64,000 nt of DNA from Methylophilaceae bacterium LSUCC0665 (lineage in GTDB: Bacteria > Pseudomonadota > Gammaproteobacteria > Burkholderiales > Methylophilaceae), in NCBI GenBank assembly GCA_024919215.1, contig CP103437.1, positions 1 through 64,000 on the forward strand, in the 5' to 3' direction. Numbering within the stretch: position 1 is the first letter of the stretch; each line of letters begins with the position of its first letter. The notes under the pieces were generated by a model. It made no database searches, was not told the DNA's origin, and was given only the letters and a program-made list of their open reading frames with translations. Below are positions 1 to 64,000 of the stretch, piece by piece. The translations under genes were made by a program, and so were the position numbers.

Positions 1-1353
1 ATGAAAACTGAAGATTTTTGGGAAGTAATTGTATTACATTTAAAGAAGAAACTTTCCTCACAGCAATTTAAAACCTGGGTTAAACCTCTTGCATTTCATG
101 AAAATGAAAATGATTTTGAAATTTTAGCACCCAATCAATTTGTTCAACAATGGATTATGGATCGATTTGCTAAAGAAATAATTGAGCTTGGCAAAGAAAG
201 TAAATATAAAAAACAAATCAAATTTGTGTCCAACAAAGCAAAAAAAAATCCAAAACCTGTTGAAAACTCAATTAATAATACTGAATCAAAAACAAAACTT
301 GAAGAATTGTCGTCAAAATCAGCAATCAACAAAATCACCGGACTAAATAAGAATTTAAACTTTGATAATTTTGTGACTGGACGAGCAAACCAGCTTGCAA
401 CAGCAGCTGCAAAGCAAGTTTCTGAAAAGCCGGGTGAATCATACAACCCGTTATTTATATATGGTGGTGTAGGGCTTGGTAAAACACACCTGTTACAATC
501 AATTGGTAATAAAGTTAAAGAAGAAAATAAAGACTTTAAGGTGAAATACCTTCATGCCGAGCGTTATGTGACTGACGTGGTTAAAGCTTATGAAGGAAAA
601 ACATTTGATCAGTTTAAGAAAAACTATCATTCCTTAGATCTACTTTTAATTGATGATATTCAATTTATTGGTAAGAAAAATAGAACTCAAGAGGAGTTTT
701 TCTATGCATTTAACACCCTTATTGAAAATAAAAAACAAATCATTATTACTTGCGATAGTTACCCAAAAGAAATTCAGGGTGTTGATGAAAGATTAAGAAC
801 ACGATTTAGTTGGGGGCTAACAGTAGCCATTGAGCCACCAGAATTAGAAATGAGAGTTGCTATTTTATTAAAAAAAGCTTCGATTTCAAAAATAAACCTT
901 CCAGAAGATGTAGCTTTTTTTATTGCCAAACAAATACGTTCGAATGTTAGAGAATTAGAGGGCGCGCTCAACAGAATTGTAGCTTTATCAAACTTTACAA
1001 ACCTAGCGATTGATCTTAATTTAGCCAAAGAAGCACTTAAAGATTTAATAGCTGTTAGAGGTCGACAAGTAACTGTAGAAAATATACAGAAAACGGTAGC
1101 AGATTATTACAAAATAAAAATTTCAGATATGGTCGGGAAAAAAAGGTCTCGAAATTTTTCAAAACCAAGGCAAATTGCAATGGCATTAACTAGAGAACTG
1201 ACTAATTTAAGCTATCCAGAGATTGGTAACTATTTTGGTGGTCGTCACCACACAACAGTAATGCATGCCTGCGAAGAAATTGAAGACCAAAGACTTAATA
1301 ACCAATCATTAGGACAAGATTTAGGATTTTTAACACAGGTATTGAGAGGATAA
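1..1353 (+). CDS. dnaA: Chromosomal replication initiator DnaA
   Basis: ATP-dependent initiator that binds DnaA boxes at oriC and melts the origin. The 450-residue protein has the N-terminal helicase-loading domain (about 1-75), a short low-complexity linker, the AAA+ domain with Walker A GGVGLGKT near residues 155-162 and Walker B LLLIDDIQF near 213-221, and the C-terminal box-binding domain with the signature GGRHHTTVMHA near 412-422. Length is normal, domain II being short. It is the first gene of the dnaA-dnaN-gyrB replication cluster and probable DnaA boxes lie just downstream. The window begins exactly at the ATG, so the promoter is not visible. Confidence 0.98.
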   Translation: MKTEDFWEVIVLHLKKKLSSQQFKTWVKPLAFHENENDFEILAPNQFVQQWIMDRFAKEIIELGKESKYKKQIKFVSNKAKKNPKPVENSINNTESKTKLEELSSKSAINKITGLNKNLNFDNFVTGRANQLATAAAKQVSEKPGESYNPLFIYGGVGLGKTHLLQSIGNKVKEENKDFKVKYLHAERYVTDVVKAYEGKTFDQFKKNYHSLDLLLIDDIQFIGKKNRTQEEFFYAFNTLIENKKQIIITCDSYPKEIQGVDERLRTRFSWGLTVAIEPPELEMRVAILLKKASISKINLPEDVAFFIAKQIRSNVRELEGALNRIVALSNFTNLAIDLNLAKEALKDLIAVRGRQVTVENIQKTVADYYKIKISDMVGKKRSRNFSKPRQIAMALTRELTNLSYPEIGNYFGGRHHTTVMHACEEIEDQRLNNQSLGQDLGFLTQVLRG

Positions 1354-1561
1354 CTATGTGGATTACATGTTAAGGAATTGTGAATAACCACAAGCTTAAA
1401 AAGATTTTAAAATCTATCCACAATTTAACCACAATTTATTCATTCATAATCCACTGCATAAAATTCTTCAAATGGTCCTTGATATATGAGAGACAAATGT
1501 TCTTCACAGTTTTTTAATGTATTATTATTACTATTAAATATATATATAAATAATTTAAAAA
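1354..1561. other. Probable replication origin (oriC)
   Basis: This 208-base dnaA-dnaN spacer is among the longest gaps in a tightly packed window. It holds one exact TTATNCACA DnaA box on the minus strand (1379-1387) and near matches on the plus strand: CTATCCACA (1414-1422), TTAACCACA (1425-1433) and TTCTTCACA (1501-1509). They are followed by an almost pure A/T stretch at 1510-1560 that suits a DNA unwinding element. The arrangement of boxes next to an AT-rich segment beside dnaA is that of many bacterial origins. The dnaN promoter must also lie here. Function is inferred; strand-skew analysis was not possible. Confidence 0.65.
1379..1387 (-). promoter_or_regulatory. DnaA box (exact consensus)
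   Basis: The minus strand reads TTATTCACA, an exact match to TTATNCACA. It lies 26 bases after the dnaA stop codon, at the left edge of the proposed origin. Confidence 0.6.
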
Positions 1562-5056
<3,495 letters not shown>

Positions 5057-5057
<1 letters not shown>

Positions 5058-5956
5058 TGACTTTAAGTGAACTGAAATTTATCATTGCAGTAGCAAAAGA
5101 AAAAAATTTTCGACGGGCTGCTGATAAATGTTTTGTTAGTCAACCTGCATTAAGTTTGGCAGTAAAAAAACTTGAAGAAGACCTTAATGTAACAATATTT
5201 GAAAGAAGTCGGACCGAAGTAAAAGTTACACCAATAGGTCAAAAAATAATTAATCAAGCAATCATTGTCCTTGACGAGGCGAATAAGCTTAAAGACATAT
5301 CTAGTGTTGGCCAGGAACAACTTAAATTCCCATTGAAAATTGGTCTTATATATTCAGTGGCTCCATATTTATTACCCTTAATTATTCCTGTGTTGAGAAA
5401 AAAAACACCCGAAATGCCTTTGGATGTTGAAGAAAATATAACAAAAAACCTAGAAATAGCTTTAAAAAATGGATCAATCGAAGCGGCTGTTATAGCATTG
5501 CCTTTTGATATACCAGGAACGGAATATATACCGCTATATGATGAAGAGTTTAATGTCGTTGTTCCATCAAACCATGATTGGGTTAAGAAAAAAGAAATTA
5601 TAGCCAAAGACCTATCAAGCGAAAAAGTATTACTCCTTAACAATGAACATTGTTTTAGTAAGCAAGTGGTAGAAGCTTGTCCAGATCTCTCAAAAAAAAG
5701 TGAGGTATTACAAGGAAACTCACTTGAAACAATTCGCAATATGGTGGCATCGAATTTAGGTATTTCTGTTTTACCAAAAACTGCAACAGCTGTAAATTAT
5801 AATAATCCGCTTGTAAAAATTATTCCTTTTAAAAATCCAGTACCATTTAGAAGAATAGCAATTGCTTACAGAAAGAGTACAGTGAGAATGGAGGCAATTG
5901 AAAAGTTTGTATTAGCATTGAAAGATATAAAATCAAATAATATCAAAATTTTTTAA
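5057..5956 (+). CDS. oxyR: OxyR-type peroxide-sensing LysR regulator
   Basis: LysR-family activator that senses hydrogen peroxide through a disulfide switch. An N-terminal helix-turn-helix (about 1-60, with SQPALSLAVKKLEEDL) is followed by a substrate-binding-type domain. Two cysteines occur in HCFSKQVVEAC; numbered from the ATG at 5057 they are residues 199 and 208, the same numbers as the redox pair of Escherichia coli OxyR. The following SLETIRNMVASNLGISVLP also matches OxyR. The ATG overlaps the gyrB stop by one base (TGATG); a TTG three bases earlier is possible but less likely. The assignment to OxyR rather than a generic LysR protein rests on this cysteine pair. Confidence 0.88.
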
Positions 5957-5967
5957 GGTAAAAATCA

Positions 5968-7029
5968 ATGATTGTTGGCGTATTAAATGAAATTGATAAA
6001 AATGAAAATAGGGTAGCTATAAGCCCTGAGATAACCAAGAAATTAAATGCAAAAAAAATAGAAGTTTTTATTGAGCAAGATTGTTATATTCAAGCTGATT
6101 TTACAGAAAGCGATTTTACTGATGCAGGTGCTCTAATAAAAACAAGAAAAGAAATAATAGATACAGCTGATGTTCTGTTAACAGTATCAACTCCAATTGA
6201 GGAAGTATTAAAAGACTTAACAAAGGGAATAGTGATTGGAAATTTAGACCCTATTGAGAACAGATCTTTTAAAAACGATGCTTTTGATCTTTCAAAATTA
6301 CCAAGAAATACTCGCGCTCAATCAATGGATGTTTTATCCTCACAAGCCAATATTGCTGGATATAAATCTGTTTTATTAGCCTTAGAATATTATAAAAAAT
6401 TTATGCCTATGCTTATGACGGCTGCTGGTACTGTAAAACCGGCAAGAGTTTTAATTTTAGGTGTTGGGGTTGCTGGATTACAAGCAATAGCAACCGCTAA
6501 AAGGTTAGGTGCTGTAGTTGAAGCATCTGATGTAAGACCTTCAGTCAAAGACCAAGTTGAGTCTTTAGGGGCTAAATTTGTTAATGTACCTTATGAAACA
6601 GATGAAGAAAAAGCTATAGCAGAAGGTAAGGGCGGGTATGCACAGATGATGCCAAAATCTTGGCTGGATAGACAAAGACATATCATATCTGAGACTATCA
6701 AAAAATCTGACATTGTTATTACAACGGCCTTGATTCAAGGAAAAAAACCACCTGTATTAGTTAGCGCAGATGATGTGCGATCAATGAAACCAGGGTCTGT
6801 AATTGTTGATATAGCAGGTGGTAATTGTGAACTAACTGAGGTTGATCAAGTACGCAAGGTTGATGGAAAAACAATTATTGGTTATCAGAACCTTCCATCA
6901 ATGATGGCGCATGATGCCTCAATTTTATATGCAAAAAATCTGTTTTCTTTTCTTGAATTAATAGTTCAAGACAATCAAATAAAAATTAATAAAGAGGACG
7001 AGCTTGTAAAAGCGTGTTCAATAAATTAG
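5968..7029 (+). CDS. pntAa: NAD(P) transhydrogenase subunit alpha part 1
   Basis: Soluble NAD(H)-binding domain (dI) of the proton-translocating transhydrogenase, which moves hydride from NADH to NADP+ at the expense of proton motive force. The 353-residue protein resembles alanine dehydrogenase/PntA N-termini and has the dinucleotide motif GVGVAGLQAIATAKRLGA followed by ASDVRP. The subunit is split in the three-gene form (Aa, Ab, B) rather than the fused enterobacterial PntA. It lies 10 bases before pntAb. NADPH supply by this enzyme is plausible in a cell living on one-carbon compounds. Confidence 0.95.
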   Translation: MIVGVLNEIDKNENRVAISPEITKKLNAKKIEVFIEQDCYIQADFTESDFTDAGALIKTRKEIIDTADVLLTVSTPIEEVLKDLTKGIVIGNLDPIENRSFKNDAFDLSKLPRNTRAQSMDVLSSQANIAGYKSVLLALEYYKKFMPMLMTAAGTVKPARVLILGVGVAGLQAIATAKRLGAVVEASDVRPSVKDQVESLGAKFVNVPYETDEEKAIAEGKGGYAQMMPKSWLDRQRHIISETIKKSDIVITTALIQGKKPPVLVSADDVRSMKPGSVIVDIAGGNCELTEVDQVRKVDGKTIIGYQNLPSMMAHDASILYAKNLFSFLELIVQDNQIKINKEDELVKACSIN

Positions 7030-7038
7030 GAATTAAAT

Positions 7039-7344
7039 ATGGATGAAATATTAACGATACAAAATATCACAATATTTGTTTTAGCTATTTTTGTTGGATT
7101 CCATGTGGTTTGGAATGTGACCCCTGCACTTCATACCCCTTTAATGTCAGTTACTAATGCTATATCCGGAATTGTGATTGTGGGAGCAATACTCCAGGTG
7201 GTTGAAATTGATGGAAATATTTTTTCATTAAGCAGTATCTTAGGCGCCATAGCAATTTTCTTTGCATCGATTAATATTTTTGGCGGATTCATGGTTACCC
7301 AGAGAATGCTGGATATGTTCAAAAAGAAAGAAAAAAATAAATAA
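7039..7344 (+). CDS. pntAb: NAD(P) transhydrogenase subunit alpha part 2
   Basis: Membrane portion of the split alpha subunit; 101 residues with three hydrophobic helices and the family segment [15 protein letters not shown]. It forms part of the proton channel with PntB. Its stop codon overlaps the pntB start (TAATG), which indicates translational coupling. Confidence 0.95.
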
Positions 7345-8711
7345 TGACGACCCTAAATTTATCTTTGTATTTGATGTCAGCAATATTAATTATTTTAGCA
7401 TTGCGCGGCCTGTCTTCTCCTCAATCTTCTAGAAGAGGAAATTATTATGGAATGATTGGAATGACTATTGCCGTCATGACTACTCTAAGCATGAATTTGA
7501 ATTATATTTTATGGCTTATCGCAATTTCAGTCTTTGCAGGCGGGGCAATAGGATTTGTTATTGCAAAAAAAGTACATATGACCAAGATGCCAGAATTAGT
7601 TGCTTTAATGCATTCTTTTGTAGGGTTGGCAGCAATGCTGATTGCTTTTGCTTCTATTTATAATTTCACAAATATATATTCAACAACGCAAAGGGTAGAA
7701 TTATTTTTAGGATCGTTTATTGGAGCAATTACTTTTACAGCATCCCTGGTTGCCTTCGGAAAATTATCAGGAAAATTTATTACTAAAACAATTATTTTTA
7801 AGGGGCAGCACCTTTTAAATTTACTAATTTTTATACTGATGATCATTTTTGGAATGATCTTTTTTATTTATGAAAGCAATCTTGCTTTTATATTAATGAA
7901 TTGTTGCGCCCTAATATTAGGGATTACACTCATTATCCCCATAGGCGGAGCTGATATGCCTGTTGTGGTGTCCATGCTAAATAGTTACTCTGGATGGGCC
8001 GCTGCAGGCATCGGATTTACTTTAAATAATTCTGTATTAATTATCGCGGGAGCCTGTGTAGGATCATCAGGAGCAATATTGTCATACATCATGTGTAAAT
8101 CAATGAACAGGTCCATTATTTCTGTATTACTTGGAGGCTTTGGATCGGACGTGGCAGAGGCAAGAGTTGATGAAAATAAAAAACAACATAAAACAGGTTC
8201 AGCTGCGGATGTGGCATATTTAATGACCTCATCAGAAAATATAATTATCATCCCTGGCTACGGTTTGGCTGTAGCTAGAGCCCAACACGCTTTGCAAGAA
8301 TTAACAAACAAACTTTTAGAAAAAGATATTAATGTTCGATATGCAATCCATCCAGTTGCCGGAAGAATGCCAGGTCATATGAATGTCCTTCTGGCTGAAG
8401 CAGATGTTCCATATGATCAAGTGTTTGAGATGGAAGAAATTAATAATGATTTTTCTGATACAGACTTGGTATTTGTTATTGGCGCAAATGATGTTGTTAA
8501 TCCCGCGGCCAAGAAGCCCGGTTCAGCAATTTATGGAATGCCTATTTTGGAGGCGCAAAAAGCAAAAACGATCATTGTTAATAAAAGAACAATGGGAGTT
8601 GGGTATGCAGGACTCGATAATGAATTATTTTATGATGATAAAACGATGATGTTTTTAGGTGACGCAAAAGAGTGCGTTGAGGATTTAGTTAAAGCTGTAG
8701 ACGATTTATAA
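7344..8711 (+). CDS. pntB: NAD(P) transhydrogenase subunit beta
   Basis: Integral-membrane and NADP(H)-binding subunit. The 455 residues start with about eight or nine hydrophobic helices, including the GGADMPVVVSMLNSYSGWAA segment, and end in the soluble dIII domain with the NADP-binding GYGLAVARAQHAL, HPVAGRMPGHMNVLLAEA and GANDVVNPAA stretches. Length is normal. The start overlaps the pntAb stop by one base and its stop overlaps the next small ORF by one base, so all four are likely one transcript. Confidence 0.97.
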   Translation: MTTLNLSLYLMSAILIILALRGLSSPQSSRRGNYYGMIGMTIAVMTTLSMNLNYILWLIAISVFAGGAIGFVIAKKVHMTKMPELVALMHSFVGLAAMLIAFASIYNFTNIYSTTQRVELFLGSFIGAITFTASLVAFGKLSGKFITKTIIFKGQHLLNLLIFILMIIFGMIFFIYESNLAFILMNCCALILGITLIIPIGGADMPVVVSMLNSYSGWAAAGIGFTLNNSVLIIAGACVGSSGAILSYIMCKSMNRSIISVLLGGFGSDVAEARVDENKKQHKTGSAADVAYLMTSSENIIIIPGYGLAVARAQHALQELTNKLLEKDINVRYAIHPVAGRMPGHMNVLLAEADVPYDQVFEMEEINNDFSDTDLVFVIGANDVVNPAAKKPGSAIYGMPILEAQKAKTIIVNKRTMGVGYAGLDNELFYDDKTMMFLGDAKECVEDLVKAVDDL

Positions 8712-8929
8712 TGATAGATATGGATTTATCTTTACCTTTATTATCACTAATACTTATTTTTTCATTTTTAGTTGCGCTATATTCAATCATCTATGCATTT
8801 AAAGAAATGGATCAGAAATCAAACCAACCAGCCAACAATATAAGTGATCCTAAGGGGAAAACAAAGTCTAAAACACAATATAAGCCTCAATTTTTAAATT
8901 CAGTAAAAAATATTGATCTAGATTTATAG
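8711..8929 (+). CDS. Small single-pass membrane protein of unknown function
   Basis: This 72-residue ORF is not recognised. It has one hydrophobic helix near residues 7-29 and then a polar, Lys/Asn/Gln-rich tail. Its ATG shares one base with the pntB stop codon, the same coupling seen between the pnt genes, which argues that it is translated. It ends directly against the end of the opposite-strand gene at 8930. A role in transhydrogenase assembly is only a guess from position. Confidence 0.6.
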   Translation: MIDMDLSLPLLSLILIFSFLVALYSIIYAFKEMDQKSNQPANNISDPKGKTKSKTQYKPQFLNSVKNIDLDL

Positions 8930-9022
8930 TTATTTAATTAACAGTTTGATTAAATATCCAATCAAAGAAATAAAACCCACCGATAAAATCCAAATAAAAA
9001 TAAAGTAGATTATTTTTTTCAA
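8930..9022 (-). CDS. DUF2474-like small membrane peptide after cydB
   Basis: Directly after the cydB stop codon (TAA then TTG) the minus strand carries a 30-codon frame starting with TTG. It encodes a short basic start (KKI) and a single hydrophobic helix containing FIWILSVGFISLIGYLIKLL. Tiny single-helix proteins of the DUF2474 family, with an IW..SV pattern and a basic end, usually follow cioB/cydB genes and resemble CydX-like accessory peptides. Position, orientation and composition fit. There is no clear Shine-Dalgarno sequence, so translation would depend on reinitiation after cydB. It is also in frame with cydB, so readthrough is an alternative. Confidence 0.5.
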   Translation of the reverse strand: MKKIIYFIFIWILSVGFISLIGYLIKLLIK

Positions 9023-10021
9023 TTAATGATAACTTTCATTGGGTTTAGTTTTGCCACGAAAAACCCAATAAGTAAAAGATGTGTAAGCAATGATAATCGG
9101 GATAAAAATTAGCACCCCTATTAATAAGAACTGTAGACTTTTTCGAGGAGCTGCAGCCTGCCAAATATCAAGCCCCGGTGGAACAATATTTGGATAAATA
9201 CTAATCATTAAACCAATAAATGAAAGTAAAAATAATAAAACACTCCAAAGAAAAGGCTGTAAATCATAGTTCTTAATTAATGCTCTAAAACAAAAGACGG
9301 TAGCAATTAAAACTAGCAATGGCACAGGCAATACATAAAAAATTCGTGGATAACTAAACCACTTTTGAAAATATTCCGGATGTAAGAAAGGTGTCCAAAG
9401 ACTAACAATTAGAATCATCATGAGAGTTAAAATAAAAAAACGTTTACCTAAAACTTGCATATGACGTTTTGTTTTATTTTCAGTTTTATAAATTAGCCAA
9501 GTTGATCCAAGAAGACCATATCCACAGATAAGTGCAATGCCAGTAAAAATTGAGAATGGTGATAACCAATGCCACCAGTCTCCATTAAACGATCGACCTT
9601 CAATGGGTATTCCTTGAAGAAAAGCCCCAAGTGCTACACCTTGAAAAAATGTTGCTGAAATCGACCCGATAATAAAGGCTTTATCCCAAATCTGACTTTT
9701 GCTTTTATCTTTCCATCTAAATTCAAAAGCCACACCTCGTAAAATAAGACCAACAAGCATGGCAGTTAATGGCACATACAGTGCTGGAAGAACAACACTA
9801 TAGGCAAGCGGAAAGGCAGCGAATAAACCCCCGCCGCCTAGAATAAGCCATGTTTCGTTTCCATCCCATATGGGAGCAACGGTGTTCATCGCGATATCTC
9901 TTTCCCACTTGGATGTTATGAAGGGGTAGTTAATGCCAATGCCTAGATCAAAGCCATCCAACACCACATATGCAAATATGGCAATACATAAAATGATAGC
10001 CCAAATTAATTCGATACTCAT
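9023..10021 (-). CDS. cydB: Cytochrome bd-type quinol oxidase subunit II
   Basis: Membrane subunit of the cytochrome bd oxidase, which passes electrons from ubiquinol to oxygen without pumping protons. The 332 residues carry about eight or nine helices and the typical start with VVLDGFDLGIG, then WDGNETWLILGGGGLFAAFP. It is shorter than E. coli CydB (379), as is common in the cyanide-insensitive CioAB group. The ATG overlaps the cydA stop by four bases (ATGA), so the pair is coupled. Confidence 0.95.
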   Translation of the reverse strand: MSIELIWAIILCIAIFAYVVLDGFDLGIGINYPFITSKWERDIAMNTVAPIWDGNETWLILGGGGLFAAFPLAYSVVLPALYVPLTAMLVGLILRGVAFEFRWKDKSKSQIWDKAFIIGSISATFFQGVALGAFLQGIPIEGRSFNGDWWHWLSPFSIFTGIALICGYGLLGSTWLIYKTENKTKRHMQVLGKRFFILTLMMILIVSLWTPFLHPEYFQKWFSYPRIFYVLPVPLLVLIATVFCFRALIKNYDLQPFLWSVLLFLLSFIGLMISIYPNIVPPGLDIWQAAAPRKSLQFLLIGVLIFIPIIIAYTSFTYWVFRGKTKPNESYH

Positions 10022-11391
10022 GCTTTATCAAATAACTTTAATGAAACACCCAAAGAACCAACTTTTTTTGTTCGATCTTTATCTGAGTTAGGGTTAATCG
10101 AAAACTGTTTAAAAATATAATAAGTTCCTGCACCAAATACGAAGAAGTAGGTCACAATAAAAACAATGAGGGAAGTTGCAACTGCGGGAGCATCAATAGG
10201 CGATACAGAATCAATTGTTCTTAATATTCCATAGACAGTAAATGGCTGTCTACCAACCTCAGTTGTGACCCACCCAGCAATGACGGCAACAAATCCTGCT
10301 GGACCCATGACTAAACAGACATAATGAAATAGTCTTGTTGAATAAAATTTATTTTTCCATCGCAACAATAAGCTCCATAATCCCAAAGTAATCATAGCCA
10401 TACCAATACCAACCATAATGCGGAAAGACCAAAAAATTATTTCAGCTGGAGGTATTTCATCTGGTGGAAAATCTTTTAAACCTTTAATTTCAGCATCAAT
10501 ATCATGTTTTAATATCAGGCTACCTAATTTTGGTATTTCAATAATTGAATTGATCTTCATCGCCTCGTCATCAGGGATGCCAAATAATATAAGTGGCGCA
10601 CCTTTTTTAGTTTCATAGTGACCCTCCATAGCAGCAATTTTGGCAGGCTGGTATTCTAAGGTATTTAAACCATGCATGTCCCCTGCAATCAGCTGCAATG
10701 GAGCAACAATTGCAGCCATCCACATGGCCATTGATAACATGGTACGAGCACATAAATTTTTATTATTTTTTAAGAGATGCCATGCACCAACTGCACCTAC
10801 AACGAAAGCAGTTGTTAGATAGGCTGCCATTAACATATGAGTCAGCCGATAAGGAAAGGAGGGATTAAATATAATTTCAATCCAATTTTCTGGAACAAAT
10901 TGGCCTACATCATTGATGCTAAATCCCGCAGGTGTATGCATCCAGCTATTAACGGATAAAATCCAAAATGCGGAAAAAAATGTGCCAAATGCTACCATCA
11001 GGGTTGCAAAAAAATGAAGTTTTTTGCCTACCTTGTTCATGCCGAACAACATAATTCCTAAAAAACCTGCCTCTAAAAAAAAGGCAGATAAAATTTCATA
11101 ACCCATTAAAGGACCTAAAACCGGGCCAGTTTTATCAGAAAATACAGACCAGTTTGTGCCAAATTGATAGCTCATTACTATTCCAGAAACAACACCCATG
11201 CCAAAAGCAATAGCAAAAATCTTCAACCAATAATTAAATATCTTGAGATATCGATCTTCTTTTTTCCACAACCACAGTCCTTCTAGAACCGCAAGATAAG
11301 ATGCCAGCCCAATAGTAAAGGCAGGAAAGATAATGTGGAAACTAACCACAAAGGCGAATTGAAAACGAGCTAGATCGATGGCTTCAAACAT
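10018..11391 (-). CDS. cydA: Cytochrome bd-type quinol oxidase subunit I
   Basis: Carries the haems and quinol site of cytochrome bd oxidase. The 457 residues include the start RFQFAFVVSFHIIFPAFTIGLA, a conserved MAAYLTTAFVVGAVGAWHLL helix and GWVTTEVGRQPFTVYG. The length, about 65 residues below E. coli CydA, and a short loop after helix VI place it with the short-Q-loop, cyanide-insensitive (CioA) branch. First gene of a cydA-cydB-small-peptide operon. The 44-base gap to the next gene upstream is A/T-rich and may hold its promoter. Confidence 0.95.
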   Translation of the reverse strand: MFEAIDLARFQFAFVVSFHIIFPAFTIGLASYLAVLEGLWLWKKEDRYLKIFNYWLKIFAIAFGMGVVSGIVMSYQFGTNWSVFSDKTGPVLGPLMGYEILSAFFLEAGFLGIMLFGMNKVGKKLHFFATLMVAFGTFFSAFWILSVNSWMHTPAGFSINDVGQFVPENWIEIIFNPSFPYRLTHMLMAAYLTTAFVVGAVGAWHLLKNNKNLCARTMLSMAMWMAAIVAPLQLIAGDMHGLNTLEYQPAKIAAMEGHYETKKGAPLILFGIPDDEAMKINSIIEIPKLGSLILKHDIDAEIKGLKDFPPDEIPPAEIIFWSFRIMVGIGMAMITLGLWSLLLRWKNKFYSTRLFHYVCLVMGPAGFVAVIAGWVTTEVGRQPFTVYGILRTIDSVSPIDAPAVATSLIVFIVTYFFVFGAGTYYIFKQFSINPNSDKDRTKKVGSLGVSLKLFDKA

Positions 11392-11434
11392 ATAACTGAT
11401 TATATAACATTATATAAATTTATATAATATGTTT

Positions 11435-12199
11435 TTATAAAATATTTCTCTTCTTTTTGGGTCCATTTTTTGCTAAAAAATCCCAAAGGAAATTAGGTAA
11501 AAAGTGCATAATTTTTGCAACCATGGACATTTGCCATGGCAATATAGCATGAGATTTTTTCTTTTCTATTATCTTGATAATTTTAGTTGCTGCTTGTTCT
11601 GCTTCAATTAAAAAAGGCATTCGGTATGTATTGATGTTTGTCATCGGAGTTTTAATATATCCGGGTGAAATTGTAGTGACATGGATATTAAATTTTTTTA
11701 ATTCAACCCGAATACTTTCCATATAATTTATCAATGCTGACTTTGATGCACTATAAGCTCCAGCACCCGGAAGCCCCCTGACTCCTGCAACGGATGCAAT
11801 AGCCACCAGTTGGCCTTGTTTTCTTTTCAGAAAATCATCCATGAATGGGCTAAAAGTATTTAATACCCCATGAAAATTAATTTGAAATATTTTATGAATG
11901 ATTTCTAAATCTTCTTTTTTTGAGGCTAGTGTTCCAGAACTCACTCCGGCATTGGCTATAATAATATCTGGAGAGCCGTATCTTTTTTTAAAGATACTTG
12001 CAGCTATGCGCATTGAATTAGGTTTTGCAACATCAGCAACTAATATTTGTGAGCGACAGCTAAGTTGTTTTTGTAATTTGAGTAAGTTTTCTTTGTTACG
12101 ACCAACCAAACCTAGGATGTTATTCTCAGAATCATAACTTTTTGCAAGCGCCCAACCTAATCCAGAGGATGCCCCGGTAATAAATATTTTTTTAATCAA
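11435..12199 (-). CDS. Short-chain dehydrogenase/reductase
   Basis: NAD(P)-dependent oxidoreductase of the classical SDR family. The 254 residues have the cofactor motif TGASSGLG near residues 8-15, the NAG motif (ANAGVS) and the active-site YSASK (Tyr and Lys four apart) with an upstream IASVAG serine. The C-terminal 25 residues are basic. Substrate is not predictable. It sits six bases after dsbA at the end of an argS-SPOR-dsbA-SDR series on the minus strand. Confidence 0.88.
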   Translation of the reverse strand: MIKKIFITGASSGLGWALAKSYDSENNILGLVGRNKENLLKLQKQLSCRSQILVADVAKPNSMRIAASIFKKRYGSPDIIIANAGVSSGTLASKKEDLEIIHKIFQINFHGVLNTFSPFMDDFLKRKQGQLVAIASVAGVRGLPGAGAYSASKSALINYMESIRVELKKFNIHVTTISPGYIKTPMTNINTYRMPFLIEAEQAATKIIKIIEKKKSHAILPWQMSMVAKIMHFLPNFLWDFLAKNGPKKKRNIL

Positions 12200-12205
12200 T
12201 CGATT

Positions 12206-12829
12206 TTATTGTTGTGATCGAATCGAATCAATAATTCCGTTAGTTACATCGATAGCATTTTTAGGCCCACCTGCCATTGTAGATGAAGTGATGTACGACC
12301 CATTAATAATGAGGGTAGGGACTCCAGTCGCTCCTGCACTTCGAAACATTTGATTTGCCTTTTTTAGTTTCGCTTCCATTGAAAATGATTTGAATGCAGC
12401 CTTCACCTTGTCGGTATCTAATTTAGCGTTGGATGCAATCCATTTAATAGCACCAGCTTCATCAACTGGGCTAAGAGTTTTGTCTTTGTGAATGGCTTCA
12501 AAAATTTTACTATGTAAATCGTCCAATACGCCTAGTGACTCCATTGCGTAATAAGCTCTTGCCATTGGAATCCAGTCTTTTCTTGGCACAGCTGGAATTT
12601 TTTTAAAAACTATATCTTTTGGAAGTGACGCTTGCCATTTTTTTAACTCAGGTTCAAATGAATAACAATGACCACAACCATACCAAAACATTTCGACGAC
12701 TTCAATTTTATCGCTTGCTTCTGTCGCAATTTTCTCTTTAGTTGGTTTAAAGTTGACATTTAATTGTGGATCAACTGCATGAGAGAATTGGAAGATAAAC
12801 AAACAAATTAGAAATAATATTTTTTTCAT
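12206..12829 (-). CDS. dsbA: Periplasmic thiol:disulfide interchange protein DsbA
   Basis: Introduces disulfide bonds into exported proteins. The 207-residue protein has a signal peptide (about 1-18, ending SHA), a thioredoxin fold with the redox motif CGHC at residues 52-55 and the cis-proline segment GVPTLIING. The CGHC dipeptide His is that of strongly oxidising DsbA rather than DsbC/DsbG. DsbB is not in the window. Disulfide formation matters for periplasmic quinoprotein dehydrogenases, a possible client group here. Confidence 0.93.
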   Translation of the reverse strand: MKKILFLICLFIFQFSHAVDPQLNVNFKPTKEKIATEASDKIEVVEMFWYGCGHCYSFEPELKKWQASLPKDIVFKKIPAVPRKDWIPMARAYYAMESLGVLDDLHSKIFEAIHKDKTLSPVDEAGAIKWIASNAKLDTDKVKAAFKSFSMEAKLKKANQMFRSAGATGVPTLIINGSYITSSTMAGGPKNAIDVTNGIIDSIRSQQ

Positions 12830-12856
12830 TGCGATTCCTTCAAAATAATTTATAAC

Positions 12857-13408
12857 TTAATCTTTTGGCTTAGTGAGCTTGATTAAGTTCGCCTTAAATC
12901 CTTCTTTAATCAGATTTTCACGAATTTTTTTTGCTTCATCCATATCTTCATAGGGACCAACACTCACTCTGTGAAATGTATCATCACCAATTCTGGCTGA
13001 CATGATGACCGATTCATAACTCATTAATGCGAGTTTCGCTTTTAGATTATCTGCCTGTGATTCTTCAGAAAAAGCCCCAACCTGCAAGTAATATTGTATT
13101 GCTCTATCGTCATTAACTTTGGCTGGACTATTTTTGCTATAAGTTTCTTGGCTTTCTGGTAAATTTTCATAGAAATCAAAAGATGCATCTTCGTCAATGG
13201 CAATGACATCTTCGTCACCAAAGGCAGAATTAATCTCGATACATGCCCCTTCTGTATCTTTAAGAACAAAAGGAGACTTGCCGCTAGTAATAAATAAAGT
13301 AACACCAATTGATAATAAAATTCCTAACAGCACCCCAATGAATAAACCATTAGTAAATAAGGCTTGTGTTTGATTAATTTCTTTTTTTGTTCGGTAATCT
13401 TGAGCCAT
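12857..13408 (-). CDS. SPOR-domain membrane protein (FtsN-like)
   Basis: Inner-membrane protein with a cytoplasmic N-terminus, one helix at about 23-45, a linker, and a C-terminal SPOR domain (about 108-180; YYLQVGAFSEESQADNLKAKL and HRVSVGPYEDMDEA). SPOR domains bind peptidoglycan stripped of stem peptides at the septum, so a role in cell division is likely. In beta- and gammaproteobacteria a gene of this type commonly follows argS, as here with an 8-base gap. The name ftsN is not justified without further evidence. Confidence 0.85.
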   Translation of the reverse strand: MAQDYRTKKEINQTQALFTNGLFIGVLLGILLSIGVTLFITSGKSPFVLKDTEGACIEINSAFGDEDVIAIDEDASFDFYENLPESQETYSKNSPAKVNDDRAIQYYLQVGAFSEESQADNLKAKLALMSYESVIMSARIGDDTFHRVSVGPYEDMDEAKKIRENLIKEGFKANLIKLTKPKD

Positions 13409-13416
13409 GATGTCCT

Positions 13417-15075
13417 CTACATTTTTTCAGGAGCTGAAATTCCAAGTAATTGTAACCCATTTTTTATAACTATTTTCGTTGCACCAATTAATGCCAGTCT
13501 TGCATTTTGAAGTGCTTTATCATCACTTAAAAATTTATTTGCATTGTAATAACTATGGAAATCAGCGGCAAGATCTTTTAGAAATGTTGCAATATAATGA
13601 GGAGAAGATTCACTAGCGGAAAGTAAAATAATTTCAGGAAACTCAGATAGTCTTTTTATTAATTGGTGCTCGTGAGTTGATGTTAAAAGTGATTCATCAA
13701 AATTGTGCAAATCTTCTTTTGTCATTAGGACTTGATTCAGAACAGCGCATATTCGGGCGTGAGCATATTGAATATAATAGACAGGATTATCATTCGTTTG
13801 CGATTTAGCTAAATCAATATCGAAAATAAGTTGAGAGTCAGGTTTTCGGGCTAGTAAAAAGTATCTTGTAGCATCAGATCCTACTTCATCAATAAGATCC
13901 CTTAAGGTGACATAACTTCCCGCTCTCTTCGAGATTTTTACTTCTTGATTATTTTTTGTCACCGTAACCATTTGATGTAATACATATTCAGGCCAATTTT
14001 TTGGTATGCTCAAATTTAGACCTTGGAGCCCTGCCCTTACTCTTGTGATGGTGCTATGATGATCTGCCCCTTGTTCATTTATAACCCTAACAAATCCTCT
14101 TTCCCATTTATTTAAATGGTACGCAACATCAGGAACGAAGTAAGTGTAGGATCCATCAGTTTTAATCATGACCCGGTCTTTGTCATCTCCAAATGTAGTT
14201 GTCTTTAACCATGTGGCATCATCTTTTTTGTAGCTGAAGCCATTTTTTTCTAATAAATCTAAAACTTTCTCCACATCTTTATTTTGATAAAAAGTGGACT
14301 CCAGAGTAAAGACATCAAAAGTTGTTTGGAATGCATCAAGGTCTATATTTTGTTCTTTTCTTAAAAAGGCAACGCTGAACTTTTTGATATTTTCAACATC
14401 ATCAGGATTTCCGTTAGACTTTACTATTTCCCCATCAACCTCGACAGTTTTACAGTTTGAGTAAGCATCTGCAATTTCTAAGATGTATTCGCCTCGATAT
14501 CCATCTTCTGGAAAATTTGTATCATCTGGTTCAATACCTTTTATTCTTGATTGAACAGACAAGGCTAGATTATTGATTTGCTGACCAGCATCATTGTAAT
14601 AAAACTCTCTTGTCACATCCCAGCCGTTGGCCTGCATAATACGGGCTAAAGAGTCACCAATAGCCGCCCCCCTTCCATGTCCAATATGAAGCGGCCCTGT
14701 AGGATTCGCTGATACAAATTCAACCTGTAATTTTTGATTTTTACCAGCTTCGTTATGACCATAGTTGATTGACTGAGTAAAAATATTTTTTATTATCGAG
14801 GACTTTCCAGCAGCACTTAAATAAAAATTAATAAACCCTGGTCCGGCAATCTCTAGTCGATCAATAGATGGGTCTAGTCCGATTTTTTCAATTATCAGTT
14901 GAGCTATTTCTCGAGGATTCTTTTTTAATATCTTTGTTAATTGAAGTGCAATATTTGTTGAATAGTCACCATGTTCCAATGTTTTAGGACGCTCAATGTG
15001 GATATCAATAATAGAAGAATCATCAAGGATCTGATCTAATGCTAAGGAGATAATGCTAGCTAATTGAGTTTTCAC
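13417..15075 (-). CDS. argS: Arginyl-tRNA synthetase
   Basis: Charges tRNA-Arg with arginine. The 552-residue class I synthetase has the N-terminal arginyl domain (about 1-85), the HIGH-like motif in NPTGPLHIGHGRGA, the KMSK-like KISKRAGSYVTL and the C-terminal DALR anticodon-binding domain ending near the last residues. Length is typical. First gene of the four-gene minus-strand series reaching the SDR; it diverges from priA across 66 bases. Confidence 0.97.
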   Translation of the reverse strand: MKTQLASIISLALDQILDDSSIIDIHIERPKTLEHGDYSTNIALQLTKILKKNPREIAQLIIEKIGLDPSIDRLEIAGPGFINFYLSAAGKSSIIKNIFTQSINYGHNEAGKNQKLQVEFVSANPTGPLHIGHGRGAAIGDSLARIMQANGWDVTREFYYNDAGQQINNLALSVQSRIKGIEPDDTNFPEDGYRGEYILEIADAYSNCKTVEVDGEIVKSNGNPDDVENIKKFSVAFLRKEQNIDLDAFQTTFDVFTLESTFYQNKDVEKVLDLLEKNGFSYKKDDATWLKTTTFGDDKDRVMIKTDGSYTYFVPDVAYHLNKWERGFVRVINEQGADHHSTITRVRAGLQGLNLSIPKNWPEYVLHQMVTVTKNNQEVKISKRAGSYVTLRDLIDEVGSDATRYFLLARKPDSQLIFDIDLAKSQTNDNPVYYIQYAHARICAVLNQVLMTKEDLHNFDESLLTSTHEHQLIKRLSEFPEIILLSASESSPHYIATFLKDLAADFHSYYNANKFLSDDKALQNARLALIGATKIVIKNGLQLLGISAPEKM

Positions 15076-15103
15076 TAATGGTAATATCTTAAAAAAATAT
15101 TAT

Positions 15104-15132
15104 TTTACCTGACTCCTTATGCCAGATATAGT
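15104..15132 (+). promoter_or_regulatory. Possible sigma-70 promoter of priA
   Basis: TTTACC (15104-15109) and TATAGT (15127-15132) are separated by 17 bases and point at priA, whose ATG begins at 15142. The implied leader is only a few bases long. Match quality is modest and the site is inferred by eye. Confidence 0.4.
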
Positions 15133-15141
15133 TAATCTGTT

Positions 15142-17331
15142 ATGAATTCAAAAGAAACTTCAATTGTTAAAGTTGCCATTGATGTCCCAATCGATGATTT
15201 TTTTGATTATGAGTGTGAAGAAAATGTTTCATTAGGTCAGGCTGTGCTAGTTCCTTTTGGTTCGAGAAAGGTAATTGGTGTTGTTGTTGAAGTTGATTCC
15301 TCCACAGAGCTGGAAGCCCACCAAATAAAAAAAATAATACGGGTTAATCATAATATTTTATTTAATGAAGAGCTTTTTAAATTATTTAAATTTGTATCCA
15401 GTTATTATCATTATCCCATTGGTCAAACAATTCATATTGCGATTCCGTCAAACTTAAAAAAAACAGAAAAAGTTTTAAACAAAAAATCATATATATATGA
15501 AGCAACTGATCTTTTAAATGAGTCAGTGATCGAACAAATTCATGCACGGAAAAAAAACCTTATACAAATAGCAAAGATAATCTTCAAAGAAAAGCAAACA
15601 GACGAAGCTTTAAAGCCGATTTCTATTAATTGGAAAAAATACGTAAAAGTTTTAATAGATCTAAATTTTGTTATAGAAAGGGAGTTTCACAAAACTGAAA
15701 TTATTAAACAAACAAAAGCATTAAAACTTAATCAAGAACAGTCGGAAATATACGAAAAAATTTTAGGTGCACAGGGGTTTGAAGCCTTTTTGATTTATGG
15801 CATTACTGGAAGTGGAAAAACAGAGGTGTATATGCATCTCATCGAACAATATGTCAAAAATAATGGTCAGGTTCTTATTTTAGTTCCCGAGATAAATTTA
15901 ACTCCTCAATTAGAAGATCGATTCACCTCCAGATTTTCAAGCTATTCAGTAATCTCATTACATAGTCAGCTAACTCAGAAAAAAAGATTAGAAAACTGGG
16001 AGCAAGCAAAAAACGGAAAGGCGCAAATAATCATCGGAACAAGATTGTCTGTATTTACACCTTTCAAAAACCTGAGAGCTATTATTATGGATGAAGAGCA
16101 AGATTTATCATTTAAGCAGCATGATAAATTGCGTTATCACGCTAGAGATGTGGCAATGATGCGAGCAAAATTACTAAACATTCCCTTTATAGCAGGGAGC
16201 GCGACCCCGTCTATTGAAATTTGGCATCGCTCAGTAAATGAAAATAAATTGCTGCTTTATAAGTTGTCAACGAGGGCCGTGAAAGATGCAACGCTGCCAA
16301 AAATCAATATAATTAAAGATGAAACAAACATAGAAAATGAAGGAATATCAGAATATTTAAAATCTGCCATTAAACATCATCTTGATTTACGTCAACAAAT
16401 TTTAATTTTTATCAATCGACGAGGTTATGCACCAGTTTTATTTTGCTCATCATGTGGATGGTATGCAAGTTGTTCTAGGTGTAGTTCAAAATTGGTTGTG
16501 CATCGAAGTAAACAGCTCTTAAGATGTCATCATTGTGATTACCAAAGAGGGGTAGACACCTCATGTAAAGTTTGTGGCAATGTTGATTTAATGTCTCTGG
16601 GAAGTGGAACACAAAAAGTCGAAGAGAGGATAAACAAATTATTTCCTAATGCGCAAGTGAGAAGGGTTGATCGGGATACTATTAAAACAAAAGCAGCATT
16701 GGATAAACTGTATGATGATATGAATCATAAAAAAATTGATATATTAGTTGGAACACAAATGCTATCTAAAGGACATGACTTTCCAAATTTAAGCTTAGTG
16801 ATTGTGCTTGATTCTGACAATGCATTATACAGTTCAGATTTTCGTGCCTCAGAAAGACTATTTTCACAATTAGTACAAGTTGCTGGACGAGCTGGTCGAG
16901 GATCAACTCCTGGTGAAGTCGTTATACAAACTAATTTTCCTGAACATCCTTTGTATCAATCTGTAAAAAATCAGGACTATGAATCATTTGCATCAGAAGA
17001 AATAAATTTAAGAAAAGAACTCAATTTTCCACCATTTTGTTTTCAAGCTGTGTTGCGCGCAGAAAGTAAAAATAAAAAGAATCTAGAATCTTTCATTAAT
17101 CAGGTATATTCAATTGCAAGCAAAAGTGGCATAAAAGAGGTTGATGTATTTCATCCCGTTCAGCCGATTCTTGATCGTGTAAAGGGATTTGAGCGATATC
17201 AGATTTATTTTCACTCAACTAGCCGACAAATACTAAATCAATTTTTAAGGATAGTTAAAGAAAAAATTTTAAAAGAAAAAGATTTAAATAAAGTGAAGTG
17301 GAATATCGATGTTGATCCGGTAGATTTCTAA
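15142..17331 (+). CDS. priA: Primosomal replication restart helicase PriA
   Basis: Superfamily 2 helicase that reloads the replisome at collapsed forks. The 729 residues contain an N-terminal fork-binding domain, Walker A GITGSGKTEVY, a DEEQ helicase box (IIMDEEQD), zinc-binding cysteine pairs between about residues 430 and 480 (CSSCGWYASCSRC, CHHCDY, CKVCGN) and the late motif QVAGRAGRG. Length is normal. It ends at a strong terminator and is followed by a convergent lipoprotein gene. Confidence 0.96.
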   Translation: MNSKETSIVKVAIDVPIDDFFDYECEENVSLGQAVLVPFGSRKVIGVVVEVDSSTELEAHQIKKIIRVNHNILFNEELFKLFKFVSSYYHYPIGQTIHIAIPSNLKKTEKVLNKKSYIYEATDLLNESVIEQIHARKKNLIQIAKIIFKEKQTDEALKPISINWKKYVKVLIDLNFVIEREFHKTEIIKQTKALKLNQEQSEIYEKILGAQGFEAFLIYGITGSGKTEVYMHLIEQYVKNNGQVLILVPEINLTPQLEDRFTSRFSSYSVISLHSQLTQKKRLENWEQAKNGKAQIIIGTRLSVFTPFKNLRAIIMDEEQDLSFKQHDKLRYHARDVAMMRAKLLNIPFIAGSATPSIEIWHRSVNENKLLLYKLSTRAVKDATLPKINIIKDETNIENEGISEYLKSAIKHHLDLRQQILIFINRRGYAPVLFCSSCGWYASCSRCSSKLVVHRSKQLLRCHHCDYQRGVDTSCKVCGNVDLMSLGSGTQKVEERINKLFPNAQVRRVDRDTIKTKAALDKLYDDMNHKKIDILVGTQMLSKGHDFPNLSLVIVLDSDNALYSSDFRASERLFSQLVQVAGRAGRGSTPGEVVIQTNFPEHPLYQSVKNQDYESFASEEINLRKELNFPPFCFQAVLRAESKNKKNLESFINQVYSIASKSGIKEVDVFHPVQPILDRVKGFERYQIYFHSTSRQILNQFLRIVKEKILKEKDLNKVKWNIDVDPVDF

Positions 17332-17363
17332 AAAAAAGCTGAATATGTAATCCAGCTTTTTTT
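17331..17363. terminator. Bidirectional intrinsic terminator (priA / lipoprotein)
   Basis: An inverted repeat AAAAAAAGCTG / CAGCTTTTTTT with an 11-base loop directly follows priA. A- and T-tracts on both sides let it serve priA on the plus strand and the small lipoprotein gene on the minus strand. Confidence 0.85.
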
Positions 17364-17377
17364 GTCAAACAATTTAA

Positions 17378-17542
17378 TTACTCAGCAGATTGTTCAGCTG
17401 GAGCCTCTTCTGCTGCAGCTTCTTCAGCAGCTTCTTCAGTTAATGGTGGTAATTCAGCATCAGCGCTGTCATTTGCAACATCATCGCCACAGGCAGTTAA
17501 GAATAAACCGAATAATAAAGCTAATAAAAATTTGTTTAACAT
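17378..17542 (-). CDS. Small acidic lipoprotein
   Basis: A 54-residue protein starting at ATG 17542, preceded by a good GGAG ribosome site. It has a lipoprotein signal (hydrophobic 5-16, lipobox LTAC with Cys18) and a mature part made almost only of Ala, Glu, Asp and Pro, ending in repeated EEAAAEEAPAE-like units. A longer frame reaching 17692 overlaps thiD and is not supported. It resembles no family that I can name; the acidic tail suggests an unstructured periplasmic or surface extension. The gene is monocistronic between a terminator and the divergent thiD. Confidence 0.75.
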   Translation of the reverse strand: MLNKFLLALLFGLFLTACGDDVANDSADAELPPLTEEAAEEAAAEEAPAEQSAE

Positions 17543-17627
17543 ACATAATCTCCAGATAATTTGTTGGTAAGAACTACAGCCGCGCATGTTAACATTTGCA
17601 GTACAATAAAACAAATATTTTAAGAAA

Positions 17628-18476
17628 ATGACATCAAATGTACCTAAAATATTAACCTTTGCAGCCTCTGATCCGACTGGTGGGGCTGGCATTCAAGCTG
17701 ATTTGATGACACAAACTAGCCTCGGTTGCTACCCATTATCAGTTATTACAGCGATTACCTGTCAGGATACCTCTGGGGTGAGTGATGTGATTCCAATTGA
17801 CTCCTTAGTCGTCGAAAAACAAGCGCGCTTGATTCTTAATGAAACTAAGATTGATGTTATTAAGTGTGGAGTGATGGCCAGTGAAGAGAACATTAAAGTG
17901 ATCTCAGAAATTATAAAAGATTACCCAGATGTTCCTGTAGTGATTGATCCTATATTGTCCTCTGGAAGGGGTGATAATTTAGCCCTAGGAGACTCCCTCC
18001 AATTAATGATAAGGCACCTTTTCCCTTTGGCAGAAATCATTACCCCTAATGTGAATGAGGGCGCGCAAATAGTTTCAAACAAAAATATCTCTGAAATCGA
18101 TGAAGGCATTTTATTTATTGGGAAATCTCTAATGGACCTGGGACCAAAAAATGTATTACTGACAGCAGCAGATTATCAGGTAGACAAAAAAACTCTGACC
18201 AACACATTGTATTGTCAAGATGGGGGAGTATTTAACTTTGAATATGAAAGATTGCCTCAGAGTTTTCATGGATCAGGATGTACTCTTGCATCTGCAATTG
18301 CAGCATATTTAGCCCAAGGAATGTCAATACATACGGCGGTTGAAGAGGCTCAAAAATTTACGATTGATACACTTAAACACAGCCTTGTAAATGGACAAGG
18401 CCAGTTGATACCAAATCGATTTTTCTGGATGTTAAGCAATTTTGATGAGGATGAAAATGACCTCAAACATCATTAA
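17628..18476 (+). CDS. thiD: Hydroxymethylpyrimidine (phosphate) kinase
   Basis: Phosphorylates HMP and HMP-phosphate in thiamine synthesis. The 282-residue ribokinase-fold protein begins with AASDPTGGAGIQADL and has VIDPILSSGRGDNL and the C-terminal anion-hole motif HGSGCTLASAIAAYLA. It is followed by thiE with an overlap of about 20 bases, so pyrimidine and coupling steps are encoded together. No TPP riboswitch was seen before this locus. Confidence 0.95.
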   Translation: MTSNVPKILTFAASDPTGGAGIQADLMTQTSLGCYPLSVITAITCQDTSGVSDVIPIDSLVVEKQARLILNETKIDVIKCGVMASEENIKVISEIIKDYPDVPVVIDPILSSGRGDNLALGDSLQLMIRHLFPLAEIITPNVNEGAQIVSNKNISEIDEGILFIGKSLMDLGPKNVLLTAADYQVDKKTLTNTLYCQDGGVFNFEYERLPQSFHGSGCTLASAIAAYLAQGMSIHTAVEEAQKFTIDTLKHSLVNGQGQLIPNRFFWMLSNFDEDENDLKHH

Positions 18477-19086
18477 TGGAATTTATGCAATTACCCCTGA
18501 CTGGGAAGATACTCGCCAATTAATAATTAAAACAGAGGAATTGCTGTTAAATAAAATTAACTTATTACAGTATCGAAATAAAAAAGTTAGCAAGCAATTA
18601 AGGATGACACAGGCTAAAGAGCTTCAAGCACTTTGCCATCATTATCAAGTCCCATTCATAATTAATGATGATTATGAATTATGTGGTATTTTAAATGCAG
18701 ATGGAATTCATTTAGGAAAAGATGACATCACAATCGAAGAAGTTAGGAATAGACTAGGAAATGATATTATTGTTGGCATATCCTGTTACAACGATTTTGA
18801 AAGAGTCAACAAAATGATGGCAACTAATTGTGATTACATAGCTTTGGGGGCCTGCTTCCCAACAAAAACAAAACCTAATGCACCGCATGCCTCATTAAAT
18901 TTTCTGGAGAATGTTGTTGAAATTTCAATTAAGCCTGTTGTTGCAATTGGAGGAATTAATTTGGATAATTGTGTACCAATCATCAATAGCGGTGTTAACG
19001 CGATTGCGATGATCAATGCACTTTATTCAACAGATAAAGTCTCAAACAAAATACTTGAAATTAAAAGAAAGTTTATAAATGGCTAA
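18457..19086 (+). CDS. thiE: Thiamine-phosphate synthase
   Basis: Joins HMP-diphosphate and thiazole phosphate to thiamine phosphate. The TIM-barrel protein has [35 protein letters not shown] and AIGGIN, all typical ThiE elements; about 209 residues. Several in-frame starts exist (TTG 18442, ATG 18445, 18451, 18457). ATG 18457 is preferred because TGAGG lies six to seven bases before it. The gene overlaps thiD upstream and hemL downstream by eight bases. Confidence 0.94.
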
Positions 19087-20356
19087 AAATATCGACCTGT
19101 TTAATGAATCTCAACACTATATTCCAGGCGGTGTGAATTCACCTGTGAGGGCTTTCGGGTCGGTTGGCGGCACCCCAATATTTTTTAAATCTGCCAAGGG
19201 ATCAAAATTATGGGATGAAGAAGGAAAAGAATATATTGATTATATCAATTCCTGGGGGCCAATGATTTTAGGACATGCTCATCCCCAAGTGATTAAGGCT
19301 GTTCAAGATGTTGCGCAAGATAGTCTTTCTTTTGGAGCCCCCACAGCCCGCGAGCTTTTAATGGCAAAAGAAATTGTAAAAATAGTTCCGTCTATTGAGC
19401 AAGTTCGATTAGTAAGCTCAGGCACTGAAGCCACCATGAGTGCTATTCGCGTAGCGCGTGGCTTTACTGGTCGAGATAAGATTGTGAAGTTTGAAGGCTG
19501 TTATCATGGGCATGCAGATGCCCTGCTTGTGAAAGCAGGTTCAGGAGCACTCACCTTTGGACAACCAAGTTCTGCTGGGGTGCCAGCTGATGTAGCTAAA
19601 GATACCTTAACATTAAGCTATAACAATGTGGAAGAATTGCAACAGCTATTTGATCAGCAAGGTGATGAAATTGCCTGCGTCATTCTCGAGCCGGTGGTGG
19701 GAAACATGAATTTGATTGTGCCATCAGAAGAATTTTTAAACACCCTGCGAAGTGTCACAGAAAAACATGGAGCAGTGTTAATTTTTGATGAGGTGATGAC
19801 TGGTTTTAGAGTATCGCTTGGTGGTGCTCAAGAGCTTTTTGGTATTACCCCTGATATGACCACCCTAGGTAAAGTGATCGGAGGAGGTTTGCCCGTGGGT
19901 GCATTTGGCGGGCGCAAAGAGATCATGCAAAAACTTGCACCTCTCGGTCCAGTTTATCAAGCTGGAACATTATCTGGGAATCCTGTGGCTGTTGCAGCAG
20001 GCTTGAAAACATTAGAGTTGATTCAGGCTAAAGGTTTTTTTGAATCTTTAACTCAACAAACTAAAAAACTGACAGATGGATTAACCGAAGCAGCAAAAGC
20101 ATTGGGTATTAAATTTTGTGCTCGAAATGTGGGCGGAATGTTTGGTCTATATTTTAGCGAACAACCTCCCAACTCATTTCAAGATGTGATGGCATCAGAT
20201 CGTGAAAAATTTAATGCATTTTTCCATGAAATGTTAAGCCAAGGAATCTACTTTGGGCCATCAGCATTTGAGGCTGGTTTTGTATCCGCACAACATTCAG
20301 ATGAAGATATTAACTTTACGATTAATTGTGCAAGAAATGCATTTCAAAAAATCTAA
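19079..20356 (+). CDS. hemL: Glutamate-1-semialdehyde 2,1-aminomutase
   Basis: PLP enzyme converting glutamate-1-semialdehyde to 5-aminolevulinate in the C5 haem pathway. The 425 residues show [43 protein letters not shown] and the PLP-lysine segment [16 protein letters not shown]. Length is standard. The thiD-thiE-hemL order is widespread in betaproteobacteria. Start overlaps the thiE end by eight bases. Confidence 0.97.
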
Positions 20357-20452
20357 ACTTAACTCTAATAAGTCCCTCATAACCATTGAATTTACTGGAT
20401 AAAACCAGTATTATTGTTGGTTCGGCTCATTTAAAACAACAGATAAAAAGTT

Positions 20453-23400
20453 ATGGCAAAAAAATCAAATATTGAGAAGCAAGGTCTTTATAATCCATCC
20501 AATGAACATGATGCATGTGGTGTTGGATTTGTGGCAAATATCCATGGTAAAAAAAGTCATGAGATTGTTGAACAAGGCCTAACTATTTTAGACAACCTCA
20601 CCCATCGAGGAGCGACTGGATACGATCCTAAACTCGGTGATGGCGCTGGTCTGTTAAGCCAAATCCCTCATGAATTTTTCGTAGCTGAAGCAAATAAAGT
20701 AGGTTTTAAACTGCCAGAATTTGGTCACTATGGCATCGGGATGCTATTTCTCCCTCAGAATGACACACTTCGAAATGAAGTGGAGACACTTATTGAAAAA
20801 ATAGTAGAAGAAGAAGGACAATCAACGCTAGGCTGGAGAAATGTCCCAGTGGATAATTCTGATATCGCTGATGCTGCTAAAGATGTTGAGCCAGTCATCA
20901 AACAAATTTTTATTCATCGAAGTGATGAATGCGAAAAACAAGCGGCTTTTGAAAGAAAACTGTTTGTTATTCGAAAAAGAATTGAAATTGCTGTTAATAA
21001 ATCGAATCTTGAAGATAGCGCTAAGTTTTATATTCCATCGATGTCATCAAGAACGATCGTCTTCAAGGGTATGTTATTAGCGGCAGAAGTGGGTGTTTAC
21101 TTTAAAGACCTCAAAGATGAAAAATTCACCTCTGCCATTGCATTAGTTCATCAGCGTTTTTCAACAAACACTTTTCCTTCATGGGATCTTGCCCATCCAT
21201 TCCGAATGATCGCTCACAATGGAGAAATCAACACGGTTCAGGGGAATGTGAATTGGATGCATGCGAGGCATGAGACTATGAAGTCGATGTTACTCGGTGA
21301 GGATTTAGAAAAATTATGGCCATTAATCGAAGATGGACAATCTGATTCAGCATGTTTTGATAATTGTTTAGAGCTTCTAGTTGCTGGAGGTTACAGCTTG
21401 CCGCATGCCATGATGATGTTAATACCTGAGGCATGGTCTGGAAATCCTTTGATGGATAAGGAAAGAAAAGCTTTTTATGAATATCATGCAGCACTGATGG
21501 AGCCATGGGATGGACCTGCAGCAGTGGCATTTACTGATGGTCAAATGATTGGCGCTACGCTTGATCGAAATGGATTACGACCAGCAAGATATTTGATGAC
21601 GGATGATGGCGTTGTCATGATGGCATCCGAGATGGGTGTTCTAACTTTTCCAGAAGAGAAAATTATTAAAAAGTGGCGATTAGAGCCTGGCAAGATGTTG
21701 TTAATTGATACCGTTGCTGGCAGAGTTATTGACGATCAGGAAGTTAAAAAACTTTTATCCTCTGCCAAGCCTTACGAAAAATGGATTAATGATTCAAGAT
21801 TTTTCCTTGGTGATTTGGATAAGGTTGATGAATCGCAAACAATGTCTCAACCAATTTTAGATATTCAGCAAAGTTTTGGCTATTCTCAAGAAGACATCAA
21901 ATTTATTTTACAACCTATGTTTGAGTCTGGTCAGGAAGCATCAGGATCAATGGGTAATGATGCAGCCCTTCCAATTTTATCTAATAAAGCAAAATCTTTA
22001 TATAACTATTTCAAACAATTGTTTGCACAAGTAACGAATCCACCAATTGATCCAATCAGAGAAGAAATCGTGATGTCGCTGGTGACTTTTATTGGACCTA
22101 AACCAAACCTTTTAGGTATTGAAGAAACAAATCCACCATGGCGCCTTGAAGCCAGCCAGCCTGTATTGAGTCTTCAGGAATTAGAGCAACTAAAATCAAT
22201 CGAACAATTAACCAGCGGCCACTTCAAATCAAAAGTGATTGATATCACTTATGAAAAATCATCTGCAGAAAATGCCGAATCAAGAATGCAGCAAGCTTTA
22301 GAAAATGTTTGCATGGATGCAAATCAAGCTATTCGTGATGGTTACAATATCTTAATTTTATCTGACCGTAACGTTTCGAACGATCGAATTGCCATTCCTG
22401 CACTTTTAGCTTCATCTGCAACACATCAGTTTTTAGTGCATGCAGGCAATAGAACAAAAACCGGACTGATCGTCGACACTGGCTCTGCTAGAGAGGTTCA
22501 TCATTTTGCATTGCTTGGAGGTTATGGAGCTGAAGCGATATGTCCATGGCTTGTGTTTGAAACTATGAAAGAAATTACGGATGATTATGATCAGGCACAA
22601 ACTAATTTTGTAAAAGCGGTTGGTAAAGGTTTATACAAAATTATGTCGAAGATGGGTATCTCCACATTTCAGTCTTATTGTGGGGCGCAAATTTTTGAAG
22701 CAATTGGTTTAAATTCAAAATTTATTGAAAAATACTTTACTGGCACAATAACAAATATTGAAGGAATTGGTTTAGTCGAAGTTTCTGCAGAAGCTGAAAA
22801 ATTACATAGTGATGCATTTGGAAACGATCCTGTTTTAGCCAATGCGCTTGATGCGGGTGGAGAGTATGCCTTCAGAATCCGTGGTGAGCAACACATGTGG
22901 AATCCAGAATCCATCGCAAAATTGCAGCATGCTACTCGAAAAAAAGATTTTCAAACATATAAAGAATATGCCGAATTGATTAATAATCAATCCGAGAGAT
23001 TCATGACATTAAGGGGCTTGTTCCAATTTAAGTCTTTCAATAAGTCAATTTCTATTGATGACGTTGAGCCAGCCACGGAAATTGTTAAACGATTTGCAAC
23101 GGGTGCGATGTCATTAGGCTCTATTTCAACCGAAGCACATACCACTTTAGCTATTGCAATGAATCGTATTGGTGGAAAATCTAATACGGGTGAAGGCGGT
23201 GAAGATAAAAAAAGATTTATACCGCTGACGAAAGATTCCAGCTTGGAAGAAATGTTTGGTAAAGATTTAATTGAAGCAAATATTCAGCTTAAAAAAGGGG
23301 ACTCTTTACGGTCTAAAATTAAGCAAGTGGCTTCCGGCCGCTTTGGAGTAACCGCAGAATATCTTGCGGCAGCAGATCAAATTCAAATTAAAATGGCACA

Positions 23401-25078
23401 GGGTGCGAAGCCTGGCGAAGGCGGTCAGCTTCCTGGCCACAAAGTGAGTCCATATATTGCTCAGCTAAGATTTTCTGTTCCAGGCGTTGGCTTAATTTCA
23501 CCACCACCTCACCATGATATTTATTCTATTGAGGATTTGGCTCAGTTAATTCATGACTTAAAAAATGCAAACCCACAGGCTGATATATCAGTAAAGTTGG
23601 TGTCTGAGACTGGTGTCGGTACCGTTGCAGCTGGAGTTGCCAAGGCAAAATCAGATCACATTGTGATCGCTGGTCATGATGGGGGTACGGGTGCTTCACC
23701 ACTTTCATCCATTAAGCACGCAGGGACTCCATGGGAACTTGGGCTTGCAGAAACACAACAAACTCTAGTGCTTAATAAGTTACGAAGCCGTGTCATTTTA
23801 CAAGTGGATGGTCAAATGAAGACCGGCCGAGATGTTGTCATCGGAGCACTATTGGGTGCCGATGAATTTGGTTTTGCAACTGCACCATTAGTGGTGGAAG
23901 GATGCATTATGATGAGAAAATGTCACTTGAATACATGCCCTGTAGGCGTGGCGACCCAGGATCCTGAGTTGAGAAAAAGGTTTACAGGTCAACCAGAACA
24001 TGTGGTCAATTACTTCTTCTTCATCGCAGAAGAGGTAAGAGAAATTATGGCTGAATTGGGCGTTAAAAATTTCAATGATCTTATTGGTCGTTCAGACTTT
24101 TTAGATATGCAGACTGGCATAGATCACTGGAAAATTCAGGGTCTAGATTTTACAAAAATTTTCTATCGTCCAGAATTGTCAGACGAAGTTGGTACATATC
24201 ATCAAGAAACACAAGATCATGGACTAGACAAGGCACTTGATCATGAGCTGATTAAGCAAGCAAAAGGTACGATTGAAAATAAAGGCTCTTGTATCATTAA
24301 TACCCCAATTACTAATATTAATCGAACTGCGGGGACCCTTCTCTCTCATGAAATTGCAAAAAGATATGGAAACGATGGGCTTCCTGAAGACTCAATTCAG
24401 GTGAATTTATCTGGAACCGCAGGGCAAAGTTTTGGTGCTTTTTTAGCAAAAGGGATCACATTTAATTTAGAGGGTGAAGGTAATGACTATGTTGGCAAGG
24501 GTTTATGTGGGGGAAAAATCATTATAAAACCTCCAAAAACATTCAATGCAAAAGCATCTGAAAATATCATTGTTGGTAATACAGTGATGTACGGAGCCAC
24601 ATCAGGAAAAACATTTTTCAGCGGGATTGCTGGAGAAAGATTCTGTGTTAGAAATTCTGGAGCCAGCGCTGTAGTTGAAGGGGTTGGTAATCACGGTTGT
24701 GAATATATGACTGGCGGAACAGTTGCAGTGCTTGGACCTACAGGTCAAAATTTTGCAGCAGGTATGTCAGGTGGCGTAGCTTATATATTTGATGTCGATA
24801 AAACGTTTGAAGCCAATTGTAATAAATCAATAGTGACCTTAGAAAAAGTTTTACCTGCGAGCACACAATCGATTGAGGCTCAACATTTAAATCAACCAGA
24901 TGAGGTGATCTTAAAATCTTTAGTCACTGATCATTTTAAATATACTAATAGTACAGTGGCAAAACATATTCTTGATAATTGGGATGATATGTTGAATCAT
25001 TTTGTAAAAGTTATGCCAAATGAATATCGAAGAGCGCTTAATGAGCTGCAAGAAAAAATGAATAAGGAAACAGTTTAA
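20453..25078 (+). CDS. gltB: Glutamate synthase (GOGAT) large subunit
   Basis: Makes glutamate from glutamine and 2-oxoglutarate together with GltD. In 1541 residues: N-terminal glutaminase domain whose nucleophile is Cys22 in HDACGVGF, so the first 21 residues are probably removed; a central domain; the FMN-binding synthase domain with [20 protein letters not shown] and [10 protein letters not shown]; the 3Fe-4S cysteines in [15 protein letters not shown]; and a C-terminal beta-helix domain with repeated glycines. Full length. The stop overlaps the gltD start (TAATG). Confidence 0.98.
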
Positions 25079-26505
25079 TGGGAAAAGCAACAGGATTTTT
25101 AGAATTTGACAGGCTATCTGAACAAAATATTCCTCCTCATGAGCGAGTAAAGAATTATAAAGAGTTTGTTCTACACTTAACGGATGAAGAAGCCAAAGTC
25201 CAAGGTGCCCGATGCATGGATTGCGGGATTCCTTTTTGTAATAATGGATGCCCTGTAAATAATATTATTCCAGACTGGAATGACCTGGTGTATCGTCAAA
25301 ATTGGGAAGAAGCAATCAAGGTGCTTCATTCTACTAATAACTTTCCTGAGTTTACTGGAAGAATATGCCCAGCCCCTTGTGAGGCTGCTTGCACATTAAA
25401 TATTAATTCCGATGCGGTTGGCATTAAATCAATTGAACATGCAATTATTGATAAAGCATGGGAGCTAGGTCTGGTAAAACCTCAGGTAGCAGATAAGAAA
25501 ACTGGCAAAAGAATTGCCATTGTTGGTTCTGGACCAGCGGGTCTAGCCGCAGCGCAGCAGTTAGCTCGCGCAGGCCATGATGTAGATTTAATGGAAAAAA
25601 ATGATCGCATTGGTGGACTTCTTCGTTATGGAATTCCGGACTTTAAAATGGAAAAATTTCATATTGATCGACGAATGGAGCAGATGGCTGCTGAAGGGGT
25701 TAATTTTTTAACCAATCATAACGTTGGTGAAAATATTAATCCTGATGATTTAATTAAGGATTATGATGCGGTAATTTTATCGGGCGGCGCTGAATGGCCT
25801 AGAGATCTCCCTGTACCTGGAAGAGAGCTTGAGGGCGTTCATTATGCTATGGATTTTTTACCCTCTCAAAATAAAGTTGTTGCTGGAGACAAGTTATCAG
25901 AGCAAATTCTAGCGACAGATAAACACGTGGTGGTGATTGGTGGCGGCGATACCGGTTCTGATTGTGTTGGGACATCTAATCGTCATGGTGCAAAATCAGT
26001 GACGCAATTTGAATTGATGCCACAGCCCCCTGAAAAAGAAAATAAATCGATGGTCTGGCCATACTGGCCGCTGAAGTTGAGAACCTCAAGCTCACATGAG
26101 GAAGGTTGCGATCGAGATTGGTCTGTCGCTACCAAAGAATTGATTGGTGAAAATGGAGTTGTAAAAGAATTGGTCGCCAGTCGAGTCGAATGGAAAGATG
26201 GTAAGATGGCTGAAATACCAAACTCAGAGTTCAGAATTAAAGCGGATCTAGTGTTATTGGCAATGGGTTTTGTTAGCCCCCAACAATCGATACTTGAAAA
26301 ATTTGGTGTTGACAAAGATGCTCGTGGCAATGTTAAAGCGGATACTGAAGGGAAAAAAGCTTACTTTACGTCTCGAGACAAAGTGTTTGCAGCTGGGGAC
26401 ATGAGAAGAGGTCAATCATTAGTTGTATGGGCAATTCGTGAAGGTAGACAATGTGCGCATGCAGTTGATGAGTTCCTCATGGGAAGCACCTCGCTACCTA
26501 GATAA
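25078..26505 (+). CDS. gltD: Glutamate synthase small subunit
   Basis: FAD- and Fe-S-containing subunit that takes electrons from NADPH to GltB. The 475 residues have N-terminal cysteine clusters ([17 protein letters not shown] and CPAPCEAAC), the FAD motif [17 protein letters not shown], a second nucleotide fold with GGGDTGSDC and the C-terminal [17 protein letters not shown]. Coupled to gltB by a one-base overlap and followed five bases later by hemE. Confidence 0.97.
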
Positions 26506-26510
26506 TTATT

Positions 26511-27566
26511 ATGAATCTATTAAATGATTCATTTCTTAAGACTTTAAGACTTGAAAAGACATCTTACACTCCCGCATGGATAATGAGGCAAGCAGGACGG
26601 TACCTGCCTGAGTATAGAGAAACTCGAAAAAATGCTGGGTCTTTTATGGATCTTTGTCGAAATACATCTTTTGCAACTGAAGTCACCATGCAGCCATTAG
26701 AGCGCTATCCTCATTTAGATGCTGCTATTTTATTTTCTGATATTTTGACCATACCTGACGCAATGGATCTGGGATTAAATTTTCTTCCTGGTGAGGGCCC
26801 CACATTTTCAAACCCGTTAATCGATGAATCATCCGTACACAAACTCGATATTCCATCCATGGAAAAACTATCTTACGTTTTTGATGCTGTTCGTTCAATT
26901 AAGCATGCTTTGCAAAACAAAGTTCCCCTTATTGGATTTGCTGGAAGTCCATGGACTCTTGCAACATATATGGTTGAAGGTAAAGGCGGAACAGATTTTT
27001 TGAATATTAAAAAAATGGCATATGAGCGAGATGATTTAATGCACCATATTTTAAAAATTAATGCGGAAACTGTTAGTCAATATCTTGCTGAACAAATTAA
27101 GTCAGGAGCAGATGCGGTCATGATTTTTGATTCATGGGGTGGAGCATTAAGTCATATGGAATATGAAAAATTATCATTGAATTACATGAAAGTAATTATA
27201 GACAATCTTAATATGCTTGGCTTTGATGATGTGCCAAAAATAATATTCACCAAGGGTGGTGGACAATGGATTAATCAACAATTAAAAGTTGGATCCAATG
27301 CAATAGGTCTAGATTGGCAAACCAGTTTAAAAACAGCTAGAGAATTAACAAAAGATCAAGTGGCACTTCAAGGAAATATGGATCCAGCAATTCTATTAGG
27401 ATCGGATAAAAAAATTGAAGAAACAGTAAAATCAGTAATCGATAATTACGGCCATGGTGAAGGTCATATATTCAATCTTGGACATGGTATTACCCAATTC
27501 ACTGATCCTGCAAAAGTGACATTAATGCTCGATGTGGTGAAAGAGTATAGTAAAAAATACCATTAA
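26511..27566 (+). CDS. hemE: Uroporphyrinogen decarboxylase
   Basis: Decarboxylates uroporphyrinogen III to coproporphyrinogen III in haem synthesis. The 351 residues contain the signature [16 protein letters not shown] near residue 20, [24 protein letters not shown] and [10 protein letters not shown]. Last gene of gltB-gltD-hemE; its end overlaps the convergent symporter gene by four bases. Confidence 0.97.
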
Positions 27567-29125
27567 TGTTTTTTACCCTCTTCAATCCCAATCCCAGTAA
27601 TTGATCGATAGAATTGTTCTTGAAATCCCTTTTTATCTTTAATTGCCTGATTTGATCGATCTGATAAAGATATACAAATAACAAAGAAGAATGTTGTAGT
27701 CATAGAGAACAAAGCTGGATACTTATAAGGGAAAATAGCTTCACTGAAATTGAATACATCTACCCATACAACAGGACTTAAGATAACTAACGCAATGGTC
27801 ACTAGAAGACCAATTAGCCCGCCAAAAAAAGCCCCACTGGTTGTTAGATTCTTCCAGAACATGGATAAAAATATAATTGGAAAATTAGTGCTAGCTGCTA
27901 TAGCAAAGGCAAGACCGACCATAAAAGCAATATTTTGCTTTTCAAATATGATACCTAGAAAAATTGCCAAAATACCTAGAAAAATCGTTGCAAGTCTTGA
28001 AACAAGTAATTCTTTTTTCTCATTTTTGTTTGAGGAATTAATCACATTTGCGTAAATATCATGAGATATGGCTGATGCACCGGCCAAAGTTAACCCTGAT
28101 ACAACGGCTAAGATAGTTGCAAAGGCAACGGCTGAAATAAATCCTAATAATACATCACCACCAACGGCATGAGCCAAGTGGATTGCAGCCATATTATTAT
28201 TTCCAATCAGCCCACCCTCAGGATTAAGATAGTCAGTATTGGAGCCAATAAGAATAATTGCTCCAAAGCCAATGATGAATGTAAGAATGTAAAAATATCC
28301 TATAAAGCTGGTTGCATAGACTACCGACTTTCTTGCCTGTATGGAGTCTTTAACTGTAAAAAAACGCATTAATATGTGTGGTAATCCTGCCGTCCCAAAC
28401 ATCAGTGCTAAACCCAAAGATATGGCAGAAATTGGATCCTTGATAAGGCCTCCCGGATTAAGAATTTTTGAGCCTAATTCATGATTATTCACCGCGGTAG
28501 AAAAAAATAAATTAAGATTAAAATTGAATTGATATAAAACCAGGATAGATATTACCGTCGCTCCAAAAAGAAGCAAAACAGCCTTAATGATTTGAACCCA
28601 GGTTGTTGCAATCATTCCGCCAAACGTCACATACAAAATCATCAACCCACCAACAATGTAAACAGCTAAATCATATGGAAGACCAAATAAAATTTGAATT
28701 AATTTTCCTGCACCAACCATTTGTGCAATGAGATATAGAGAGACTGTTGCTAGAGAACCTAGTGCTGATAATGTTCTAATAGGTTTTTGTTGAAGTCGAT
28801 AGGATGCGACATCTGCGAAGGTATATTTCCCTAAGTTTCTTAATGGCTCGGCAATTAATAAGAGGACTATAGGCCATCCCACTAAAAATCCAATTGAGTA
28901 AATCAGCCCATCAAAACCCGTCGCAAATACAAGGCCTGAAATACCTAAAAAGGATGCAGCCGACATAAAATCACCTGAAATGGCTAAGCCATTTTGAAAG
29001 CCAGATATATTCCCACCTGCTGTATAGAAAGAATCTCGGTTTGAGATTTGTTTCGCTGCCCAATAGGTTATATAAAGCGTCACTAAGACAAAAAGTAAAA
29101 ATAAACTAACAGCAATGGTATTCAT
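27563..29125 (-). CDS. actP: Acetate/cation symporter (ActP-type SSS transporter)
   Basis: Sodium:solute symporter family protein with about 13 membrane helices in 520 residues. Segments such as [46 protein letters not shown] and [19 protein letters not shown] are those of the ActP acetate/glycolate permease. The preceding DUF485 gene overlaps by four bases, the standard yjcH-actP arrangement. Acetyl-CoA synthetase, the usual partner, is not in this window, so the substrate in this organism is uncertain. Confidence 0.88.
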
Positions 29126-29385
29126 AACGTGATTTTTTTGATCTCCGGTTCTATATATTTATTAGATAAAAATACATATACAAGGGTCACGATGAATATG
29201 ATGAGAATTAATAAGAAACCAAAAATGATCCCATAAGAGATTGAGGAATTAGTAAGTTGCTGGCCCAATAGTTCAGGAAAATAAGCAATAAAAATAATAA
29301 ATAAGAAATAGGAAAATATGATTGTAAATAACAGCGGTAGAATAATTTTCTTTTTGATACTGATAAGATTACTAATATCTTTCAT
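29122..29385 (-). CDS. DUF485 membrane protein (YjcH-like)
   Basis: An 87-residue protein with two membrane helices and the [23 protein letters not shown] second helix typical of DUF485. Such proteins are encoded directly before acetate permease genes. The function is not established; probably an accessory subunit of the transporter. Its stop overlaps the actP start (ATGA). Confidence 0.82.
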
Positions 29386-29417
29386 GATGTAAATATAACA
29401 TTATTAACAAAACATAA

Positions 29418-30266
29418 TCATGGAAAAACATCGATTTTAATAGTCAATTCTTTTTCTAATATGCTCTTTATATTATTGAGTTCATCAAAAGATAATCTCT
29501 CAATAGTAATGTCTTGATTATTTTGTAAAGAGGGCCTTGCCAGGCTATAAAGATCAATTTTTTTAACTATATGCTCGTAAGGCTTAATTAATCTGGAATA
29601 ATTTTCTAAAAAATCATTTGTTGGAAGTTGCTGATTAATTTTTAAAAAGCAAGTTTGAATTACTGTCTGACAGACCTCTGCACATATTTTTAAATGATTG
29701 ATCATTGAGTTAGGATCCAAATTAACTTGATTAATTCGCTTTATAGAGTCTTCATCAGCCGCATCAATTTTGAACCAGATCTCCCCATGATGTTGATTAA
29801 TAATATTCAGACATTCTTTTTTTTTGCTAATGAAACTTCCATTTGTAATTAAACGAACAGGAATTTTATCAATAAGGCTAAATTCTTTTAAACAATCAAT
29901 GATAATCTCTAACACGTTCAAAAATTCTGGAGCTGCAGTCGGCTCTCCATTTCCTGATAAAGCTACATCAGCAAAAGTTGTATCAGGAGGAGTGTTGTCT
30001 TGAATAAACGAAGAGTTAATGATTTGATCAATCCAAAAGTTTAATTCATCTTTTAATAAATCAATATCGATGGGTTCTGGCCCTCCCCTTGTGAGATTTG
30101 GAATTTCACAATAAATACATTGCCAGTTACAAGCATTATTGGTATTGAGATTAACTCCTAAGGATAATCCTCCTGCTCTCCTTGAGACAACCGGATAAAC
30201 ATATTTTGAATCAAATATATTCCTGTCATGATCTTCAGTATGAAGGGTGTACGTTTTTTTGTTCAT
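29418..30266 (-). CDS. Radical SAM protein of unknown substrate
   Basis: The 282 residues have a radical SAM core with the cluster motif NACNWQCIYCEIPN (cysteines arranged C-x4-C-x2-C), an early GLSLGVNLN segment, GNGEPTAAPEF and RLITNGSFI. The layout resembles the COG0731-type Fe-S oxidoreductases found in many proteobacteria, with no extra Fe-S or peptide-recognition domain visible. The reaction is unknown. It stands alone between the actP pair and the glycosyl cluster. Confidence 0.75.
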   Translation of the reverse strand: MNKKTYTLHTEDHDRNIFDSKYVYPVVSRRAGGLSLGVNLNTNNACNWQCIYCEIPNLTRGGPEPIDIDLLKDELNFWIDQIINSSFIQDNTPPDTTFADVALSGNGEPTAAPEFLNVLEIIIDCLKEFSLIDKIPVRLITNGSFISKKKECLNIINQHHGEIWFKIDAADEDSIKRINQVNLDPNSMINHLKICAEVCQTVIQTCFLKINQQLPTNDFLENYSRLIKPYEHIVKKIDLYSLARPSLQNNQDITIERLSFDELNNIKSILEKELTIKIDVFP

Positions 30267-30312
30267 GGCTTCAATTATATCTAATTTTAAGCCATCATTA
30301 ATTTACAACAAA

Positions 30313-32028
30313 TTAATAATTGCTGATCCACATAGTTTGATATGGCTTTAAAAAAATCTTTTTAGATTCAATTTTCTTATTTGAAATAAGATCGATCCAA
30401 TTTTTATTGAAAATTAAATTTATTTCATTTAGATCCACTGGCTGTTTTTGGCTAGTAATATTACATAAGACAAAAATACTTTGTTTTCTATTTTGACATT
30501 GCCTCCACAAGGCAAATATTTTTTCTCCAAGGTTTAATGTAAATTGGGTTGCATTCGGATGAAATGCAGGTTGTTTTTTTCGGATAGAAATTAAAGAATT
30601 AAGTTGTTTTAAGACAGTAGAATTGATCGTTTTTTTATTCATCTTATTTCTTAAGTCTTTTAAATCATATCGTTTTCTATTAATACTTCTTTTTTGTTTT
30701 GTTGATTGCATTCCAGAGTAGTCATTTTCTGTTCCAAAAAAACTATGAACATAGATGGCAGGAATTCCCTCAAGGCTAAGCATAATGGCATGTGCACATA
30801 TGAATCTTTCGATTTGAAAATTATCTAGATTATCAATTGTTCCCTTAAGTGCATCAATGAGAGCAATATTAATTTCATATGGTTTATTTTTATTTTCAAC
30901 TTTGCGGTAAGAAACTTCACCCCCAAATTCTTTCATTCTTCTTAAGATAGCTTTGATATTTTTTTCCGATATCAAACCTTCTGCAGGTCTTATTCCAATC
31001 CCATCATGGGAAGCAATAAAATTAAAGTAAGTAGTCCCTTCCATTGGGGGAGGCATAGACATCAACCATTTTCTTAAAATGGTTGAGTTACCATAAAGCA
31101 TTGAATAAAGAATTAGCGGTGGTAGTGAAAAGTTATATATTAATTGAGCTTCATTACCATTTCCAAAGTAATCAAGATTCTCTTTATTAGGAAGGTTCGT
31201 CTCTGTAATTAAAAATGTCTTTTGTGAGCTAGCATCTAACAGTAATCTGAATAACTTAATAACTTCATGAGTCTCATTGAGATTAATACAATTGGTACCA
31301 AGTTTTTTCCAAAGAAATGCCACAGCATCTAATCTTAAAATTGAAATACCCTGGTCCAGATAAAATTTAATAATTTTTAAAAATTCAATTAAAACTTCTT
31401 TATTTTTAAAATTTAAATCTACTTGATCCCTACTAAATGTGCACCATACAAATTTTTCACTTTTCTTTGTTTTAAAAATCTGCAATAAATCATGACTTCT
31501 GGGTCTCACGATTTTAGAAGTATCAAATTTGTCCTTATAGTCTAAAAAATAGTTTTTTCCTGGAAGTTGATTATTTAAAAATTGCTGAAACCATTCTGAT
31601 TGACTAGAGCAATGGTTGATTACAAGATCAGCCATAATTTTATACTTTAAAGAAAGTTTTTTTATATCACTCCAGGTAGCTAATCCTTTTTTAATTTTTA
31701 GATAATCAATAACAGCAAAGCCATCATCTGAACTATAGGGAAAAAAAGGCAGGAGATGGATGATTGATACATTATCTTGAAGATAAGTGTTTAGAACTTG
31801 TTCCAAAGTCTGAATATTTTTTTCATCATTATTGTAAAAAGTATCTAGATAGGTAATTAAGGCAACATCTGATTCATCCCATCTATTTTGAATTACATAT
31901 TGTTTCGGTGATTTTTTTTCAAAAAAAATAGAAAAAATTTTATTAGTTAAATGGGTATTGTTTGATTTGGGATAAATGATATTGAGATGGTTGAAAATCT
32001 GCTCACAGATTTTATTTTGAAAACTCAT
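30313..32028 (-). CDS. GH13 sugar phosphorylase, probably glucosylglycerate phosphorylase
   Basis: Alpha-amylase-family protein of 571 residues resembling sucrose phosphorylase (GH13 subfamily 18). Visible elements: VIHLLPFFPYSSDDGFAVIDY, VINHCSSQSEW, the nucleophile Asp in ILRLDAVAFLWK, the acid/base Glu in LITETNLPN and FIASHDGIG. Members of this subfamily include a glucosylglycerate phosphorylase. Because its start overlaps by 17 bases a gene for glucosyl-phosphoglycerate synthase, glucosylglycerate is the likeliest substrate; sucrose is the alternative. No signal peptide. Confidence 0.82.
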   Translation of the reverse strand: MSFQNKICEQIFNHLNIIYPKSNNTHLTNKIFSIFFEKKSPKQYVIQNRWDESDVALITYLDTFYNNDEKNIQTLEQVLNTYLQDNVSIIHLLPFFPYSSDDGFAVIDYLKIKKGLATWSDIKKLSLKYKIMADLVINHCSSQSEWFQQFLNNQLPGKNYFLDYKDKFDTSKIVRPRSHDLLQIFKTKKSEKFVWCTFSRDQVDLNFKNKEVLIEFLKIIKFYLDQGISILRLDAVAFLWKKLGTNCINLNETHEVIKLFRLLLDASSQKTFLITETNLPNKENLDYFGNGNEAQLIYNFSLPPLILYSMLYGNSTILRKWLMSMPPPMEGTTYFNFIASHDGIGIRPAEGLISEKNIKAILRRMKEFGGEVSYRKVENKNKPYEINIALIDALKGTIDNLDNFQIERFICAHAIMLSLEGIPAIYVHSFFGTENDYSGMQSTKQKRSINRKRYDLKDLRNKMNKKTINSTVLKQLNSLISIRKKQPAFHPNATQFTLNLGEKIFALWRQCQNRKQSIFVLCNITSQKQPVDLNEINLIFNKNWIDLISNKKIESKKIFLKPYQTMWISNY

Positions 32029-33235
32029 TCATATCCTCTGTAACTGCTGATATAAATTCTTGTTGTAATCCCGGAATGGCACTATTAACCCTTGTCCAGG
32101 ATGGAATGAATGGGGTTTCCATAGGATTGTCGAGGTAGCTATTTCCAGCATCAAGAATATTTTGTGCAAACATTTCAACAGCTTTTTCTTCAGAATGAAT
32201 ATCTAATTTAAGCCCATTCATCAGTGCATCATTGTTATAGGTTTCAATAAAATCTAGCGCAATACGAAAATATGTAGCTTTGATCGATCTGAAAGTTTCA
32301 GAATTGAAAACATGTCCATTAGTGGCAAGTTTTCTGAAAATGGATTTACATATATCAATGGACATCTTTGATAATCCTTTTTCTTGATCATCTAGACTCA
32401 AATCCTGATGTTTGTGATCATAATGATCGGCAATATCAACCTGACACAAATGATTATTGGAGTAATTTCTATTCACTTCAGAAAGAACACCTATTTCTAA
32501 ACCCCAGTCACTTGGAATACGAATATCATTAAGTACTTCAGTACGCATTGAAAATTCGCCAGCAAGCGCATATCTAAAACTGTCTAGGTAATTTAAATAC
32601 TCATTGTCATTAAAGATTTTTTTTAAAGAACGGATCAAAGGTGTGACTAGAAGACGGCAAACTCTGCCATTAATTTTTTCATTGGCAACTCTCGAATAAT
32701 AGCCTTTACAAAATTGATAGTTAAAATTTGGATTAGCAACTGGATAAATTAGACGTGCCAGTAATTCTCGGTTATAAGTCACGATATCGCAATCATGCAG
32801 GGCCACTGATTTTGCACGGCCGTCCGCAAGGACAAATCCAAAACAGAACCATACATTTCGCCCCTTACCTAACTCCTTTGGTGATAAACCAAACGTTTTG
32901 AGATTTTCATCTATTTTTTTTAAGCGTGGGCCGTCGTTCCATAAGACAAAGTGTTTTTGAGGGAGCTGATTGAAAAAATGTAATGCATACTTGTACTCTT
33001 CTTTGGTCGCTTGATCTAACCCGATGACAATGGAGTCTAAATAATGGACTTTTTTTAATTCGTCTATAATTAACTGAAGTGCTGGTTTTTCAAGTTCAGA
33101 AAATAAGCTAGGCAAGACCAATGTCATTGGCCTTGATTTTGCAAATGACATTAGATTTTTTTCTAAATCATCTAAGGACTGTGTTCTTAAATTATGAAGG
33201 GTGCTGATAATCCCGTTTTGGTAAAAATCACTCAT
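32012..33235 (-). CDS. gpgS: Glucosyl-3-phosphoglycerate synthase-like glycosyltransferase
   Basis: Predicted GT81-type retaining glycosyltransferase that transfers glucose from an NDP-sugar to 3-phosphoglycerate. In 407 residues: LVLPSLFSELEKPAL near the start, a DxD metal motif in SVALHDCDIVTYNREL, and LAGEFSMRTEVLNDIRIPSDWGLEIGVLSEV, all typical for the family. It overlaps the phosphatase gene upstream by eight bases and the GH13 gene downstream by 17. The enzyme class is clear from motifs; the exact acceptor is inferred from neighbours. Confidence 0.83.
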   Translation of the reverse strand: MSDFYQNGIISTLHNLRTQSLDDLEKNLMSFAKSRPMTLVLPSLFSELEKPALQLIIDELKKVHYLDSIVIGLDQATKEEYKYALHFFNQLPQKHFVLWNDGPRLKKIDENLKTFGLSPKELGKGRNVWFCFGFVLADGRAKSVALHDCDIVTYNRELLARLIYPVANPNFNYQFCKGYYSRVANEKINGRVCRLLVTPLIRSLKKIFNDNEYLNYLDSFRYALAGEFSMRTEVLNDIRIPSDWGLEIGVLSEVNRNYSNNHLCQVDIADHYDHKHQDLSLDDQEKGLSKMSIDICKSIFRKLATNGHVFNSETFRSIKATYFRIALDFIETYNNDALMNGLKLDIHSEEKAVEMFAQNILDAGNSYLDNPMETPFIPSWTRVNSAIPGLQQEFISAVTEDMNEFSK

Positions 33236-33977
33236 ATTTTAATACTTTCATTATTTCTTGATTCCAACCAGAGGGGCCACACATTTCACTCAAGACCCAA
33301 TCTGATCTTTGCAAGTGCTCATTATTATTTTTAATCAATATCTTAATATCACATGCGTTAATCATACTAATATCATTTTCACCATCTCCCAATGCAATGC
33401 TGATAAATTTTGTTTGATAGTCATTTTCGAGAGAGTTTTTGATCCATTTTAGTGCTTTTGCTTTATCGTGGTGCGATGAAATGGTTAAAAATCGACCACC
33501 TTGAGTTGCATTTAGCCCTAATTGATGAATTTTTTCCATAAAATCATTTTTTCTTTCTTCATCATCTAGCCAAATAATGGGTTCTGAAAACTGCCTTTGT
33601 TGAGAGAGCTTGGCCTCCTCTTCTGTCAACCCAGTATAGTGAATCGCCTGCTCAATTGTTAGTAAAGAGTAACAATTAAAATTAAAAGTTTTTTGCAAAG
33701 GAGTTATTTTGTCGTGAATTTCAGTTAAGTTAATGCCAAAGCTAACAACTTGATTGTTATAAAAAACACCTGATCCATTTTCAAAAATGAAAGGATCTTT
33801 GAGAGTTAAATGGGACTGTATTCTTTCGATTTCAGTTCTAGTTTTACTTGAGCTGAGGATTAAAGGAATCTGACGAGATTTAATTATAGAAAGGGCCTCC
33901 AAAGCTGGATCAAATGTGTATGTTTTATGATCGAGAAGAGTCCCATCTAGATCTGAAAAAATAATGTAATTCCGCAT
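33228..33977 (-). CDS. gpgP: Glucosyl/mannosyl-3-phosphoglycerate phosphatase (HAD-IIB)
   Basis: HAD phosphatase of 249 residues with motif I FSDLDGTLLDH at residues 8-18, motif II SSSKTR, lysine motif III within KAKALKWIK and motif IV ALGDGENDISMI. It matches the mannosyl-3-phosphoglycerate phosphatase family, which also acts on the glucosyl compound. As the first gene of the set it would release glucosylglycerate from the GpgS product. Mannosylglycerate cannot be excluded from sequence alone. Confidence 0.83.
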   Translation of the reverse strand: MRNYIIFSDLDGTLLDHKTYTFDPALEALSIIKSRQIPLILSSSKTRTEIERIQSHLTLKDPFIFENGSGVFYNNQVVSFGINLTEIHDKITPLQKTFNFNCYSLLTIEQAIHYTGLTEEEAKLSQQRQFSEPIIWLDDEERKNDFMEKIHQLGLNATQGGRFLTISSHHDKAKALKWIKNSLENDYQTKFISIALGDGENDISMINACDIKILIKNNNEHLQRSDWVLSEMCGPSGWNQEIMKVLKYE

Positions 33978-34012
33978 AGGAATTTGAAATTGTTAACAGT
34001 AAAAAGTTTGAA

Positions 34013-34660
34013 TTATTTGTGGAACCACATTCTTTTGAGGACGCCATCTTTATTGAATATGGCATGTTTAAGTGCACCAGCAAAATGAAGAATAAAAAAT
34101 AATAATAGAATTAGTCCAAATATTTCATGAAATTCTTTGAATAAATCTCTAAGCGTTTCATTATCTATGCCAGGAAGAAATGGGATACCAAACCAATGAA
34201 CGCCATATTTACTGCCAACCGACATAATGATTCCACTAAGTGGTATTAAGAACATTAATAGATACAGTGCATGATGAGCTGCGGTCGCTAATTTAATTTC
34301 GAATGGACTCATCGAGGATAGCATTTTTGGTGGTTTATGGGTCAAACGCCAGTATATTCTGAATAACACAAGAAAGAATATGGTTACCCCAATAGATTTG
34401 TGTAAGTTGAAATAAAAGGTTCTGATTGAAATTTCTTTTGATGTTTCAAAAGTAATGAGTCCTAGATCAAAGAGATCAAAGCTTGAAACCTTAGGCCCGC
34501 CTTTTGGGAGTTCATGCATGTACCACCCAAGGACAAACATAAAAAGAATAGCAATAGCAAGTAGCCAATGCAGCAAGATTGCTACGTTGTTGTATCTGTC
34601 TTTTTTTGGACCAAAATAACTATTTTTAATTTTTGCCATATTAGGGATATTATAGACCAT
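34013..34660 (-). CDS. Cytochrome b561 family protein
   Basis: Membrane dihaem b-type cytochrome of about 210 residues with four helices carrying likely haem-ligand histidines (AILLHWLLAIA, NLHKSIGVTI, AAHHALYLLMF, FILHFAGALKHAIF). Such proteins exchange electrons between quinol and periplasmic acceptors. Two starts are possible: ATG 34660 or ATG 34639 (giving MAKIKN). Neither has a clear ribosome site; the later one seems more natural. It diverges from the metallohydrolase gene across about 20 bases. Confidence 0.82.
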   Translation of the reverse strand: MVYNIPNMAKIKNSYFGPKKDRYNNVAILLHWLLAIAILFMFVLGWYMHELPKGGPKVSSFDLFDLGLITFETSKEISIRTFYFNLHKSIGVTIFFLVLFRIYWRLTHKPPKMLSSMSPFEIKLATAAHHALYLLMFLIPLSGIIMSVGSKYGVHWFGIPFLPGIDNETLRDLFKEFHEIFGLILLLFFILHFAGALKHAIFNKDGVLKRMWFHK

Positions 34661-34680
34661 ATCTAAAAAATCAATATGTA

Positions 34681-35586
34681 TTGCAGATGTATAAAAAAAT
34701 CTTTTTTTTGTTGCTTCTTGTTATAAATATAAATGCACATGCATTCGTGCAAGAAATTGGACCCGGTGTGTTCGTTCATATTGGTAAACATCTTGATGTT
34801 GACGAGGGTTATGACGGAGATATCTGTAACATTGGCTTTATTGTTGGTGAAGAATCTATTGCAGTTATTGATACTGGTGGAAGTTATCTTGTTGCAAATA
34901 AACTACTTAAATACATATCTGATAACTTTAAACAGCCTGTTAAATATGTTATCAATACTCATGCACATCTTGATCACGTCTATGGAAATGTCGTTTTTTC
35001 GGATGCAGATATATATGGCCACAAAGATTTATCAAAGGCATTAAAATCAAGAGCGGATATTTATCAAGGCATTAATGAAAGGTATTTAGGAAAAATTTCC
35101 GACCGCAGCCCTTTGATATTGCCTAATAAATTAGTTGATATCAACAAACCTGAATATATTGATCTAGGCAATAGAAAAGTTAGACTTGAAGCTCACCCAA
35201 TTGCTCATACAGAATCAGATTTAACCGTTTTTGATGAAAAAACTAAAATATTATGGTCTGGTGATTTAGTTTTTAGTGAAAGGACGCCTGTTGTTGATGG
35301 CGATATTCATGGTTTTATTAATGTATTAGAGGATTTAAATAAACAGGAGATTGATTTGGTGATTCCAGGTCACGGACTTCCCTCATCGAAGCAATATGCA
35401 ATTCAACCAATGCTGGAGTATCTTATTATATTAAGAGATGACATCAGGCAATTTATAGATAATGGGGAGTCACTTGAATTTGCAATAGACAATGCAGCTA
35501 GTTCACAAAAAGATCAATGGCTACTATTTGATATTCAAAACAAAAGAAATGTAAATCTTATTTTTCCGATGATGGAATGGGAATAA
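34681..35586 (+). CDS. Exported metallo-beta-lactamase-fold hydrolase (quinoprotein relay type)
   Basis: The 301-residue protein has a signal peptide (about 1-21, ending NAHA) and the zinc motif THAHLDH with supporting GDLVF and PGHG histidine segments. Segments such as EIGPGVFVHIGKH and ICNIGFIVGEESIAVIDTGGS resemble the quinoprotein relay system zinc metallohydrolases, which accompany PQQ-dependent dehydrogenases in methylotrophs. The reaction is unknown; the assignment is at family level. The gene runs divergently from cytochrome b561 and convergently with DoxX. Confidence 0.8.
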   Translation: MQMYKKIFFLLLLVININAHAFVQEIGPGVFVHIGKHLDVDEGYDGDICNIGFIVGEESIAVIDTGGSYLVANKLLKYISDNFKQPVKYVINTHAHLDHVYGNVVFSDADIYGHKDLSKALKSRADIYQGINERYLGKISDRSPLILPNKLVDINKPEYIDLGNRKVRLEAHPIAHTESDLTVFDEKTKILWSGDLVFSERTPVVDGDIHGFINVLEDLNKQEIDLVIPGHGLPSSKQYAIQPMLEYLIILRDDIRQFIDNGESLEFAIDNAASSQKDQWLLFDIQNKRNVNLIFPMMEWE

Positions 35587-35601
35587 AAATTTTATTCCCA
35601 T
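35577..35601. terminator. Perfect 12-base inverted repeat, likely shared terminator
   Basis: Two perfectly complementary 12-base arms, ATGGGAATAAAA and TTTTATTCCCAT, are separated by one base and span the metallohydrolase stop codon. Their position between two convergent genes suggests a bidirectional terminator. There is no T-tract after the stem, so termination strength is uncertain. Confidence 0.45.
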
Positions 35602-35612
35602 CACGGCATCAA

Positions 35613-36020
35613 TTATTTTTTTGATAGTTTTTGATCAAGGCTGCATCCAGTATTTTCTGGATGAGCACCAACTAAGAGAAGTCCACCTGCAATAGCAATA
35701 TATAAAAGGCTCATAATCAATACGGGCTGACCTTGCATGGCATTCATGAAGTAAATCAATGCCCATAAAATAGAATAAGCAGATAAAACATACGCAGAAA
35801 TTTTAGTTTTATAACCTAGAATGAGAGTAAGTCCACCTAAGAACTGCACCAGAATACTAATCGGTGCCATAATTCCTGGCAGACCTCTTGCTCCAAGCAT
35901 ATCTTGATACATTCCATAGCCACCTGGTGTAGTGATGATATTATTTAGAATAAATAAAATAGAAATAAAGAAGATTTGGGCCAATAGGATTCTTGATATA
36001 AGTCCAAAGTGTTTAGTCAT
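35613..36020 (-). CDS. DoxX family membrane protein
   Basis: A 135-residue protein with four membrane helices and the typical DoxX starts (GLISRILLAQIFFI; MAPISILVQFLGGLTLILGYKTK). Members are small inner-membrane proteins linked in some bacteria to quinone or thiosulfate redox chemistry; no specific role can be assigned. It is the only gene in its short transcription unit. Confidence 0.85.
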   Translation of the reverse strand: MTKHFGLISRILLAQIFFISILFILNNIITTPGGYGMYQDMLGARGLPGIMAPISILVQFLGGLTLILGYKTKISAYVLSAYSILWALIYFMNAMQGQPVLIMSLLYIAIAGGLLLVGAHPENTGCSLDQKLSKK

Positions 36021-36076
36021 TTATATTTCCTTATGATTAATTAATTGATTATGATGATGCCTTTAAAATAAAAACT

Positions 36077-36514
36077 ATGCAAGTTAACAACAAAAAATTT
36101 GTTCTCTTATCCTGGGTTAAGGATATTCAAATTATCAAAGATATTAGATTAGAAGTTTTTATCAAAGAACAAACGATTCCAGAAAAACTTGAGTGGGATC
36201 AAGATGATGAAGGGGCACATCATTTTGGAATTATATCTAACGAAATATTAATTGCTTATGCAAGAGTGCTGATTAAACAAAAAATTCATATAGGCCGGAT
36301 GGCTGTAAGAAAAAAATTTAGACGAGTGGGGTTAGGTTCTTTTTTGTTATCAAATATTATTGACCATATTGATGGTTGGAATCATTCAAAAAAAATTATG
36401 TTATCAGCCCAAGATCAAGCCATCCCTTTCTATGAAAAAAATTTATTTCAAATTAGAGGGGACAAATACTTAGATGCTGGAATTATTCATTATGATATGG
36501 AGTTAGTTCGATAA
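36077..36514 (+). CDS. GNAT family N-acetyltransferase
   Basis: A 145-residue acetyltransferase with the acetyl-CoA motif A in IGRMAVRKKFRRVGLGSFLL and late MLSAQDQAIPFYEKNLF, similar to ElaA-type GNAT proteins. The substrate is unknown. It converges with mutY and the two genes overlap by 12 bases at their 3' ends. Confidence 0.86.
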   Translation: MQVNNKKFVLLSWVKDIQIIKDIRLEVFIKEQTIPEKLEWDQDDEGAHHFGIISNEILIAYARVLIKQKIHIGRMAVRKKFRRVGLGSFLLSNIIDHIDGWNHSKKIMLSAQDQAIPFYEKNLFQIRGDKYLDAGIIHYDMELVR

Positions 36515-37513
36515 ATTAATCATCAGAGACTTAATAGGAGCCGGAAGACCAAGGTCTGAAATTTCTTTCCAATCAAACCACAACCCATCAACCATTAAAT
36601 CTTTTTTGTTTGTAATTTTAATTAAAAAGTATTTGTACTTTAATCGATAATGCGAAAAGACGCATTGCCTTTCGCCTTGTTTGTGAATAATATATTTTTT
36701 GCTTAAAGAATTTTGCTGAGGCGGTAACCATAACCCATTCCAAACCCCTGTCCGATTTTTGACTAACAGTATTTGTTTATTACATTCGTAAATATAAAAT
36801 TCGGTCGATCGATCCGCTTGGGTTTTTGTTTTATTTTTTAGAGGAATGGTTCCGGTTAAATTATTTTTTTTTGCAATACATGTCTGATTTATAGGACAGG
36901 AATCACATTGAGGTTTCTTTGGAGTACATAATGTCGCACCAAAATCCATAATGGCTTGAGTATAAATATCAATGTCATTATCAGGCAATAGCTGTTCACT
37001 GATGTCCCACAAATGTTTCTCGGTTTTAGTTAAATTTATACTTTCTTGAATACCAAAAAAACGGCTTAACACACGTTTGACATTGCCATCTAAAATGGCA
37101 AATTTTTTTTTATAGCAAAATGACAATATTGCACCAGCCGTTGATTTGCCTATCCCAGGAAGTTGAATCAGGTTTTCATAGCTATCAGGGAATTTGCAGG
37201 AAAATTGGACAGCAATAATTTTTGCGGTTTTGTGTAAGTTTCTTGCTCTTGAGTAAAATCCAAGCCCACTCCAATAGGCCATGACTTCATCTTCAGAGGC
37301 TTCTGCTAAATCAACAATGGTTCGAAATCGATCAATAAACTTAATATAAAAAGGAATGACGGTGCCGACCTGTGTTTGTTGGAGCATTATTTCTGATATC
37401 CAAACCAAATAGGGGTCTTTATTTTTCTGCCAAGGCAGATCATATCTTCCATGATGCCTATGCCATTCTAAAATTTTATCTGAAAATTTTTTTTTCGACT
37501 GAGAAGCTATCAT
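36503..37513 (-). CDS. mutY: A/G-specific adenine glycosylase
   Basis: Removes adenine mispaired with 8-oxoguanine. The 336 residues have the helix-hairpin-helix LIQLPGIGKSTAGAILSF, the catalytic Asp region, and an iron-sulfur loop with cysteines spaced C-x6-C-x2-C-x5-C in CTPKKPQCDSCPINQTC, followed by a C-terminal NUDIX-like 8-oxoG recognition domain. It starts one base before the end of uppP, so the two are coupled on the minus strand. Confidence 0.95.
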   Translation of the reverse strand: MIASQSKKKFSDKILEWHRHHGRYDLPWQKNKDPYLVWISEIMLQQTQVGTVIPFYIKFIDRFRTIVDLAEASEDEVMAYWSGLGFYSRARNLHKTAKIIAVQFSCKFPDSYENLIQLPGIGKSTAGAILSFCYKKKFAILDGNVKRVLSRFFGIQESINLTKTEKHLWDISEQLLPDNDIDIYTQAIMDFGATLCTPKKPQCDSCPINQTCIAKKNNLTGTIPLKNKTKTQADRSTEFYIYECNKQILLVKNRTGVWNGLWLPPQQNSLSKKYIIHKQGERQCVFSHYRLKYKYFLIKITNKKDLMVDGLWFDWKEISDLGLPAPIKSLMINLSN

Positions 37514-38308
37514 TTAGTAAAAAAGAATTAAGAAAATAATTCCGACAATAATTCGATAGTAGGCAAAAATTTTAAAATCATTATGTGCAACAAATTTTAT
37601 TAATAATCTCACTACAATAAGTGCAGATATGAAAGCTGTGATAAAGCCAATTAAGAAAAACCAAAAGTCATTCGCGGATAATAAATGTAAGTTTTTTAAT
37701 AAATCATAGAATGAAGCAGCAAACATAATAGGGATTGCTAAAAAAAATGAAAATTCAGTCGCTGTTTTGCGGTCTAGTTTTAAGAGTAGACCTCCCATGA
37801 TTGTGGCTCCAGATCTTGATGTTCCAGGAATTAATGCTAAACATTGAAACAATCCAATACCAAGAGATTGCTTGTAAGAAATACTGTCAACAGCCTTTGT
37901 TGATCCAATATTGGCTCTTTTTTCAATGAGTAAAATTAATATCCCACCAATAATCAAAGCAAAGCTTACAGTAATAGGATTAAATAGAAATATTTTGATC
38001 ACGTCATGGAATGCTAAACCTACAATTGCAGCAGGTAGAAATGCCAGAAAAATATTTAAAAAGAATGTTTTTGATTTCTGATCTGAAAAATGAAGTGTTT
38101 TTTTAAGCAACTGTATTCTGTATTCATAAATGATGGCCAATATTGCACCCAGTTGAATAAAAATTTCAAAAACTTCAATATTCGGATGATTGGCGTTAAT
38201 GAGATGAGCTCCAATGATCAAATGACCAGTGGAGCTGATCGGTAAAAACTCGGTGAGGCCCTCAATAACTCCTAATATAACTGCTTGGATAAAGAAAATT
38301 AAGGTCAT
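37514..38308 (-). CDS. uppP: Undecaprenyl-diphosphatase
   Basis: Integral membrane enzyme (BacA/UppP) that recycles the undecaprenyl carrier for cell-wall synthesis. The 264 residues carry about eight helices and the two family motifs: LGVIEGLTEFLPISSTGHL near the start and LIPGTSRSGATIMGGLL in the middle. Length is normal. It lies six bases after thiC on the minus strand. Confidence 0.96.
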   Translation of the reverse strand: MTLIFFIQAVILGVIEGLTEFLPISSTGHLIIGAHLINANHPNIEVFEIFIQLGAILAIIYEYRIQLLKKTLHFSDQKSKTFFLNIFLAFLPAAIVGLAFHDVIKIFLFNPITVSFALIIGGILILLIEKRANIGSTKAVDSISYKQSLGIGLFQCLALIPGTSRSGATIMGGLLLKLDRKTATEFSFFLAIPIMFAASFYDLLKNLHLLSANDFWFFLIGFITAFISALIVVRLLIKFVAHNDFKIFAYYRIIVGIIFLILFY

Positions 38309-38314
38309 TAAAGT

Positions 38315-40318
<2,004 letters not shown>

Positions 40319-40327
40319 TATTTATCC

Positions 40328-40356
40328 ATTGTACATAAATTATGAATTTAGGTTAA
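40328..40356 (-). promoter_or_regulatory. Probable sigma-70 promoter of thiC
   Basis: On the minus strand TTAACC (40351-40356) and TACAAT (40328-40333) are 17 bases apart. Transcription would begin near 40321, exactly at the left end of the riboswitch, which supports the call. Confidence 0.55.
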
Positions 40357-40388
40357 TGTCTTCATTCATATGGATCAATAATTTGGGA

Positions 40389-40394
40389 TATAAT
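40389..40394 (+). promoter_or_regulatory. Possible -10 element for the methyltransferase gene
   Basis: An exact TATAAT lies 31 bases before the preferred ATG at 40425. A weak TTCATA is found 18 bases upstream. It diverges from the thiC promoter. Confidence 0.4.
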
Positions 40395-40424
40395 TCAAGT
40401 ATTCTTCTTTATAGTATTCATAAA

Positions 40425-41078
40425 ATGCATCTCGAAAAAAGTAAATTTAATATGATTGAGCAGCAGATAAGAACATGGAATGTTCTTGACGAGTCTGTTC
40501 TTGATTTATTTAGAAAATACGATCGAAAACTTTTTGTACCTAAAAAATATCAAGGTTTAGCTTTTGCTGATTTAGAAATTCCTATAAATGCTCATGCCTC
40601 AATGTTAGCCCCAAAAGTTGAAGCAAAAATAATAGATTCACTTGATTTAAATAAAAAAATGAAAGCCTTGCATGTGGGGACCGGCAGTGGTTTTTTTACA
40701 GCTTTATTGGCAAGCCATGTTAGTGAGTTATACACAGTTGATATTGACTCTGAATTTATTGACCATGCTCAAAAAGTACTTAAAAAAAATAAATTACATA
40801 ATGTTAAGTATATTGTAAGCAATGGTTTTAATGGATATTACCAAGAAGCTCCATATGATCTAATTGTATTTACTGCCTCGCATGTGAAAGAGCCCCCAGG
40901 ATTGAGAGAGCAACTTAAAGTCGGTGGACAGCTCTTTATTTTTGAAGGCGATCAATCACTGCAGTATGCAAAAGTCATCCAAAGACTGTCTGATTCTGAA
41001 TATGGCATACACACAATGTTTGAGGCTGTAATCCCTCAGCTTATTGAATCATGGGAGCCAAACAAATTTTTATTTTAA
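40425..41078 (+). CDS. Protein-L-isoaspartate O-methyltransferase-like protein
   Basis: SAM-dependent methyltransferase of about 217 residues. It has the PCMT-type start (MIEQQIRTWNVLDESVLDLF, FVPKKYQGLAFADLEIPI), the SAM motif LHVGTGSGFFTALLA and late PPGLREQLKVGGQLFI. Standard Pcm has DDHP-like and GTGSGYQ elements that differ here, so it is a relative of Pcm that may not act on isoaspartate. ATG 40425 is chosen; the frame stays open upstream to 40329 but that part has no homology. It overlaps tolC by 28 bases, and this pairing is common in betaproteobacteria. Confidence 0.83.
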   Translation: MHLEKSKFNMIEQQIRTWNVLDESVLDLFRKYDRKLFVPKKYQGLAFADLEIPINAHASMLAPKVEAKIIDSLDLNKKMKALHVGTGSGFFTALLASHVSELYTVDIDSEFIDHAQKVLKKNKLHNVKYIVSNGFNGYYQEAPYDLIVFTASHVKEPPGLREQLKVGGQLFIFEGDQSLQYAKVIQRLSDSEYGIHTMFEAVIPQLIESWEPNKFLF

Positions 41079-42442
41079 GGCTAAATAATTTATTCACTCT
41101 TTTGCTACTCTTTTTTTATTTCAGTCATGCAAGTGCTGAAGATAAAGATCTTTTCGAGTTATATCTTCAAGCTTTACAAAACGACCCTGTGTTATCTTCT
41201 GAAAAATTTCAAAATGAAGCGGTTAAAGAATTAATTAATCAAGGTCGATCACTTTTTCTTCCAACTGTAACAGCCTCAATGAATTATGATGATCGTAATC
41301 AAGAAAGAAAATTTTTAAATACAGATACAGCACTTGGTAACAGTTTATTTACTAGGGGTACAAAAGCTAATTATGATGCATACGGATATAATGTTGTAAT
41401 CCGTCAACCTCTTTTTAATTATTCTGCCTATTCAAGTTATAAGCAAATTCTTGCCCAGACAAGTTTAGCTGATAAAAAATATCATTTAGTTCAACAAGAT
41501 TTAATGATGAAGGTATCCGAGCTTTATTTTGAATCACTACTAGCAAAAGATAAAGTTGATCTAATTCAAACCCAAAGGCGAGCGATTCAAGAGCAACTCC
41601 GAGAGGCTGAAATTAAATTTGAGGCAGGTCTCATCTCTATTACTGATATTAATGAAGCTAAAACCAAAAAAGACTTAATGGAAGTAGATTTGTTAAATGC
41701 CGTCAAAGAATTAAAAATTAAAAAAAGAGAGATTGAAGCAATTACTGGGGAATTGCCAGGCACCCTAAAACCTTTAATGAATTTAATTTCATTTGAAAAA
41801 ATGGATAATCTCCCTGAGGAATGGGTCGATATAGCAATGCAAAATAGTGTGGCTATTTTAATTAAAGATGCTGAGGTTGAAGTTGCCAGAAAAGAAATCG
41901 ATGTACGTAAAGGGGATCAGTATCCAACAATAGATGCCCTTGCTTCTAGAAGAAGAACCTGGGATAAAGACGGTTACGCTTTTGGATTGAGAAATTATTC
42001 AGATACGATTGGTGTAGAAATAAATATCCCTATTTTTTCAGGAGGTTTTACATCATCAAGAATTAAAGAGGCAGAATTATTAAAAGAAAAGTCAATTCAA
42101 GAAGCCGAGGCATTAAAAAGGCAAGTTGAATTGCAGGTGAGAGAAGCATATTTAAATCTTCAAACCAATCTTTCTGCAATCGATGCTTATCAGCAAGCAT
42201 TAAAATCATCTGAGCTACAATTAAAATCTACACAAGTGGGATTTAGAGAAGGTTTAAGAAATAGTGTTGAGGTGTTAAATGCTCAGCAAATGTTATTTTC
42301 AGCAAAGTATGATTTACTATCTTCTAGGTATAATTATTTAAAGAATCTGTTAAACTTGAAACACACAGTTGGCACTTTATCCATCAAAGATTTAGAAGAA
42401 ATTAACAAATATTTAACGGTTAGTCAGGAAGATGAAAGCTGA
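41051..42442 (+). CDS. tolC: TolC family outer-membrane efflux/secretion channel
   Basis: Outer-membrane trimeric channel used by type I secretion and efflux pumps. The 463 residues comprise a signal peptide (about 1-29, ending ASA), then two similar halves typical of TolC with LYLQALQNDPVLSS near the start, long coiled-coil helices and PIFSGGFTSSRIKEAE at the second half. Inner-membrane pump partners are not nearby. It overlaps the methyltransferase gene upstream and the isochorismatase gene downstream. Confidence 0.9.
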   Translation: MGAKQIFILRLNNLFTLLLLFFYFSHASAEDKDLFELYLQALQNDPVLSSEKFQNEAVKELINQGRSLFLPTVTASMNYDDRNQERKFLNTDTALGNSLFTRGTKANYDAYGYNVVIRQPLFNYSAYSSYKQILAQTSLADKKYHLVQQDLMMKVSELYFESLLAKDKVDLIQTQRRAIQEQLREAEIKFEAGLISITDINEAKTKKDLMEVDLLNAVKELKIKKREIEAITGELPGTLKPLMNLISFEKMDNLPEEWVDIAMQNSVAILIKDAEVEVARKEIDVRKGDQYPTIDALASRRRTWDKDGYAFGLRNYSDTIGVEINIPIFSGGFTSSRIKEAELLKEKSIQEAEALKRQVELQVREAYLNLQTNLSAIDAYQQALKSSELQLKSTQVGFREGLRNSVEVLNAQQMLFSAKYDLLSSRYNYLKNLLNLKHTVGTLSIKDLEEINKYLTVSQEDES

Positions 42443-42986
42443 AATACAGAGAAGTCAATTAGTCATTATTGATATGCAAGATAAACTTGCAGGCGCTATG
42501 CCAAAAGAGGTGGTCAATAAAATTATTCAACGTTGTGAGCTTATTGCTACTTTAGCAAAAATTGAAGAAATTCCAGTTATAGTAACCGAACAATATCCCC
42601 AAGGGCTTGGTAAAACTCTTTCGAGCATGATTCCTTTTTTAACGCATGCAAGCTTTATTGAAAAAACAGCTTTCTCATGTGTGGATGATCCTAAGTTTAA
42701 TGCAAAATTGATAGAAACCAGGGATCAAATTATTTTGGCAGGAATGGAGTCACATATATGTATCCTTCAAACGGCTCTTGATTTGATTGATCAAGGTAAG
42801 AAGGTATATATTTTAGAAGATGCAATAGTATCAAGAAATATTCTTAATAAACAAAATGCAATTTTCAGACTACGTGATGCGGGATGTATCCTAACCAATG
42901 TTGAATCAATTGTTTTCGAATGGTTAAAAAATTCTGATAATTCAAGTTTTAAAACAATTGCACCGTTGATTAAAAATATCTGCTAA
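42432..42986 (+). CDS. Isochorismatase-family cysteine hydrolase
   Basis: A 184-residue hydrolase with the Asp-Lys-Cys catalytic triad of the family: Asp in LVIIDMQDKL, Lys in FIEKTAFSC and Cys in GMESHICILQTALDL. It resembles YcaC/nicotinamidase-like proteins without a specific match; the substrate is unknown. The ATG overlaps tolC by 11 bases and its 3' end overlaps the convergent waaA by 17 bases. Confidence 0.87.
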   Translation: MKAEIQRSQLVIIDMQDKLAGAMPKEVVNKIIQRCELIATLAKIEEIPVIVTEQYPQGLGKTLSSMIPFLTHASFIEKTAFSCVDDPKFNAKLIETRDQIILAGMESHICILQTALDLIDQGKKVYILEDAIVSRNILNKQNAIFRLRDAGCILTNVESIVFEWLKNSDNSSFKTIAPLIKNIC

Positions 42987-44259
42987 TTAGCTGTATAACT
43001 TTCTCTTCATCTTTTTTATTTTTTGCAAGAAATCTTTCTAAATTCTTTTCAAATATTTTTTCATTTTTGTTTTTAAAAAAATTGGTGATTTCACTTGCGA
43101 TTGTATTTGTAGTTATTTGCTTGACCACCTTTGCAGCTATTCCATTTTGAATAATCGATAAAAAATTATAAATTGATGGTCCAACTAAACATGGAGTTTT
43201 TAATAACAGAGCTTCTATTGGACTTTGTGAGCCAAAATTTTTAAAACTCCCACCTATTAAGACTAGATCGCTAACAGAAATATATTTATACATTTCCCCC
43301 ATTGTATTTCCAAGGACAATGGTATTGGATTGATTTGACTTGTTAGGATGGCTGGCTAAATTACAAACGTATCCATTTTTCAATATTAATGTTTCTACTT
43401 CCGAAAAACGTTGAGGGTGCCTTGGAACAATCATAAATATAAAATCATCAAAGTTATGTAGCAATTTTATTTGATTTAAAAAAAGCTCTTCTTCGCCCTT
43501 TCTGGAACTAATTAAAGAAATAACTCTTTTAGAATTTATCTGCAATTGTTTTTTAAATTTATTTTTTTCAGATGGTTGTAAAGCTTTAATGGGCTGATTA
43601 AATTTTAGGTTGTTACAAATCTGAATTTTGTTATTAGTAATTAATTGAAAATTTTTTTTATCATGCTCTGACTGCGCTATGATCAAATCAAATGAATCTA
43701 GGGTATGGCTAATAAACTGTTTGATTTTTTGATATTTAACTACAGACCTATCTGATAATCTTGCATTGATCAATAAGGATGGGATATGTCTTAATTTTAG
43801 TTCTCTAGTTATCCCTGGCCAAATTTCTGTTTCTAAAAAAATCGCCACTTTCGGTTTAAAATAATTTAAAAAAAGTTTGTTTAAAAACCAACTATCAAAA
43901 CATAGGTAGGCACGAGATATTCTGTCTGACTCATAAATTTCAACATCTCTTCCGGTAGGGGTGGAATGAGTAATTAAAAAATACTTATTTTTAAATTTTG
44001 GAACTAAATGAGATAGCAAGCTATCGATAGCTTTAGTTTCACCTACAGAAACACAATGAAACCAAATAAGATCTTTGTTTTTTAAATTTTTAAGATTGTA
44101 TACACCATATCGTTCAGCTAAATATTTTAAATAATCAGGTTGTTTTATGCCTCGGTAAATAAATTTCAATGGTGACAAAATAACAAGTACGTGAATTATT
44201 ATTTGATATAGAAAGAATTTCATAATTAGTGTTATTTTACCTCTAAAAAAAAATTTCAT
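42970..44259 (-). CDS. waaA: 3-deoxy-D-manno-octulosonic acid (Kdo) transferase
   Basis: Adds Kdo from CMP-Kdo to lipid A precursor at the inner membrane. The protein has an N-terminal membrane anchor, WFHCVSVGETKAIDSLL, TPTGRDVEIY, the ETEIWPGI acidic motif and C-terminal GGSFKNFGSQSPIEALLLKTPCLVGP. Two starts are possible: ATG 44259 (429 residues) or ATG 44223 (417 residues, giving MKFFLYQ); neither has a good ribosome site and the shorter form places the anchor at the very start. Presence of this gene implies a Gram-negative LPS core. Confidence 0.93.
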   Translation of the reverse strand: MKFFFRGKITLIMKFFLYQIIIHVLVILSPLKFIYRGIKQPDYLKYLAERYGVYNLKNLKNKDLIWFHCVSVGETKAIDSLLSHLVPKFKNKYFLITHSTPTGRDVEIYESDRISRAYLCFDSWFLNKLFLNYFKPKVAIFLETEIWPGITRELKLRHIPSLLINARLSDRSVVKYQKIKQFISHTLDSFDLIIAQSEHDKKNFQLITNNKIQICNNLKFNQPIKALQPSEKNKFKKQLQINSKRVISLISSRKGEEELFLNQIKLLHNFDDFIFMIVPRHPQRFSEVETLILKNGYVCNLASHPNKSNQSNTIVLGNTMGEMYKYISVSDLVLIGGSFKNFGSQSPIEALLLKTPCLVGPSIYNFLSIIQNGIAAKVVKQITTNTIASEITNFFKNKNEKIFEKNLERFLAKNKKDEEKVIQLISRYF

Positions 44260-44321
44260 CCTGAAGTCTTTGATTTATATGCTTTTTATTATTTTGCACT
44301 AATTATGAGCAATTTTATGTA

Positions 44322-44349
44322 TTGACCAACCACAATTAGATGATAAAAT
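44322..44349 (+). promoter_or_regulatory. Probable sigma-70 promoter of nrdJ
   Basis: TTGACC (44322-44327) and TAAAAT (44344-44349) are 16 bases apart, each one base from consensus. The predicted start is near 44356, giving a leader of about 97 bases. The promoter is overlapped by NrdR-like boxes. Confidence 0.6.
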
Positions 44350-44377
44350 CTAAGACATAAACCACAACATATGGTGG
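44330..44377 (+). promoter_or_regulatory. Tandem NrdR-like boxes upstream of nrdJ
   Basis: The right-hand box CCACAACATATGGTGG (44362-44377) matches 13 of 16 positions of the NrdR consensus acaCwAtATATwGtgt and is a near-palindrome. A weaker left copy starting CCACAAT (44330-44345) begins exactly 32 bases earlier, the spacing of paired NrdR boxes (about three helical turns). The left box lies between the -35 and -10 elements and the right one just after the predicted start, as expected for repression. The nrdR gene itself is not in the window. Confidence 0.6.
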
Positions 44378-44452
44378 TTTTAAATGATTTCAAGAATTGC
44401 TACAATTTTCTTAAATATCATACTATTTTGTAATAAATTTCAGGGGAAATTC

Positions 44453-46612
44453 ATGTTAGAGGCCGTTCATTCAGATAAATCCGACCAAGGTGAGGTCGCA
44501 ACAAAAGTAGCAATGCAGTCAGTTTCTGTTGATATTTGGGATAAAAAATATCGACTGAAAAAGAAAGACGGAAATTTTGTTGATGAAACGATTCAAGATA
44601 CCTATGAACGAGTTGCAGAAGCTTTGGCTGATGTAGAACCCTCTAATAAGAAAGAATGGAAAGAAAATTTCTTATGGGCTTTACAGCATGGTGCAATTCC
44701 AGCAGGAAGAATTACATCTAATGCTGGTGCGAAAGAGCATAAACCAGCGACAAGTACAATTAATTGCACCGTTTCGGGAGCAGTTCAGGACAGCATGACC
44801 GATATCTTAGATAAAGTTCATGAAGCAGGATTAACTTTAAAAGCAGGTTGCGGCATTGGCTACGAATTCTCTACTTTGAGACCAAAAGGAGCATTTGTGG
44901 CAGGAGCTGGCGCATATACCAGTGGACCACTTTCATTTATGGACATATATGATCGCATGTGTTTTACAGTGTCCAGTGCGGGTGGTCGTCGCGGTGCTCA
45001 AATGGCAACATTTGATATTGCTCATCCTGATGTGACTGATTTTATTAAAGCAAAAAGAGAGGACGGCAGACTTCGCCAGTTTAATCTATCTTGCTTGATT
45101 ACTAAAGAATTTATGGAGGCTGTTAAATCAGACTCAGATTGGAAATTAGCTTTTCCTGTGACTGACAAAGAAGCAAAACAAGATAACCTAGACCTCAAAG
45201 GCTCAGAAAACATAGTTTGGCGTGACTGGCCGGTAAAAGAGAAGTACGTAGTTAAAGAGTCAGGTAAAGATGCTGGTAAGGTTGCATGCAAGGTTTATTC
45301 AACGATTAAAGCGAAAAGATTATGGGATGTCATTATGGCATCAACTTATGATTATGCAGAGCCTGGTTTTATTTTGATTGATCGAGTTAATGAAATGAAT
45401 AATAACTGGTTTTGTGAAAATATTCGTGCCACAAACCCTTGTGGAGAACAGCCTCTTCCAGAATATGGAGCCTGTCTGTTAGGATCTGTAAACCTCACGA
45501 TGTTTGTAAAAAATCCATTCACGGACAATGTTTATTTTGATTGGGATGAGTATAAGAAGGTCGTTAGTATTTTTACTAGAATGCTCGATAATGTTGTTGA
45601 AATTAATGGCCTCCCTCTTGGCAAGCAGCGTGATGAAATCACTAAGAAAAGAAGACACGGGATGGGCTATCTTGGTCTTGGCTCAACATTAACCATGATG
45701 AAAATAAAATATGGTGACCCAGAGTCAATTAAATTTACTGAAGAAGTAACTCGTATACTTGCTGAAGAAGGCTGGAGAGTTGGCATTGAGCTGGCGAAAG
45801 AAAAAGGTTCTGCGCCTATTATGGAAGAATTATTTGAAATAACCGAACAAATGCTTCAAATGAGACCAGAAATGAAAGCTGATGGAATCAAAGTTGGAGA
45901 CAAGGTTGCAGGTAAAGTATTAATGGGAAAATACAGTAAATACATGCAACAATTTCCAGAGGAGTTAAGAAACGAGATAGCTGAAAATGGGGTCCGATTT
46001 AGTCATCATAGCTCCATTGCTCCTACGGGGACCATTTCGTTATCATTAGCAAATAACGCAAGTAATGGTATTGAGCCTTCATTTGCCCATCATTACAGTA
46101 GAAACGTGATCAGAGAAGGTAAAAAAACTAAGGAAAAAGTAGATGTTTTTTCATTTGAATTATTAGCTTATAGAGCAATGGTCAACGACAAGGCTATGCC
46201 TTTTTCTGAAAAAGAAGATGAGGCGTTACCTGATTATTTTATTGACTCATCTACAATTAAAACAAAAAATCATGTGGATATTCAAGCAGCTGCACAAAAA
46301 TGGATTGATAGTTCTATTTCAAAAACTATTAATGTTCCAACAGACTACGACTTTGAAGACTTTAAAGAGATTTATATGTATGCCTATGAAAAGGGTTTAA
46401 AAGGTTGTACGACATTTAGATTTAATCCTGAGGCCTTTCAGGGCGTTCTAGTGACCGAAAAAGATTTAGAAAATACGAAGTATCAATTTAAGTTGGATGA
46501 CGGATCTACAGTCGAGTTAAAAGGTAACGAAGAAGTAGAATACGATGGCGAAAAACATACCGCTGCTAACTTGTATGATGCATTAAAAGAGGGATATTAC
46601 GGAAAGTTTTAG
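44453..46612 (+). CDS. nrdJa: Adenosylcobalamin-dependent ribonucleotide reductase, catalytic part
   Basis: Class II ribonucleotide reductase, making deoxyribonucleotides with a B12 radical and no oxygen requirement. The 719 residues include NCTVSGAVQDSMTDI, SSAGGRRGAQMATFDI, the active-site loop NPCGEQPLPEYGACLLGS (Cys330) and APTGTISL. ATG 44453 is chosen since AGGGGAA lies just before it; the frame is open to 44384 but that part looks non-coding. The C-terminal portion of the usual single-chain NrdJ is encoded separately in the next gene, 9 bases on. Confidence 0.94.
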   Translation: MLEAVHSDKSDQGEVATKVAMQSVSVDIWDKKYRLKKKDGNFVDETIQDTYERVAEALADVEPSNKKEWKENFLWALQHGAIPAGRITSNAGAKEHKPATSTINCTVSGAVQDSMTDILDKVHEAGLTLKAGCGIGYEFSTLRPKGAFVAGAGAYTSGPLSFMDIYDRMCFTVSSAGGRRGAQMATFDIAHPDVTDFIKAKREDGRLRQFNLSCLITKEFMEAVKSDSDWKLAFPVTDKEAKQDNLDLKGSENIVWRDWPVKEKYVVKESGKDAGKVACKVYSTIKAKRLWDVIMASTYDYAEPGFILIDRVNEMNNNWFCENIRATNPCGEQPLPEYGACLLGSVNLTMFVKNPFTDNVYFDWDEYKKVVSIFTRMLDNVVEINGLPLGKQRDEITKKRRHGMGYLGLGSTLTMMKIKYGDPESIKFTEEVTRILAEEGWRVGIELAKEKGSAPIMEELFEITEQMLQMRPEMKADGIKVGDKVAGKVLMGKYSKYMQQFPEELRNEIAENGVRFSHHSSIAPTGTISLSLANNASNGIEPSFAHHYSRNVIREGKKTKEKVDVFSFELLAYRAMVNDKAMPFSEKEDEALPDYFIDSSTIKTKNHVDIQAAAQKWIDSSISKTINVPTDYDFEDFKEIYMYAYEKGLKGCTTFRFNPEAFQGVLVTEKDLENTKYQFKLDDGSTVELKGNEEVEYDGEKHTAANLYDALKEGYYGKF

Positions 46613-46621
46613 GGGAAAAAT

Positions 46622-47284
46622 ATGGCAAAGAAGATTGAAAAAAAGATTGTTGGTTACTCTGTATTAAATGATAAAGATGATGCCCCTAAGGCTGATGTTC
46701 TTCAAATAGGTGAGCCACTTGAGAGACCTGAACATATTCGTGGGACTACTTATAAAGTAAAAACACCAGTCACTGAGCATGCTTTATATATCACGATTAA
46801 TGACGTGGTGATGAATGAAGGTACAGATCAAGAGTACTCGAGACCATTTGAAATATTTATTAATTCAAAAAATATGGATCATTTCCAATGGATCGTAGGT
46901 TTAACTAGAGTGATGTCCGCCGTTTTTCGTAAAGGTGGCGACGTTACTTTTTTGCTGGAAGAATTGCAAAGCGTGTTTGATCCAAATGGGGGATATTACA
47001 AGAAAGGCGGCAAGTACGTTCCAAGCCTGGTTGCGGAGATTGGTGAAGTTTTAGAAAAACATTTGATTGACATCGGCATGTTGAAAACAAAAGAGCTTGA
47101 TGAACATCAAAAAAAATTGGTCGAAGAAAAAAAAAGAGAATACTTAGATAAGAATCAAGATCAGCTTGATGAGTCAGGATTTCCCAAGGATAGTCAATTA
47201 TGCGCCAAATGTAATACCAAAGCTGCCATTTTTATGGATGGATGTTTAACATGTTTAAACTGCGGTGAAAGTAAATGCGGTTAA
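46622..47284 (+). CDS. nrdJb: Ribonucleotide reductase C-terminal (TSCPD/zinc) subunit
   Basis: A 220-residue protein corresponding to the C-terminal part of long class II reductases, separated as in the NrdJa/NrdJb pair of Pseudomonas. It holds a TSCPD-like domain (GTTYKVKTPVTEHALYITIND, WIVGLTRVMSAVFRKGGD) and a C-terminal cysteine set CAKCNTKAAIFMDGCLTCLNC that probably binds zinc or shuttles electrons to the active site. It must act with NrdJa. The ribosome site GGGGAA precedes the ATG. Confidence 0.88.
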   Translation: MAKKIEKKIVGYSVLNDKDDAPKADVLQIGEPLERPEHIRGTTYKVKTPVTEHALYITINDVVMNEGTDQEYSRPFEIFINSKNMDHFQWIVGLTRVMSAVFRKGGDVTFLLEELQSVFDPNGGYYKKGGKYVPSLVAEIGEVLEKHLIDIGMLKTKELDEHQKKLVEEKKREYLDKNQDQLDESGFPKDSQLCAKCNTKAAIFMDGCLTCLNCGESKCG

Positions 47285-47342
47285 TCATGAACTAACTGCA
47301 TCGTATCTTATCTGAATATTAATAAATCATGATTAAGACACG

Positions 47343-48329
47343 ATGCATAAATTATTAGTAATTCTTTTTTTAATTCCAACAATTAGTTACTCAGCTGGAC
47401 TCACTCAAGAGCTGACATTGCAGTTAAATCGATCCATAGTGAAAGTTCACTCTGCTAATCAGGCTGGAAATCATGGTGTTGGCTCTGGCGTTGTTATAGC
47501 GAAAGATCATGTTGTCACGAACTGCCACGTCATTGCAAACTCAACAGGCATTCATGTAACAAAATATGGAACTAGCCATCCCCCTGAAAAGTTAATCGCT
47601 GATTGGGAACACGATATTTGTATTCTTACTTTTAAATACCTCAATCTAGAGCCTGTTACATTAGGGTCTAGTTCTGATGTTGATTATGGTACAAATGTAA
47701 TCGCTAAAAGCTATGGAGGTAATGCGACCAGGCCAGTAACATCCATTGGCAAAGTCAGAGATATTTTTGATTTAAAAGGTAAAAAAGTAATTCAGTCCTC
47801 AACATGGTTTTCTCTTGGAGCGAGCGGTGGAGGTTTGTTTGATGAAACAGGGAAGTTGCTTGGCATTACAACGTTTAAAACTCCAGGGCGTGGCGCCTTG
47901 TATTATTCAATTCCAATAGAAGTAGTTGAAGATCTGATGAAAAAAGGTGAGCGTATTGAAGTAACGACACCAGCACAGATTCCTTTTTGGGATGAACCAC
48001 CCATTAGTCTTCCCTATTTCATGAGAATTGTTAAGCCTTTATTTGATGAAGATTGGAACGAGTTGAAAAATGTTACCAGCGAGTGGATTAAAGAGACAAA
48101 TGCATTTGAGGCTAAATACTATCTAGCCAGAAGCTTATACCATCTTAATCAGATTGAGGAAGCGAAAACAGAACTCGTTCAAGTCCTAGCCAAAAGAGAG
48201 AATCATTCCATGGCTCATCAATTACTATCAAAAATATATGCAGATGAAGGAAATTTGGTAAAATCTAAATACCATTCAAAAATCTTCATGGAATTAGATA
48301 GTGAAATTCAAGAATTTAGTAAAAATTAG
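47343..48329 (+). CDS. Exported trypsin-like serine protease with C-terminal helical repeats
   Basis: The 328 residues comprise a signal peptide (about 1-17), an S1-type protease domain with a visible triad, His62 in NCHVIA, Asp91 in HDICIL and Ser161 in GASGGG, and a C-terminal region (about 230-320) with TPR-like helices. It lacks a PDZ domain, so it is not a DegP homologue. It probably acts in the periplasm, with the repeats as a docking part. The next gene, a lipoprotein, overlaps its end by 29 bases. Confidence 0.85.
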   Translation: MHKLLVILFLIPTISYSAGLTQELTLQLNRSIVKVHSANQAGNHGVGSGVVIAKDHVVTNCHVIANSTGIHVTKYGTSHPPEKLIADWEHDICILTFKYLNLEPVTLGSSSDVDYGTNVIAKSYGGNATRPVTSIGKVRDIFDLKGKKVIQSSTWFSLGASGGGLFDETGKLLGITTFKTPGRGALYYSIPIEVVEDLMKKGERIEVTTPAQIPFWDEPPISLPYFMRIVKPLFDEDWNELKNVTSEWIKETNAFEAKYYLARSLYHLNQIEEAKTELVQVLAKRENHSMAHQLLSKIYADEGNLVKSKYHSKIFMELDSEIQEFSKN

Positions 48330-48690
48330 TTTATTGTTTGTGGCTTTAAATTTTCAAGCTTGTTCATACGTGAATACAGAAAAAATCGGCCGGGTCTTAT
48401 CAACCGATTATTATGAGCTTGATACCACTCCAAAGGACTCAACGTTATATCTATGTGAAGAAAACAAAGAATTTTATCTAAGAGAGATTCCTGGTGTCGA
48501 TGAAAAAAATGATAAGTGGCTTATCTTAAAAAATATGGAGTATCGACTCAATTATATAGATGATGCGACTTATCAAAACGATATGCTGATACTGAAGCTT
48601 TCTAATAGTGAAGCCAGTGTTAAAACATTAACAGAGCAAGACAATAACGATTTTGTTTTTACAAATTGTAACCCTGTCCGAAGCAAATAG
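48301..48690 (+). CDS. Putative lipoprotein of unknown function
   Basis: A 129-residue protein from a GTG start inside the end of the protease gene. Residues 1-20 look like a lipoprotein signal with Cys21 (FQAC), followed by a compact polar domain with LYLCEENKEFYLREIPG and a C-terminal Cys. No family is recognised. Close coupling with the exported protease suggests a common envelope process. The GTG start has only a weak ribosome site, so the start is less certain than the frame. Confidence 0.7.
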   Translation: MKFKNLVKISLLFVALNFQACSYVNTEKIGRVLSTDYYELDTTPKDSTLYLCEENKEFYLREIPGVDEKNDKWLILKNMEYRLNYIDDATYQNDMLILKLSNSEASVKTLTEQDNNDFVFTNCNPVRSK

Positions 48691-48759
48691 CATGCTTGAT
48701 AACATACATAACATAGAGTAACTTATAGTTATATTATTAAACTTCATGAGGTGCTTATT

Positions 48760-48960
48760 ATGGATAATAAATACGGTCTAGGAAGTTCAAAAGTAGCGAC
48801 AGAAATTCACAAAAAAAATAAAAATAATGAATGTAAATTTTGTAATAACAAAGGCTTAAAATATTGCCCAACGATGGAAGATCATCAATGCGAATCCTGC
48901 AATAGATGGCAAAATGATCTTCCAGAAAATTATGCAACAGGAAGAAGTGCTGACTATTAA
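48760..48960 (+). CDS. Small cysteine-rich (zinc-ribbon-like) protein
   Basis: A 66-residue protein from ATG 48760, chosen because GAGG lies eight bases upstream; a GTG at 48751 is the alternative. It has cysteine pairs CKFC, then a single Cys, then CESC, in the pattern C-x2-C-x8-C-x8-C-x2-C, and ends in a conserved-looking ENYATGRSADY. This is likely a zinc-binding module. Function is unknown. It lies nine bases before the dienelactone hydrolase gene and has its own leader of about 69 bases. Confidence 0.68.
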   Translation: MDNKYGLGSSKVATEIHKKNKNNECKFCNNKGLKYCPTMEDHQCESCNRWQNDLPENYATGRSADY

Positions 48961-48969
48961 GGAAAGAAA

Positions 48970-49710
48970 ATGCTAATAAAATCCCATCACATTGATATTG
49001 ATACTCCTACCGGAAAGATGAGAACATATGTCCATCAGCCTCAGCAAAAAGCTAAGTTTCCAACCATTTTATTTTATTCTGAAATCTTTCAACAAACCGG
49101 CCCTATCTTACGCGCTGCACAAATAGTGGCAAGTCATGGATATAACGTTCTTGTGCCAGAAGTATTTCATGAGTTAAATCCAATTGGAACAGTGTTGGGA
49201 TACGATGATGCAGGAAGAGATAAAGGAAATGCGGATAAGGCAAATAAAGATGTGGAGGCATATGATAGTGATAACGATGCACTCATTCATTGGGCAAAAG
49301 AACAAGATTGGCATAACGGTAATTTTGGTGCAATGGGATTTTGCATTGGTGGTCATCTAGCTTTTCGCGCAGCGCTGAATAAAAATATAAAGGCTACTGC
49401 ATGTTTTTATGCCACAGACCTTCATACAACCATAATTCCTAATAAGCCTGGTCAACACAGCATGGAGCGGTTAGATGATATCTCGGGTGAGCTGTTGATG
49501 ATTTGGGGCAAACAAGATACTCATGTATCAACAGAGGCTTTGTCAGAAATTAGACAAAAATTATTATCAACAGATATAACATTTGAATGGCACGAATTCA
49601 ATGCACAGCACGCCTTTATGAGAGATGAGGGTGATCGTTATGATGCCGAGTTAGCTTCAATTTGTTATGAGATGTCATTTAGATTTTTTACAAGAAACTT
49701 TAGTGCATAG
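48970..49710 (+). CDS. Dienelactone hydrolase family protein
   Basis: Alpha/beta hydrolase of 246 residues with the Cys nucleophile in GFCIGGH, an Asp in IWGKQDTHV and a His in FNAQHAF, the triad of the DLH family. No signal peptide. Family members act on a range of lactones and esters; substrate here is unknown. It follows the cysteine-rich gene closely and precedes thiS by 12 bases. Confidence 0.87.
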   Translation: MLIKSHHIDIDTPTGKMRTYVHQPQQKAKFPTILFYSEIFQQTGPILRAAQIVASHGYNVLVPEVFHELNPIGTVLGYDDAGRDKGNADKANKDVEAYDSDNDALIHWAKEQDWHNGNFGAMGFCIGGHLAFRAALNKNIKATACFYATDLHTTIIPNKPGQHSMERLDDISGELLMIWGKQDTHVSTEALSEIRQKLLSTDITFEWHEFNAQHAFMRDEGDRYDAELASICYEMSFRFFTRNFSA

Positions 49711-49722
49711 CGAATCAAGATT

Positions 49723-49923
49723 ATGAAGATTTGGGTTAATGGTGAAATAAAAATTTTTGATGAAAATTTAACTGTATACAACCTAGTCGAAGAAATTGGT
49801 GTTTTGAATAAAAAATTTGCAGTTGAGTGCAATGGTGAGATTATCCCAAAAAGTAATCTTCAAGACACACTAGTCAAAGAAGGAGATAAGTTTGAAATTG
49901 TCGGAGCAGTTGGTGGTGGATAG
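49723..49923 (+). CDS. thiS: Sulfur carrier protein ThiS
   Basis: Ubiquitin-fold carrier that donates sulfur for the thiazole ring of thiamine. The 66 residues end in the diagnostic GAVGGG, whose final glycine is thiocarboxylated. The gene overlaps the start of thiG. The activating enzyme ThiF and the oxidase ThiO/ThiH are not in the window. Confidence 0.94.
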
Positions 49924-50707
49924 TTCATCAGATAAATTTATAGTTGGTTCAAGAAAATTTAATTCTAGACTCTTGGTGGGCACTGGAAAGTATAAGGACT
50001 TCAAAGAAACCAAAGATGCCATTAGTGAATCTGGAGCTGAAATCGTGACCATTGCTATTAGAAGAACTAACATAGGTCAAAACTTAGATGAGCCCAGCCT
50101 AATTGATTTCATACCACCTTCAGACTTTACTTACCTCCCAAATACAGCCGGATGTTTTAATGCTGAAGACTCTATCAGAACTCTTCGGTTAGCTCGTGAA
50201 TTATTAGACGGTCATAATTTGGTGAAGCTTGAGGTATTAGGAGATAAAGAAACTTTGTACCCAAATGTGATTGAAACGATTGAGGCAGCAAAGGTCCTTG
50301 TTAAAGATGGTTTTGAGGTAATGGTGTATACATCAGATGATCCCATTGTTGCTAAAATGTTGGAGGATATTGGTTGTGTTGCGATCATGCCTCTAGCATC
50401 CTTAATAGGCTCGGGAATGGGCATTTTGAATCCCTGGAATCTTGAAATCATCATAAAGAATTCATCGGTACCAGTTATTGTCGATGCAGGGGTCGGGACA
50501 GCATCCGATGCTTCAATTGCGATGGAACTTGGTTGCGATGGCGTATTAATGAATACGGCGATTGCAGAGGCAAAAAATCCTATCATGATGGCAAGAGCTA
50601 TGAGAAAAGCTGTTGAGGCAGGAAGAGAAGCTTATCTTGCCGGCAGGATGAACAAAAAGTTATACCAAGCAGATCCGAGCTCACCACTTTCTGGACTTAT
50701 CAAATAA
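49892..50707 (+). CDS. thiG: Thiazole synthase ThiG
   Basis: Forms the thiazole phosphate of thiamine from deoxyxylulose phosphate and ThiS thiocarboxylate. The protein has [12 protein letters not shown], the Schiff-base Lys in [36 protein letters not shown] and [10 protein letters not shown]. The start is not certain: TTG 49892 has AAGGAG six bases before it and overlaps thiS by 32 bases; GTG 49913 or 49916 have a weaker GGAG and would match the usual shorter N-terminus better. Confidence 0.95.
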
Positions 50708-50708
50708 A

Positions 50709-51089
50709 ATGAATGATCTGAGTAAAAAAATTGCAATCAGTGTGCTGACTGAATATATGCCTTCACACTCATCCGACGAAGAAGGAAAATATTTTTTTGC
50801 TTATTCAGTGACTATCAAAAATGAATCTGATATCAACGTTCAATTAGTTTCTCGGCATTGGAAGATAGCCAATTCTAACGGTAATATCAAAACAGTGGAC
50901 GGGATCGGTGTCATTGGCGAACAACCAATCATTTATCCTGGAGATAATTTTACCTATACCAGCGCGACTGAAATAGATACACCTAAAGGAGAAATGTTTG
51001 GTACCTACTCTATGGAAACCGAGTTTGGGGATAGGTTTGATGCAGAGATACCAAAGTTTGATTTGATTATGCCGAGGAGTCTGCATTGA
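50709..51089 (+). CDS. apaG: ApaG domain protein
   Basis: A 126-residue single-domain ApaG protein of fibronectin-like fold, with FAYSVTIKNESDINVQLVSRHW and EQPIIYPGDNFTYTSA. E. coli ApaG has been tied to cobalt/magnesium homeostasis; the molecular role is unclear. It lies one base after thiG and overlaps mltA by four bases. Confidence 0.94.
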   Translation: MNDLSKKIAISVLTEYMPSHSSDEEGKYFFAYSVTIKNESDINVQLVSRHWKIANSNGNIKTVDGIGVIGEQPIIYPGDNFTYTSATEIDTPKGEMFGTYSMETEFGDRFDAEIPKFDLIMPRSLH

Positions 51090-52315
51090 TTAAATTTATT
51101 CTTCCATTCATGTTTTTTATATTCATTGGCTGTGTGCCTAATCAAATAGAAAAAACTGATTGTCAATGTGAAGAAAAAGTAGAAAATAAAAAGACTGAAG
51201 AATGCAATATTATTGAGGTAAAAGAAAAATCTGAGGATGTTGTTGTCCCATTTAGTCAACTTAAGCAATCTGAATGGTATGAGATAGATTTTATTTTAAA
51301 GAGTGATAATGTAAAAGCTTCTTGGCCCGCATGGCAAAAAAGTTGTTCTACCCTTATTAATCAAAAACAATGGAAAAAAGTTTGCAGCATCTCTAACTTA
51401 ATGGATGATCCATCCAATGAAGAGATTATTGATTTTTTTAAAACAAACTTTATTCTTTACAAGTCATGGAAAGATGATGGAACAGATCATGGATTAATCA
51501 CAGGGTATTATCAACCTATTCTTAATGGCAGCAGGGAAAAAACAATAAAATACTCAACTCCGATCTATAAAACCCCAGAAGATTTAATTACCGTTGATTT
51601 ATCTGAACTCTATCCAGAGATGAAATATAAGAGATTGAGAGGAAAAGTTGAAGGTAATAAACTCTTACCTTATTTTTCAAGAGAACAAATTTCATCAAGT
51701 GATAATATTTTAAAAGGCAATGAATTATTCTGGGTTGATAATGCTGTCGAAGCATTTTTTCTAGAGATTCAAGGTTCAGGAATAATAAAACTGGAGGATG
51801 GAAGTGAGGTCCCCATCGGATATGCTGACCAAAATGGCCACCCTTATCGATCAATGGGCAGAGCATTAATTAATGCTGGCGAGTTAACAAAAGATAATGC
51901 TTCTATGCAAGGAATAAAGTCATGGGCCAATAAGAATAAGAAAAAGCTAAAAAAATTCTTAGATAAAAATCCTAGTTTTGTATTTTTTAGAGAGCTTGAT
52001 AGTGGTCTGGATGGACCCATTGGCGCTCAAGGAGTCCCAATTACTGCTGAGAGATCGATTGCCATTGATAGACGTTATGTTCCAATTGGGTCCCCCGTAT
52101 TTCTTGCGACCACATTTCCAAATTCAAATGAATCACTGAATCGTTTAGTGATTGCACAAGACACAGGAGGAGCAATCAGAGGACCAATTCGGGCAGATTA
52201 TTATTGGGGGTCAGGACCAGAAGCAGGTAAAAAAGCAGGTGCTATGAAGCAGCAAGGTAATATTTGGGTCATGTTACCCAAAGAGTTTAAGATCAATAAA
52301 AAAAAGGAGCAGTAA
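51086..52315 (+). CDS. mltA: Membrane-bound lytic murein transglycosylase A
   Basis: Outer-membrane lipoprotein that cleaves peptidoglycan glycan chains. The 409 residues have a lipoprotein signal with Cys16 (FIGC), the MltA domain (GYYQPILNGS, FLEIQGSG) and the 3D domain with catalytic Asp in QDTGGAIRGPIRADYYWGSG. The start is TTG 51086, supported by GAGGAG six bases upstream and coupling to the apaG stop. The stop codon lies in the loop of a strong terminator. Confidence 0.94.
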   Translation: MIKFILPFMFFIFIGCVPNQIEKTDCQCEEKVENKKTEECNIIEVKEKSEDVVVPFSQLKQSEWYEIDFILKSDNVKASWPAWQKSCSTLINQKQWKKVCSISNLMDDPSNEEIIDFFKTNFILYKSWKDDGTDHGLITGYYQPILNGSREKTIKYSTPIYKTPEDLITVDLSELYPEMKYKRLRGKVEGNKLLPYFSREQISSSDNILKGNELFWVDNAVEAFFLEIQGSGIIKLEDGSEVPIGYADQNGHPYRSMGRALINAGELTKDNASMQGIKSWANKNKKKLKKFLDKNPSFVFFRELDSGLDGPIGAQGVPITAERSIAIDRRYVPIGSPVFLATTFPNSNESLNRLVIAQDTGGAIRGPIRADYYWGSGPEAGKKAGAMKQQGNIWVMLPKEFKINKKKEQ

Positions 52316-52326
52316 GCTCCTTTTTT
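52298..52326. terminator. Bidirectional terminator shared by mltA and pqqA
   Basis: Stem AAAAAAGGAGC / GCTCCTTTTTT with loop AGTAA, with A-tract on the left and T-tract on the right. The mltA stop codon is inside the loop, and the pqqA stop is 16 bases beyond on the other strand. Confidence 0.88.
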
Positions 52327-52341
52327 ATACCTAAACAATAA

Positions 52342-52413
52342 TTACTTATTGCATACGTACATTGTTACTTCAAAACCGAAACGCATTTCAGTAGCAGCAG
52401 GTGTTGTCCACAT
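52342..52413 (-). CDS. pqqA: PQQ precursor peptide PqqA
   Basis: A 23-codon gene for the peptide whose Glu and Tyr side chains are fused into pyrroloquinoline quinone. It reads MWTTPAATEMRFGFEVTM followed by YVCNK. Glu15 and Tyr19 keep the diagnostic E-x3-Y spacing and the RFGFEVTMY core is that of PqqA. AAAGGAG eight bases before the ATG is a strong ribosome site. It has its own promoter and terminator; pqqBCDE are not adjacent. Cys replaces the common Met in the fourth residue from the end. Confidence 0.93.
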   Translation of the reverse strand: MWTTPAATEMRFGFEVTMYVCNK

Positions 52414-52451
52414 AATGTAATCTCCTTTCAATTAGATTCTGTATAAACAGT

Positions 52452-52479
52452 ATTATCACTTTACTGAAGAGACTCACAA
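52452..52479 (-). promoter_or_regulatory. Possible pqqA promoter
   Basis: On the minus strand TTGTGA (52474-52479) and GATAAT (52452-52457) are 16 bases apart and would start transcription about 30 bases before pqqA. Moderate match, read by eye. Confidence 0.42.
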
Positions 52480-52517
52480 ATAAACATTCGATAACGCTGA
52501 AAAAAACCTAATGATTT

Positions 52518-54713
52518 TCATGAGAGTTTTTTTTGGATTTTCTTTCTAAATCTTTTGATTTCAACAAAAACATCATAATTTATAAGGGATAACTTATCTA
52601 ATAGTGATAAAGATTTGTTATTAAGTTGGAAATAATATTTAAGGAAAATATTTCTTGTTTCCCAATCGAATTTGTTAAGCAGCCTGACTATGTCTTTCAT
52701 TCTTTGTCTTTTGCGTGATTGGAAACTGAGATTTCTGAAGTAATTCCTCACCCTTCCAGTATCAATTAATTCAAAATCAAAGTGGTTATCATTAATTTTA
52801 ATAAAAATATTACCTGCAGAAAGGTCATTAAAAAATAAACCACGACCATGCATATCATTTATAAACTGGGCACAGTGCTCAAAAATATGTCTTTTACTTA
52901 AACCTTTAAATGTATTTTCAGATCGGAAATGCATAGCTAGTTCGTTAAAGTTATAGGCATTACTGTATGAACAAATATAATAATTTTCAAGGCCTGTCTT
53001 ATCACTCTTTTTGCTGAATACGGCAATTGGAGATGCAGTATTAATCCCTTTGGCAAGCAAGGCATTTGCGCCATTCCATGCTCTTATGGATTTATTAGGA
53101 CGATGTCGATCAAGGTAAAGTTTATGCGGGTAAATATGTGCCGGCTTTTTAATCACGACCTTGCCAAAATTTGGAATATCAAGACTCCAAACAGCATTTC
53201 TAGATAACCTGAGACTATCTTTTTTGTCAGGACTGGATAGTTTTGATGGATGACAAGCTTTTAAAAATGAATGCAGTGCATTTTTATTTTTTGTTTTAAT
53301 CAACCCCTCCCATTCGGCATCATGTAGAAAAAAATAATGTTGAGGATCATGATTAATAAAGTAATTATTAGAGATTTTGGGGGCCTGAATTAAATTGGGT
53401 TGATGAGATTTTTTCCAATAAATAAAGATAGGGTTCTCAGTTATAGCGTTTGGTGTTTCAATCTCATTGCCGAGATGATCTTTATATTGTCCATTCCTTA
53501 AATCATTTAAATGATAGTGAAGTTGAATATCTTGAACAAGACAATTTTGTGTCCATAAGATATGAATGATCTGATTACTTTTTTCGAACTCTAAAATATG
53601 GATATTTGTATCATGTGAGTAATCTTTAATAAATTTAGCACCAGGAATAGTTATGTTAAAAAAACGGAGCGCATAGTACATTTTTTTAATATTAAAATCA
53701 GAAATCTTACCCCGCGCCTCTTTATAGTATGTGACCTGCTCGAGATTAGGATAGTTGGGCTCTTGGATGCTATTCGAAATCAATCCCTCACGTCCACAGA
53801 TGAGAGGCCCCCAGAATACTTTTGCAAAGTCACCTTTAGCGGCCAACAGCGCAAAGTAGCGAGTAACATACTTTGACCTCTGAAGATTTGGTTGCTCTAT
53901 TAATCTGTGTACTCTTTTTTTGCTCCAAAAAGCACAAGGCGATATCAGAGATTTAATATTAAAGTGGTTTGCAATAAGTTTATAAAGAGCTGATTTTTTA
54001 TAAATATCAAATTTAAAGAGCATTGGATATTTTCTCAAAAAGATACGACGGTCGTATGGCTCTGGCTGAATCGTTCTTTCCATAAACAAATTATTTGATA
54101 TCTCATCTGGAAGCTGATGTTTTGATTGTAAATATCTATATATCCCAAAATTAATAAAGGGCTCAAAGTCTGTAACATTTGGACCTATGATAGAGCGCTT
54201 ATGAATTCGGCACATGGAGTAAGTGGAAGCCCAGATCATAAAGAAGCTTTTAAAGGACAGTTTTGTCCATGATGGCCTATTGATTGTGGATCCAATTTCA
54301 ACGGCAAAAGGAATCTCTTTAAAATCATTAAAGAATTTATTGATAAAATTTTTCCAAGCCATCATTCCATGCTCAGAAGAAATATCTCCAGCATCTTTTG
54401 GCGGCGGACTAAGATTGACAATAATAGAGCCATTAAAATGCTTTAATTTTTTTAGTAATCTTGCTTTATGGTTGTTTAAATCTTCATATGTGAAATATAT
54501 CCGTAGATTTTTTAATCTAAGATCCTGAATCTTATCTAAAATATATTCGTCAGTGTCTTCATTTTTATTGCTGGCGATATTTACTCCAATAAAGTTTTCG
54601 GGAACAACGTGCGGTACATCTGCTCTTTCAATATGCCTCAAGTCTGATCGTGCATAAAAAAGAAGAAATTGTGTGAAGTATTTTAAATTTATGTATAAAT
54701 GACTTAATTTCAT
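52518..54713 (-). CDS. Two-part protein: glycosidase-like region fused to LPS-kinase-like domain
   Basis: A 731-residue protein without signal peptide. The C-terminal third (about 510-725) has the marks of a WaaP/lipopolysaccharide kinase fold: VVIKKPAHIYPHKL with candidate ATP lysine, the catalytic loop NDLSAGNIFI with Asp630 and metal-binding Asp651 in LIDTGR. The N-terminal part (about 30-440) looks like a TIM-barrel glycosidase, with IIVNLSPP and AVEIGSTINRPSW, but I cannot assign a family. It overlaps the upstream LTA-synthase-like gene by four bases. A joint role in surface-glycan modification is inference. Confidence 0.6.
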   Translation of the reverse strand: MKLSHLYINLKYFTQFLLFYARSDLRHIERADVPHVVPENFIGVNIASNKNEDTDEYILDKIQDLRLKNLRIYFTYEDLNNHKARLLKKLKHFNGSIIVNLSPPPKDAGDISSEHGMMAWKNFINKFFNDFKEIPFAVEIGSTINRPSWTKLSFKSFFMIWASTYSMCRIHKRSIIGPNVTDFEPFINFGIYRYLQSKHQLPDEISNNLFMERTIQPEPYDRRIFLRKYPMLFKFDIYKKSALYKLIANHFNIKSLISPCAFWSKKRVHRLIEQPNLQRSKYVTRYFALLAAKGDFAKVFWGPLICGREGLISNSIQEPNYPNLEQVTYYKEARGKISDFNIKKMYYALRFFNITIPGAKFIKDYSHDTNIHILEFEKSNQIIHILWTQNCLVQDIQLHYHLNDLRNGQYKDHLGNEIETPNAITENPIFIYWKKSHQPNLIQAPKISNNYFINHDPQHYFFLHDAEWEGLIKTKNKNALHSFLKACHPSKLSSPDKKDSLRLSRNAVWSLDIPNFGKVVIKKPAHIYPHKLYLDRHRPNKSIRAWNGANALLAKGINTASPIAVFSKKSDKTGLENYYICSYSNAYNFNELAMHFRSENTFKGLSKRHIFEHCAQFINDMHGRGLFFNDLSAGNIFIKINDNHFDFELIDTGRVRNYFRNLSFQSRKRQRMKDIVRLLNKFDWETRNIFLKYYFQLNNKSLSLLDKLSLINYDVFVEIKRFRKKIQKKLS

Positions 54714-56620
54714 TGAGGAGGCAATCTATAAAGTTTTTGACTATATAAAATGCTTGGCAGCAGGGCATGCGCTAGTTGTTTGTCGTAATTAATATTGTTT
54801 TGATCATTTGGGATAATTTTATTATTCATAAAGTCATATTTCCCATAAAAAATTTCTTGATTAGGCTGTAAAACAAAGAGTTCGTCAGGCTCCATCCAGG
54901 CAAAGTTATCATAGTATTGCATAATCGCTCGGCCTCTGTAGTTATGATCTATAGCACTCATGTCCTTTCCAATCATAGGATGTCTGGCATGGATACCCGC
55001 TAATGAGAGCATGGTAACAGGCAAATCAATTTGGCTAGTGATTGAGTTAATTACTGTTGGATTTATACCACCCCCAATGATCAAGCCTGGTATATGAAAA
55101 TTTTTAATCGGAATTAAAAAATCGCCTCGGACCCGGATATCATGATCCGCAACTATTAAGAAAATAGTGTTCTCCCAATAATCACTCTGCTTTGCTTTTT
55201 GTATAAATTCACCGAGGGCATGATCTGCATATTTCACAGTATTTTTTTCTGTCGCTTGTGGTTGTTCGTAAAGATCAATGACACCTTCTGGGAATTCAAA
55301 TGGGGCATGATTAGATGAGCTAAAGACAAGGCTAAAGAAGGGTTGATTTTGATTATGGCGCTCTAAGAATTCTTCATGTGCTTTTTGATATAGATCCTGA
55401 TCTGAGGCTCCCCAGCTACCTTTAAACATTGGGTTAGCAAAATCCTTTTGTTCAATTATTTTTTTAAAACCATTCCCAGTAAAAAAATTACGCATATTAT
55501 CAAAATGAGCTTCTCCGCCGTAAATAAAACTTGTTTCATAATTTTTCTCATTTAATAAAGAGGCAAGCGTAAAAAAGTTAGATTGTGACAAGGGCAGCTT
55601 CACCGTGCTCTGTGCAGGAGTTGGAGGAAAACCAGATACAACCGCTTCGATTCCGCGCACTGATCGTGTTCCTGTGGCATACAGCTGGGAGAACCAAATA
55701 CCTTCATTTTTTAGTTTTTCTAAATTAGGGGTCACTGGTACTCCACCAAGAGATTCTACAAAAGTGGCCCCCAAACTTTCTTGCAGGAGGATGACAATAT
55801 TTTTTGGTTTGCCTTGATAGCTAGGCGTCAATGTTTTTTGGGTTGGATATTCAGCCGGGCCATGTTGGGAGGTCAGTGAATAAATTTTTTCGATATCCAT
55901 CTTCCCATATACTTTGGATGCTGATGCTTCATGCTTCATACTGTAAGCTGCATAAAACACAGAGTAAGGGGAATTGAGAACAAGAGAATTCACCATGGCA
56001 TTATCTGTGATGGCAAACATTGCTGGGTTGGCTGGACGGTGGCCAAAGCTAGATCTAATACTGATCAATATCAGGACTATGACGATTGGCCAAATCACAA
56101 GATGCATCAATTTATATTCAAACTCATTTTGCCTAAGAAAAGCAACAATGATCAATCTTGAGACAAGCAACACAGATCCGATGACCAAAATTGCATCTAG
56201 GGTAAATCCCTTGAATAACATTTCAAAGACTTCTCTAGGGTATTTTAAATACTCAAGAAATAAGACATTGGGTCTTGTATTGTATTCATTGATGAATGTG
56301 ATTGAGCAGGCTTCGATGATAAATAAAATGATAAAACTAAGAATGATCCAAAATCTTAAGAAGGAATGATAAATATGTTTTGTTTGACCATTAATAAAAC
56401 TGAGTGGAAAAATCAATAAAGGTATTAAAAATACTAAACCCAGTTGAATCAGATCCACTCGAATGCCTTGCAATAAGACATCTAGAAATTTGTCGGTTGC
56501 AGTAACGGCATCCAACTGCGAGAAAATTAACCCTAGCCGAGAAAGACTAAAAAAAATTAAACCAAAAAAATAAGCCTTTAGAAATGGATAGTAAGGATTA
56601 CGTGATAGGTCAGGAAACAT
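54710..56620 (-). CDS. LTA synthase-like membrane sulfatase-fold protein
   Basis: A 636-residue protein with about five N-terminal helices (to about 230) and a periplasmic alkaline-phosphatase/sulfatase domain. Motifs include NIVILLQESLGA, the likely nucleophile Thr in ATGTRSVRG, SSSNHAPFEFP and the metal site VADHDIR. This is the layout of LtaS/OpgB phosphoglycerol transferases. Gram-negative members decorate glucans or LPS rather than making teichoic acid, so the substrate here is open. Its stop overlaps the kinase-like gene, making a two-gene operon. Confidence 0.83.
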   Translation of the reverse strand: MFPDLSRNPYYPFLKAYFFGLIFFSLSRLGLIFSQLDAVTATDKFLDVLLQGIRVDLIQLGLVFLIPLLIFPLSFINGQTKHIYHSFLRFWIILSFIILFIIEACSITFINEYNTRPNVLFLEYLKYPREVFEMLFKGFTLDAILVIGSVLLVSRLIIVAFLRQNEFEYKLMHLVIWPIVIVLILISIRSSFGHRPANPAMFAITDNAMVNSLVLNSPYSVFYAAYSMKHEASASKVYGKMDIEKIYSLTSQHGPAEYPTQKTLTPSYQGKPKNIVILLQESLGATFVESLGGVPVTPNLEKLKNEGIWFSQLYATGTRSVRGIEAVVSGFPPTPAQSTVKLPLSQSNFFTLASLLNEKNYETSFIYGGEAHFDNMRNFFTGNGFKKIIEQKDFANPMFKGSWGASDQDLYQKAHEEFLERHNQNQPFFSLVFSSSNHAPFEFPEGVIDLYEQPQATEKNTVKYADHALGEFIQKAKQSDYWENTIFLIVADHDIRVRGDFLIPIKNFHIPGLIIGGGINPTVINSITSQIDLPVTMLSLAGIHARHPMIGKDMSAIDHNYRGRAIMQYYDNFAWMEPDELFVLQPNQEIFYGKYDFMNNKIIPNDQNNINYDKQLAHALLPSILYSQKLYRLPPQ

Positions 56621-56678
56621 ACATTAATTATTTTTTATTGCTTAAGCGAATTATACTGAAAGATTAAGTCTTATGAAT

Positions 56679-56708
56679 AAAAAAAGGGTGCATTTACATG
56701 CACCCTTT
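56679..56708 (-). terminator. Terminator of the amtB operon
   Basis: Eight-base stem GGGTGCAT / ATGCACCC with a 4-base loop lies 39 bases after amtB; on the minus strand it is followed by a run of T residues. The run of T on the plus side is short, so it acts mainly on the minus strand. Confidence 0.88.
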
Positions 56709-56746
56709 TAGGATCACTAAGATATCTTGAAGAGAGGAGAGGTATC

Positions 56747-58150
56747 TTAGTTGCGGTAAGCTGTCTCACCATGTGATGATGTATCTAGACCAGACACTTC
56801 ATCTTCTTCAGACACTCGAAGACCGATCACTGCATCAACGATTTTGAATAGAATGAAGCTGATCACACCACACCAAACAATGGTGAATAAGACGGATTTA
56901 GTTTGTGACCATAGTTGTGTAGCCATCGTCACGCCGTCATCATAACCAACACCACCAAATTGTGGAGCCATTAAGACTGCTAAACCAATCGCTCCGATGA
57001 TTCCTGCGACACCATGGATACCAAAGACATCCAATGAGTCATCATAACCGAGAGCATTTTTAAGTGAACTACAAGCCCAGAAAGCCACAATACTTGCAAT
57101 AAAACCAAGAACGATTGCGCCGATTGGACCAACGACTGCACAAGCAGGAGTAATTGCAACCAGTCCAGCAATTGCACCAGAGGCGCCACCTAGCATGGAT
57201 GGTTTACCTTTAGCAGCCCATTCGATGGCTAACCAACCGAGAACCGCAGCAGCAGTCGCAGCCTGTGTGTTAATCATCACTAAACCAGCAGTTCCGTCAG
57301 CAGCTAATTCACTACCTACGTTGAAACCGAACCAACCAGCCCATAGTAATGATGCGCCGATCATAGTCATAGGTAAGTTGTGAGGTGCCATGGCTGTTTT
57401 ACCAAGACCAATACGCTTGCCGAGGATGATTGCACCCACTAAAGCAGCTATACCAGCATTAATATGCACCACGGTACCACCGGCAAAGTCAACTGCGCCC
57501 CATGAGTCGATTAGACCACCACCCCAGACCATGTGGCAGATTGGGAGGTACACAAATGTTAACCACAGTGGCATAAATAATAGTAGCGCTGAGAATTTAA
57601 TACGTTCAGCAAAAGCACCGACAATCAGTGCAGGTGTTAGTGCTGCGAATGTTAATTGGAAGGTCACGAACACATATTCAGGAATCGTATCTGAGACCGA
57701 ATCGGCTGTGATGCCACTTAAGAATGCTGCACTTAAGCCACCAATATAATCATTCCAGGCTCCACCGTCGCTGAATGCTAAGCTGTAACCATAGAACACC
57801 CATAAAACTGACATGAGCGAGAATGTGACAAACACTTGCATCAACACGGATAACATATTCTTAGCTCTTACTAAACCGCCGTAGAATAATGCTAAGCCAG
57901 GAATTGCCATCACGATAACAAGGATGGTTGCCACGATCATCCAGGCTGTATCCCCGGTATCAATCGTCGCTTCTTCTGCGGCCTCTTCCGAAGCCATTGC
58001 TTCATCTCCTGCTGGCATCTCTTCCATTTCTGCCACCAGATATGAATTGTCGCTGAATACATTCGTGTCAGCGATGCTGATATTAGTAAAGCCCATTAAA
58101 AAAAGACTGATGAGACTTACTAATCCTAATTTGGATAATAATTTTTTCAT
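56747..58150 (-). CDS. amtB: Ammonium transporter
   Basis: Amt/Rh channel for ammonium uptake. From ATG 58150 (AGGAG precedes it) the protein has 467 residues: signal peptide, an acidic periplasmic stretch rich in Glu, Ala and Met, then about 11 helices with the pore histidines in GGTVVHINAGIAAL and VFGIHGVAGIIGAIG. A longer frame from 58186 would overlap glnK and has no ribosome site. The acidic N-terminal insert of about 40 residues is longer than in E. coli AmtB. It follows glnK by 10 bases. Confidence 0.95.
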   Translation of the reverse strand: MKKLLSKLGLVSLISLFLMGFTNISIADTNVFSDNSYLVAEMEEMPAGDEAMASEEAAEEATIDTGDTAWMIVATILVIVMAIPGLALFYGGLVRAKNMLSVLMQVFVTFSLMSVLWVFYGYSLAFSDGGAWNDYIGGLSAAFLSGITADSVSDTIPEYVFVTFQLTFAALTPALIVGAFAERIKFSALLLFMPLWLTFVYLPICHMVWGGGLIDSWGAVDFAGGTVVHINAGIAALVGAIILGKRIGLGKTAMAPHNLPMTMIGASLLWAGWFGFNVGSELAADGTAGLVMINTQAATAAAVLGWLAIEWAAKGKPSMLGGASGAIAGLVAITPACAVVGPIGAIVLGFIASIVAFWACSSLKNALGYDDSLDVFGIHGVAGIIGAIGLAVLMAPQFGGVGYDDGVTMATQLWSQTKSVLFTIVWCGVISFILFKIVDAVIGLRVSEEDEVSGLDTSSHGETAYRN

Positions 58151-58160
58151 ACTGATCTCC

Positions 58161-58523
<363 letters not shown>

Positions 58524-58534
58524 CTAAAGATTAA

Positions 58535-59329
58535 TTAAAATTCTTTAGCTACGTAAAATACGTGTCTTGTTTCACCAAGATATTTACCATCAACCTTGCC
58601 CCATGTGGTTTGAGATTGATTAGTTGTTGTAAAGTTATAACCAACATTTAAGCCCATCACTTCTTTATCAAGCCCAACTAAGTAATCAGAATAGTCGTAA
58701 GGACTATTAGCTGATCCTTCGAACTCTTGACGACCGTAATGTAGGGTAGCAGTCAAACCATTAATACCCATGTATTGACCTACGTCATGATCATAGTCGA
58801 CTGATAAGTACCATGTGCCTTTTGCGCTATCACCAGCCCCTTGTGCTTTACCCCATGTCCATGCATCTTCAGACATAACTTCATAGTAGGTTGCGCTCAA
58901 GTCTTTATAACTTAAACCAGCATAAAGCTCTAAAGTATTTGCCGCTGCAAAAGTACTTTTCATTTCGCCTGGATACCAATATTGAAGGAAGCCGACGTCA
59001 TAGCCAATACCCGTATCACCAAATTCACCGGCATATCCACCGTAGACATCGATTTCTAAAGAGTGACCACTATCAGAAGCGTCTGCATCACGAATCCATG
59101 ATACGTTTGAAGCCCATAAGCCTAGATAGAATCCACTAGAATGTTCATAATCGATACCACCAGATAAGGCAGGATCGTTATGTGTTTGAGTGTAGCCACG
59201 GAAAATATATTCACTGTGAAGAGCCATATTGTAAGATACGCTATGGTCTGAAGCAGCTTCTTCCTCCGCAAAAACACTCATCGCTGGCAATGTTAAAGCA
59301 GCTGCCAACGCAAGTTTCAAAGTTTTCAT
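58535..59329 (-). CDS. Outer-membrane beta-barrel protein (TIGR02001/TorF type)
   Basis: A 264-residue exported protein with signal peptide (about 1-21, ending VFA), a beta-barrel pattern of alternating aromatic strands (ALHSEYIFRGYTQT, GGIDYEHSSGFYLGLWASNVSW) and a terminal Phe (VAKEF), as outer-membrane proteins have. It fits the family of conserved proteobacterial barrels found just before glnK-amtB. A nitrogen-regulated pore is the natural guess; the solute is unknown. Confidence 0.82.
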   Translation of the reverse strand: MKTLKLALAAALTLPAMSVFAEEEAASDHSVSYNMALHSEYIFRGYTQTHNDPALSGGIDYEHSSGFYLGLWASNVSWIRDADASDSGHSLEIDVYGGYAGEFGDTGIGYDVGFLQYWYPGEMKSTFAAANTLELYAGLSYKDLSATYYEVMSEDAWTWGKAQGAGDSAKGTWYLSVDYDHDVGQYMGINGLTATLHYGRQEFEGSANSPYDYSDYLVGLDKEVMGLNVGYNFTTTNQSQTTWGKVDGKYLGETRHVFYVAKEF

Positions 59330-59410
59330 AAAATACTCTCCTAAGATTTTATAAATTTATAAAATGTTTAAGTGATCCGAAAAAAACATAAACACATGCA
59401 ATATATATAA

Positions 59411-59426
59411 TGCAATTTCCATGCCA
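59411..59426 (-). promoter_or_regulatory. Sigma-54 promoter of the OMP-glnK-amtB operon
   Basis: The minus strand reads TGGCATGGAAATTGCA, with GG and GC exactly ten bases apart and a single base different from TGGCAC-N5-TTGCA. It lies 81 bases before the outer-membrane protein start. Together with glnK and amtB this predicts NtrC/RpoN control; no clear NtrC site was seen upstream. Confidence 0.8.
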
Positions 59427-59544
59427 ACTTAAAATTTAAAGCATGAATTAATTTATTATTGGGGAATAACAATGTTAATTTTCTGCCTTATGTAAATCAG
59501 AAAACTCTGTTAGAATCAACGATTTACAACGACATTTTATACCT

Positions 59545-59778
59545 ATGAAAGATAACTTTCAAAATATTTCTGACAAAATTCGTGAGTTACTAAAAAATTC
59601 ACCAATAGAAGACATTGAAAACAATATAAATGCACTAATAAAGAACAAGTGCACTGAATTGGGGCTTGTTTCCCGTGAAGAATTTGATGTCCAAACCGAA
59701 GTGCTCCGCAAAACTCGTGAAAAGTTAGAAACTTTGGAAAAAGCTTTGGCTGAGTATGAAACTAAACAGTCGAAGTAA
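59545..59778 (+). CDS. ubiK: Ubiquinone biosynthesis accessory factor UbiK
   Basis: A 77-residue coiled-coil protein of the BMFP (YqiC) family. The N-terminal half is amphipathic (FQNISDKIRELLKNSP) and the C-terminal half is a trimeric coiled coil with VSREEFDVQTEVLRKTREKL. In proteobacteria it assists the UbiJ-UbiK complex in aerobic ubiquinone synthesis. It lies 38 bases before metH. Confidence 0.88.
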   Translation: MKDNFQNISDKIRELLKNSPIEDIENNINALIKNKCTELGLVSREEFDVQTEVLRKTREKLETLEKALAEYETKQSK

Positions 59779-59816
59779 TCTCATATAGAAAATCACTACT
59801 AATATCTTAATCTCCC

Positions 59817-62800
59817 ATGGACCCATATAAAAATACAGAAGAATTTTTAAAGGCTGAATTACAAAAACGTATTCTTTTTATGGATGGTGCCATGGGTACG
59901 ATGATCCAACAGCACCAATTTAATGAGGAAGATTATCGGGGCGAGCGATTTAAATCTTTTGCCGCCCCAGAAGGTGAACGTGAATTATTCTTAAAAGGGA
60001 ATAATGAGCTCCTTAGTATTACCCAGCCCGCCGTGATTCAAAAAATCCATGAAGATTACCTCGCTGCGGGTGCGGATATTATTGAAACTAATACCTTTGG
60101 GGCGAATAGCGTGGCGCAAGAAGATTACTTTATGGCGAGCCTTGTGAAAGAGATGAATATTGAGTCGATTAAATTAGCAAAGGCGGCGGCAGAAAAATAT
60201 TCAACCAAAGATAAACCAAGATTTGTGGCTGGTGCGATCGGACCAACTCCCAAAACAGCATCCATTTCACCAGATGTGAATGATCCAGGGGCAAGAAATA
60301 TTACCTTTGACCAGTTATTTGACTCATACGCTGAACAAGCTGAGACCCTCATATCTGCTGGGGCGGACATCATTTTAATCGAAACAGTATTTGATACTCT
60401 TAATTGCAAAGCAGCGATTGCCGCAGTGCAATCTACCTTTGATCAATTAGGAAAAACTCTCCCAATCATGATTTCTGGGACGGTGACTGATGCCTCAGGT
60501 CGTATTTTATCAGGCCAGACGGTGACAGCATTTTGGAACTCGATACGTCATGCGAAACCTTTAACCATCGGATTAAACTGTGCCCTTGGAGCGGCACTCA
60601 TGAGACCTTATGCTGAAGAGTTATCTAACATCGCAGATACTTATGTTTGTATTTATCCAAACGCAGGATTACCAAATCCAATGTCAGACACTGGATTTGA
60701 CGAAAAGCCGGAAGATACATCCGCCTTATTAAAAGAATTTGCTGAGAGTGGTTTTGTGAATGTGGCGGGCGGGTGCTGTGGAACGACACCGGAACATATT
60801 GCTGCGATTACTCAATCCCTCAAAGATATTCAGCCAAGAACATTACCAACGATTGCAAAAAAAATGCGCCTATCAGGTCTCGAGCCGATGATTGTTGGGG
60901 ATGATGATTTATTTGTGAACGTTGGTGAACGAACCAATGTGACCGGGTCACGAGTATTTGCAAAGTTAATCATTGATGAAAATTATGAGGAAGCGGTAAG
61001 CGTTGCGAGGCAACAAGTTGAAAATGGGGCCCAGATCATTGATATTAATATGGATGAGGGCATGTTAGATGCCGAAAAGGCAATGACGACATTCCTTAAC
61101 TTAATTGCCTCTGAGCCTGATATTTCAAGGGTACCGATCATGGTTGATTCTTCCAAGTGGTCAGTGATTGAAGCTGGATTAAAATGCATCCAGGGCAAAC
61201 CGATAGTCAATTCAATCTCATTAAAAGAAGGTGAAGAGAGTTTCATTCATCAAGCCAAATTATGTATGCAATATGGAGCAGCGGTCATTGTCATGGCCTT
61301 TGATGAAGATGGACAGGCGGATACCTATGAGAGAAAAATTGAAATTTGTCAGCGTGCTTACACAATCTTAAAAGACACGGTGGGGTTCCCGGTGGAAGAT
61401 ATTATTTTTGATCCAAATATTTTTGCCATTGCCACGGGTATTGCGGAGCACAACAATTATGCGGTGGACTTTATCAATGCGACAAAATGGATCAAAGATA
61501 ATCTCCCACATGCAAAAATTTCTGGTGGGGTATCCAATGTCAGTTTCAGTTTCAGAGGGAACGAAGCTGCTAGAGAGGCCATACACACCGTATTTTTAAA
61601 TCATGCCATTAAAAATGGCATGACCATGGGTATCGTGAATGCTGGCATGATAGGTGTGATTGATGATCTGACGGAAGAATTGAAAGAGGTGGTTGAAGAT
61701 GTGGTCTTAAATCGTCGTGAGGATGCTACCGATCGAATGATTGACATTGCCGGTTCTTTACAAGGAAAGAAAAAAGAAAAAGACACTAATGAGTGGCGAG
61801 GCTCTGATGAGCAGCCGGTGTCTGTTGAGAAAAAAATCGAGTATGCTTTAATTCACGGCATCACCAATTATATTGAGGAAGACACAGAAACAGCAAGATT
61901 ACAGATTATGGAAAGTGGCGGTCGTCCTATCAATGTGATTGAAGGGCCTTTAATGGATGGTATGAATGTGGTGGGTGATTTATTCGCTGAAGGGAAAATG
62001 TTTTTACCTCAGGTGGTTAAATCCGCCAGAGTGATGAAACAGGCGGTGGCGCATCTGATCCCATTTATTGAGAAGGAAAAGGAAGAAGAAGAAGCCAGGA
62101 CAGGAAAAAAATCGAAGCCAAAGGGCAAAATGCTGATAGCAACAGTTAAAGGCGATGTCCACGACATTGGAAAAAATATTGTGTCTGTAGTGCTCCAATG
62201 TAATAACTTTGAAGTGGTGAATATGGGTGTCATGGTTCCCTGTGCTGAAATTTTAAATAAGGCGAAAGAGGAAAATGTCGACATCATTGGGCTGTCAGGA
62301 TTAATCACTCCTTCCCTAGAGGAGATGGCCCATGTTGCCAGTGAAATGCAAAGAGACCCGTATTTTAGATCAGTAAAAATGCCACTGTTAATTGGGGGGG
62401 CAACCACATCAAGAGCCCACACAGCCGTCAAGATTTCACCTAACTATGAGGGACCGGTTGTGCATGTGGCTGACGCATCTCGATCCGTTTCTGTGATGCA
62501 GTCTTTATTATCACCAGACACTAAGGTGGACTATATTGAGAAATTAAAAGCTGATTATGAAAAAGTCCGACAACTTCATGGGCAAAAAAAAGGGGTCAAA
62601 TACATTAGTTTAAAATCCGCTAGAGAAAATAAATTATCTTTAAATTTCAAGCCAATTAAACCAAAGTTTATCGGCAGAAGAGTTTTTAAAAACATCAATT
62701 TAAATGAATTGGTTGATTTTGTTGACTGGACCCCATTCTTTAAGACATGGGACTTGGCTGGAAGGTACCCGCAGATTTTACAGGATGAGGTGGTTGGTGA

Positions 62801-63566
62801 TACCGCAAGTCAATTATTTGATGATGCTCAAACGATGCTAAAGAAAATTATCAATGATAGAAAATTAAAAGCTCATGCGGTAGTGGGCTTTTGTAAAGCT
62901 TATGCGATAGATGATGATATTGTCATTTTGGATGAGAAAGATAACTTACAATTTACTTTTCACACGCTAAGACAGCAATCGGAAAAACCAATTATTAGTG
63001 GAAAGCCTAAGCCAAACTTATCATTAAGTGATTTCATTGCCCCGCGAGAGTCCCATATTGATGACTATATTGGTATGTTTGCTGTGACGGCTGGGGATGG
63101 GGGTGATTTTTATCTGAACCAATATGAAAAAAATAAAGATGATTACAGCGGCATCATGTTTAAAGCATTGATGGACCGGTTGGCTGAAGCTTGTGCAGAA
63201 TATATGCATTTAAGAGTCAGGCAAGATCTCTGGGGTTATGCGCAAAAAGAAAAATTATCCAATGAAGAGATCATTCAAGAAAAATATCTTGGCATAAGAC
63301 CGGCACCAGGATATCCTGCCTGCCCTGAGCATTCGGTCAAAGAGGAAATATTTAAGTTTCTAAAAACAGATGAGATAGGCATGTCTTTGACTGAAAACTA
63401 TGCCATGATTCCAGCTTCCTCTGTCTCAGGATTTTATTTTGCCCATCCAGATTCCACCTATTTCAGTGTGGATAAGATTGAAGAGGACCAATTAAATGAC
63501 TTTGCCAATCGATCTTCAATGGATGTGGATAATGCTCGACGGTTGCTATCTTCTAATATAAAGTAA
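59817..63566 (+). CDS. metH: Cobalamin-dependent methionine synthase
   Basis: Transfers methyl from methyl-tetrahydrofolate to homocysteine via B12. In 1249 residues: homocysteine domain with zinc cysteines in [10 protein letters not shown]; pterin domain with [13 protein letters not shown] and PIMVDSSKW; Cap domain; B12-binding domain with DVHDIGKN where His782 is the lower cobalt ligand; and C-terminal AdoMet reactivation domain with [12 protein letters not shown]. Full length and complete. No B12 riboswitch was seen before it. Confidence 0.97.
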
Positions 63567-63571
63567 TCTTT

Positions 63572-64000
63572 ATGCATATTCATGTGATTGGGATCTGCGG
63601 TACATTTATGGCAGGCATGGCTTCTCTTGCAAAGGATCTAGGCCACAAGGTGACTGGGTGCGATCAAAATGTTTATCCGCCGATGTCAACTTTTCTAGAA
63701 TCAAAAGATATTCAGATTATCCAGGGGTTTGATGCCCACCAAGTAAATCTAAAACCTGATCTATTCATTGTGGGTAATGTTATCTCTAGAGGCAATCCTT
63801 TGATGGAAGAAGTTCTCAATCAAAATTTAAAGTATCAATCTGGACCGCAGTGGTTATATGAGAACCTCTTGCATGATAAGTGGGTTATTGCGGTTGCAGG
63901 GACTCATGGAAAAACTACCACAACATCCATGATCAACTGGATCTTAAGAGATAATGATATCGATTGTGGTTATCTGATCGGAGGCGTTCCAGGTAATTTT
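63572..64000 (+). CDS. mpl: Murein peptide ligase Mpl (5' part, cut by window edge)
   Basis: UDP-N-acetylmuramate:L-Ala-gamma-D-Glu-meso-DAP ligase, which recycles murein tripeptide. The 143 visible codons start with MHIHVIGICGTFMAGMASLAK, typical of Mpl rather than MurC, and include the ATP motif VAGTHGKTTTTSMI. The frame runs open off the right edge. It begins five bases after metH. Confidence 0.92.
   Translation, partial: MHIHVIGICGTFMAGMASLAKDLGHKVTGCDQNVYPPMSTFLESKDIQIIQGFDAHQVNLKPDLFIVGNVISRGNPLMEEVLNQNLKYQSGPQWLYENLLHDKWVIAVAGTHGKTTTTSMINWILRDNDIDCGYLIGGVPGNF

Follow-up and report, generated by a model that had tools for sequence, protein, structure and literature searches.

A coupled gene pair on the minus strand

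The host is a small-genome member of the Methylophilaceae, and the 64,000-nucleotide stretch of its DNA analyzed here (the window) carries two coupled minus-strand genes, with amt-like and mltA-like genes as neighbors (Table 1). Both open reading frames lie at the coordinates and on the strand first read from the letters alone, and the four bases they share are ATGA. Of the 60 adjacent pairs, 7 share this junction as judged by profile boundaries, and these 7 all come from the window's own genus. The fusion gene is not a chance reading frame, since dN/dS was 0.06 to 0.10 for the barrel and 0.07 to 0.11 for the kinase (ten comparisons, five genomes). Its product had been called cytosolic-looking, which is a fair description because no hydrophobic stretch exceeds the threshold (top 19-residue Kyte-Doolittle mean, 1.11). 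As the sequence-only reading had supposed, no named family with the barrel-kinase order was found among the Pfam or NCBIfam models.

Table 1. Coordinates of the gene pair and its parts within the window
Feature	Position	Strand	Description	Basis
Fusion gene	52518..54713	(-)	731 aa; barrel-like N-half ~30-450 + Kdo/WaaP-family kinase ~490-731	ORF, PF06293, 47-sequence conservation, dN/dS
N-terminal barrel-like half	53364..54626	(-)	residues ~30-450	conservation; homology to standalone proteins, hhalign E 2e-27
Kinase half	52521..53249	(-)	residues 489-731	PF06293, conservation, WaaP alignment
Partner gene	54710..56620	(-)	636 aa; five hydrophobic segments ~16-188 + sulfatase-type transferase domain, LTA-synthase type	
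ATGA overlap, four bases	54710..54713	(-)	partner stop / fusion start	

The C-terminal half of the fusion belongs to the Kdo/WaaP kinase family

The proposal of a WaaP-like kinase half with Asp630 and Asp651 was borne out. The window fusion matches PF06293 over residues 542 to 685 at 28.5 bits versus the Pfam gathering cut-off of 21.3, three other fusions scanned also lie above the cut-off (24.2, 42.5, and 55.7 bits), and both aspartates are identical in 47/47 distinct full-length fusions, as are K522, H622, N635, and R654. The DxG and HxD motifs around these aspartates held only in part: the HRD histidine position (F628) is Phe in 45/47 fusions and His in 2/47, and the DxG motif, which reads D-T-G in the window fusion, has its Gly in just 13/47.

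A PDB search with a kinase-only profile placed P. aeruginosa WaaP (6dfl) fifth (E 1.2e-8), while a full-length fusion profile brought eukaryotic protein kinases to the top, with WaaP at E 0.0053; the single sequence P0001 gave no match in the PDB. When aligned to WaaP (6dfl), D630, D651, and R654 stand opposite D163, D188, and R191 (WaaP numbering from PMC6147952). According to that paper, the HRD histidine of WaaP (H161) is essential and Y165, H168, and R191 are substrate residues (PMC6147952). Only R191 is kept in the fusions, as R654; Y165 and H168 are lost, the corresponding residues being S632 (44/47) and N635 (47/47). The KdkA equivalog model (NCBIfam) gave the window fusion 18.3 versus a cut-off of 142, and the RfaP model (NCBIfam) was not among the window-protein matches at E up to 1. 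Three further Kdo-family matches exist in the window genome, two of them adjoining its waaC-like gene, so the fusion kinase need not act on LPS.

The N-terminal half is an uncharacterized domain with its own relatives

No Pfam or NCBIfam model matches the N-half of the window fusion. Its invariant residues, identical in 47/47 fusions, are E139, T143, N145-R146, D182-F-E184, E212-R213, R267, R270, and R308-x-G310, and its homology to a family of standalone proteins extends over 282 columns. Within the order, standalone barrels occur in family f18, and they are also present in other families of the class; a PDB search with their profile returned nothing significant. In f160 and f193 genomes, the standalone gene adjoins a trmB-like gene (named by eye).

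Structures were predicted with the window and loci L017 and L018 (87% identical) as input. With so narrow an input, the full-length fusion model reached a pLDDT of just 36.3, and the barrel-only model was still poor at 48.5, with a pTM of 0.44. In the latter, a low-confidence model, strands and helices alternate over ~120 residues, and the best Foldseek matches were TIM-barrel enzymes, none of them significant (best E 0.05), which we take as weak hints. The earlier description of this half as TIM-barrel-like is partly supported by the alternation and by the kind of structure matched, though a model of this quality falls short of establishing the fold. We regard the N-half as an uncharacterized domain that is probably barrel-shaped.

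In clan-A glycoside hydrolases, strands 4 and 7 each carry a catalytic glutamate. When the fusions are aligned with their standalone relatives and strands are assigned from the poor model, the first of these positions is T143 in 47/47 fusions and the second is V, C, A, S, N, Y, or I. Since both hold other residues, the glycosidase-like label given to this protein by the sequence-only reading is unsupported. It is unlikely that the barrel half is instead a working glycosidase that uses an unusual acid pair, D182/E184, to trim a sugar of the core, either ahead of phosphorylation or following it. This pair is identical in 47/47 fusions and has its counterpart in each of 9 standalone barrels, and both positions are Ser in four kinase-less N-halves examined from genus g34 (dN/dS of the g34 N-halves, 0.04 to 0.05), all of which would fit such a site; against it, neither clan-A position is glutamate and no glycosidase family model scores above its cut-off for the N-half.

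The partner is a predicted membrane transferase of the LTA synthase type

The partner matches PF00884 (E 8.7e-48) and has five hydrophobic stretches when overlapping peaks are merged. This N-terminal hydrophobic part and the PF00884 match support its assignment as a membrane enzyme of the LTA synthase or phosphoglycerol transferase type, with transfer activity predicted, and the features of that superfamily, a sulfatase-type domain with metal ligands behind N-terminal membrane segments, are all present. Its scores stay far under the NCBIfam equivalog cut-offs for LtaS (64.7 versus 970), phosphoglycerol transferase I (67.5 versus 572), and a further model of the LtaS/OpgB group (58.1 versus 574). 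The nearest solved structure is VP1736 (PDB 3lxq; 439 profile positions, E 2e-183), which is labeled "uncharacterized"; a literature search covering few subscription journals found no paper naming it.

Relatives of the partner stand near heptosyltransferase-family genes in 3/11 neighborhoods (G453, G766, and G584). In G569, a partner-type ORF overlaps a diacylglycerol kinase ORF; diacylglycerol kinase clears the diacylglycerol left over by transferase reactions of the partner's type.

The two genes co-occur one-sidedly within the Methylophilaceae

Among 150 Methylophilaceae genomes, the full fusion is present in 74 and a partner orthologue, defined as a match over 700 bits, in 70; all 70 genomes with the orthologue also have the fusion, and in 60 the genes are adjacent with the partner upstream, these being raw counts that ignore shared ancestry and include no control gene pair. 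The expected co-occurrence of the pair was therefore seen in the family. Four genomes are fusion-only and none is orthologue-only, an asymmetry that fits a partner needing the kinase's product. Thirteen other family genomes have the N-half only, without the kinase half and without the partner.

Several partial or weaker matches were left out of these counts. G888, in which a kinase-end fragment of 52 residues lies on a frame of 64 aa, was not taken as a fusion. In seven family genomes without the fusion, no partner match is stronger than the weaker type (135-288 bits); these matches we read as six second paralogues and one broken fragment; if they were counted, the family would hold seven partner-only genomes. 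The six (G797, G803, G813, G822, G893, and G896; 247-288 bits) were excluded because other genomes have a match of this weaker type next to the orthologue itself, and the fragment, in G852, spans 157 residues with three stops. A long open frame suggestive of a partner-kinase read-through fusion in G883 and G902 was rejected, as a stop codon lies between the two. We also rejected an adjacent lplT-like gene as a functional clue, because the pair-less genomes G896 and G873 also have it either directly beside mltA or one gene removed from it.

Beyond the Methylophilaceae, the pair members are mostly apart. Outside the order, four genomes with the fusion were found, three of which lack the partner; in the class, 16 genomes have a partner-type gene above 500 bits, and 15 of these lack the fusion; hence neither gene needs the other everywhere. 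Viral contigs held no relative, and the phage and plasmid searches gave just two weak partial kinase matches in each.

This separation outside the family would fit two genes that are mere neighbors in a gain/loss cassette with no common substrate. Of 10 genomes viewed that lack the pair, 8 have simply an empty site, so that joint absence can be a single event. We nevertheless consider a cassette improbable, as at least six genomes from three genera (G032, G810, G814, G816, G831, and G833) retain both genes although their flanks show that the two are not neighbors.

A proposed two-sided modification of the LPS inner core

In some relatives, the surrounding genes suggest the LPS core as the setting of the pair. 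In G032, the fusion overlaps by 4 bases a heptosyltransferase I gene (waaC; TIGR02193 341 bits versus a cut-off of 185), as it does in G810, and in G792, its neighborhood includes waaC, hldE, and gmhA along with genes for a Kdo-kinase protein and a glycosyltransferase, an arrangement that G433 resembles. In G100 and G418, from another family, the barrel, a heptosyltransferase-family protein, a glycosyltransferase, and the kinase are encoded by separate neighboring genes in one cluster.

A heptosyltransferase-family gene is found in only 4/28 fusion neighborhoods viewed, and the 24 without one would suit a kinase whose acceptor is some other glycan, either on the surface or lipid-linked (capsule, exopolysaccharide, or glycolipid). 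The partner would then transfer phosphoglycerol to that glycan or, like OpgB, to periplasmic glucans. The other LPS-kinase candidates of the window genome and the partner's scores on the phosphoglycerol transferase I and LtaS models, low as they are, point the same way. Since the fusion accompanies waaC in genus g3 and in G792/G433, we hold this to be possible but doubtful.

The best reading remains the one first proposed for this locus, a pathway not yet on record for phosphorylating and decorating a surface glycan. We hypothesize, at a probability of roughly 0.5, that the pair modifies the LPS inner core on two sides of the inner membrane, with the kinase inside and the transferase outside. 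For the substrate, barrel role, order of steps, and donor lipid, we infer the following. The cytosolic fusion kinase, of the Kdo/WaaP family, would phosphorylate a core sugar, heptose or Kdo, during core assembly, while the barrel-like half, with its conserved polar residues, would most likely serve to hold or position the acceptor oligosaccharide. Once the glycan is exported, the partner would move phosphoglycerol or phosphoethanolamine from a phospholipid onto it, at or close to the site prepared by the kinase. A more specific version is possible but doubtful: in an undescribed two-step LPS-core module, a kinase whose barrel reads or trims the glycan through an invariant Asp-x-Glu site replacing the usual glutamate pair would phosphorylate inside, the LTA-synthase-like enzyme would cap that phosphate outside with phosphoglycerol or phosphoethanolamine, and the g34 barrel, having outlived both enzymes under strong selection, would have taken on another, non-catalytic role.

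LPS core phosphates help hold the outer membrane together. If the proposal is true, a kinase that brings its own module for binding or cleaving sugars, and that is tied in its family to a partner of the LTA synthase type, would represent a new means of selecting and decorating a site, one that family databases do not describe. It would also give a first functional lead for the barrel family, which has no Pfam match, and for VP1736-type transferases, and the presence/absence pattern at a single site makes it testable in laboratory methylotrophs.

Comparison with known systems

Like WaaP/RfaP (6dfl) and KdkA (PF06293), the fusion kinase scores above the PF06293 cut-off and aligns over the catalytic and metal-binding aspartates. 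Unlike them, it carries an additional N-half of ~450 residues, has Phe for the HRD histidine in 45/47 sequences, and falls far under the KdkA equivalog cut-off; to our knowledge, known LPS-core kinases lack such an extra domain. The standalone barrels, for which no named family was found, have the N-R, D-F-E, and R-x-x-x-P motifs in common with the fused N-half. They differ from the fusions in having no kinase and in keeping a Glu (E271 in A3, part of E-x-N-W-P) at the second clan-A position, where the fusions carry one of the seven other residues listed above. The partner has the same layout as the LTA synthase family (LtaS, LtaP, and OpgB), a hydrophobic N-part followed by a sulfatase-type domain, and its E281, H438, D492, and H493, identical in 11/11, stand opposite like residues of LtaP (4uop).

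Co-occurrence of the fusion and its partner

Both open reading frames of the overlapping minus-strand gene pair described by the sequence-only reading are present in the window, with ATGA common to the two. They encode the fusion, in which a barrel-like N-terminal half precedes a kinase half, and its LTA-synthase-like membrane partner. The surrounding genome is a single contig of 1.31 Mb, and the fusion protein led to two named relatives at 87% identity, Methylophilaceae bacterium LSUCC0717 and beta proteobacterium KB13. Where a gene had no family call, its name was assigned by eye.

The gene-neighbourhood survey bore out the co-occurrence of the two genes in the family. Among 150 Methylophilaceae genomes, the full fusion was found in 74 and a partner orthologue (>700 bits) in 70, and all 70 carry both. 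In 60 of these, the genes are adjacent on the same strand with the partner upstream (gap of -1 to 116 bases between profile boundaries). Ten pairs are not adjacent, nine being on different contigs and one (G814) 264 kb apart; no partner lay beside the fusion in the six with flanks viewed (G032, G810, G814, G816, G831, and G833), the other four being known as non-adjacent from the survey only. The fusion occurs alone in G802 (99% complete), G825 (78%), G838 (76%), and G846 (48%). Seven further genomes gave weaker partner matches only (135-288 bits), lack the fusion, and were left out of the partner count: six hold what we read as a second type, because elsewhere that type adjoins the orthologue, and the last (G852) has a broken fragment with three stops, as if the pair had decayed together. 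Fusion and partner occur in the same 10 of 24 genera as read off the tables, a coincidence with a naive probability of 5e-7, uncorrected for ancestry and calculated without a control pair.

Among 399 genomes of the order, eight have the full fusion, all in the same family. Among 369 genomes of the class, it was found in four besides the window's (G590, G503, G792, and G433), one of them with the partner, and a partner-type gene (>500 bits) was found in 16 others, one with the fusion. Beyond the order, then, the two genes are only loosely linked.

Features of the window and of the surveyed loci
Feature	Locus	Position	Strand	Remark
Partner gene, 636 aa	window	54710-56620	-	ORF
Fusion gene, 731 aa	window	52518-54713	-	ORF; downstream of partner
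pqqA-like gene, 23 codons	window	52342-52413	-	between fusion and mltA; too short for ORF list
g34 N-half, no kinase or partner	L070	9200-10399		same site as pair
g34 N-half, no kinase or partner	L073	9151-10389		same site as pair
Three ORFs, 274-285 aa	L185 (G017, pair-less)	3712-6436		between amt and mltA; two alike by eye
Protein with three Kdo-kinase-family stretches, 745 aa	L084	13851-16088		near fusion in LPS-core region
Family-4 glycosyltransferase and polysaccharide deacetylase domains in one ORF	L079	9789-11603		adjoins separate kinase gene
Prokaryotic diacylglycerol kinase ORF overlapping partner-type transferase ORF	L159 (G569)	6082-8456		one of 11 partner-type neighbourhoods
Two more PF00884 proteins side by side, then 222-aa ORF	L157 (window genome, ~673-676 kb)	5163-8430

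The genomic site without the pair

In ten pair-less genomes chosen as at least 90% complete (seven of the window's genus, three of genus g7), mltA directly adjoins an amt- or lplT-like gene in eight, the pqqA-sized ORF aside; another, G873, has a 555-aa ORF at the site. Of the 26 loci scanned, 23 hold a near-identical pqqA-like peptide, which we take to be the PQQ precursor; all ten loci of the pair-less genomes are among them, and the three exceptions are G032 and two further regions in the window's own genome.

In genus g34, 13 genomes matched the N-terminal half only, and none is among the 77 genomes with a partner match. In the four viewed, it is encoded by a gene of 399-412 aa that occupies the site of the pair. 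Of the 46 invariant columns, 23-24 are no longer kept in this version, several of them through gaps in the alignment; D182, E184, N145-R146, and R213 are among those lost, yet its dN/dS is 0.036-0.051.

The kinase half

Residues 542-685 of the fusion match PF06293 (Kdo/WaaP) at 28.5 bits against a cut-off of 21.3, and K522, H622, D630, N635, D651, and R654 are invariant in 47/47 distinct full-length fusions, which comprise those with a retrieved locus and not the whole 74 counted in the family. A profile of the kinase half alone found Pseudomonas aeruginosa WaaP at E 1.2e-8, fifth behind four eukaryotic kinase rows (E 0.0053 with a full-length profile), and aligned WaaP D163, D188, and R191 with D630, D651, and R654. 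According to PMC6147952, mutants of these three WaaP residues did not support growth. The position of WaaP H161 is Phe in 45/47 fusions, that of Y165 is Ser, Ala, or Thr, and that of H168 is Asn. Of the WaaP-like half claimed earlier, the family assignment and both aspartates therefore stand, but H161, Y165, and H168 are not kept, and the C-terminal half is best classed from its sequence as a predicted kinase of the Kdo/WaaP family that lies outside WaaP proper.

The N-terminal half

The N-terminal half of the window fusion was matched by nothing in Pfam or NCBIfam, and no Pfam model exceeded its cut-off for this half in 18 fused relatives or for six kinase-less standalone relatives. Profiles of these 18 and six sequences aligned with each other at E 2e-27 over 282 columns, and a reverse search of the 369 class genomes with the standalone profile recovered four fusions (E 6e-18 to 6e-25) and missed the window's own at the E limit of 1e-6. 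Standalone barrels retain the glutamate of an E-x-N-W-P motif, resembling a glycosidase nucleophile, where fusions have V, C, A, S, N, Y, or I. Clan-A enzymes carry an Asn-Glu motif; its position reads [NH]-A in standalone barrels and [SNTA]-T in fusions. A D-x-E motif (D182 and E184 in the window fusion) is common to both groups (47/47 fusions, 9/9 standalone barrels). The barrel half is not decaying, as its dN/dS is 0.064-0.095.

The TIM-barrel-like fold proposed earlier is at most a tentative prediction after structure comparison: the top Foldseek matches were mostly glycosidases and other TIM-barrel enzymes, but the best E was 0.05 and the model, built from an alignment of three near-identical rows, had a pLDDT of 48.5, with strand/helix alternation of some confidence only at residues ~50-180.

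A possible role at the LPS core

A profile search placed a heptosyltransferase-family gene in 4/28 fusion neighbourhoods, the profile comprising eleven such genes that include two of the four matches. G032 and G810 have the fusion flanked by a grpE-like gene on one side and, on the other, by waaC, which it overlaps by four bases; in the window genome, the grpE-like gene and waaC adjoin with 59 bases between them. In G792, waaC and hldE precede the fusion and gmhA, a three-stretch Kdo-kinase protein, and a glycosyltransferase follow; G433 resembles it. G100 and G418 encode barrel and kinase separately, within a single cluster that also contains a heptosyltransferase-family gene. The kinase class, the coupling to waaC, and the occurrence of barrel and kinase as split genes within a glycosyltransferase cluster point towards the LPS core, and we put the probability that the pair acts there at about one half, since most neighbourhoods are silent.

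The one-sided dependence within the family suggests a partner that relies on the product of the kinase; the kinase half would phosphorylate first and the partner would act afterwards. The partner matches PF00884 (E 8.7e-48), has five hydrophobic segments, and falls below the cut-off of every NCBIfam model. Heptosyltransferase-family genes lie near partner-type genes in 3/11 neighbourhoods viewed (G453, G766, and G584). The partner's sequence class and the diacylglycerol kinase neighbour point to a putative transfer of a phospholipid head group. Among known structures, the partner matches VP1736 (PDB 3lxq, named uncharacterized) at E 2e-183 and, second, lipoteichoic acid primase (4uop) at E 6e-31, which has like residues opposite partner E281, H438, D492, and H493.
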